Origin: an uncultured Alphaproteobacteria bacterium
Lineage (GTDB): Bacteria; Pseudomonadota; Alphaproteobacteria; RF32; CAG-239
Length of the DNA stretch: 33,676 bases
Reading direction: 5' to 3'
Assembly: GCA_947630965.1 (NCBI GenBank)
Contig: CANRJO010000010.1
Span: 1 to 33,676 of the forward strand
Positions 1 to 33,676 of the stretch are shown piece by piece (the first letter of the stretch is position 1; every line of letters starts with the position of its first letter). The notes below the pieces were generated by a model. That model had not been told where the DNA came from. It saw only the letters and a list, made by a program, of their open reading frames with translations, and made no database searches. The position numbers and the translations under genes were made by a program.

Positions 1-20
1 CCCATCAAGTATCTTAATTA

Positions 21-84
21 GGGGGCGGAGAACAAGATGACGACGGGGGTCACCCTATTCTGAGACGTTCTTCCGCCCTTTTTC
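21..84 (+). terminator. Terminator-like hairpin with T-run
   Basis: GGGCGG (23-28) can pair with CCGCCC (73-78), and GAAC (30-33) with GTTC (67-70). The right arm runs into TTTTT (79-83) and more T-rich sequence. This looks like the intrinsic terminator of a transcript that begins left of the window. The loop is long (about 33 nt), so the assignment is tentative. Confidence 0.4.
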
Positions 85-144
85 TTTTTTACTCCTTTTT
101 ATTCCTTTTGTATAGTCCTTTTCTTTCTAACAATCCTGAGCTTT

Positions 145-192
145 GCCCGAAGCGAGTTAGCGATTGCTCATAGAGAAGAGCTTACGAGCAAG
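145..192 (+). repeat. Interspersed GTTAG-hairpin-CTTAC repeat, copy 1
   Basis: The left flank reads CCGAAGCGAGTTAG and the right flank CTTACGAGCAAGA, with a variable hairpin-forming centre (GCTC 166-169 with GAGC 178-181). The same flanks recur around different centres at 7467-7514 and 7626-7675. This indicates a REP-like family with conserved edges and a variable stem-loop. No coding potential is seen. Confidence 0.6.
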
Positions 193-258
193 AACCGTTT
201 AGATAGAATCCTTATCTAACACCCAAGTTTCGGAAAGGCGAAGAACCGTTTAGATAGA
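191..258 (+). repeat. 17-bp direct repeat pair ahead of ruvC
   Basis: AGAACCGTTTAGATAGA occurs at 191-207 and again at 242-258, 51 bp apart. The first copy directly follows the GTTAG/CTTAC repeat and the second directly precedes a long hairpin repeat. It may mark duplications left by repeat insertion. No protein-coding gene is evident in 1-407. Confidence 0.6.
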
Positions 259-261
259 GTG

Positions 262-357
262 ATTTAAGGGGCAAAAGTACCGCAGCGTACATAAGAAGTA
301 CGTGAGGACACTTTTGTCCCTTAAATTGCTCTAGATGAGCGGTTATGCGCCTTTCCT
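262..357 (-). repeat. Dispersed hairpin repeat, copy 1
   Basis: Bases 262-278 pair with 310-326 as a 17-bp stem containing one G-T wobble. An inner GTAC (287-290) pairs with GTAC (298-301) around a 7-nt loop. The segment from about 268 to 357 is repeated in the opposite orientation at 18896-18981 with a few substitutions and one indel. It lies just upstream of ruvC. It has the look of a MITE or REP-like element and encodes no protein. Confidence 0.7.
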
Positions 358-407
358 TAATTGAATGTTTACTTTTAGCCTCCATACTAGCTGCTTGGAG
401 AGAGATT

Positions 408-890
408 ATGATTCGAATTTTAGGCCTAGATCCTAGCCTTTCATCAACAGGTTGGGGCGTGATTGAAATGGACAATAACAGATTGCGGTATATTGACGAC
501 GGGTTTATACCGACGGAGCCGCAAATGCCGATTGAACAACGCTTAAATCTTATTTTCCGAACATTATGCGGCGTGATTGAAATGTATAAGCCTCAAGAGG
601 CTTCAATTGAAAAAGTTTTTCTAAATAATAACCCAGTTTCAACGCTTAAGCTTTCTATGGCGCGCGGCGCGGTGGTTTTGGCGCCGGGGTATATGGATAT
701 TCCACTATTTGAGTATGAGCCGAACAAGGTTAAAAAGGCAACGGTCGGGGTCGGCAAAGCCGCAAAAGAGCAAGTGGAAACAATGGTTAAAATTTTGCTC
801 CCCGGCTGCAAGCCCAAAAATAACGATTCGTCTGATGCTTTAGCGATTGCGATTACGCACGCGCATTTCAGAAATGTTTTGAAAGGTTAA
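408..890 (+). CDS. ruvC: Holliday junction endodeoxyribonuclease RuvC
   Basis: This 160-aa protein resolves Holliday junctions with RuvAB during recombinational repair. The RNase H-like fold is recognisable from GLDPS near the N-terminus and the C-terminal DSSDALAIAITH motif. The expected acidic catalytic residues are D8, E68, D140 and D143. ATG 408 was chosen because GGAG lies 7-10 bases upstream and the protein then begins MIRILGLDP, as in the family; an in-frame ATG at 345 would add 21 unrelated residues. Its stop overlaps the stop of phoB on the other strand. ruvA and ruvB are not adjacent, which is unusual for this gene. Length is slightly under the usual 165-175 residues. Confidence 0.93.
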   Translation: MIRILGLDPSLSSTGWGVIEMDNNRLRYIDDGFIPTEPQMPIEQRLNLIFRTLCGVIEMYKPQEASIEKVFLNNNPVSTLKLSMARGAVVLAPGYMDIPLFEYEPNKVKKATVGVGKAAKEQVETMVKILLPGCKPKNNDSSDALAIAITHAHFRNVLKG

Positions 891-1585
891 TCTTCCTCGC
901 CTAAAGCATGGGTATCTATCGCATAACCTGTGGCGCGGACGGTGCGGATATAATCAGGGCCAAACTCATTAAGCGCCTTTCTTAAGCGCCTGATATGCAC
1001 GTCAACCGTCCGACTCTCCACATAAATATTATCGCCCCAAACGGTTTTGAGCAAATATTCGCGCGAAAAAACCTTGGCGGGAGATTCCATGAGAAGCTTC
1101 AAAAGCCGAAATTCGGTCGGCCCCAAATGAACATAATTTTCGCCACGGAAAACTTTTTTCTCAACCAAATCCATGCGGATATCTTCAAAAACAAGCTCTT
1201 TAACGGGCAAAATTTCAGGCGAACGGCGCAGATTTGTTTTGATACGCGCCATCAGCTCAGGCACCGAAAAAGGCTTGGTCACATAGTCGTCCGCGCCGGC
1301 AGAAAGCCCGCGAACCTTATCTTCTTCCTGCCCTTTGGCGGTGAGCATAATCACAGGAATGTTTTTAATATCAGGCTTGGAGCGGATAAGTTTCAAAATC
1401 TCAATACCGCTGAGCTCTGGAAGCATCCAATCCAAAATGATCACCTGTGGCAAACGCTGTTCAATCTCGGCAATGGCGCGGTTTCCGTGCGATTCTATAG
1501 CCACCTCATAGCCTTCTTTTTCCAAATTATATTTTAACAAAAGCGCCAAAGCTTCTTCATCTTCAATAACCATCACCAAGGGCAT
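887..1585 (-). CDS. phoB: PhoB-type two-component response regulator
   Basis: This 232-aa OmpR/PhoB-family regulator has a receiver domain (about residues 3-118) and a C-terminal winged helix (about 130-225). The acidic pocket (E8, D9), phospho-acceptor D52, T82 and K104 are all present. The output domain keeps the LGPTEFRLL and RTVDVHIRRLRKAL motifs typical of PhoB. A GGAG sits upstream of ATG 1585. It is the second gene after rpe with a 10-bp gap, so the two are probably co-transcribed. No histidine kinase (PhoR), pst or phoU gene is in the window, so phosphate control is inferred from similarity alone. CtrA-like or other OmpR regulators are less likely given the PhoB-like sequence. Confidence 0.88.
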   Translation of the reverse strand: MPLVMVIEDEEALALLLKYNLEKEGYEVAIESHGNRAIAEIEQRLPQVIILDWMLPELSGIEILKLIRSKPDIKNIPVIMLTAKGQEEDKVRGLSAGADDYVTKPFSVPELMARIKTNLRRSPEILPVKELVFEDIRMDLVEKKVFRGENYVHLGPTEFRLLKLLMESPAKVFSREYLLKTVWGDNIYVESRTVDVHIRRLRKALNEFGPDYIRTVRATGYAIDTHALGEED

Positions 1586-1595
1586 ATTTTTTCTC

Positions 1596-2231
1596 CTATC
1601 TTAACGCTTTGATGTTTTCGGCATATTTACCGTCTTGAAACACGGCGGTGCCAGCCACCAAAATATCGGCACCCGCCTCCACGCACATTTTAGCGGTTTG
1701 CGGATTAATACCGCCGTCAACCTCAATTTTCAGGCTTAAATCTTTGGTCATTTCTTTAAGCGTTGCAATTTTTTCAAGCTCCGATTCCATAAACATTTGC
1801 CCGCCAAACCCCGGTTCGACGGTCATCACCAGAATCTGATCAAGCTCATTGAGAAAGCTGTTTAGAAACTCGGGTGGCGTTTCAGGCTTAAGGCTGACGC
1901 CAGCTTTCATACCGAATTCTCTGATTTTTTCCAAAACAGGTTTAAGATTAGGACATGCTTCATAATGCACGGTCAGGATATCCGCGCCTGCCGCCGCAAA
2001 AGAGGGGATAAGCTTTTCAGGCGTTTCAATCATCAAATGCACATCAAAGGGAAGCTTACAACAAGCGCGGATTTTTTTAATGACCGGCGCACCAAACGTA
2101 AGGTTTGGCACAAACTGCCCGTCCATCACATCGCAATGAATCATATCCGCCCCCGCTTTTTCAAGCGCTTGCACTTCCGCCCGCAAAGCACCGAAATCTG
2201 CTGATAATATGCTTGGCGCAATCAAAACCAT
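1596..2231 (-). CDS. rpe: Ribulose-phosphate 3-epimerase
   Basis: This 211-aa TIM-barrel enzyme interconverts D-ribulose 5-phosphate and D-xylulose 5-phosphate in the pentose phosphate pathway. The start APSILSADF and the motif HCDVMDGQFVPN are diagnostic. Metal and catalytic residues H32, D34, H65 and D172 (EVDGGIN) are present, as is the phosphate-binding segment EPGFGGQ. AAGGAGG lies upstream of ATG 2231. Length is close to the usual 215-225 residues. It appears to lead an operon with phoB. Confidence 0.95.
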   Translation of the reverse strand: MVLIAPSILSADFGALRAEVQALEKAGADMIHCDVMDGQFVPNLTFGAPVIKKIRACCKLPFDVHLMIETPEKLIPSFAAAGADILTVHYEACPNLKPVLEKIREFGMKAGVSLKPETPPEFLNSFLNELDQILVMTVEPGFGGQMFMESELEKIATLKEMTKDLSLKIEVDGGINPQTAKMCVEAGADILVAGTAVFQDGKYAENIKALR

Positions 2232-2370
2232 AGCCGCCTCCTTTTCAAAACTTTGAAATAAGCATATAAAACAAAGTTTAAATAGTCGTAAAAATCCGCA
2301 TAACGGCGTTGATTTTTCAGCAAACAGCCATATTTAAACACCGTCTTTAATTTTGGAAAGGATGTTAAAA

Positions 2371-2883
2371 ATGGGAGATATGGCACAAAAAATTGCAAAA
2401 GTGGATTTAGGCGAGCTCATCCGCGTGCTTAATGAAGCTTTTTCGGAAGAATGGCTCGCATATTATCAATATTGGATCGGCGCGCGTATTGCTCAAGGGC
2501 AAATGCGCAAAGGCGTGGTGGAAGAGTTTAAGGAACACGCGCATGACGAGCGCGAACAAGCTGAAATGCTTGCCGATAGAATCATTGAACTTGGCGGCAC
2601 ACCCGTGATCAACCCCGATGATTGGAGCAAAATTGCAAAATGCAAATATGACGCGCCTATTAAGCCTGATACCAAAACGCTTGTAGAGCAGGTTTTGCAA
2701 TCCGAGCGTTGCGCGGTGGGGCGTTATCAGGGCATTTGCGACATGTGCTTTGGGAAAGATTATAAAACATTCCATATTGCCGAAAAAATCTTGCGTAAAG
2801 AAATTGAACACGAGCAGGAAATGGAAGATTTCTTGAAAGATATGACGGTTGCCAAAGCTTATTATGACACACCAAGCGCTTAA
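2371..2883 (+). CDS. Ferritin-like di-iron protein (bacterioferritin/DPSL-type)
   Basis: This 170-aa predicted four-helix bundle carries a bacterioferritin-type di-iron ligand set: E27, E55xxH58, E112 and E144xxH147. Cysteines C91, C114, C123 and C126 cluster beside helix 3. DPSL (thioferritin) proteins combine a bacterioferritin-like centre with nearby cysteines, so that subfamily is a reasonable guess. The likely role is peroxide-dependent iron oxidation or storage under oxidative stress. ATG 2371 was chosen because AAAGG ends 9 bases upstream; upstream in-frame TTG 2353 and ATG 2362 overlap or abut that site. It is monocistronic and is followed at once by a strong terminator. Confidence 0.8.
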   Translation: MGDMAQKIAKVDLGELIRVLNEAFSEEWLAYYQYWIGARIAQGQMRKGVVEEFKEHAHDEREQAEMLADRIIELGGTPVINPDDWSKIAKCKYDAPIKPDTKTLVEQVLQSERCAVGRYQGICDMCFGKDYKTFHIAEKILRKEIEHEQEMEDFLKDMTVAKAYYDTPSA

Positions 2884-2898
2884 AAATCAAAATTTTTT

Positions 2899-2927
2899 AG
2901 CCCCTTGCCTCAAGGGGCTGTTTTTTT
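2899..2927 (+). terminator. Intrinsic terminator of the ferritin-like gene
   Basis: AGCCCCTTG (2899-2907) and CAAGGGGCT (2911-2919) form a perfect 9-bp stem with a 3-nt loop, followed by seven T residues (2921-2927). Confidence 0.92.
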
Positions 2928-4352
2928 ATGAATTTTCTTGACAAAATCAATTTTTTGCGCAAATATAGAGAAAAATTTCTAAATGGAGTGTTAAAATTGG
3001 AAAAAAATAACAATAAAATTGTCTTGCTTGGACCTGACGGAAATTCACTTGTGAAATCTTTGGAAACCCTTTCAGAAGAAAGCATTTCACTGCGTGTTTT
3101 CAATGAGAATAAAGAGAACGCAGAATTTCAAAAAAGTTTGTTTGAATTTATTGTCCAAAAACGCAAACCCAAAGGCAAACCCGGAAACATCACCATACAG
3201 TCAAGCGATGAGGATTTTATTGCTCATTGCATTGCTTATGGCGCTAATGAAGTGATTGATTTGGCACTTGAAGAAGAAAATGAAACTGCCTCTGCAAAAT
3301 TTTTCCAATATATCGGTTTACCTGTTGCAAATGAGCCAACACTTCAAGATCAAGAAAAACTTGAACAGCAGCTTGAAAAAATCAAGCCGCAACTTATTGG
3401 TATTTTACCAATGGGCATTGCGCTAAATGTCATTAACATTCAATCAGAAATTTCTGACCTTTTATCTATGAAAACGGACAAAGCGCTCACCACATACCAA
3501 GCTTATCGGATTCAAGAAAAGTTTGATAACATTGCGGAAACCTTATCCCCAGAGCAACAAGCTGCCGGCTACTATAATCTCTCACTGGTGCACAGAATTT
3601 TAGCGGGTGAAAAAAATAATGAAAACTATATTAGTGAAAACAATAATAATGCCGAAAAAACATGTCTGCAAAAGGTTTTAGATTATAGCGCTGATTATAA
3701 GCGCATCAACTATTGCGTCAACCGCCTCGGCTACGATTCTAAAAACAGTGGACGCATTAAAGCCGCTTATCGGCGGGCGTTAACAAGCACGGATTCTCCT
3801 TTTGCATCTTATAACATCAACCTAGCTTTGGCTGAGTGCTATTTAAATGAATATAAAAATGAAGTCGGTTATCGTGCTGATCCCCAAAACACCGAAAAAT
3901 TATTGCGCGCCGAGCTTTATTACATTGATGCCTTAAAATGCGCACCGGAAGCTGACCGTTTAAGCGTTATGAAAAATATTGCCCGCCTACAGAAAAAGCA
4001 GGGTAACATTCAAGAATGGACTGAAACTTATACGGAAATTGCCTTGTCTTACCTTCAAAATGAGGAACGGAGCTTTGCTTTAATTGAGGTGGCAAAAGTC
4101 AACCCAAAATTAGCGCAACCTTACTTAGAGCGTGCCATTTATGAAACACGGCGCGCAAAGCTTATTTCAGATGAAAAGAAAGCTCTGATTTATTCAAAAA
4201 TAGATGCAGCTTTACGCCCGATATACTTAAAAGCAAACAATCAGAAAGGGCTCGAAACGCTTGAGAATCTCAAGCCTTCCGAACCTGAATATGTTGAAAA
4301 CCCGCTTATTTATTATAAAATTCGGCGCAAAAAAGGACTTGCTAACGACTAA
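2928..4352 (+). CDS. Hypothetical TPR-like helical repeat protein
   Basis: This 474-aa protein has no firmly recognised family. The second half is rich in helical segments with tetratricopeptide-like spacing (for example LRAELYYIDALKCAP and RLQKKQGNIQEWTETYTEI). These resemble the protein at 20980-21645, so the two may be paralogues. No signal peptide or membrane segment is seen. The start is uncertain. ATG 2928 has no ribosome binding site and begins one base after a terminator, while in-frame TTG 2997 has GGAG 9-12 bases upstream and lies downstream of a TTGACA promoter-like site; that start would give 451 aa. Its stop overlaps the stop of the convergent lipoprotein gene. Confidence 0.75.
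   Translation: MNFLDKINFLRKYREKFLNGVLKLEKNNNKIVLLGPDGNSLVKSLETLSEESISLRVFNENKENAEFQKSLFEFIVQKRKPKGKPGNITIQSSDEDFIAHCIAYGANEVIDLALEEENETASAKFFQYIGLPVANEPTLQDQEKLEQQLEKIKPQLIGILPMGIALNVINIQSEISDLLSMKTDKALTTYQAYRIQEKFDNIAETLSPEQQAAGYYNLSLVHRILAGEKNNENYISENNNNAEKTCLQKVLDYSADYKRINYCVNRLGYDSKNSGRIKAAYRRALTSTDSPFASYNINLALAECYLNEYKNEVGYRADPQNTEKLLRAELYYIDALKCAPEADRLSVMKNIARLQKKQGNIQEWTETYTEIALSYLQNEERSFALIEVAKVNPKLAQPYLERAIYETRRAKLISDEKKALIYSKIDAALRPIYLKANNQKGLETLENLKPSEPEYVENPLIYYKIRRKKGLAND
2938..2969 (+). promoter_or_regulatory. Candidate promoter inside the 5' end of the TPR-like ORF
   Basis: A perfect -35 hexamer TTGACA lies at 2938-2943. Possible -10 hexamers are TATAGA at 2964-2969 (20-bp spacer) or AATATA at 2962-2967 (18-bp spacer). 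If used, the transcript would start near 2976 and translation would begin at TTG 2997. The weak -10 keeps confidence low. Confidence 0.35.
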
Positions 4353-4951
4353 TATTCAAGAATCATATTTTCGTTCTTGATGTACATGTTCAGATAACGG
4401 CGGATATTTTGCTCCATACGGCGATCAAACTCTTCCATCAGTTTGTCGGTCATATCGTTCCATGCGCGCTCTTTATCTTCAACAGACGTATCAATCGGAA
4501 TTGTAATTTCACGCCATGTATCTAAGTTTGTTTGGGCCTGCCCATCAGATGAATAAACTTGGATAACAACGGAAAGCATGGCTCTATAACGCAGATTATC
4601 TTTATAGAAAAGTTGCTCGGCCTTAACTTCTTCTTCCGTCACGCTAGCATCTTTAATAATGACTTTCGCCACCCGATCCGCCGGTGAGCCTGTTGCCTCC
4701 AAACGGTCAGTCACCCAAATCCGAGCGCTCTTTTCTATGGAAACAGGGAAAAGATGTTCAACATTCGGACGTTGGAATGTTGGGACAAACTCTGAAACAA
4801 CTTCAATTTTTGAAACTTCCAACTCAATTGGCGCTTCATTTCTGAAACGTGGCTCAACAAAGCGGGGCGTTTCGGCAATATCTTGCTGTCCTGCGCAAGC
4901 GCTCAAAAAAAGCGCCATAGCTGCAACAATTATTTTCCTAAAATTTTTCAT
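4349..4951 (-). CDS. Predicted outer-membrane lipoprotein, function unknown
   Basis: This 200-aa protein has a lipoprotein signal peptide: basic MKNFRK, a hydrophobic stretch, then the lipobox LSAC with the lipidated cysteine at C19. The mature part is about 180 residues, mixed alpha/beta, with no catalytic motif that I recognise. It contains one cysteine only. The Shine-Dalgarno is weak (GAGAA). It is transcribed towards the TPR-like gene, and the stop codons overlap. The segment 4952-5030 separates it from hslO, which lies upstream on the same strand, so read-through from hslO is possible. Confidence 0.8.
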   Translation of the reverse strand: MKNFRKIIVAAMALFLSACAGQQDIAETPRFVEPRFRNEAPIELEVSKIEVVSEFVPTFQRPNVEHLFPVSIEKSARIWVTDRLEATGSPADRVAKVIIKDASVTEEEVKAEQLFYKDNLRYRAMLSVVIQVYSSDGQAQTNLDTWREITIPIDTSVEDKERAWNDMTDKLMEEFDRRMEQNIRRYLNMYIKNENMILEY

Positions 4952-5030
4952 AGTTCATTCTCATCTGGTTAACTTATGTTAGATCATAATAGCAGATGAT
5001 TTGTGTATAATTCGTTAACAACGATGTTTC

Positions 5031-5954
5031 TTATTGGCGCTTGAGTTCTGCCTTATCAAAAACATAATTTTCACCGCAAAATTGGCATGTGGCGCTGATT
5101 TTGCCGTCTTCAAGCATATCTTCAATCTCATCTTCAGAAAAGCTTGCCAATGTGTTCAAAAGCTTATCCCGACTACACCGGCACCCGAAGGTATAGCTTG
5201 CCTCTTTCCCGATCTGCAGCCCATTAGCATGAAACAGGCGATGTAAAATTTCAGCAGATGTCAAGCTCGCATCAAAAATTTCACCCTCGGTCAAACTCTT
5301 GATAAACGCTTCCGAATCTTCCCAAGTTTGCTTGAGCGTTTCCTCGTCAGCTTCAAGCTCTTTGCCGCCTTTAAGCGGTGCTTTTTGAAGCAAAATGCCT
5401 GCTGCAAGCCAACTTTGACTATCGCCCTCAGGGTGTTTGATAAATAATTTAAGCGTTGTGTCAATTTGCTCGGATTGTTTAAAATATCTCAACGCCATTT
5501 CGGTAAGCGTTTTGCCCTGCAAATCAACCACGCCTTGATAAGGTTGCGTTTGCTTGCCTTGATCAACCGTAAAGGCCATATAGCCACCACCCACGAGGTG
5601 CGGCAAAGGCTCAATTAAATCTTCCGTTTTGCGCAAAGTTTTAGCTTGAGAAAGTTTTTCAGCGTCAAACTTAGCACAAGCGCGCACAATGCCTGCCGAT
5701 GTCACATCTGCCACCAAAAGCGAAACAGGGCCGTTTCCCTGAATTTGAAGCGTAAACAAACCGTCATATTTCAAAAGGCTTGAAAGCAAAACGGCGAGCG
5801 CCGAAGTTTCTGCCAACGCTGCCGAAACATTAAGCGGGTAGCAATGTTTGCCCAAAATTTGGTTCAAAACATCGTTTAAGCGCACAATCCGACCGATAAA
5901 CGCGCCCTCATTGATATGAAACGATACACAAGTGTCAAAATTTTTGTTACGCAA
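5031..5954 (-). CDS. hslO: Redox-regulated chaperone Hsp33
   Basis: This 307-aa holdase is activated by oxidation of its C-terminal zinc site. The four ligands are visible as CxC (C258, C260) and CxxC (C290, C293). The N-terminal part has the family pattern including QIQGNGPVSLLVAD. TTG 5954 was chosen because AAGGA lies 8 bases upstream; the ORF runs 22 codons further to ATG 6020, but that extension is lysine- and tyrosine-rich, unlike Hsp33, and has no ribosome binding site. It is divergent from recX with a 66-bp gap that must hold both promoters. Confidence 0.93.
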   Translation of the reverse strand: MRNKNFDTCVSFHINEGAFIGRIVRLNDVLNQILGKHCYPLNVSAALAETSALAVLLSSLLKYDGLFTLQIQGNGPVSLLVADVTSAGIVRACAKFDAEKLSQAKTLRKTEDLIEPLPHLVGGGYMAFTVDQGKQTQPYQGVVDLQGKTLTEMALRYFKQSEQIDTTLKLFIKHPEGDSQSWLAAGILLQKAPLKGGKELEADEETLKQTWEDSEAFIKSLTEGEIFDASLTSAEILHRLFHANGLQIGKEASYTFGCRCSRDKLLNTLASFSEDEIEDMLEDGKISATCQFCGENYVFDKAELKRQ

Positions 5955-6020
5955 GATTGTTTTCCTTTTATAATAGTTATGTTTAAGGTGCAATTTAATG
6001 TAAAATGAAAGGTTTTTCAA

Positions 6021-6560
6021 GTGGAAGATAAAACTTTACAAACACAAAGGAAACCCAAGCGGAAAATAACGCCCCAACGTTTGAAAAACATTGGGCTTTA
6101 TTATCTCAAACGCTTCGAATCTTCCACCGAAAATTTGCGCTCTGTTTTACGCCGGCGCGTTTATGATTATGCGCGGGAAAACCCTGATTTTAACAAAGAT
6201 GAAGCTTATGTTTGGATTGAGCAACTTTTGGCAGATTTTAAGGGTTGGGGTTATCTTAATGACGAGCGGTACGCGGAGCTTAAAATCCGCGATTATTTAG
6301 CTGCAGGCAAACCCGCAAGATACATTCAAAACAAGCTCAAACAAAAGGGCGTGGACGAAAATATTACCAATGATATTTTGGAAAATCAGGAGTATGATGC
6401 CAAAGCCATGGCGCTTAAATTTGCAAAAAAGAAAAAAATCGGTCCTTTCCGGGAAGATGAAGAAAACCGGCGCGAAAACAAACAAAAAGATATGGGCACG
6501 CTTATTCGCGCAGGGTTTGAATATGATATTGTCATGGAAATTTTGGAAAGCAACCCATAA
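6021..6560 (+). CDS. recX: Regulatory protein RecX
   Basis: This 179-aa RecX-family protein modulates RecA filaments. It shows the family's helical repeats, including GYLNDERYAELKIRDYL and GKPARYIQNKLKQKGVDE. The start is GTG 6021, with AAAGG 8 bases upstream. The first 20 residues are basic (KPKRKITPQRLK). recA is not adjacent. A bidirectional terminator follows 4 bases after the stop. Confidence 0.88.
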   Translation: MEDKTLQTQRKPKRKITPQRLKNIGLYYLKRFESSTENLRSVLRRRVYDYARENPDFNKDEAYVWIEQLLADFKGWGYLNDERYAELKIRDYLAAGKPARYIQNKLKQKGVDENITNDILENQEYDAKAMALKFAKKKKIGPFREDEENRRENKQKDMGTLIRAGFEYDIVMEILESNP

Positions 6561-6564
6561 AAAA

Positions 6565-6588
6565 ACCTCCGAAAACTCGGAGGTTTTT
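6565..6588. terminator. Bidirectional terminator between recX and rpmB
   Basis: ACCTCCGA (6565-6572) pairs with TCGGAGGT (6577-6584) around the loop AAAC. T residues follow on the plus strand (6584-6588), and A residues precede (6558-6565), giving a T-run for the minus strand. It serves the convergent recX and rpmB genes. Confidence 0.9.
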
Positions 6589-6604
6589 CATACTCAAAGA
6601 AAGA

Positions 6605-7141
6605 TTATTTTTTTGCAGCCGCTTTTTTAGCAGCAGGTTTTGCAGCAGATTTTGCCGCAGGCTTTTTAGCCGGTTTTGCAGTAGATTTTGCAGCCGGTTT
6701 TTCAGCCTTCGGCGCTTTTGCAACTTTCGGAGCAGCTGCTTTCGGTGCCGGTTTTACTTTAGCGGGCTTTTCAGCCTTAGCAGGTTTTGCCTTCACTTTT
6801 TCTAATCTGGCAGAAGTAATTTTGACGGGCTTTTTCGCTGATTTGCGGGAACCTTCGGGAGCACCTTTTTTCTTGGCGATAGATTTTTTAATTTTCTTCG
6901 CTTCATCAGTCAACTTACTAGCCGGTGTAGATTCCAAATAAGCATCCAAACCGCCGTTATGTTCAATCGTGCGCAAAGTTTTAGCGCAGACCTTCAACTT
7001 AAAGACCTTACCCAAGATATCGCTCATCAAAGAAACGACATGAAGGTTAGGCATAAAACGGCGACGTGTGCGATTATTCGCATGGCTGACATTATTTCCG
7101 CTTTGGACGCCAACGCCGGTGATATCACATTTTTTAGACAT
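6605..7141 (-). CDS. rpmB: Ribosomal protein bL28 with histone-H1-like C-terminal extension
   Basis: The first 90-odd residues are a normal bL28 (MSKKCDITGVGVQSGNNVSHANNRTRRRF split across two motifs: MSKKCDITG and NNRTRRRFMPNLH). About 80 more residues follow, made almost only of Lys, Ala and Pro in KPA/KAEKPA-type repeats, ending AAKK. The whole is 178 aa against a usual 75-100. The tail should be disordered and strongly basic, like eukaryotic H1 or bacterial H1-like proteins, and could bind rRNA or DNA. ATG 7141 was preferred over ATG 7147 because AGGA then has 8-nt spacing and the protein starts MSKKC as in the family. No frameshift is needed to read through. Confidence 0.9.
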   Translation of the reverse strand: MSKKCDITGVGVQSGNNVSHANNRTRRRFMPNLHVVSLMSDILGKVFKLKVCAKTLRTIEHNGGLDAYLESTPASKLTDEAKKIKKSIAKKKGAPEGSRKSAKKPVKITSARLEKVKAKPAKAEKPAKVKPAPKAAAPKVAKAPKAEKPAAKSTAKPAKKPAAKSAAKPAAKKAAAKK

Positions 7142-7183
7142 TTTCATAATCCTTTATCAAAATAAAAAACTCTCTGTTGGTTG

Positions 7184-7212
7184 TTCATACAAACATTTCT
7201 TGAGCAAGTCAA
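7184..7212 (-). promoter_or_regulatory. Sigma70-type promoter of rpmB
   Basis: On the minus strand, TTGACT (7212-7207) and TATGAA (7189-7184) are separated by exactly 17 bp. The expected transcript would start near 7177, about 36 bases ahead of ATG 7141. Confidence 0.65.
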
Positions 7213-7244
7213 GCAAAAATATCAATAAAAAAGTAAAAAAAGGC

Positions 7245-7273
7245 TTTCCAAACGCAAAAAAATAGATTATGAA
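7245..7273 (+). promoter_or_regulatory. Possible promoter of tRNA-Arg
   Basis: TTTCCA (7245-7250) and TATGAA (7268-7273) are spaced 17 bp apart, placing a start near 7280, about 10 bases ahead of the mature tRNA. The -35 match is weak. Confidence 0.35.
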
Positions 7274-7289
7274 AGGAACAAAACCAAAT

Positions 7290-7366
7290 GTACCCGTAGC
7301 TCAATTGGATAGAGTGTCGGCCTCCGACGCCGAAGGTTGTGGGTTCGATCCCCGCCGGGTACGCCA
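7290..7366 (+). tRNA. tRNA-Arg (anticodon CCG)
   Basis: A complete 77-nt cloverleaf can be drawn. The acceptor GTACCCG pairs with CGGGTAC, followed by discriminator G and encoded CCA. The D-stem is GCTC/GAGT, and the anticodon stem TCGGC/GCCGA encloses the loop CTCCGAC with anticodon CCG. The T-arm is GTGGG-TTCGATC-CCCGC. It reads CGG arginine codons. Confidence 0.97.
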
Positions 7367-7403
7367 CTAAAAAAAGTGACTTAACGTCACTTTTTTTAGT
7401 GGC
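7363..7403 (+). terminator. Long perfect terminator hairpin that includes the tRNA 3' end
   Basis: Bases 7363-7380 pair perfectly with 7386-7403 (18 bp, 5-nt loop TTAAC). The inner part, GTGAC/GTCAC followed by TTTTTTT, is a standard intrinsic terminator for the tRNA. The outer part continues through the mature GCCA end of the tRNA, so the primary transcript could sequester its own CCA. Confidence 0.8.
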
Positions 7404-7416
7404 GGATTACGCGATT

Positions 7417-7463
7417 GTTAGCTTGCGAGGTGCCGGCAGGCGCCGAGGCAAGCGTTACAGAGC
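7417..7463 (+). repeat. REP-like hairpin, GTTAGC...GCGTTACAGAGC type
   Basis: GCTTGC (7421-7426) pairs with GCAAGC (7448-7453), with a GC-rich inner stem around GGCA. A second full copy of this element lies in inverted orientation at 8587-8630, sharing both arms and the tail GCGTTACAGAGC. It is non-coding. Confidence 0.7.
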
Positions 7464-7466
7464 GGT

Positions 7467-7514
7467 GACCGAAGCGAGTTAGTTTTGCGATTAACGCAAA
7501 ACTTACGAGCAAGA
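7467..7514 (+). repeat. Interspersed GTTAG-hairpin-CTTAC repeat, copy 2
   Basis: The flanks CCGAAGCGAGTTAG and CTTACGAGCAAGA match the copy at 145-192. The centre here is a perfect hairpin, TTTTGCG-ATTAA-CGCAAAA (7483-7501). Confidence 0.7.
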
Positions 7515-7515
7515 C

Positions 7516-7562
7516 GCCACTAAACTAAAAAAACAGCCTTGAATGGCTGTTTTTTTAGTGGC
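7516..7562 (+). terminator. Second terminator-like hairpin closed by the tRNA-end motif
   Basis: CTAAAAAAACAGCC (7525-7538) pairs with GGCTGTTTTTTTAG (7545-7558). An outer GCCACTAA and TTAGTGGC again enclose it, as in the hairpin directly after the tRNA. The left arm carries a small ACTAA duplication. It may be a duplicated and altered copy of the tRNA terminator. Confidence 0.6.
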
Positions 7563-7568
7563 GTAGAT

Positions 7569-7623
7569 AGACATTCTTAATGAGCGAGCGCCGCGACAGC
7601 AAGCGAGAGAATTTAGAATGTCT
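7569..7623 (+). repeat. Palindromic element
   Basis: AGACATTCT (7569-7577) and AGAATGTCT (7615-7623) form a 9-bp stem enclosing a GC-rich purine-biased centre. No T-run follows, so a terminator role is unlikely. Confidence 0.5.
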
Positions 7624-7625
7624 TT

Positions 7626-7675
7626 GACCGTAGCGAAGTTAGCGCGCCCGTCAGGGCAAGCTTTACGGAGCAAGA
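7626..7675 (+). repeat. Interspersed GTTAG-hairpin-CTTAC repeat, copy 3 (diverged)
   Basis: The flanks are GACCGTAGCGAAGTTAGC and GCTTTACGGAGCAAGA, one inserted base on each side relative to copy 2. The inserts (A in GCGAAGT, G in ACGGAGC) are symmetric, as expected if the arms are kept complementary. Confidence 0.55.
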
Positions 7676-7725
7676 CCGCCTTGGCGGATTACGCGATTGT
7701 TAGCTTGCGAGGTGCCGGCCTCCTC

Positions 7726-7764
7726 ATAATGTCACTCTGAAGCGAAGCTGAAGAGTGATATTAT
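7726..7764 (+). repeat. Short palindromic element
   Basis: ATAATGTCACTCT (7726-7738) pairs with AGAGTGATATTAT (7752-7764) with a single G-T position. The CACTCTGA/GAGTGA wording is related to the larger palindrome at 26081-26181. Confidence 0.55.
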
Positions 7765-7846
7765 ATGGCGGACGCGTTTGATTGCTCTAATTTTCCTCTT
7801 TCCTTCCTTGAATTTTTGATATTTGAGCCTATTTCCCTTTTTCTTC

Positions 7847-7875
7847 TTGACTTTCCGTCTGAGATTAAATAGAGT
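7847..7875 (+). promoter_or_regulatory. Sigma70-type promoter of the candidate small RNA
   Basis: TTGACT (7847-7852) and TAGAGT (7870-7875) are separated by 17 bp. The predicted start is near 7882. The nearest start codon is more than 200 bases away, so the promoter points at an RNA gene or a long leader. Confidence 0.6.
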
Positions 7876-7881
7876 CAGGAC

Positions 7882-8067
7882 AAGCAGAAATTCTGCCTAG
7901 GGCGTCAAAACCCTTTATCTGTTTGGTCGTTTGCACACGACCTTAAATTGTGCCGACTTCTTGTCTTTGGACGGATGTCGGTGAATAAGGCTCAGCCAAA
8001 TAAGCCGAGCCGTCTAAACAGATACGGTTTTGAACATCCGCCCGCTTCTTAAGGAGCGGCTTTTTTT
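7882..8067 (+). ncRNA. Candidate structured small RNA, cloverleaf-like, family unknown
   Basis: The interval runs about 186 nt from the predicted start to the end of a terminator. Its ends are held by a long stem: GGGCG (7900-7904) with CGCCC (8039-8043), TCAAAACC (7905-7912) with GGTTTTGA (8026-8033), and TATCTGTTT (7916-7924) with AAACAGATA (8016-8024). Inside are three hairpins, closed by GGTCG/CGACC (7925-7942), CCGAC/GTCGG (7953-7981) and GGCTC/GAGCC (7989-8011). I could not match it to tmRNA, 6S RNA, SRP RNA, RNase P RNA or a riboswitch that I know. It has no ORF of note. It could instead be a leader of the gene at 8109, because the closing stem shares bases 8042-8043 with the terminator. 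Confidence 0.55.
8042..8067 (+). terminator. Terminator of the candidate small RNA
   Basis: CCGCTTC (8042-8048) pairs with GGAGCGG (8053-8059), one G-T pair, loop TTAA, followed by seven T residues (8061-8067). Confidence 0.75.
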
Positions 8068-8108
8068 CTTTTAAAGGATTGCTAAACTTGGGCTGATAGG
8101 AAGGTTCC

Positions 8109-8573
8109 ATGCGTATGCATAAAATTTGCGCTTTTTTCGGACACCGAGATGTTGTTCTTTCTGGTTATTATGAACATGTGCTTGAAAAGGTTTGCCGAAA
8201 ACTTATCGATGAACAAGGGGTTTATGAATTTTGGTTCACCAATAACGGTGAATGTGATTTTTATGCACGGCGTATTTTGCTTGATATGAAAGAGAATAAT
8301 TATCCTGAAATTGATGTCTGCATTATGCCGGCTTATAATCTTTCCGATGGTTTGTTTGATGTGCTTTCCGATAAATATCAGCTCTTATTTCCGGGAGAGC
8401 TTTACCATGTTCCTTGGAAAGCGGCTATTGTCAAGCGCAATGAGTACATGGTCAAAAATGCCGATATCATTCTTTGTTATATCACACGGCATTACGGCGG
8501 GGCATATAAAGCTGTGAAATTGGCAGAAAAGCTTAAGAAAAAAGTCATTAATATCGCTGAACTGGAGCTTTAA
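8109..8573 (+). CDS. SLOG-superfamily protein (DUF1273-like)
   Basis: This 154-aa cytosolic protein begins with a strand leading to CAFFGHR (residues 7-13), the hallmark of DUF1273/YpsA-like SLOG proteins, which bind nucleotide-type ligands through a Rossmann-like fold. The second conserved region, NADIILCYITRHYGGAYKA, matches the usual ligand-binding GG segment. Exact function is unknown. AGGAAGG lies 4 bases ahead of ATG 8109; an in-frame ATG 8115 has 10-base spacing and is an equally plausible start. It sits 41 bases downstream of the small-RNA terminator, so it may be expressed by read-through or by its own promoter. Confidence 0.7.
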   Translation: MRMHKICAFFGHRDVVLSGYYEHVLEKVCRKLIDEQGVYEFWFTNNGECDFYARRILLDMKENNYPEIDVCIMPAYNLSDGLFDVLSDKYQLLFPGELYHVPWKAAIVKRNEYMVKNADIILCYITRHYGGAYKAVKLAEKLKKKVINIAELEL

Positions 8574-8586
8574 GAGGATTCTTCTT

Positions 8587-8630
8587 GCTCTGTAACGCTT
8601 GCATCGGCGCTTATCAGCGCCTCGCAAGTT
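8587..8630 (-). repeat. REP-like hairpin, inverted copy
   Basis: CTTGC (8598-8602) pairs with GCAAG (8624-8628), and GGCGCT (8606-8611) with AGCGCC (8616-8621). Read on the minus strand it matches the element at 7417-7463, including the tail GCGTTACAGAGC. It separates the convergent SLOG and secreted-protein A genes and could act as a transcript end stabiliser. Confidence 0.65.
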
Positions 8631-8648
8631 CACATTCGCGTGATTTTT

Positions 8649-9671
8649 CTAAAAGGCTAAAATTGGGCGGATTTCACCACCTGTATCACGGTTACATGAT
8701 GAACAAATCTTATCAGATGTTTCAGGGAGAAATTCATAGGAAGTATAAGGATAACCCTCATATATTGAACCTGTTGTAGAGGTACAGTGTTTATAAGACA
8801 AATTTGTATCTTTATCACATGGGTAAGAAACATCAACACCCGCCGCTTCAAGTTTATCAACTGTTTTGAGAACTATATTCCACGCGTCATTTTTTGTTAA
8901 GAGTAACAATTCGCCAATGGCAGGTTGATACCAATTCCCTGCGCCAACATAAGGATTATTCTCGTTGGTATTAGGCGGATAAAATGCCAAAGCTGCCCGC
9001 GCCTGTGTGCCGACACAATACCAATGATAATCAGATGTTCCTTCTTTGTAAGAGCAATCGGGATTAACCGCTTTTGCCAAAATATTCGTTTCTTCTTGAC
9101 CGTTTAAGCGAGAAGAAAGCTTGTTTATCTCCTTCGGAATATTTTCAATTTCAGGAACATCATAGAGCCTAAAGCCTTGAACTAATGGATCATTTATATT
9201 ATGAAAAGGGTTTTTGGGGTCAAAATTATGATTTTCATCGCCTGTTAAACCGTTTAACGCCATCACGCGCCCATGATAACCGCCCTCTTCCACATAATAA
9301 ACAATTCCGACAGGCGTTTTGGAGGCGTTATAATCTTCTGGTAAACCGCAAGAACCGTCCGCATAATAAACATCCCCAATTTGACAAATTGCTTTCACGC
9401 AAAGGGTATATTCGGGATTGTCGCGACAAGTGACGATATTTTTACACCACGATGTTTTGTCATTTTGCGTAAAGCCAAGCTGTTCACAGTTGTACTGAAC
9501 GCATTTTTTATACTCGTGGTCAAATGGGCAAAACATATAACCATTGTCCGCACAATTCGGATCGGATTCTGTGGAATAACCCAAGCTTTCACAACTCGGC
9601 AACTTTTGACAATCAATCGCATTTGCCACATTGGCTAACAATAAAGCTAACAAAAACATTATATAGCGCAT
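8649..9671 (-). CDS. Secreted Cys-rich protein, family member A
   Basis: This 340-aa protein has a clear Sec signal peptide (MRYIMFLLALLLANVANA, cleavage before IDC). A Cys-rich module of about 90 residues follows, with the pattern C-x5-C-x2-LGY and then CADNGYMFCPFDHEYKKC. The middle has TPVGIVYY and HGRVMALNGL. The C-terminal domain has a GNWYQPAIGELLLL motif and ends GEIRPILAF, like the WxxPsxxEL and RPvR landmarks of DUF1566/C-type-lectin-like domains. The domain assignment is inference. It is the most diverged of three paralogues (B at 19108-20190, C at 26218-27240). AAGGAG precedes ATG 9671. The product is probably periplasmic, secreted or surface-bound; its partner is unknown. Confidence 0.85.
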   Translation of the reverse strand: MRYIMFLLALLLANVANAIDCQKLPSCESLGYSTESDPNCADNGYMFCPFDHEYKKCVQYNCEQLGFTQNDKTSWCKNIVTCRDNPEYTLCVKAICQIGDVYYADGSCGLPEDYNASKTPVGIVYYVEEGGYHGRVMALNGLTGDENHNFDPKNPFHNINDPLVQGFRLYDVPEIENIPKEINKLSSRLNGQEETNILAKAVNPDCSYKEGTSDYHWYCVGTQARAALAFYPPNTNENNPYVGAGNWYQPAIGELLLLTKNDAWNIVLKTVDKLEAAGVDVSYPCDKDTNLSYKHCTSTTGSIYEGYPYTSYEFLPETSDKICSSCNRDTGGEIRPILAF

Positions 9672-9702
9672 TTTATACTCCTTATTCGAATCGCATCAAA
9701 AA

Positions 9703-9786
9703 AAGGGTACCCTTAAATGCAACACTTTAACCAACGTGAAACTGCGGGTTTTAGAGCTTGACAACCCCAATTTTTTAAGGTACCTT
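9703..9786 (-). promoter_or_regulatory. GGTACC-bounded upstream cassette of gene A
   Basis: Two palindromes, AAGGTACCTT (9777-9786) and AAGGGTACCCTT (9703-9714), lie 73 bp apart centre to centre, ahead of gene A. In the gene direction the interior begins near TTGTCAA and ends AGTGTTGCATTTAAG, as in the cassettes of B and C, but the middle differs. Seven T residues follow the gene-proximal palindrome. The distal outer flank (ATAGCAATTTAAA) is the same sequence found, inverted, at the gene-proximal side of cassette C. It likely carries the promoter, but I cannot assign the -10 with confidence. Confidence 0.6.
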
Positions 9787-9828
9787 TAAATTGCTATAGA
9801 GAAAAGCAAAGTTGAGATTAAAAAAAGC

Positions 9829-9857
9829 TTGCATGAGGGGTAAATTTGTGATATATT
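9829..9857 (+). promoter_or_regulatory. Sigma70-type promoter of the small membrane protein gene
   Basis: TTGCAT (9829-9834) and TATATT (9852-9857) are 17 bp apart. The transcript would start near 9864, about 35 bases ahead of ATG 9899. Confidence 0.65.
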
Positions 9858-9898
9858 TAAGTTGAATTAAAATTATTTAACTTATTATTCTCAAATTT

Positions 9899-10093
9899 AT
9901 GAAAAAGATTGAAATTTTTATTGCAGTTTCCATGGTTGTGTCAATGCTGTCCATCGTGCTTTTTTGGGTTGCAGGTTTTACCGGTCATGAGTTGGCTTCT
10001 TGTGTGGCTTTTTTCACGGGAGGAATTTTTGCTTGGTTTGCGGTTATCGGTATTGGCTTACAAGCATTACGACGTCGGCATTTTAACTTTTGA
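9899..10093 (+). CDS. Small two-helix membrane protein
   Basis: This 64-aa protein has two predicted membrane helices (about residues 6-26 and 33-55) and a basic C-terminal end (RRRHFNF), suggesting an inner-membrane hairpin with both ends in the cytoplasm. I recognise no family. There is no clear Shine-Dalgarno. The ORF is nevertheless neatly bracketed by a promoter (9829-9857) and a terminator (10104-10132), which supports a real single-gene unit. It is divergent from secreted-protein gene A. Confidence 0.65.
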   Translation: MKKIEIFIAVSMVVSMLSIVLFWVAGFTGHELASCVAFFTGGIFAWFAVIGIGLQALRRRHFNF

Positions 10094-10103
10094 TCTTTGA
10101 AAA

Positions 10104-10132
10104 AAACGGTTTCTTTTGAAACCGTTTTTTTT
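10104..10132 (+). terminator. Terminator of the small membrane protein gene
   Basis: AAACGGTTTC (10104-10113) pairs perfectly with GAAACCGTTT (10118-10127) around TTTT, followed by an eight-T run. Confidence 0.92.
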
Positions 10133-10275
10133 GTTTCTTAGGTTTTAAATACACCGTTCAAAGCTTGGAAAGACTCAAAAACAAAGTTGTAACAATATGT
10201 AACATCTTTTTATAAGCTTTTTGAGCCAAAATGTGTTATATAAAACATAACTTTGAACTTTGAAAAGGATTTTAT

Positions 10276-11298
10276 ATGGAAAACCCCTTGAAAGTTGCCG
10301 TTATCGGCGCCGGCGTGATGGGTAAAAACCACCTCAAAACTTATAAAACGCTCCAAGGCGTTGATCTTGTGGGTGTTTATGATATTTTCCCCGAGGCTGC
10401 CAAAGCTGCGGCGGAAACTTTTGGTATTAAAGCATTTTCAAGTCTTGAAGAGGTTGCGAAAAATGTTGATGCCGTGAGCGTGGTGACAACTTCTGTTACG
10501 CATGCTGATGTGGGCGAATTTTTCTTAACCCATGGCATTCATTGCTTGATTGAAAAGCCTTTGGCAACAACGGAAGAAGAATGCCGCCGCCTGATTGACG
10601 CCGCTAAAAAGCATAAGGTGACGCTTTTGGTTGGGCATATTGAGCGCTTTAATCCGGCAGTGGAACAAATGGCTAAAATTTTATCTGACACTTCCAAAAT
10701 TCGCTCTTTAACGGCGCAACGTATGTCTGCTGCAAGCGGGCGTATTACCGATGTTGACGTGGCAATGGATTTGATGATTCACGATGTGGAAGTGATCCAA
10801 TCGCTCGTGAAATCGCCCGTTGTTAAAGTGCAGGCATGCTCGGTTAAAACGCCTGATAAACCTGAAGGAAAAGATTATATTACCGCGATTCTGGAGTTTG
10901 AAAACGGCGCAACCGCGAACCTTACCGCCAGTCGCATTACGCAGGCGCGTGTGCGTACCTTAACGGTCACAACCGATACAAACTATATTGATATGGACTT
11001 TATCAATCAAAGCATTAATGTTCACGCGCAAGGGCGCATGCCTTACGTTAACCAAGAAGAATTGCCTGATTGGATGAATTATGGCTTAAAAGGCTCGGTA
11101 GAACAGCTTTTCATTCCGACAAATCAGCCTTTGGCAGCGGAGCTTTTGCACTTTGCGGATTGTGTGCGCGGTAAAGCTACGCCCCGCATCAGCGGCGAAA
11201 ATGCGCTGAATGCTTTGAGAGTGGTTTGGGAAATTCAGCGCGCGTTGGGTTTTCTTAAAAAAAAGGACTTTTCCTTTCTGACACTTGCCGCTGAATAA
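10276..11298 (+). CDS. Gfo/Idh/MocA family NAD(P)-dependent oxidoreductase
   Basis: This 340-aa enzyme has an N-terminal Rossmann fold with GAGVMG at 11-16 and an acidic residue after the second strand (YDIF). The family's EKP motif is at 93-95, GHIERFNPAV is near 120, and the catalytic-region histidine is in DLMIHD (H169). Members oxidise sugars, inositols or sugar nucleotides; the substrate cannot be told from sequence. AAAAGGA lies ahead of ATG 10276. It is a single-gene unit with its own terminator, so context gives no pathway. An envelope-sugar role is possible but unproven. Confidence 0.88.
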   Translation: MENPLKVAVIGAGVMGKNHLKTYKTLQGVDLVGVYDIFPEAAKAAAETFGIKAFSSLEEVAKNVDAVSVVTTSVTHADVGEFFLTHGIHCLIEKPLATTEEECRRLIDAAKKHKVTLLVGHIERFNPAVEQMAKILSDTSKIRSLTAQRMSAASGRITDVDVAMDLMIHDVEVIQSLVKSPVVKVQACSVKTPDKPEGKDYITAILEFENGATANLTASRITQARVRTLTVTTDTNYIDMDFINQSINVHAQGRMPYVNQEELPDWMNYGLKGSVEQLFIPTNQPLAAELLHFADCVRGKATPRISGENALNALRVVWEIQRALGFLKKKDFSFLTLAAE

Positions 11299-11305
11299 AA
11301 ATTTT

Positions 11306-11327
11306 ACCCCTCTTCGGAGGGGTTTTT
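11306..11327 (+). terminator. Terminator of the oxidoreductase gene
   Basis: ACCCCTC (11306-11312) and GAGGGGT (11317-11323) form a stem with a stable TTCG tetraloop, followed by five T residues. Confidence 0.93.
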
Positions 11328-11388
11328 AATAGCTTGGAAACTTTTTTGCTTTAGACTCTATATATCTTTTTGCAAAAGGGGTTTTAAC

Positions 11389-12738
11389 TTGCTGAAAAAT
11401 AGCTTATTGACAACGTATCTGAATAAAAAAATGGCGGCGATGATGGGGCTTGGCTTTGCGAGCGGTTTTCCGTTTTTGCTTGTTTTTAGCACGCTTAGCT
11501 TATGGTTAAAAGAAGCCGGTTGGACTTATGCCGCGATTGGCGCGTTTTCGCTTGTGAAGCTCCCTTATGCGCTGAAATGGCTTGTTTCGCCTTTTTTAGA
11601 CAAGGTTAAATTTCCGCTTTTGTGGCGTATGGGGCGGCGGCGGAGTTGGGGCTTGGCGCTTCATTGGCTTTTGTTTGTTTCAATTTTAGCAATGTCTGTC
11701 TTAAACCCTGTCACGGAGCACACGCTTATTTGGCTTTGTGCCGTTGTCATTTGCATAGCTTCCGCTTCCCTTGATATTGTTTTAGATGCTTACCGCGTGG
11801 AAAGTTTTGCAAAGCGCGAGGAAGAGCAAGCCGCCGGTTCCGCGGTGTTTGTGTTGGGATATCGCTTGGGATTAGTGTTTTCGGGCGCCGGAGCGTTAAG
11901 TTTGGCATCTTTTGTTTCTTGGCATACGGTCTATTTTGTGATGGCTTTCGGTGCGCTTGTTGGGTTTGTGACTTTATTGCTTGTTCGTGAGCCTGAAACA
12001 AAGTTTAAATACACCGTTCAAAATGCGAAATCGTTTCATAAACGGGCAGTTGATTTTTGGAAAGGCTCCGTTTTGGCGCCCTTTAAAGATTTTGCCAAAC
12101 ATCGGCAATGGCCTTTGATTTTGGCGCTTATTTTTATTTATCGGATGAGCGATGCTTATTTCGGCCCGATGTCGTTTCCGTTTTATGACGATATGGGTTT
12201 TTCAAAGCTTGAAATTGCTTACATCATCAAAATTTACGGCATGGCAGCAACCATCATCGGCGGGCTGTTTGGCGGTATTTTGCTTAAAAAAGTGGGCATT
12301 TTGAAAGGTATGTACATTTGCGGTTTTACGCAAGGGCTTACCACGCTGATGTTTTCATGGCAGGCGTTGGAGGGGCATAATTTGTGGCTTTTGACGCTTG
12401 TGATTTCCTTGGAAAACTTTTCTTCTGGCATGGCGACAACTGCCCTTGTGGCTTATATATCCTCGCTTTGCAATGTGCTCTATACGGCAACGCAATATGC
12501 GCTTTTATCTTCCGTGATGAGTGTGGCGCGCGATGTTTTTGCCTCTACAAGCGGGCTTTTGGCAGAATATGTGAGTTGGTCTGTTTTCTTTGCCATTGCG
12601 GCAAGTTTTAGCATTTTCGGCATTGCGCTTGTGAAATATTTGATGCTTTCAGAAGCTAAGCAAAATTTGATTGAAAATCAAAATAAAAAGCGTTATGATA
12701 AGGCATTAAAGAAAGGCAAATCAAATGGCAAAATTTGA
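11389..12738 (+). CDS. ampG: AmpG-family muropeptide MFS transporter
   Basis: This 449-aa inner-membrane protein has about 12 predicted helices. The N-terminal GFASGFPFLLVFSTLSLWLKEAG matches AmpG as two pieces: GFASGFPFLLV and STLSLWLKEAG. AmpG imports GlcNAc-anhydroMurNAc peptides for cell-wall recycling. The start is TTG 11389, with AAAAGGGG about 7 bases upstream. The end is a basic cytoplasmic tail. It overlaps the next gene by 14 bp, implying translational coupling. A MurC/Mpl-type ligase at 32298 could act in the same recycling route. Confidence 0.87.
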   Translation: MLKNSLLTTYLNKKMAAMMGLGFASGFPFLLVFSTLSLWLKEAGWTYAAIGAFSLVKLPYALKWLVSPFLDKVKFPLLWRMGRRRSWGLALHWLLFVSILAMSVLNPVTEHTLIWLCAVVICIASASLDIVLDAYRVESFAKREEEQAAGSAVFVLGYRLGLVFSGAGALSLASFVSWHTVYFVMAFGALVGFVTLLLVREPETKFKYTVQNAKSFHKRAVDFWKGSVLAPFKDFAKHRQWPLILALIFIYRMSDAYFGPMSFPFYDDMGFSKLEIAYIIKIYGMAATIIGGLFGGILLKKVGILKGMYICGFTQGLTTLMFSWQALEGHNLWLLTLVISLENFSSGMATTALVAYISSLCNVLYTATQYALLSSVMSVARDVFASTSGLLAEYVSWSVFFAIAASFSIFGIALVKYLMLSEAKQNLIENQNKKRYDKALKKGKSNGKI

Positions 12739-13954
12739 TGACGATAAGCTTTTTAATGAGAGCGTTTCTTGGCGAGCCGTGACAAACGCTTTAGAAGAAC
12801 ATTCACTAAACGCAGATACTCTTAATTTTAGCGGTAAAATTTTATGCGGGGCGAAATATGCCGGCAAAAATCTGGCAAAAGCTGATTTTAGCGCAGCAAA
12901 CCTTCGTGAGGCAGATTTTTCTAAAGCTAACCTTGAAGGCGCAAACTTTACCTCGGCTGATTTGAGTGGGGCGAACCTTCGCGAAGCAAACCTTAACGGC
13001 GCTGTTTTCTCTGATGCCGTGTTGCGCAGTGCCGACTTTACCGGCGCTAAAATGAACGGTGTTATTTTGCAAGGCGCCGATATTCAAGACGCTATTTTGC
13101 TTGATGTTGAAATGGATCAGATTGCACTTGATGAGCTTCAGGCTTTGGTGGAGTGGCTTGCTATTTATTATCCGCACAAGCTGAACCTTAGAAGGCTTAA
13201 TTTGGCGCTTTTGGATATTTCTAAAATTGATTTGCGCGCGGTTGACTTGCGTGGCGTGGATTTAACGGGTGTGAACTTTACGGGCGTGAACATTTGGGAG
13301 CTTGATTTGAGCGAAACAAACATTACGCCGGAGCAAATAGCCCAAGCTTTGGGGCGCCCGCCAACGGAAAAAGAACTTAAACAAATCATGACACCTAAGC
13401 GTAAGAAAAAGAAATTTAAGGGTGTGGATTTATCATCGTTTTTTGACGGACGTGGCACCGCCGGTGTGTGGGATTTGACCAAACACCCCGGCATAACCGT
13501 TGCAACGCTTTTAACCATGGGCAAAAAAGTTTATACTTTCTTTGTTAAAAAACCCGAGCTTGAAGATCAGGAAATTTTGGATAAATTTCATAAGTCGCGC
13601 AACTTAACCGATGAAAAAGAAATCCAAAAACAACAAAAAGAAATTAATGAAATTATGGAAAATCGGCGAGAAGTTATTGATAAGGAAATTCGCGAGAGCA
13701 AGCCGGTTGATGAAAACAAGGGAAAAGATTATGACTTTGATGATGCTATGACGGATTCTTTTCATGATGACCGTGTCCGCGGCTCTGGTGAGGTGGACTT
13801 AACAGATTATGAGTATGAGCGCAATAAGCGCGCTAAAGAAGATAAAATCAGAGAAACGCGGGAAAAATATCGCGAAAATACTAAACGTTTTCGGGAATCC
13901 GTTCGTGATGTTTATGCTTATAGCCGTTCACGCGGAGAACGCGAACGTGGTTAA
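12725..13954 (+). CDS. Pentapeptide-repeat protein with long charged C-terminal region
   Basis: In this 409-aa protein, residues about 50-130 are tandem pentapeptide repeats of A(D/N)(L/F)xx type (such as ANLREADFSKANLEGANF). A second short block occupies about 165-205. Such repeats form a right-handed quadrilateral beta-helix. After a basic KRKKKKFKG stretch near 225, residues 270-409 are highly charged, likely coiled coil or disordered (for example EIQKQQKEINEIMENRREV). No membrane segment is evident. ATG 12725 lies within ampG and has AAAGG 8 bases upstream. Function is unknown; coupling to ampG hints at an envelope role. Confidence 0.8.
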   Translation: MAKFDDDKLFNESVSWRAVTNALEEHSLNADTLNFSGKILCGAKYAGKNLAKADFSAANLREADFSKANLEGANFTSADLSGANLREANLNGAVFSDAVLRSADFTGAKMNGVILQGADIQDAILLDVEMDQIALDELQALVEWLAIYYPHKLNLRRLNLALLDISKIDLRAVDLRGVDLTGVNFTGVNIWELDLSETNITPEQIAQALGRPPTEKELKQIMTPKRKKKKFKGVDLSSFFDGRGTAGVWDLTKHPGITVATLLTMGKKVYTFFVKKPELEDQEILDKFHKSRNLTDEKEIQKQQKEINEIMENRREVIDKEIRESKPVDENKGKDYDFDDAMTDSFHDDRVRGSGEVDLTDYEYERNKRAKEDKIRETREKYRENTKRFRESVRDVYAYSRSRGERERG

Positions 13955-14041
13955 AGGCGCTTAAAAAAAAGATTGTGCAATTCAAATTTTTTGCTAAACT
14001 CAACGCATGTTCAAATTTGCGAATCGGGTTTTTGCTAAAAA

Positions 14042-15361
14042 ATGGAAGACACGCTTTTTTCAAATCAGGTTAAACGACCGCTTGCTGACAGGCTCAGACC
14101 GCATAATTTAAATGAGGTTGTCGGGCAAGACCATTTGGTGGGGGCAAATGCGCCTTTGGGGCGTATGCTTGCAAGTGGCAAAATCTCGTCTTTCATCTTA
14201 TGGGGACCGCCGGGGTGCGGCAAAACAACGATTGCACGTCTTATGGCGGAGCATACCAATCTTTATTTTGAGCAGATTTCTGCGGTTTTTTCAGGCGTGG
14301 CGGATCTAAAACGCGTTTTTCAATATGCCCAAGAACGCCGTGCCAACCAAGGCAAAGGCACGCTTTTGTTTGTGGATGAAATTCATCGGTTTAATAAGTC
14401 GCAACAGGACGGCTTTTTGCCTTATGTGGAAGACGGCACGGTCATTTTGGTTGGCGCCACCACGGAAAACCCCTCTTTTGAGCTCAATGCCGCTTTGCTC
14501 TCGCGGTGTCAGGTTTTTGTTTTGAACCGCCTGACAACGGATGATTTTGAAGTGCTTTTAGAACGCGCCGAAAAAGAAACAGGGCGTAAACTTCCCGTTG
14601 ATGGTGAAGCCCGCAGTTTCATGAAAGAAATTGCCGATGGTGACGGGCGATACATCTTAAATTTGGCAGAAAGCGTGTGGGCTTACGCCAAAGAGGGCGA
14701 GATTTTTAACAAAGAAAACATTGTCAACATCATTCGTTCCCGCGCGCCGGTTTATGATAAGGGGCGTGACGGGCATTATAACCTGATTTCTGCCGTGCAT
14801 AAATCGCTCCGCGGGTCTGATGTTGACGCCGCGCTTTATTGGGTGGCGCGTATGCTTTCATCGGGGGAAGATCCGCGTTATCTGTTGCGGCGGCTTATTC
14901 GGTTTTCTATTGAAGATGTTTCGCTTGCGGATCCCAATGCGGTTGTGCAAGCTGTGCATTGTGCGGAAGTTTATGAACGTTTGGGTTCGCCCGAAGGCGA
15001 TTTGGCGGTGATGCAGCTTGCCGCCTATTTAGCCACAGCACCAAAATCCGCCGCTGTTTATAAGGCAATGGATAAGGCTTTTGCGCTTGCTAAGCAAACA
15101 GGCTCTCTGATGCCGCCAAAGCACATTTTGAACGCGCCGACAAAGCTCATGAAAAATTTGGGCTATAGTGAAGGCTATATTTATGATCAAAATTTGGAAG
15201 ACGGCTTTTCTGGGCAAAATTATTTTCCAGACGGCATTCAGCGGCAAAAGCTTTATGAGCCTGTGGAGCGTGGTTTTGAACGCGAAATTAAAAAACGAAT
15301 CGAATATTTTGATAATTTGCGGCGTGAAAAAAATAAAAATAAGAAAAAAGAGGATAAATAA
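14042..15361 (+). CDS. rarA: Replication-associated recombination AAA+ ATPase RarA
   Basis: This 439-aa protein (also called MgsA) acts at stalled replication forks. It has Walker A GPPGCGKT at 55-62, Walker B with LLFVDEIHRF at about 108-117, sensor 1 in GATTENPSFE at 138-147 and an arginine finger in LSR (155). The C-terminal part (MPPKHILNAPTKLMK) matches the RarA tetramerisation domain. ATG 14042 has no clear ribosome binding site, but homology begins at once (RPLADRLRP). It leads an operon with an rluC-like gene, an asmA-like gene and an ATP12-like gene. Confidence 0.95.
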   Translation: MEDTLFSNQVKRPLADRLRPHNLNEVVGQDHLVGANAPLGRMLASGKISSFILWGPPGCGKTTIARLMAEHTNLYFEQISAVFSGVADLKRVFQYAQERRANQGKGTLLFVDEIHRFNKSQQDGFLPYVEDGTVILVGATTENPSFELNAALLSRCQVFVLNRLTTDDFEVLLERAEKETGRKLPVDGEARSFMKEIADGDGRYILNLAESVWAYAKEGEIFNKENIVNIIRSRAPVYDKGRDGHYNLISAVHKSLRGSDVDAALYWVARMLSSGEDPRYLLRRLIRFSIEDVSLADPNAVVQAVHCAEVYERLGSPEGDLAVMQLAAYLATAPKSAAVYKAMDKAFALAKQTGSLMPPKHILNAPTKLMKNLGYSEGYIYDQNLEDGFSGQNYFPDGIQRQKLYEPVERGFEREIKKRIEYFDNLRREKNKNKKKEDK

Positions 15362-16297
15362 ATGGCGGGTGTTACCACGGTTCTTATTAAAAAAGAAGAT
15401 GACGGCATGCGGTTAAACCGTTGGTTTTTGCGCGAATATCCGGCGCTTTCTTTGGGGCGGCTTCAAAAACTTTTGCGCACCAAGCAAATCAAGGTGGACG
15501 GCAAACGGGCGGAAGCCAACACGCGCCTTGTTGCCGGGCAGGAATTACGCATTCCCCCGCTTGATCGGGAAAAGGCCGCACCGGAAGAACGCGTGCTTTC
15601 AAAGGCAGATATTGCCTTTGCACAAAGTTTGGTTATTTATAAAGATGAAAATATTTTGGTTTTAAATAAGCCTTCGGGTTTGGCGGTGCAAGGTGGAAGC
15701 GGTATTTCACGGCACTTGGACGGTATGTTGGATGCGCTTTGTTTTGAGCTTTCGGAACGCCCGAAACTTGTCCACCGAATCGATAAAGACACAAGCGGGG
15801 TTTTGGTTTTGGCGCGTAACCGTAAGTATGCGGAAATTTTAACAAAGGCTTTTCGCGAACATCAAATGGGCAAAAAATATGTGCTTTTGTGCTATGGCTG
15901 CCCGCCCAAAATGCAAGATGTTATCCGCGCACCGCTTGAAAAAATCGGCGAGAAAGCAACCGTTTCGGAGCAAGGCAAGGTTGCGGAAACAGCGTATCGG
16001 GTTGTGGATGCGGTCGGCACAAAATTTGCGCTTGTTGAGGCGGAGCCTTTGACAGGGCGGACGCATCAAATCAGGGCGCATATGGAATATATTGGGTGTC
16101 CGCTTGTGGGCGATACAAAATATTATGGCACTGAACGTCCGAAAAGTGCGGATTTATCCCGTAAATTGCATTTACATGCGTTTCAAATTGATTTATCTGC
16201 TGTGAGTTCGAAAAAAACAGTTGTCAAGGCGCCATTGCCTGATTATTTTAAGGAAGATGCCACCGCGTTGGGGCTTAATTTGAAGGAGTTTAACTGA
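15362..16297 (+). CDS. rluC: RluC-type 23S rRNA pseudouridine synthase
   Basis: This 311-aa enzyme has an N-terminal S4 RNA-binding domain (about residues 16-75) and a RluA/RluC/RluD catalytic domain. The catalytic motif HRIDKDTSG (138-146) puts the nucleophile at D141, and GRTHQIRAH is the second signature. NKPSGLAVQGGS favours RluC over RluD. Target sites are inferred as the RluC uridines of 23S rRNA. The start codon abuts the rarA stop, and its stop overlaps the next start (TGATG), so the operon is translationally coupled. The S4 domain is preceded by 15 residues only. Confidence 0.88.
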   Translation: MAGVTTVLIKKEDDGMRLNRWFLREYPALSLGRLQKLLRTKQIKVDGKRAEANTRLVAGQELRIPPLDREKAAPEERVLSKADIAFAQSLVIYKDENILVLNKPSGLAVQGGSGISRHLDGMLDALCFELSERPKLVHRIDKDTSGVLVLARNRKYAEILTKAFREHQMGKKYVLLCYGCPPKMQDVIRAPLEKIGEKATVSEQGKVAETAYRVVDAVGTKFALVEAEPLTGRTHQIRAHMEYIGCPLVGDTKYYGTERPKSADLSRKLHLHAFQIDLSAVSSKKTVVKAPLPDYFKEDATALGLNLKEFN

Positions 16298-18387
16298 TGA
16301 TCAAATTTTTCAAGTTTCTTTTGTGGAGTGTTTTTGGTCTTGTGGCGGTTGCCGCAATCGCGCTTTTTGTGTTTATTAAAACGTTTGATTTGAATAAATA
16401 TAAATCATATGCTGAAAAGGCGGTTTATGAACAAACCGGGCGCAAACTTTCCTTAAATGGTGACGCGTGGCTCAAAATCTCGCTCGTGCCGACAGCTGTT
16501 TTGAATGACGTGAGCTTGAGCAACCCCGCATGGGCGCCCACGCCTGATATGGTGAAAGCAAAGTCGGTTGAGGTTTCAGTCTCCGTTTTGCCCCTTTTGG
16601 ATAAAGAAATTGTGATTGATACGGTTCAGCTTGTGGAACCCGAAGTTTATTTATATGTGAGTCCGACAGGCGAAAATAACTGGACATTTGAAAAACCAGG
16701 CGTTCAAACAGCGCAAGCTGCGCCTTTAACGGCAAATGATGCTGCGGTGGAAGTTTCCGCCCCGCTGAATTTGGTTGCCAAAGAAGTGGATATTGAAAAT
16801 GGTGTTGTTATTTATCAGGACTTAAAAAGCCGCTCTAAAACTGATGTTCGGGTGCAGTCTTTTGCCTTAACGGCGGAAGATATGGCTAGCGATGTTGATA
16901 TTGTGGCGGATTTATTGTTTAACGGTGAACAAATTAATGCCACCGCCACCACGGGGTCCATTCAGTCATTGCTTCGTGATGAGCCGAATTTTCCAGTTCA
17001 TGCCAAAGTCAAAGCTTATGGTGCCACCGTTGATGCAGATGTAAAACTATCCGGACTTTTGAGTGGTAACATTTCCTTTGTGGGCAATGTCAGCGCGCAA
17101 AATCCGGCGGGTAATTTCGGTGCGCCGGATGTCAATTTGCAAACGGCTTTAAGCGGAAATGTTAAAAATATTGTGGCGGAAATTCAAAAGTTAAATGTTG
17201 CCGGTAATACAATTACAGGTACAGTTAAGGCGGATTTAAGCGGTTCTAAACCTTATGTGAACGCTGTTCTTAAAAGCCCGAAAATTGATGTGACAAAGCT
17301 TTCCGCACCGGTTAAAAAAGCGCAAGTGAGCCTTGTGAGTTCGGCAGAAGCGGCAAACTTTGTGCCGGCGACACCTGTTGATTTGAGCGCCTTGAAGCTT
17401 GTGAATGCTGATGCCAAAGTTAATGTGACGACGTTGGTTGTTAATAAGGATATGGCGTTAAGTAATGTTTCTTTAACTGCCAAGCTCAATAATGGTGTTT
17501 TGAATGTGAACCCCTTAAATGCCAATTTGGGTGGTGGCACGTTAAATGCGAATGCTATGGTTAATGCTAATCAAAATGTGTTTTCACTTGATGCCAAAGG
17601 GCAAAATATTGTGTTGCAAAGTTTGGTGCCGAATTTGGGCGTGACGGATGACAATCACTTTGGCATTGGGAGCGGCGGTAAGACGGATTTGAGCCTTAAT
17701 CTTCAAGGTGAAGGCAAAACCGTGCGTCAAATTGTTGAAAGTCTGAATGGGCAAGTGATTGCCATTGTGGGCGAATCGAGGATTCAAACAGGCTCGCTTA
17801 AATATTTGGAAGGTAGCATTGTCAGCCAAATTTTGAGAACACTCAATATTAAAACAAAAGAAAAAGTTATGAAACTTCAATGCGCCGTTGCGCGTGCCGA
17901 TATCAAAAACGGCGACGCCTCTTTCCCGAAAGGGATTGTCTTTAATGCCAAAGATTTAACGGTGGTTGGCGATGGAAGCGTTAATTTGAAGAATGATAAA
18001 ATTAATCTGACAATTCATCCGTTTAACGGTAAACTTGCCGATACAAATGTGGTGCAAGCTATCTCTTCCTTGCTCAAAGTGAGCGGTACCATTGATAGTC
18101 CGCGCCTTGCGCTTGATAATTCCGCCGTGATTAAGAATGTGGTTGGTGTGGCGGCTGCCGGGCCGGCGTTTTTAGGCTCGCAACTTTTGCTTGATGTGGA
18201 CGAATCGCCTTGTTATACCGCGCTTAAAGGCACAGCGTATCAATCTATGTTCCCTGCGCCAAAGGGTGTTCAAGCTGCGGGGCAGAGCGCTTATCAGGGC
18301 GCAAGTGATGCCATCAGCGGCGGTGTTAACCTGATTACGGATACAGCAAAAGGTGTTTTAGGCATTTTATCAGGAAAGAAAAAATAA
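16297..18387 (+). CDS. AsmA-family envelope protein
   Basis: This 696-aa protein is anchored by one N-terminal membrane helix (about residues 8-28) with the rest in the periplasm. The segment LNKYKSYAEKAVYEQTGRKL and the later repeated beta-rich region, ending with a typical AsmA_2-like C-terminal domain (VVGDGSVNLKNDKINLTI), support the family. AsmA/TamB-like proteins influence outer-membrane lipid transport and assembly. AAGGAG precedes ATG 16297. It sits within the rarA operon, between the rluC-like and ATP12-like genes. Confidence 0.85.
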   Translation: MIKFFKFLLWSVFGLVAVAAIALFVFIKTFDLNKYKSYAEKAVYEQTGRKLSLNGDAWLKISLVPTAVLNDVSLSNPAWAPTPDMVKAKSVEVSVSVLPLLDKEIVIDTVQLVEPEVYLYVSPTGENNWTFEKPGVQTAQAAPLTANDAAVEVSAPLNLVAKEVDIENGVVIYQDLKSRSKTDVRVQSFALTAEDMASDVDIVADLLFNGEQINATATTGSIQSLLRDEPNFPVHAKVKAYGATVDADVKLSGLLSGNISFVGNVSAQNPAGNFGAPDVNLQTALSGNVKNIVAEIQKLNVAGNTITGTVKADLSGSKPYVNAVLKSPKIDVTKLSAPVKKAQVSLVSSAEAANFVPATPVDLSALKLVNADAKVNVTTLVVNKDMALSNVSLTAKLNNGVLNVNPLNANLGGGTLNANAMVNANQNVFSLDAKGQNIVLQSLVPNLGVTDDNHFGIGSGGKTDLSLNLQGEGKTVRQIVESLNGQVIAIVGESRIQTGSLKYLEGSIVSQILRTLNIKTKEKVMKLQCAVARADIKNGDASFPKGIVFNAKDLTVVGDGSVNLKNDKINLTIHPFNGKLADTNVVQAISSLLKVSGTIDSPRLALDNSAVIKNVVGVAAAGPAFLGSQLLLDVDESPCYTALKGTAYQSMFPAPKGVQAAGQSAYQGASDAISGGVNLITDTAKGVLGILSGKKK

Positions 18388-18891
18388 ATGATACAAAATT
18401 GGAAAAAACTTGAGCAGGAAATTTCCTTGCATCGAGAAGAGCTTGTTGATCGATTAACGGATTTTGCCCGTACTGATGTTATGCTTTTTTTAAGCACGGA
18501 TAAAAAACTTTTGGAAGAGCAAAAGTCTAAATGGCTCCCTATCGTGAATTGGGTCAATCAAACCGTGAATGCTGATTTTAAGCCGACAACATCGCTTAAC
18601 GTTCCTCCTGTCAGCAAAAATTTTTTGGCGGACTTTAAAAACTATATTCGCGCCTTTTCAGATAAAGAAATGGCAGTATTTTACACCGCTGCTTTAGATA
18701 TGCATTCCGTTTTATTAGCTTTGGCGCTTGTTAAAGGTAAAATTGACGCCAAACAAGCCTTTGAGCTTTCCGAAATGGAAGAGCTCTTTCAAGCCCGCAA
18801 TTGGGGAAAGGAAGCAATAGCGGAAGCACGGCGAAAGGCAATCAGGGATAAGTTGGTTGATGCTGAATCTTATTTGAGGAAATGCGTATAG
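18388..18891 (+). CDS. ATP12-family F1-ATPase assembly chaperone, short form
   Basis: The 167-aa protein matches the C-terminal two thirds of ATP12 chaperones. Landmarks are LVDRLTDFARTDVMLFL, the W-P-x-x-x-W of KWLPIVNW, and the last helices with LLALALVKGKID, AFELSEMEELFQ and WGKEA. ATP12 binds the F1 alpha subunit in mitochondria and alphaproteobacteria. Usual bacterial members have 230-260 residues, so the N-terminal domain of about 70 residues is missing here, with no sign of it upstream. The start abuts the asmA-like stop. The rarA / rluC / ... / ATP12 order is typical of alphaproteobacteria. Confidence 0.75.
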   Translation: MIQNWKKLEQEISLHREELVDRLTDFARTDVMLFLSTDKKLLEEQKSKWLPIVNWVNQTVNADFKPTTSLNVPPVSKNFLADFKNYIRAFSDKEMAVFYTAALDMHSVLLALALVKGKIDAKQAFELSEMEELFQARNWGKEAIAEARRKAIRDKLVDAESYLRKCV

Positions 18892-18895
18892 CGGG

Positions 18896-18985
18896 GAGGA
18901 AAGGCGTATAGCTGGCATTTAGAGCAATTTAAGGGGAAAAAGTGTCCTCATGTACCTCTTACGTACACTGCGGTACTTTTGAGCA
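18896..18985 (+). repeat. Dispersed hairpin repeat, copy 2
   Basis: It matches the reverse complement of 268-357, from GGAAAGGCG to GCGGTACTTTTG, with a few substitutions and one indel. The inner hairpin GTAC (18952-18955) with GTAC (18963-18966) is kept. The pair flanking it is T18951-A18967 here but C286-G302 in copy 1, a compensatory change. The outer stem is not complete in this copy. The rest of the gap to 19107 holds no recognisable feature. Confidence 0.7.
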
Positions 18986-19107
18986 AACAATCACTCCATT
19001 CGCCTCATTATCCGCCTTTCCCATAAATCGGTGCAAAATAAGGATTAGTTTTTTATCCGCTTTCCTTGGGTTTGGGGCAAAGGTGTTGTGGCTGTTGCAA
19101 TTCCTTT

Positions 19108-20190
19108 CTAAAATGCCAACATCGCCCGCATAGGCTTTGTGCCACTTGCCCCATCCATTGCAATGTCTCCGCCACAATTTTTGCATAAATGAACGGCAAG
19201 GTATCTGTTGCCATCCAAGTAACTTGATGACCACAAAAAATTTCCCTCTTCAGCTAATAAATTCGTTTGAACATTTTTGTCTTTAAGAGCTTGAAGGGTT
19301 TCATCTACTTTATCACGAATATCAGGCGTTGCAGTATTCTTTATTGTCCACCAATCTCCTGCCACACCATTGCTTTTTAGTTTGCTCATATCCGAGTTCC
19401 AAAGCAAAACAAGTTCGCCGACCGAGGGCATATACCATCTGCCTTGCCCTGTGATAGGGTTTGCCGAATCAACTTGAGGCGGATAAAAATTGTGCGCTGC
19501 CAAAGCCATTGTGGCTTGGCAAAACTTGTTATAATTTAGACTACCCTTTGGATAGGTACAATTTTCCAACTTGGTGTTGATTAAAATATCTGTGTTTTCA
19601 AGTCCTGCAAAAGCGTACGCCTCATGCTTTTGAAGAGCGGTAATTAACTCTTGAGCAGAGGCAAAGCCTTCGATTTGCGGCGTAATACCTGCTAGCCCAA
19701 AATACGGATCTTTATTACTTTGCCCAAAAGGATTTTCAGGATGAAAGGTATTATTTTCATCAAAAGTTAAATGATGTAAACTGATGACTTTGCCGTGACG
19801 CCCCTCATCATAGGTGTAAAATACGATGCCGACAGGGGTTTTAGTGTTGTCATAATCTTGAACATAACCACAGGTCCCGTCTGCATAATAAACATCGCCG
19901 ATTTCACAAAGTGCTTTGCAAGCCGTAAATTTTTGATTGCCTTTACATTTCACGATTTTCCCGCACCAGGACGTTTTGTCATCTTCGGTAAAACCAAGCT
20001 TGGCACAATCCATATTGACGCATTTCTTATACGAATGGTCTAACGGACAATACATATAGCCATTGTCCGCACAATAAGGATCATCATCTCGAGAATATCC
20101 TAACTCTTCACACGTTGGCACCTTCTCACAATCAATCGCATTTGCAACATTTGCAAACATCAAGCCTAACAAAAACATCAAGTATCGCAT
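19108..20190 (-). CDS. Secreted Cys-rich protein, family member B
   Basis: This 360-aa protein has a signal peptide (MRYLMFLLGLMFANVANA) followed by eleven cysteines in residues 21-107 (C21, 27, 40, 48, 57, 62, 76, 82, 91, 95, 107), which suggests disulfide-bonded modules. The middle has TPVGIVFYTYDEGRHGKVISL. The C-terminal domain contains GRWYMPSVGELVLLW, LWSSSYLDG and a terminal KPMRAMLAF, similar to DUF1566-like/C-type-lectin-like domains (inference). ATG 20190 was chosen over ATG 20217 because GAGGAG lies just upstream and the signal peptide then starts at residue 1. A 201-bp stretch (19753-19953) is nearly identical to gene C. Function is unknown; surface binding or adhesion is plausible. 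Confidence 0.87.
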   Translation of the reverse strand: MRYLMFLLGLMFANVANAIDCEKVPTCEELGYSRDDDPYCADNGYMYCPLDHSYKKCVNMDCAKLGFTEDDKTSWCGKIVKCKGNQKFTACKALCEIGDVYYADGTCGYVQDYDNTKTPVGIVFYTYDEGRHGKVISLHHLTFDENNTFHPENPFGQSNKDPYFGLAGITPQIEGFASAQELITALQKHEAYAFAGLENTDILINTKLENCTYPKGSLNYNKFCQATMALAAHNFYPPQVDSANPITGQGRWYMPSVGELVLLWNSDMSKLKSNGVAGDWWTIKNTATPDIRDKVDETLQALKDKNVQTNLLAEEGNFLWSSSYLDGNRYLAVHLCKNCGGDIAMDGASGTKPMRAMLAF

Positions 20191-20220
20191 TTTATTCTCC
20201 TCATTTGAATCAATCAAAAA

Positions 20221-20314
20221 AAGGGTACCTTAAAATGCAACACTTTTTAAAATTTTAGAACCTTGATTCTGCTTGATTTTTATTATTGACAACCCTATTT
20301 TTTTAAAGTACCTT
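20221..20314 (-). promoter_or_regulatory. GGTACC-bounded upstream cassette of gene B
   Basis: The gene-proximal palindrome is GGTACC at 20224-20229 and the distal one is AAGTACCTT (20306-20314, one base short of perfect), 83 bp apart centre to centre. Bases 20224-20292 are identical over 69 bp, in reverse complement, to 25981-26049 of cassette C. TTGTCA (20292-20287) could be a -35. Seven T residues follow the proximal palindrome in the gene direction. The distal edge lies only about 30 bp from the acylphosphatase start on the other strand. Confidence 0.65.
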
Positions 20315-20345
20315 TTTTTAACACTTTTTCCCTATCATAATTAAT

Positions 20346-20633
20346 ATGAAAGAAGTTTGCTTAAAAATAACAGGTCGTGTACAGGGCATCGGTTATCGAC
20401 GTTGGGCGGAACGTAAAGCGCACGAAATCGGTGGCATTTCCGGTTGGGTTTTAAACATGCCTGATGGCAGCGTTGAAATTTTGATGAAGGGCGAAGAAAG
20501 GCCTTTGGAACAAATGATTGCCGCCTGTTATGAAGGGCCTTGGGCGGCACGTGTCGATTCGGTTGAATTTTTACCCCGCCCGAGTAGCGGTTTTTTACCA
20601 CCTATTCAAGACGGTATTTTTGAGCATATCTAA
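20346..20633 (+). CDS. acyP: Acylphosphatase
   Basis: This 95-aa enzyme hydrolyses acyl phosphates. The signature VQGIGYRRW contains the phosphate-binding R18, and the catalytic asparagine is N37 in VLNMPDGSVEI. Length and fold pattern are as expected. No clear Shine-Dalgarno precedes ATG 20346. It is divergent from secreted-protein gene B and shares its upstream region, so the cassette at 20221-20314 could affect both. Downstream DUF2769 and TPR-like genes may form an operon with it. Confidence 0.93.
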   Translation: MKEVCLKITGRVQGIGYRRWAERKAHEIGGISGWVLNMPDGSVEILMKGEERPLEQMIAACYEGPWAARVDSVEFLPRPSSGFLPPIQDGIFEHI

Positions 20634-20701
20634 AAGTTTAATCCCTTCTTGTTATTTTGAAAAAGTTGCTTATTTCAAACCCCAATAATATGGAGGGTTT
20701 G

Positions 20702-20983
20702 ATGCGCGTTCAAAAAACTTTGGAAAATGCTTCGTTTTGTTTATGTATGAAATGCCCGTCTTATTCGACGGTTTGCAGAATTAAGAATGAACCCGAAAAT
20801 TCCATTCAAACAGAGGCGGATTTACAAACGCGCACACACTTTGAAAAAATGTTTTGCGCCTTCCAAAAAAGCAACTGCATCCACCTTAACCGCGGCTGTA
20901 TTTGTGATCAGTGCGTTGTGCACCAAATTTATGCCTTGCAACGTCATGAGTATTGCCTGCATTCAGGCGGAGAAGTCAGATGA
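20702..20983 (+). CDS. DUF2769-type Cys-rich protein
   Basis: This 93-aa protein has a probable metal or cluster site. Cysteine pattern: CLCMKCPSYSTVC near the N-terminus, then FC, NCIHLNRGCICDQC and YC near the C-terminus. This matches DUF2769, whose members are found mostly in anaerobes and whose function is unknown. ATG 20702 was chosen because GGAGGG lies 4-5 bases upstream, rather than TTG 20657. Its last codons overlap the start of the next gene by ATGA, so they are coupled. Confidence 0.75.
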   Translation: MRVQKTLENASFCLCMKCPSYSTVCRIKNEPENSIQTEADLQTRTHFEKMFCAFQKSNCIHLNRGCICDQCVVHQIYALQRHEYCLHSGGEVR

Positions 20984-21645
20984 TACGCTCTGAAAAACGT
21001 CCGTTTCAAACAGGCAATGATCTTGTTAAAATTTACCGCGCCGCCGCTGAACGCGTGAAATATCTGCAAGATATTGATGACAAGCTCTTGGCTTATAACG
21101 AGGTCATAACGTATTGCGCTCACGCCAAACAATGTATTGCGGATGATAGCGTCAAACGCAACCAAATTTTGTTTTGGACATACAGCAACATCGGCGATAT
21201 GTTTTTAGAGCGCAACACGCACACACCCATGGCGGATAATTACCTATATGCCGTGCAATATTATGAAAACGCTTTGGAATTTTGCAAAACAGAATCTGAT
21301 AAACACCACACCTTGGAAAAATTAGCGCATGTTTACGGCGAGCTTCAGGACGAAAAAAACTGGCGCAAAGCCATTGAGCAGATTGCGCTTTCGCAAGATG
21401 CGCCTTATAAGCGTCAAGCCTTTATGGAGCTTGCAAACACTACGGATGACATGCGTCTTCAGGCAAAATATTTGGAATTTGCGCTTAATTTTGTGATGGA
21501 GGAAAATGTTTCAACTTTGGAAAAATGTCAAAACACGCTCATGATCTGTCAACGGCTTTTAGACATTTACGCTGCCGGCAAAAGCAAAAAGAATTATGAT
21601 CGTGTGAAAGCCTTGCAAAAATCCACGCTTGAAATGCTTCACTAA
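20980..21645 (+). CDS. TPR-like helical protein coupled to DUF2769
   Basis: This 221-aa all-helical protein has tetratricopeptide-like units (for example NYLYAVQYYENALEFC and LEKLAHVYGELQDEKNW). The pattern resembles the C-terminal half of the protein at 2928-4352, so they may be paralogues. No signal peptide is seen. ATG 20980 overlaps the DUF2769 stop (ATGA), with GGAG upstream; the ORF is open to ATG 20953 but that start lacks such support. Its stop overlaps the stop of the convergent HD gene. It is probably a protein-interaction partner in the DUF2769 unit. Confidence 0.7.
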   Translation: MIRSEKRPFQTGNDLVKIYRAAAERVKYLQDIDDKLLAYNEVITYCAHAKQCIADDSVKRNQILFWTYSNIGDMFLERNTHTPMADNYLYAVQYYENALEFCKTESDKHHTLEKLAHVYGELQDEKNWRKAIEQIALSQDAPYKRQAFMELANTTDDMRLQAKYLEFALNFVMEENVSTLEKCQNTLMICQRLLDIYAAGKSKKNYDRVKALQKSTLEMLH

Positions 21646-22478
21646 CCAATTTTAAGCTGAAATCTTTTTTCCACATATTCGCTCACAATTTGCCTAATTT
21701 GTGCCATTTTGAGCGGATCTGGCTGAAATTTGTTAAGAATGCCGTAAAATTTTTCAAATAAATTAAGTTTTTTGCAAAAAACAACGGAAGATTGATAATT
21801 CATATCAAATATCCACGAAAACGTTGATAAAAGCGAGCTGACGTTTGTATCAAGAAATCTCCCTTGTGGAACGCGACACTTGCAAAATTCTGCCCAAAGT
21901 TTCGGCATAATTGGGGCTTGCGACTTTGAAAAATCGTCCGGAAAAGGTAACCACACAATGCGCATGGCATCAAACTCATTGGTTAAAATCTGCCAGTTCG
22001 CAATCTTATCCGCGTCACGAACCAAAAATGCGATGTGGCGCACATCTTCTTTGAGCTGCCCCTCGGGCAATGCCTGATATTCGGCATCAGCATACAAATC
22101 TTCAATCATATGCCCGTGGTGCTTAATAGGAAGCCAAATCAAAACATCATTAAATTCAGGCAAAGTTTTTAAGAATGCCGCGCCACACAAACCATGATCA
22201 ATTTTTTTATTTTCCTCAAATTTCAGACGTGCCTCGCGAAACCGAAAAACATCGTGCAACAAAACGGCTGTTTTCGCTTTTTCCCAAAATGCCGAATCTC
22301 TCCCCTGAAAATAAGGCTCATTTCTCAAAATCAGGTTACCCGCACCAGCAACTTGCCAAGAATGCCGCCATTTTTCTTCAATATACGCAACATATTGCGG
22401 GTTTGACATCGCCTTTGCCGTCCGATGCGTTTCATACTCGGTTTGAAGCAAAATTTTGGCATTTTCATATAAACTCAT
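21642..22478 (-). CDS. HD-domain phosphohydrolase
   Basis: The 278-aa protein keeps the HD superfamily metal ligands: H39, H75-D76 (LLHDVFRF) and D157 in RDADKIANW. Extra histidines in IKHHGH (120-123) are likely ligands too. Such enzymes hydrolyse nucleotides or other phosphoesters; the substrate is unknown. Its ATG overlaps the nrdG stop (ATGA), so it is the last gene of the anaerobic ribonucleotide reductase operon. This suggests a link to nucleotide metabolism, but that is inference from position. Confidence 0.8.
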   Translation of the reverse strand: MSLYENAKILLQTEYETHRTAKAMSNPQYVAYIEEKWRHSWQVAGAGNLILRNEPYFQGRDSAFWEKAKTAVLLHDVFRFREARLKFEENKKIDHGLCGAAFLKTLPEFNDVLIWLPIKHHGHMIEDLYADAEYQALPEGQLKEDVRHIAFLVRDADKIANWQILTNEFDAMRIVWLPFPDDFSKSQAPIMPKLWAEFCKCRVPQGRFLDTNVSSLLSTFSWIFDMNYQSSVVFCKKLNLFEKFYGILNKFQPDPLKMAQIRQIVSEYVEKRFQLKIG

Positions 22479-23191
22479 TTTCGCACCTCAAAGACCTTAA
22501 AACTTTTTTTCAAATAAGCGTTCAATTCGGCATCCTCCACCAAATCAGTACACATGGAATCGGTGGTTGACTTATCGGTTGGTACAGGGCGATATTTTTG
22601 AATGTAATACTTTTTCACGCCCGCTTTTTGAAGTGTCTCGGCAATCTGATATATATCTTCTTTAGAAAGCATACGCGGATCGCAAGTTGTGCGGCACTCA
22701 AAATGAACCCCGCTTTGAATTAAGAGCTCCAAGCTTTCCTGAACCTTTTGAACATCGGCAATGCCGCCCGTGATTTGCTTATAACGTTCTTTTTCAAGCG
22801 GCGCTTTAATATCAAGCCCCACCCAATCAAGCAACGGTAAAACCTTCAAAAGCGCGTCAGGACGATACCCGCCGGTATGCAACCCTACAGCATAACCCAA
22901 ATCCTTAACCGCTGAAACAGCCTCATATAACCCATTATGCACCAAAGGCTCACCGCCCGAAAAAACCACGCCGTCCAGAACGTTACGGCGCTTTTTCAAA
23001 AAGGCGAGAAACTTTTCAAAAGTCCAGTCGCTTTCAGGCTGCGCGCCAATTTTTTGAAGTGATGTATTGTAACAAAACGGACACCGCCACGGACACCCTT
23101 GTAAAAAGGCAACAGCGGCTATTTTATCAGGAAAATCGACGATGCTGAATTGCTCAACATCGCCGATGATAATGGAGTAATTTTCATCCAT
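22475..23191 (-). CDS. nrdG: Anaerobic ribonucleotide reductase activating enzyme
   Basis: This 238-aa radical-SAM enzyme installs the glycyl radical on class III ribonucleotide reductase. The CxxxCxxC cluster motif is C33, C37 and C40 (GCPWRCPFC). The SAM-binding GGE segment is FSGGEPL (78-83). It is longer than E. coli NrdG and resembles the longer NrdG form. It follows the small glycyl-radical-domain gene by 6 bp, and its stop overlaps the HD gene start. Confidence 0.93.
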   Translation of the reverse strand: MDENYSIIIGDVEQFSIVDFPDKIAAVAFLQGCPWRCPFCYNTSLQKIGAQPESDWTFEKFLAFLKKRRNVLDGVVFSGGEPLVHNGLYEAVSAVKDLGYAVGLHTGGYRPDALLKVLPLLDWVGLDIKAPLEKERYKQITGGIADVQKVQESLELLIQSGVHFECRTTCDPRMLSKEDIYQIAETLQKAGVKKYYIQKYRPVPTDKSTTDSMCTDLVEDAELNAYLKKSFKVFEVRK

Positions 23192-23197
23192 TGAAGA

Positions 23198-23404
23198 TTA
23201 TTCAGCAGCAACAGCCAAATTTTCATTCATAACGCGGACTGCTTTTTCTTCACAGAAGCAAACGCGTGAATAATATTCCGACTTTTTACCTCTGTTGAAT
23301 TCGGAGACCGGACGGTGATAACCCATCACGCGTGTCCAAACTTCGCAAGGCTGACGTTCGGAATCGGCTAATTTGATGTCGTTGATGTTATAAACTTCTG
23401 TCAT
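23198..23404 (-). CDS. nrdD: Stand-alone glycyl-radical domain of class III ribonucleotide reductase
   Basis: This 68-aa protein contains CEVWTRVMGYHRPVSEFN followed by RGKKSEYYSRV. In full-length NrdD this segment forms the C-terminal domain that carries the radical glycine; here that is G28 in RVMGY. The large NrdD next to it ends after its zinc motif and lacks the segment. The small gene has its own AAGGAG and ATG, 28 bp after the nrdD stop, so it is a separate protein and not a simple frameshift remnant. It should dock on NrdD and be activated by NrdG, which is encoded next. Confidence 0.85.
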   Translation of the reverse strand: MTEVYNINDIKLADSERQPCEVWTRVMGYHRPVSEFNRGKKSEYYSRVCFCEEKAVRVMNENLAVAAE

Positions 23405-23432
23405 TTTTGTTCTCCTTATAAATAATTTGTTG

Positions 23433-25490
23433 TTAAGCTACGTTTTGGGCCTTAAGAGCCTTAATTTTCTCTGCCTTTTTCTCCTCATCGCAGATGGGGC
23501 AGAATTTGTGTTCACCATTCAAATAGCCATGTTTCGGGCAAATTGAGAAGGTGGGTGTAATGGTAATATAGGGCAACCGATAGTTGGTCAAAACGCGTTT
23601 GACCAAGTCGCGGCAGACCTTAGCCGATGAAATACGTTGGCTCATATAAAGGTGGAGCACTGTGCCGCCTGTGTACTTTGTTTGCAATGTGGATTGCTTG
23701 TCCAAAGCCTCAAACGGGTCATCGGTATAGCCGACCGGCAGTTGTGAAGAATTTGTATAATACGGATCTTCTTTTGTACCGGCCTGAATAATATCTTTAA
23801 AGCGTTTTTTATCTTCACGGGCAAAACGATATGTCGCACTCTCAGCAGGTGTTGCCTCAAGGTTGTACATATGCCCTGTTTCTTCTTGGATCTTGACCAT
23901 TTTGGCGCGGATATAATCCAAGAACTTCACGGCAAAAGCTTGTCCCCATTCATCAGCAATGTCATGCTCATCGTTTGTGAAGTTGCGGATCATTTCATTA
24001 ATGCCGTTCACGCCAATGGTTGAAAAGTGGTTGCGCAACGTGCCGAGATAACGCTTTGTGAAGGGGAACAAACCGTTATCAATCAGGCGTTCAATAACCT
24101 TGCGCTTGATTTCCAAAGATGTGCGTGCAATGTTCATCAGCTCATCAATGCGGCCAAACAAACCCGCCTCGTCGCCTTTGTAAACATATCCCAAGCGCGC
24201 GCAGTTAAACGTCACCACGCCAACCGAACCTGTTTGTTCCGCCGAGCCGAACAAGCCGTTGCCTTTAGCTAAAAGCTCACGCAAGTCAAGTTGCAGACGG
24301 CAGCACATAGAGCGGATTTGTCCCGGTTTCAAAACCGAATTAATAAAGTTTTGGAAATAAGGCAAGCCGTATTTGGCAGTCATTTCAAACAAAAGCTCGG
24401 TGTTTTCATCTTCCCACGGAAAATCAGGCGTCATATTATATGTCGGGATCGGGAAAGTAAACGGCCGACCTTTAATATCGCCATGCATCATCACGGTAAT
24501 GTAGGCTTTGTTAATCATTGCCATTTCTTCTTTTAAGTCGCCGTAAGTAAAGGGTTGTTCTTCGCCGGCAATAATGGGGTGCTTATCGCGCAAATCCTCA
24601 GGGCAAACCCAATCAAACGTAAAGTTTGTAAACGGTGTTTGCGAACCCCAACGGGAAGGAACATTCAAGTTATAAATCAGCTCCTGCATAGATTGCTCAA
24701 CTTGCTGATAAGAAAGGTTATCTTTGCGGATATAAGGCGCAAGATATGTGTCAACGGATGAAAACGCCTGCGCGCCCGCCCACTCGTTTTGAAGGGTTCC
24801 CATAAAGTTTACCATTTGCCCCACAGCGGCGGAAAGGTGCTTTGCCGGACCGGCTTCAATCTTGCCTGGAACGCCGTTAAAGCCCTCGTGCAAGAGGTTT
24901 TTCAAAGACCAGCCCGCGCAATAAGCCGCCAACATATCCAAGTCATGAATATGAATATCGCCGTTGCGGTGCGCCTCGCCGACTTCTGCCGGATAAACAT
25001 GCGAAAGCCAATAGTTAGCCGTCACTTTACCGGAAACGTTTAAGATTAAGCCGCCGTTAGAATAACCTTGGTTCGCATTGGCATTCACGCGCCAATCCAA
25101 GCGCTCCAAATATTCGTTAATAGAACTTTCCACGTCAACCATTACTTTTTTATCAGCGCGCATGCGGTTGCGTTGATCGCGGTAGAGGATGTAAGCTTTC
25201 GCGGTTTGGAAATAGTTATCCGAAATTAAAACCTGCTCCACAATATCTTGTATGCTTTCAATTTCAGGAATAGACTCGGCAAATTTATGCTCCAAAACTT
25301 TCATGACTTTAGCGGTTAAGAGCCAAGCTTCCTGCTCGCCAAACTCGCCCGTTGAAATACCTGCCTTTAAGATGGCATTATAAATCTTGGAGCTGTCAAA
25401 AGGCGCTAAAGTACCATCACGCTTGGTCACATGTTCAATTTGAACCTTGTCGTTTTTGAAGTTCGGAGTTTCAATTTGTTGATCGGCCAT
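23433..25490 (-). CDS. nrdD: Anaerobic ribonucleoside-triphosphate reductase, large part (lacks glycyl-radical tail)
   Basis: This 685-aa protein reduces ribonucleotides to deoxyribonucleotides without oxygen. It has an N-terminal ATP cone (about residues 17-107) for allosteric control and the catalytic barrel, including RSMCCRLQLD. The C-terminal zinc site is ICPKHG (C651, H654) and CPIC (C664, C667). The protein stops 18 residues after this site, where family members continue into the RVxGY glycyl-radical motif; that motif is in the next gene (23198-23404). GAGGA precedes ATG 25490. A pair of NrdR-box-like palindromes lies upstream. No aerobic class I or class II enzyme is in the window. 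Confidence 0.93.
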   Translation of the reverse strand: MADQQIETPNFKNDKVQIEHVTKRDGTLAPFDSSKIYNAILKAGISTGEFGEQEAWLLTAKVMKVLEHKFAESIPEIESIQDIVEQVLISDNYFQTAKAYILYRDQRNRMRADKKVMVDVESSINEYLERLDWRVNANANQGYSNGGLILNVSGKVTANYWLSHVYPAEVGEAHRNGDIHIHDLDMLAAYCAGWSLKNLLHEGFNGVPGKIEAGPAKHLSAAVGQMVNFMGTLQNEWAGAQAFSSVDTYLAPYIRKDNLSYQQVEQSMQELIYNLNVPSRWGSQTPFTNFTFDWVCPEDLRDKHPIIAGEEQPFTYGDLKEEMAMINKAYITVMMHGDIKGRPFTFPIPTYNMTPDFPWEDENTELLFEMTAKYGLPYFQNFINSVLKPGQIRSMCCRLQLDLRELLAKGNGLFGSAEQTGSVGVVTFNCARLGYVYKGDEAGLFGRIDELMNIARTSLEIKRKVIERLIDNGLFPFTKRYLGTLRNHFSTIGVNGINEMIRNFTNDEHDIADEWGQAFAVKFLDYIRAKMVKIQEETGHMYNLEATPAESATYRFAREDKKRFKDIIQAGTKEDPYYTNSSQLPVGYTDDPFEALDKQSTLQTKYTGGTVLHLYMSQRISSAKVCRDLVKRVLTNYRLPYITITPTFSICPKHGYLNGEHKFCPICDEEKKAEKIKALKAQNVA

Positions 25491-25548
25491 TTCTTTTTTT
25501 CCTCTTTTTTTAATGTTTAATCTGTTCTCGCGAAAGTTGTCATAACAT

Positions 25549-25595
25549 ACAACATCTAGTGTTAAAAAAAGTTTAACAAACTACATATTGTAGAA
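25549..25595 (-). promoter_or_regulatory. Candidate NrdR box pair upstream of nrdD
   Basis: Two imperfect palindromes, AACATCTAGTGTT (25551-25563) and CTACATATTGTAG (25581-25593), have centres 30 bp apart, about three helical turns. NrdR boxes are AT-rich palindromes (ACA...TGT type) found as such pairs ahead of ribonucleotide reductase genes. Repression of nrdD by NrdR when ATP/dATP is sufficient would be expected. Confidence 0.5.
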
Positions 25596-25956
25596 ATTTT
25601 TTAAAACATCGTTTTTTTCGGTTTGCATTTAATCTATCAAAAACGATAAAATTTGCTCAACAATAAAAAGGTTAAAAAAGTTTAAATTCCGCCTATCTGA
25701 TTAAAATTACGCATTAAAAATTTTTTCCACAAGTGGATAAATTTCTTAACAAAACATGTTTTTAATTTTATCAAGAGTTTAGGCTTAACTATTTGATTTA
25801 TTATGATTTTTCAAGTCTGGAATACAACTTAAATAAGAATGCTTATGAAAATACAACCACGGGGTACGAATATTGTATGACCGACTCGCGACAGAAATAA
25901 ATTTCAGGATTCGATTTTGCTTTGAAAAAAATAACGCCTTTTTGAATGCGTTAAAA
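25596..25956. other. AT-rich intergenic region without recognisable gene
   Basis: About 360 bp of strongly AT-rich sequence lies between the nrdD control region and cassette C. It contains a palindrome TCCAC-AA-GTGGA (25727-25738) resembling two overlapping, imperfect DnaA boxes. A hairpin TAACGC/GCGTTA (about 25932-25953) is flanked by A-runs and would act as a terminator only on the minus strand. The one minus-strand ORF here (25785-26000) crosses that terminator and has no family resemblance, so I do not call it. Confidence 0.4.
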
Positions 25957-26053
25957 AAAAGGTACCTTAAAAAAGTGGGCTTGTCAATAATAAAAATCAA
26001 GCAGAATCAAGGTTCTAAAATTTTAAAAAGTGTTGCATTTTAAGGTACCTTTA
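25957..26053 (+). promoter_or_regulatory. GGTACC-bounded upstream cassette of gene C
   Basis: GGTACC occurs at 25961-25966 and 26044-26049, 83 bp apart, as in cassette B. The interior 25981-26049 is identical over 69 bp to cassette B. The outer flanks are reversed relative to cassette A: an A-run is distal here, and TTTAAATTGCTAT (26050-26062) is gene-proximal, whereas in A the matching ATAGCAATTTAAA is distal. TTGTCA (25981-25986) could be a -35. It lies about 165 bp from the gene because another repeat intervenes. Confidence 0.65.
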
Positions 26054-26080
26054 AATTGCTATGGTTCGACAGCCGCTGTA

Positions 26081-26181
26081 CGTCATCCTGAGCTTTGGCG
26101 CGGTAGCGCCATTCGCGAAGGATCCAGGAGAAATATAGCTAATTTGTTTGTCCTGGACTCTTCGCTATGCTCAGAGTGACG
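26081..26181 (+). repeat. Interspersed palindromic element in the leader of gene C
   Basis: The outer arms CGTCATCCTGAGC (26081-26093) and GCTCAGAGTGACG (26169-26181) pair with few mismatches. The inner arms GAAGGATCCAGGA (26117-26129) and TCCTGGACTCTTC (26151-26163) also pair. The left side has its own hairpin GGCGC-GGTA-GCGCC (26097-26110). It separates the upstream cassette from the start codon of gene C and is absent from genes A and B, so it looks inserted. The reading frame open into it (from ATG 26167) is accidental. Confidence 0.75.
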
Positions 26182-26217
26182 GACGGAGTTGGTTGCAAGT
26201 TTAGAGAGGAAAATAAA

Positions 26218-27240
26218 ATGCGATACTTGTTGTTTTTGTTGGGTTTGTTGTTTGCAAATGTGGCACAGGCGATTGATTGTGAAAAAGTGCCTGATTGTGA
26301 AGAATTAGGTTATTCCAAAGCGGAAGATTCGAATTGTGCAGATAATGGTTATATGTTCTGCCCGTTTGACCGTGAGTATAAAAAATGCGTGCAATATAAT
26401 TGTGCCAAGTTAGGCTTTACCGAAGATGACAAATCGTCATGGTGTGGCAAAATTGTGAAATGTAAAGGCAATCAAAAATTTACGGCTTGCAAAGCGCTTT
26501 GTGAAATCGGCGATGTTTATTATGCAGACGGGACCTGTGGTTATGTTCAAGATTATGACAACACTAAAACCCCTGTCGGCATCGTATTTTACACCTATGA
26601 TGAGGGGCGTCATGGCAAAGTCATCAGTTTGCATCATTTAACTTTTGATGAAAATTTTAACTTTAACCCCGAAAATCCTTTTGGGCAAAAAATGATTCAG
26701 GCTTCTGTCAAATCTCCAGACACAACCTTACCTTTGACACCTTATCCTTCTCATGAAGCGATTATAGCCGTGTTAAAAAATAACGAGCGTTCGGCCTACG
26801 CCGGCAAAGAAAACACGCAAATTTTGTGGGAAAATTCTGCCGCTTTGATGGTTAAAGATTTTTATCCGCTTAATGTTGCCTCTTCAAATCCTATAACTGG
26901 GCAAGGAAAATGGTTTTTGCCGTCTGTTGGCGAATTTCTGATGCTTTGGAATCCGGATACAAGTCAGCTCATAATCAAAAATAACCATACTATTCAGGGC
27001 GTAGCTCCAGAAACCGATCCCATCATCCGAAATCAAGTTGACGCTTCCCTAAAAGTGCTTAAAACTAGGGGCGTTCAGGTTTCATTACTTTTATCTCCAA
27101 GCAATTATTATTGGACCTCTACTTATAGAGATGATGCCTCACACCTTTTGTATGCATTTGCGATTAATACTAATACGGGACATATTGGATATGATGGCAT
27201 GGCTGCTCAAAAACCGATACGTGTGATGCTTGATTTTTAA
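26218..27240 (+). CDS. Secreted Cys-rich protein, family member C
   Basis: This 340-aa protein has a signal peptide (MRYLLFLLGLLFANVAQA, then IDC). The Cys-rich module, with CADNGYMFCPFDREYKKC, is followed by the region TPVGIVFYTYDEGRHGKVISL, identical to member B. The C-terminal domain has GKWFLPSVGEFLMLW, YYWTSTYRD and the end KPIRVMLDF, a DUF1566/C-type-lectin-like pattern (inference). It lacks the two-cysteine insertion (NCTYPKG ... NKFC) that member B has before this domain. ATG 26218 has GAGAGGA 7 bases upstream; the ORF extends to 26167, but only through the inserted palindromic repeat. The C-terminal third is clearly diverged from B. Confidence 0.87.
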   Translation: MRYLLFLLGLLFANVAQAIDCEKVPDCEELGYSKAEDSNCADNGYMFCPFDREYKKCVQYNCAKLGFTEDDKSSWCGKIVKCKGNQKFTACKALCEIGDVYYADGTCGYVQDYDNTKTPVGIVFYTYDEGRHGKVISLHHLTFDENFNFNPENPFGQKMIQASVKSPDTTLPLTPYPSHEAIIAVLKNNERSAYAGKENTQILWENSAALMVKDFYPLNVASSNPITGQGKWFLPSVGEFLMLWNPDTSQLIIKNNHTIQGVAPETDPIIRNQVDASLKVLKTRGVQVSLLLSPSNYYWTSTYRDDASHLLYAFAINTNTGHIGYDGMAAQKPIRVMLDF

Positions 27241-27290
27241 GGCACATACATGCCTCAAGGATGATAATGAGGTAAAAAAAAGCAAAAAAA

Positions 27291-27337
27291 GAAGGTTTGG
27301 AATTCTAACATATTGAATTTCAAACCTTCGATTTTTT
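27291..27337. terminator. Bidirectional terminator between gene C and pnp
   Basis: A 15-bp stem with one G-T pair (27291-27305 with 27315-27329) has a 9-nt loop. A T-run follows on the plus strand (27332-27337), and the A-run at 27284-27290 supplies a T-run for minus-strand transcripts from pnp. Confidence 0.9.
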
Positions 27338-27352
27338 GCGATGAGATGCCTG

Positions 27353-29473
27353 TTAGACCTCTTTCTCTTCACCTGTTTCTTGATCAACCCGTTTGGCTGA
27401 AAGTTTCCACTTGCCGCGGTTATCCACGCCAAGGCACTTCACCCAAATGGAATCGCCTTCTTTGTAGAAGTCAGAAACAGAGGCGATGCGCTCGTCTTTC
27501 ACTTCAGAAATATGCACTAAGCCTTCGGTAGAGCCAACAAAGCGGACAAATGCGCCAAAGTCCATAATCTTGGTAATAACGCCCTTGTAAATTGCTCCCG
27601 GTTCAGGCTCTGCAACAATATCTAACACCATTTTGAGCGCGGCTTCGCCGTCTTCTTTCTTGACAGAGGCAATTTTGACAATGCCGTCATCGGAAATGTC
27701 AATCTTGGTGTTCGTCTTTTCAATGATTTCGCGGATAACTTTGCCGCCTGTGCCAATCACTTCGCGGATTTTATCAACCGGAATCTTGAGCGAGATAATA
27801 CGCGGCGCTAAATCAGACACTTTTTCACGCGGCGCGGCAATCGCTTTTGCCATTTCGCCCAAGATGTGAATGCGCCCCTCATGCGCTTGCGCCAAGGCGT
27901 TTTTCATAATCTCTTTGGTGATAGATGTGATTTTGATATCCATTTGCAAGGCTGTCACACCGTCAGAAGTACCGGCAACCTTAAAGTCCATGTCGCCAAG
28001 GTGGTCTTCATCGCCTAAAATATCGGTCAAAATCGCCACACGGCCGTCATCTTCCTTGATTAAGCCCATAGCAATGCCCGCGACAGGCTTTTTCATCGGG
28101 ACGCCAGCGGCTTCTAATGAAAGTGTTGTGCCGCAAACGGTTGCCATGGAAGAAGAACCGTTGGATTCCATAATATCCGAAACAACGCGGATGGAATAAG
28201 GGAATTTTTCCTTATCAGAGGGCATCATTGGATGAATAGCGCGCCAAGCCAGTTTGCCGTGACCGATTTCACGACGCCCCGGGGTGCCTAAACGACCACA
28301 TTCGCCAACCGAAAACGGCGGAAAGTTGTAATAAAGCATAAAGTCTTGCTTGTATTCGTTCATTAAGCCGTCAACAATTTGTGCGTCGTCTTCCGTGCCA
28401 AGCGTTGTTACAACCAAAGCCTGCGTTTCGCCACGCGTAAAGAGCGCTGAGCCGTGCGTGGTGGGCAAAACATCTACTTCGCAACTAATTGGGCGGACGG
28501 TTTTGGTATCGCGCCCGTCAATGCGGCGACCTGTTGTCAAAACTTTTTCACGCATGGTCTTGTGCATTAACTTTTCAATCACATCAGGAGCCAAGCGGGT
28601 TTCAACCTCATTTTCAGGATCAACTGTGGCTTTCACTTCTTCGGCAAGCTTGCCTAAAATGTCGCCACGTTTGAGTTTATCGGTTTCCGTGAAGGCTTCT
28701 TCATACTTTTTGCCGAAATCTTTCTCCACACGGGCAAAAAGTGTGTCAAACTCAGGCGGAAAAGCGGGCGCTTCCCAATCAGGTTTGCCGGCTTGCTTTT
28801 TGAGTTCGTTAATCATCTGAATAACAGGCTGAAAACTCTCAAAACCAAACATCACGGCATTAAGCATTGTTTCTTCCGAGAGTTCGTTTGCCTCAGATTC
28901 CACCATCAGCACACCTTCGGATGTACCAGCAACCGCCAATTCCAAATCAGACGATTTTCTTTGCTCCAAGGTTGGGTTTAAAATATATTGTCCGTCTTTG
29001 TAGCCGATTTTTGCTGCGCCAATCGGGCCCATAAACGGAATGCCCGAAACGGCCAAAGCCGCGGACGCCGCAATCATTGCCACAACATCAGAGTCATTTT
29101 CTTGGTCATGTGCAACGGTGGTGCAAACAATCTGTACTTCGTTTTTGAAAGCATCGGGGAAAAGCGGGCGAATCGGCCGATCAATGAGCCGTGAAATCAG
29201 CACTTCACGCTCGGAAGGCTTTCCCTCGCGTTTCATAAAGCCACCAGGAATTTTGCCCGTGGCATAATATTTTTCCTGATAATTAACCGTTAAAGGGAAG
29301 AAGTCTTGATCAGCGTTCACTTCTTTGGCGGCGCAAACTGTTGCCACCACTACTGTTTTGCCGTATGTTGCAACCACGGCGCCTTCTGCTTGACGGGCAA
29401 TTTTACCCGTTTCTAAAACCAACTTCCGACCGCCCCAATCCATTTCTTGGCGGTATTGTTTAAATTCAATCAT
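27353..29473 (-). CDS. pnp: Polyribonucleotide nucleotidyltransferase (PNPase)
   Basis: This 706-aa phosphorolytic 3'-5' exoribonuclease is a degradosome-type enzyme. It has two RNase PH-like domains (the second holds [12 protein letters not shown] and the acidic [11 protein letters not shown]). A KH domain follows ([16 protein letters not shown]), then a C-terminal S1 domain ([17 protein letters not shown]). Length is normal. AAAGG precedes ATG 29473. It follows rpsO, as in most proteobacteria. Confidence 0.97.
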
Positions 29474-29507
29474 ATTTTCTACCTTTCTCTACTATCTTTA
29501 AACCTCA

Positions 29508-29565
29508 CCTGATTTTTAAAAATCAGGATTTTATGAAACTGCGGAGCCCTATGCCCCGCAGTTTC
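29508..29565 (-). promoter_or_regulatory. Two hairpins in the rpsO-pnp intergenic region
   Basis: GAAACTGCGG (29535-29544) pairs with CCGCAGTTTC (29556-29565), and 29508-29527 is a perfect 20-bp palindrome starting CCTGATTTTT. On the transcript the first hairpin follows rpsO and the second precedes pnp. In E. coli this position holds an rpsO terminator and an RNase III site through which PNPase controls itself; a similar role is inferred here. Confidence 0.6.
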
Positions 29566-29577
29566 CAAACCTGCTGA

Positions 29578-29847
29578 TTATTTACGCAGATCTAATTTTT
29601 TGATGATCGCTTTATAACGTTCTTCGCTCATTTTCTTTAAGTGATCAAGCAAGTGACGTCTGCGGCTGACCATTTTCATCAAACCTTGGCGGGAGTGCAG
29701 GTCTTTCTTGTGCACGTTAAAGTGCTCAATTAAGGCATTAATACGGTATGTCCAGATTGCAATTTGGACTTCCGGCGAACCTGTATCGCCAGGTTTTGTG
29801 CCATATTTGGCAACAATTTCTTGTTTTGTTTCATTTGTTATCGACAT
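29578..29847 (-). CDS. rpsO: Ribosomal protein uS15
   Basis: This 89-aa small-subunit protein binds 16S rRNA. The family motifs [22 protein letters not shown] and [11 protein letters not shown] are present. ATG 29847 was chosen because GAGGA lies 8 bases upstream and MSITNETK is the usual kind of start; ATG 29862 would add five residues. The first 17 bases overlap the end of truB, so translation is probably coupled. Confidence 0.97.
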
Positions 29848-30763
29848 CTTTTGTTTCCTCATTCATTAAGTTAAAAACACGAATCGGCGAAATTTTACGT
29901 TCGTCAACCCGAACAACCGCCACCAAACACTTCTCAAACATTGCCACCGCAAGAGGCTCATTTATGTTAAACCCTTTTGGCGAAAGGCTTTGCCCTTTTA
30001 AGAGTTTGGCAGCATCTTCTGCCGAAACGGCAATCACCGCGATGTCGCGCAGTGATGTCTCAACCGGCAAAAGAAACTTTTGTCGCTCATTTACATACAC
30101 TATTTTTTTTAAATTTTCCAGAAAAATCGTATCAGAAAGCGAAAAAATTGAGCATTTTGTACGCCTGAGCTCGCTCAAATGTCCGATGGTATTGAGTTTG
30201 AGCGCTATATCACGCCCCAAAGAGCGAATATACGTTCCTTTAGAGCAACGCACCTTGAAAGAAAACGAATCGGGGGAGAGTTTATCTATGAGCTCAAGGC
30301 TTTCAATTTCAACTTCGCGGGCGGGCATATCGGGTTCAAGACCGCGGCGCGCCAGATTATAAGCGCGTTCGCCGTTTATTTTAATGGCGGAATATTTGGG
30401 TGGTGTTTGCAAAATTTTGCCAATAAATTGTGGGAGAATCGCTAAAATCTCTTGCTTTGAAGGAATTTTTCCGCCGCTTGCAAGGACTTGCCCTTCCGAA
30501 TCGTCCGTATCTGTCTGAATGCCGAATTTAAGCACAAACTCATACTCTTTACTGCCGTTCATAACGTGCGCAATGAGCTTGGTTGCCTCGCCAAAAGCAA
30601 TGGGCAAAACACCTGTGGCAAAAGGGTCTAGCGTGCCGGCGTGCCCGTTTTTGTTGGCGTCTAGTAAAAAGCGCGTTTGGTTGACAACATCGGTTGAACC
30701 CATGCCGCGCGGTTTATCTATAATCAGCCAACCGTTAATGTTTTGGTGTTTCGTGCGCTTCAT
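29831..30763 (-). CDS. truB: tRNA pseudouridine-55 synthase
   Basis: This 310-aa enzyme makes pseudouridine 55 in the T-loop of tRNAs. The catalytic motif [12 protein letters not shown] contains nucleophile D46. IDKPRGMGS and the [12 protein letters not shown] segment are characteristic. It lies in the usual truB-rpsO-pnp order. Its start directly follows the stop of tetR, and rbfA, often upstream of truB, is absent. Confidence 0.96.
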
Positions 30764-31357
30764 TTAGGCTTTTTCCAAAACTTTTAAGCCTGCTAAAAAG
30801 GTGTTTAAAAGCAACTCGCATAGCGTTTTTTTGTTGATTTTGCTGAATTTATCAAGCGCATCGGTTGTTAAAAACGAGCTTAACGAAAACAACGATAACC
30901 ACATGACTTGGAGCATTAAAATGCGTTCGGGCGTTTCAATGCTTGGGTAAAGCGCCTTGAATGCACCTTCCACCAACTGTGTGATTTGCACGACGCGGCG
31001 CAAATATATTTTGGAAAACCGGCGGTTATTGTTGTTGAGATGAAAGGAATGAACCAAAAACCATAAGTTTTTATTTTTAAGCACAAAATCCACAAAAGCT
31101 TGTGTGTATAGGTTCAGCCGTTGATAAGCCGTGCCGCTTGCTTGCAGGGTTGAAAGCTTTTCATACAAAGCATCAAGTGTTAAGTAGTTTTGAATAAGGA
31201 TAAAATTATCCATATTGCCGAATTGATTGTATATGGTGCCTACAGAATAGCCCGAAGCTTCAGAAAGCTTGCGCGCCGTTAAGCCCTCGGCGCCGTTCTT
31301 TTTAATGAGGTCGCGCCCCTTGTTGACTAAATTTTCCTGAATATTATCTTTGCTCAT
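30764..31357 (-). CDS. TetR-family transcriptional regulator
   Basis: This 197-aa regulator has an N-terminal helix-turn-helix at about residues 26-45 (LTARKLSEASGYSVGTIYNQF). The C-terminal helical ligand domain is less conserved and does not reveal the effector. Its stop abuts the truB start, so read-through into truB-rpsO-pnp is likely. A perfect palindrome (31419-31431) overlaps its promoter, consistent with self-repression and perhaps control of the divergent secreted-protein gene. Confidence 0.88.
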   Translation of the reverse strand: MSKDNIQENLVNKGRDLIKKNGAEGLTARKLSEASGYSVGTIYNQFGNMDNFILIQNYLTLDALYEKLSTLQASGTAYQRLNLYTQAFVDFVLKNKNLWFLVHSFHLNNNNRRFSKIYLRRVVQITQLVEGAFKALYPSIETPERILMLQVMWLSLFSLSSFLTTDALDKFSKINKKTLCELLLNTFLAGLKVLEKA

Positions 31358-31403
31358 GGTAAAATCTTATATTTAAATTAAGAATTTCGTGCTAATATAT
31401 CCA

Positions 31404-31432
31404 AGCATAAAATAAAAATGAACAATGTTCAA
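31404..31432 (-). promoter_or_regulatory. tetR promoter with overlapping operator
   Basis: On the minus strand, TTGAAC (31432-31427) and TATGCT (31409-31404) have a 17-bp spacer. The perfect palindrome TGAACA-A-TGTTCA (31419-31431) covers the -35 and part of the spacer. Its size and symmetry suit a TetR-type dimer. It also lies 30 bp ahead of the plus-strand gene at 31462. Confidence 0.6.
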
Positions 31433-31461
31433 TTTTTTTCTTTAAGATTTGAGGTGTTTTT

Positions 31462-32277
31462 ATGAAAAAACTGATTCTGACCTTATTTGTGCTCGCTCTG
31501 GCAACAAGCTCAAGCGCGCAAGAAAGCTTTTTTGGTGATTTGATTGTCTCTGAAGAAGTGCAACAAGAAAAAGATATGCAAACCGGGCAAAGTGCGGCTT
31601 CCAAAATTTTGGATTCCGCCCCTAAAAAGATAGAACTTGATAAATATGAGGCGCATAAAAGTAATTTGCAAAGGCATGAAAAAGAGAGTGCTGTGTGGGA
31701 GCCTGCGCCGTTTGGACTTAGGTGGTTGGCGCCAATTAGGGAAATTAAGGCGCTCCGCGTGCGTCTGAAACCAGTTGAAGTTAAAGATTCTCCAAACACT
31801 TATGCCGCTTATAACTTGCCTAAGCCTGTGAATGCTTTCAGAGATGTGTTGGTTAGCTTCGGGTATAATGATTCTTTGTGGCGGATTGCAGCCTATGGGC
31901 GGTTTATAAAAGATGATTCTTCTGCCTCCAAGGGGATTGCGGAATATAAAAAGTATTATCAGATTCTGTCCGAAAAATATGGTAATGCGCAGGAATTTTA
32001 TACCCCCGCCATTGAAAATGTGGAAGAGGTTGTGCCACATGATGATGGCACATCTACAACTTCATTGAAACAAAAAGCTATTGAAATTGGCGAGGAAGGT
32101 TTCCTTCAAAAATTAATGAGCGGCGAAGCAACACTCTACGCAACTTTTGAAAATGAAAGAATAGGTGTGACATTGGCGCTTTTGGCTGATGGTGATGGGC
32201 AAACATATATTATTGTTGATTATAAAAATTTAACCGCAACCAAGCGTGAAGATGAAGATCTTTATGAGGCTTTATAA
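31462..32277 (+). CDS. Secreted or periplasmic protein, function unknown
   Basis: This 271-aa protein has a signal peptide (MKKLILTLFVLALATSSSA, cleavage before QES). I recognise no domain. The mature part is mixed, with the conserved-looking segment FGLRWLAP near residue 79, and an acidic end. There are no cysteines after the signal peptide. GAGGTG precedes ATG 31462. It is divergent from tetR and may be under its control. The next gene, a Mur ligase, starts 20 bp after the stop, so they are probably co-transcribed, which hints at an envelope function. Confidence 0.8.
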   Translation: MKKLILTLFVLALATSSSAQESFFGDLIVSEEVQQEKDMQTGQSAASKILDSAPKKIELDKYEAHKSNLQRHEKESAVWEPAPFGLRWLAPIREIKALRVRLKPVEVKDSPNTYAAYNLPKPVNAFRDVLVSFGYNDSLWRIAAYGRFIKDDSSASKGIAEYKKYYQILSEKYGNAQEFYTPAIENVEEVVPHDDGTSTTSLKQKAIEIGEEGFLQKLMSGEATLYATFENERIGVTLALLADGDGQTYIIVDYKNLTATKREDEDLYEAL

Positions 32278-32297
32278 TCTTTTTGAAAGGACGAATG

Positions 32298-33659
32298 ATG
32301 AAAATCAGCTTTTGCGGCATTTCCGGCAGTGGTATGAGCGCTTTGGCGCAGGTTATGAAAGCACGTGGCGCCGAAGTGTGCGGTTCGGACAGAAGTTTTG
32401 ACCAAGGCAAAGATCAAGAACAAAAAAAGGCGCTTGAAAGCTTGGGAATTAAAATTTTTAAGCAAGACGGCTCGGCCGTTAGCTCTGATTTAGATTGCCT
32501 TTATGTTTCCATCGCAGTTGAAGACACTATCCCCGATGTGAAAGCTGCGCTTGAAAAGGGTATTAAAGTTCAAAAGCGTTCGGATTTACTTGCCGAGATT
32601 TTTAATGCCGCGCCTTATGGGGTGGCGGTTGGCGGTACAAGCGGTAAAACAACCGTTACCGCGATGATAGGTTATATTTTGGATGTTCTTCATAAAAAAC
32701 CAACCGTGATTAACGGCGGGCTTTTGAAAAATTATGAAAATCAAAAAGGTATTCCAAACGTTATTTTGGGTGGCGAGGAAATTTGCGTGGTGGAAGCTGA
32801 TGAAAGTGATGGTTCTATTGAAAAATATAACCCTGCTGTTTCGGTCGTAACCAATATCGGACTTGATCATAAAAGCTTGGACGAGCTTCAAAAACTTTTT
32901 TCGGATTTTGTGCAAAGAGCGCGGCTTGGCGCGGTTGTTAATTTGGACTCGCCTTATTCCCAACCGCTTTTGAAAGCAAACCAAAACATCAAAACATTTT
33001 CGCTTAAAAACGCAAAAGCTGATGTTTATATTTCTGATGTTAAGCCTATGTCAAACGGCTTGTCTTATAAGCTTTTGGGGCAGACTTTCAGCTTAAAACT
33101 TATTGGAGCTTTTAACGCCGAAAATGCCGCCGCTGCGATTGCCGCGTGTTCGCTTTTGGGTATATCATATAGCGATGCCGCCAAAGTTTTGGAAAACTTT
33201 TTGGGCGCCAAACGGCGCTTAGATGTGATTGGCGTTCAAAAGGGCGTAACCGTCATTGATGATTTTGCGCACAACCCTGATAAAGTCCGCGCCTCGGTTT
33301 CAGCCTTACGCGATTATGCGGGGCGCTTGCTTGTGATGTTTCAGCCGCACGGATTTTCGCCCATGCGCATGATGGGGCGCGAAATAATGCAAAGTTTTGC
33401 GCAAACGCTTCAAAAAGGCGACATGCTTTTTATGCCCGAAATTTTTTATGCCGGTGGCACGGTCACGCGCGATATTTCTTCTAAAGACTTTATTGACTTT
33501 GCCGCGTCATTGGGTGTTTGCGCCGAATTTTATCAAACGCGCGATGAAATCAAGGATCGGTTGATTGCCTTGGCGCAAAAAGGCGATCGTATCATCATCA
33601 TGGGCGCGCGCGACAACACGTTGCCCCTGTTTTGTAAAGAAATTTTGGAGGGCTTATAA
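32298..33659 (+). CDS. Mur ligase family protein (MurC/Mpl-like)
   Basis: This 453-aa ATP-dependent amide ligase is of peptidoglycan type. The N-terminal domain has GISGSGMSALA (7-17) and CGSD as in MurC and Mpl. The ATP loop is GTSGKTT (113-119). ADESDGS and NIGLDH are the central motifs. The C-terminal domain begins near AKRRLDVIG, with DDFAHNPDKV. MurC joins L-alanine to UDP-MurNAc; Mpl joins recycled tripeptide. I cannot separate them surely; absence of a division/cell-wall cluster and presence of ampG elsewhere lean towards a recycling role. ATG 32298 was chosen because AAAGGA then has 6-base spacing, over TTG 32283 or ATG 32295. Confidence 0.85.
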   Translation: MKISFCGISGSGMSALAQVMKARGAEVCGSDRSFDQGKDQEQKKALESLGIKIFKQDGSAVSSDLDCLYVSIAVEDTIPDVKAALEKGIKVQKRSDLLAEIFNAAPYGVAVGGTSGKTTVTAMIGYILDVLHKKPTVINGGLLKNYENQKGIPNVILGGEEICVVEADESDGSIEKYNPAVSVVTNIGLDHKSLDELQKLFSDFVQRARLGAVVNLDSPYSQPLLKANQNIKTFSLKNAKADVYISDVKPMSNGLSYKLLGQTFSLKLIGAFNAENAAAAIAACSLLGISYSDAAKVLENFLGAKRRLDVIGVQKGVTVIDDFAHNPDKVRASVSALRDYAGRLLVMFQPHGFSPMRMMGREIMQSFAQTLQKGDMLFMPEIFYAGGTVTRDISSKDFIDFAASLGVCAEFYQTRDEIKDRLIALAQKGDRIIIMGARDNTLPLFCKEILEGL

Positions 33660-33676
33660 ATGGCGCTTTTGAAAAA
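33660..33676 (+). CDS. Start of a further gene, cut by the window end
   Basis: An ATG directly follows the stop of the Mur ligase gene and opens a frame beginning MALLK before the window ends. The abutting position suggests a coupled gene in the same operon. Nothing can be said about its product. Confidence 0.4.

Follow-up and report, generated by a model that had tools for sequence, protein, structure and literature searches.

The window, which is the whole stretch of 33,676 nucleotides analysed here, belongs to an uncultured alphaproteobacterium. Its forward strand contains a candidate structured RNA with a promoter-like site at one end and an intrinsic terminator at the other, followed by a gene encoding a YpsA/DprA-like SLOG protein (Table 1). 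Both the 17-bp-spaced promoter and the terminator proposed in the first-pass annotation were located by scan. Promoter-like sites in general are weakly above chance, both in the scan and across copies of the RNA, where matches of at least 9/12 occur at the equivalent place in 38% of copies versus 21% of shuffles.

Upstream of the RNA, a tRNA-Arg (CCG) gene is situated at 7290-7366, ahead of a region containing an intergenic repeat that occurs genome-wide, with 42 matches at 81-100% identity. Copies of this repeat are found at 7400-7480, at 7682-7719 before the RNA and, in inverted orientation, at 8587-8644 right after the SLOG gene. The RNA and the SLOG gene are thus flanked, as a unit, by repeat copies in opposite orientations.

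Table 1. Elements of the candidate leader and its gene, in window positions
Position	Strand	Feature	Basis
7847-7875	+	Promoter-like sigma-70 site TTGACT-17-TAGAGT (putative function)	Scan, 9/12
7884-7896	+	Variable 5' hairpin GCAGA-AAT-TCTGC	MFE
7899-7914	+	Hairpin AGGG-CGUCAAAA-CCCU; loop partner 8026-8033	97.4% paired, 2 pairs changed on both sides
7905-7912	+	P1, 5' strand UCAAAACC; long-range partner 8026-8033	97.7% of cells paired, 4 pairs changed on both sides
7916-7924	+	P3, 5' strand UAUCUGUUU; partner 8016-8024	7/8 pairs covary; pairing in 69% of cells only, in the alignment used
7925-7942	+	Hairpin P4	95.5% paired, 5/6 pairs covary
7933-7936 with 7950-7953	+	Pseudoknot PK1, formed by P4 loop bases	All pairs covary
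7953-7981	+	Hairpin P5 (CCGAC/GUCGG), antiterminator strand in loop	99.7% paired, one-sided changes only
7969-7978	+	Putative antiterminator strand GGACGGAUGU; partner 8034-8043 (PK2)	92.8% paired
7985-8012	+	Near-invariant core AAUAAGGCU..GCCAAAUAAGCCGAGCC, candidate sensing core	Alignment A2, pair counts
7989-7991/7995-7997	+	Small core hairpin, inside 7985-8012	
8016-8033	+	3' strand of P3 and P1	
8034-8043	+	ACAUCCGCCC, common to PK2 and the terminator 5' arm	
8042-8067	+	Intrinsic terminator CCGC-UUCUUAAGGA-GCGG and U run; stem 8042-8059	Scan; kept with covariation
8073-8108	+	Spacer with degenerate family RBS copy AAAGGATT, motif TTGGGCTGATAGG and RBS GGAAGG	
8109-8573	+	YpsA/DprA-like SLOG protein, presumed regulated gene	Pfam, AlphaFold, PDB

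The minimum free energy of the RNA 7882-8067 is -71.1 kcal/mol, compared with -47.0 +/- 4.1 for shuffled sequences (z -5.9), and none of 200 shuffles was as good. Nested energy models have no room for the pseudoknotted state, and the structure of minimum energy that they give is the alternative fold. The window RNA does not match any Rfam family at the gathering threshold, and a relaxed search gave none above threshold; no match was observed to 6S RNA, tmRNA, SRP RNA, RNase P or the Rfam riboswitch families. The earlier description of a structured RNA outside the known families agrees with this result, apart from a distant kinship with sRNA-Xcc1 (RF02221) that it had missed.

The covarying copies in related genomes to which the first-pass annotation had looked for support were found: at least 121 distinct copies were gathered from gut alphaproteobacteria. 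A pattern scan of GTDB yielded at least 89 stretches, almost all from records whose titles name gut alphaproteobacteria, e.g. Azospirillum sp. CAG:239; one listed stretch is titled Gastranaerophilales, perhaps owing to a binning error. Model R1, built from 78 of the 121 copies, matches 141 of 152 genomes in the window's family and, in a sample of the class, 30 of 385. The window's genome contains five close copies together with diverged ones, and R1 has 14 matches there at E below 1e-5. Some loci (L139, L196, L269) carry tandem RNAs, two per locus and a few hundred bases apart. A short form of about 135 nt with GGGGAG/CTCCCC has five occurrences in the window's genome (L206, L207, L208, L209), and these RNAs precede near-identical proteins of 83-87 amino acids starting with MKIKNKDLTLYIKK or MKLKNKDLTLYIKK. 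The alphaproteobacterial core pattern was not found among the viral contigs of IMG/VR, whereas phages do carry the Xcc1-type form.

The helices were analysed in alignment A2, comprising 78 of the 121 distinct copies. The named helices are paired in 91% of cells, against 29-44% for slid controls, over which they have an advantage since they were chosen with the same sequences in view. Pairs changed on both sides number 22, versus 15.5 in shuffles, and the covariation exceeds that of all shuffles and slid controls. The predicted elements supported by the alignment are P1, P3, P4, P5, the core hairpin, P7, the P4-loop pseudoknot and PK2. As the variation in P5 is only one-sided, this hairpin is supported by pairing, not by compensation. 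The long closing stem proposed initially covaries in two parts, 7905-7912/8026-8033 and 7916-7924/8016-8024, and its three internal hairpins are present at 7925-7942, 7953-7981 and 7989-8011. The pseudoknots, the conserved 5' hairpin at 7884-7896, the many copies and the distant known relative go beyond that proposal. By eye, a hairpin of differing sequence occurs at the 7884-7896 place in most copies. The AGGG/CCCU hairpin and P1 have two bases in common; either the two replace each other, or they form a pseudoknot with one end shortened.

PK2 and the terminator are mutually exclusive, because PK2 occupies the 5' arm of the latter. Competition between the closing stem and the terminator had been noted for bases 8042-8043; it is real and larger than claimed, involving 8034-8043 and their pairing with 7969-7978. 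In the window, A7971 of PK2 stands opposite C8041. The canonical copies have little variation in PK2, and thus its covariation support there comes from few changes. In diverged copies, both strands differ entirely in sequence and still complement each other, as in TGGCCGGAGG/CCTCCGGCCA, TGACTGGGAG/CTCCCAGTCA and TGGCAGGAAG/CTTCCTGCCA. The complement between the antiterminator and terminator strands of diverged copies is 7.2 nt within the same locus, versus 5.25 nt when strands are swapped between loci (p 4e-9; the true significance must be lower, because the loci are related and the p values here and below treat them as independent).

Most copies also have GGATGTT directly 5' of the start codon, complementary to AACATCC adjoining the terminator. 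This RBS complement is at least 6 nt long in 69% of 110 copies, versus 7% of shuffles. In the window copy, exceptionally, it spans only 4 nt. Among the SLOG leaders alone, the difference between own and swapped strands is weak (PK2, 7.0 versus 6.2 nt; RBS, 6.0 versus 5.4 nt). Judged by sequence, these RNAs have the exclusive structures reaching a terminator or RBS that are typical of riboswitches, the RBS part being degenerate in the window.

The start of a same-strand ORF was observed within 80 nt in 111 of the 121 copies. The largest groups of downstream genes encode PEGA lipoproteins, autotransporters, other lipoproteins and outer-membrane barrels; others encode pilins, glycosyltransferases, an EcoRI-type methylase and an Mrr-type nuclease. 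The compact free-standing RNA gene of the first-pass annotation is less likely because so many copies precede such an ORF. The other possibility that it raised, control of the SLOG gene at 8109 by a switch, is better supported: R1 finds a same-strand RNA ending just upstream of the SLOG homologue in 25 of 30 matched loci. The position before genes on the same strand that is expected of riboswitches is seen both in the family at large and in the SLOG subset. Two more SLOG loci have a diverged RNA by eye, giving 27 of 30, and the remainder include fragments.

Of 126 genomes in the window's family, 25 encode homologues of the SLOG protein. The Pfam family YpsA is recognised in 17 of 23 homologues (best 8.8e-9), the AlphaFold model has pLDDT 94.4, and the best PDB matches are YpsA 2nx2 and DprA. 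PADLOC gave no match for this protein. The SLOG leaders fall into several subtypes, and the window spacer motif TTGGGCTGATAGG resembles a GGGCTGA..GG stretch 3' of other SLOG leaders. In the sole other genome of the genus, the SLOG gene is preceded by an adhesin-type leader and a partial signal peptide. To judge from these two genomes, leaders seem to have been exchanged in front of the gene. The last 56 residues of the protein recur at 100% identity at a second site in the window's genome (G000:C11:32737-32904, L288); this segment may be a fragment, a recent duplication or an assembly effect.

The best weak Rfam match of the window RNA is RF02221, with 26.9 bits against a gathering score of 53. 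Diverged copies score 51.7 (the best relative), 40.6, 35.2 and 34.8 bits, and RF02221 matches two copies in the window's genome (E 8.8e-6 and 9.1e-5). Conversely, R1 matches genuine sRNA-Xcc1 loci over the whole length of the model (best E 8e-6). The matches in both directions indicate common descent.

Genuine sRNA-Xcc1 loci were taken as the 30 above the RF02221 gathering score. By eye, the loop of a 5' hairpin complements the 3' strand in nearly all of them. In these loci the 3' strand is complementary to its own upstream half over 8.6 nt, versus 6.0 nt when swapped (p 4e-15), and to its own RBS region over 6.9 nt, versus 5.3 nt (p 5e-10). Visual inspection revealed neither a U run 3' of the Xcc1 elements nor a conserved self-cleavage motif as the source of the 88-nt end. 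With no U run visible, control in these loci would act mainly on translation. The downstream genes include SymE and the antirepressors Bro-N, KilA-N, P22_AR_N and Rha. In phages Rac-SA53 and Aaphi23 the RNA is located shortly before ant, in Vibrio phage VPBES it carries the annotation sRNA-Xcc1, and a near match occurs in 158 of 5426 E. coli genomes.

A 2011 paper reportedly called sRNA-Xcc1 trans-acting. The RNA measures 88 nt by RACE and about 100 nt by Northern blotting (PMC2996969), has many reads and low ribosome coverage in EHEC (PMC5331693), was noted upstream of symE in integron cassettes (PMC12444791), and figures as a small RNA in work on Xylella vesicles (PMC12189769). The literature searched, with most subscription journals outside it, contained no description of a 5' half or of cis action. 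sRNA-Xcc1 itself is known, but it appears to be no more than the back half of a switch in front of genes, and it is this full-length, cis-acting reading that would be new.

Taken together, these comparisons indicate that the window RNA is probably a cis-acting riboswitch-like leader of the SLOG gene at 8109 and kin of sRNA-Xcc1. The sequences display a conserved predicted fold with several pseudoknots before genes, in which the P5-loop strand and the terminator compete for 8034-8043. If a putative signal stabilised the pseudoknotted fold, the P5 loop would hold 8034-8043, the terminator would be blocked, and transcription would continue; if not, the terminator would form and transcription would stop. 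We infer that PK2 is the on state and the terminator the off state, that the balance is set by a signal, and that this signal is a small molecule. In most relatives the freed AACAUCC strand might also mask the ribosome-binding site, which would place termination and translation under joint control, the second part being degenerate in the window copy. As for c-di-GMP, a guessed signal, the two GGDEF domains in the window's genome carry no weight either way.

That the same switch is set instead by a protein, a trans RNA or temperature appears rather unlikely. No result here points to a ligand, and the phage and integron contexts would be in keeping with a partner that is a protein or an RNA; however, the near-invariant and little-paired core resembles ligand-binding cores, if by analogy only. 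One could also suppose a free-standing trans-acting sRNA, whose exposed AACAUCC would bind other mRNAs at their ribosome-binding sites while the neighbouring gene is incidental. Its own promoter and terminator would yield an RNA of about 186 nt, the AACAUCC strand is common to several copies per genome, and sRNA-Xcc1 was detected as the short RNA with the ribosome coverage cited above. However, the neighbouring same-strand genes fit cis action, as does the RBS complementarity of the Xcc1 loci, which is matched within each single locus, and the RNA is kept upstream of SLOG homologues, which makes the trans-acting sRNA improbable. A recombination element, e.g. a folded DNA site spreading promoters with genes and folding as RNA only secondarily, could account for the varied genes, the apparent leader exchange and the flanking inverted repeats, but it is very improbable, as the strand-consistent terminator, the RBS complementarity and the gene spacing are what characterises an RNA leader.

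Returning to the riboswitch-like leader, we consider it quite possible, as a tentative proposal, that sRNA-Xcc1 and the window RNA form one undescribed riboswitch class that is widespread among Pseudomonadota and their phages, responding to a small signal and controlling prophage antirepressors, the SymE toxin, SLOG proteins and, in the gut alphaproteobacteria, numerous cell-surface genes. If so, an RNA annotated as a trans-acting sRNA and discussed as a virulence RNA of Xanthomonas and Xylella would be mostly the back half of a cis switch; phage antirepressors and integron symE would be under RNA-level control, open to testing; and surface genes of an uncultured gut lineage would share their control.

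The conserved core, the exclusive helices and the position before genes are shared with riboswitches that have terminator or RBS-sequestering platforms. Unlike established riboswitches, the window RNA has no Rfam riboswitch match and its ligand binding is hypothetical. Antirepressor genes of phages are also controlled by the C4 antisense RNA (RF01695), and the Xcc1-type RNA is tied to such genes as well. However, C4 is an antisense RNA, and RF01695 has no match here. The closest resemblance is to sRNA-Xcc1, whose 87-nt model aligns to the 3' half of the window RNA only, its closing stem corresponding to PK2 and its two inner hairpins to the core hairpin and P7. In contrast to the free small RNA of Rfam and the literature, the alphaproteobacterial form is a candidate leader, and it differs in its 5' half, its terminator and its target genes.
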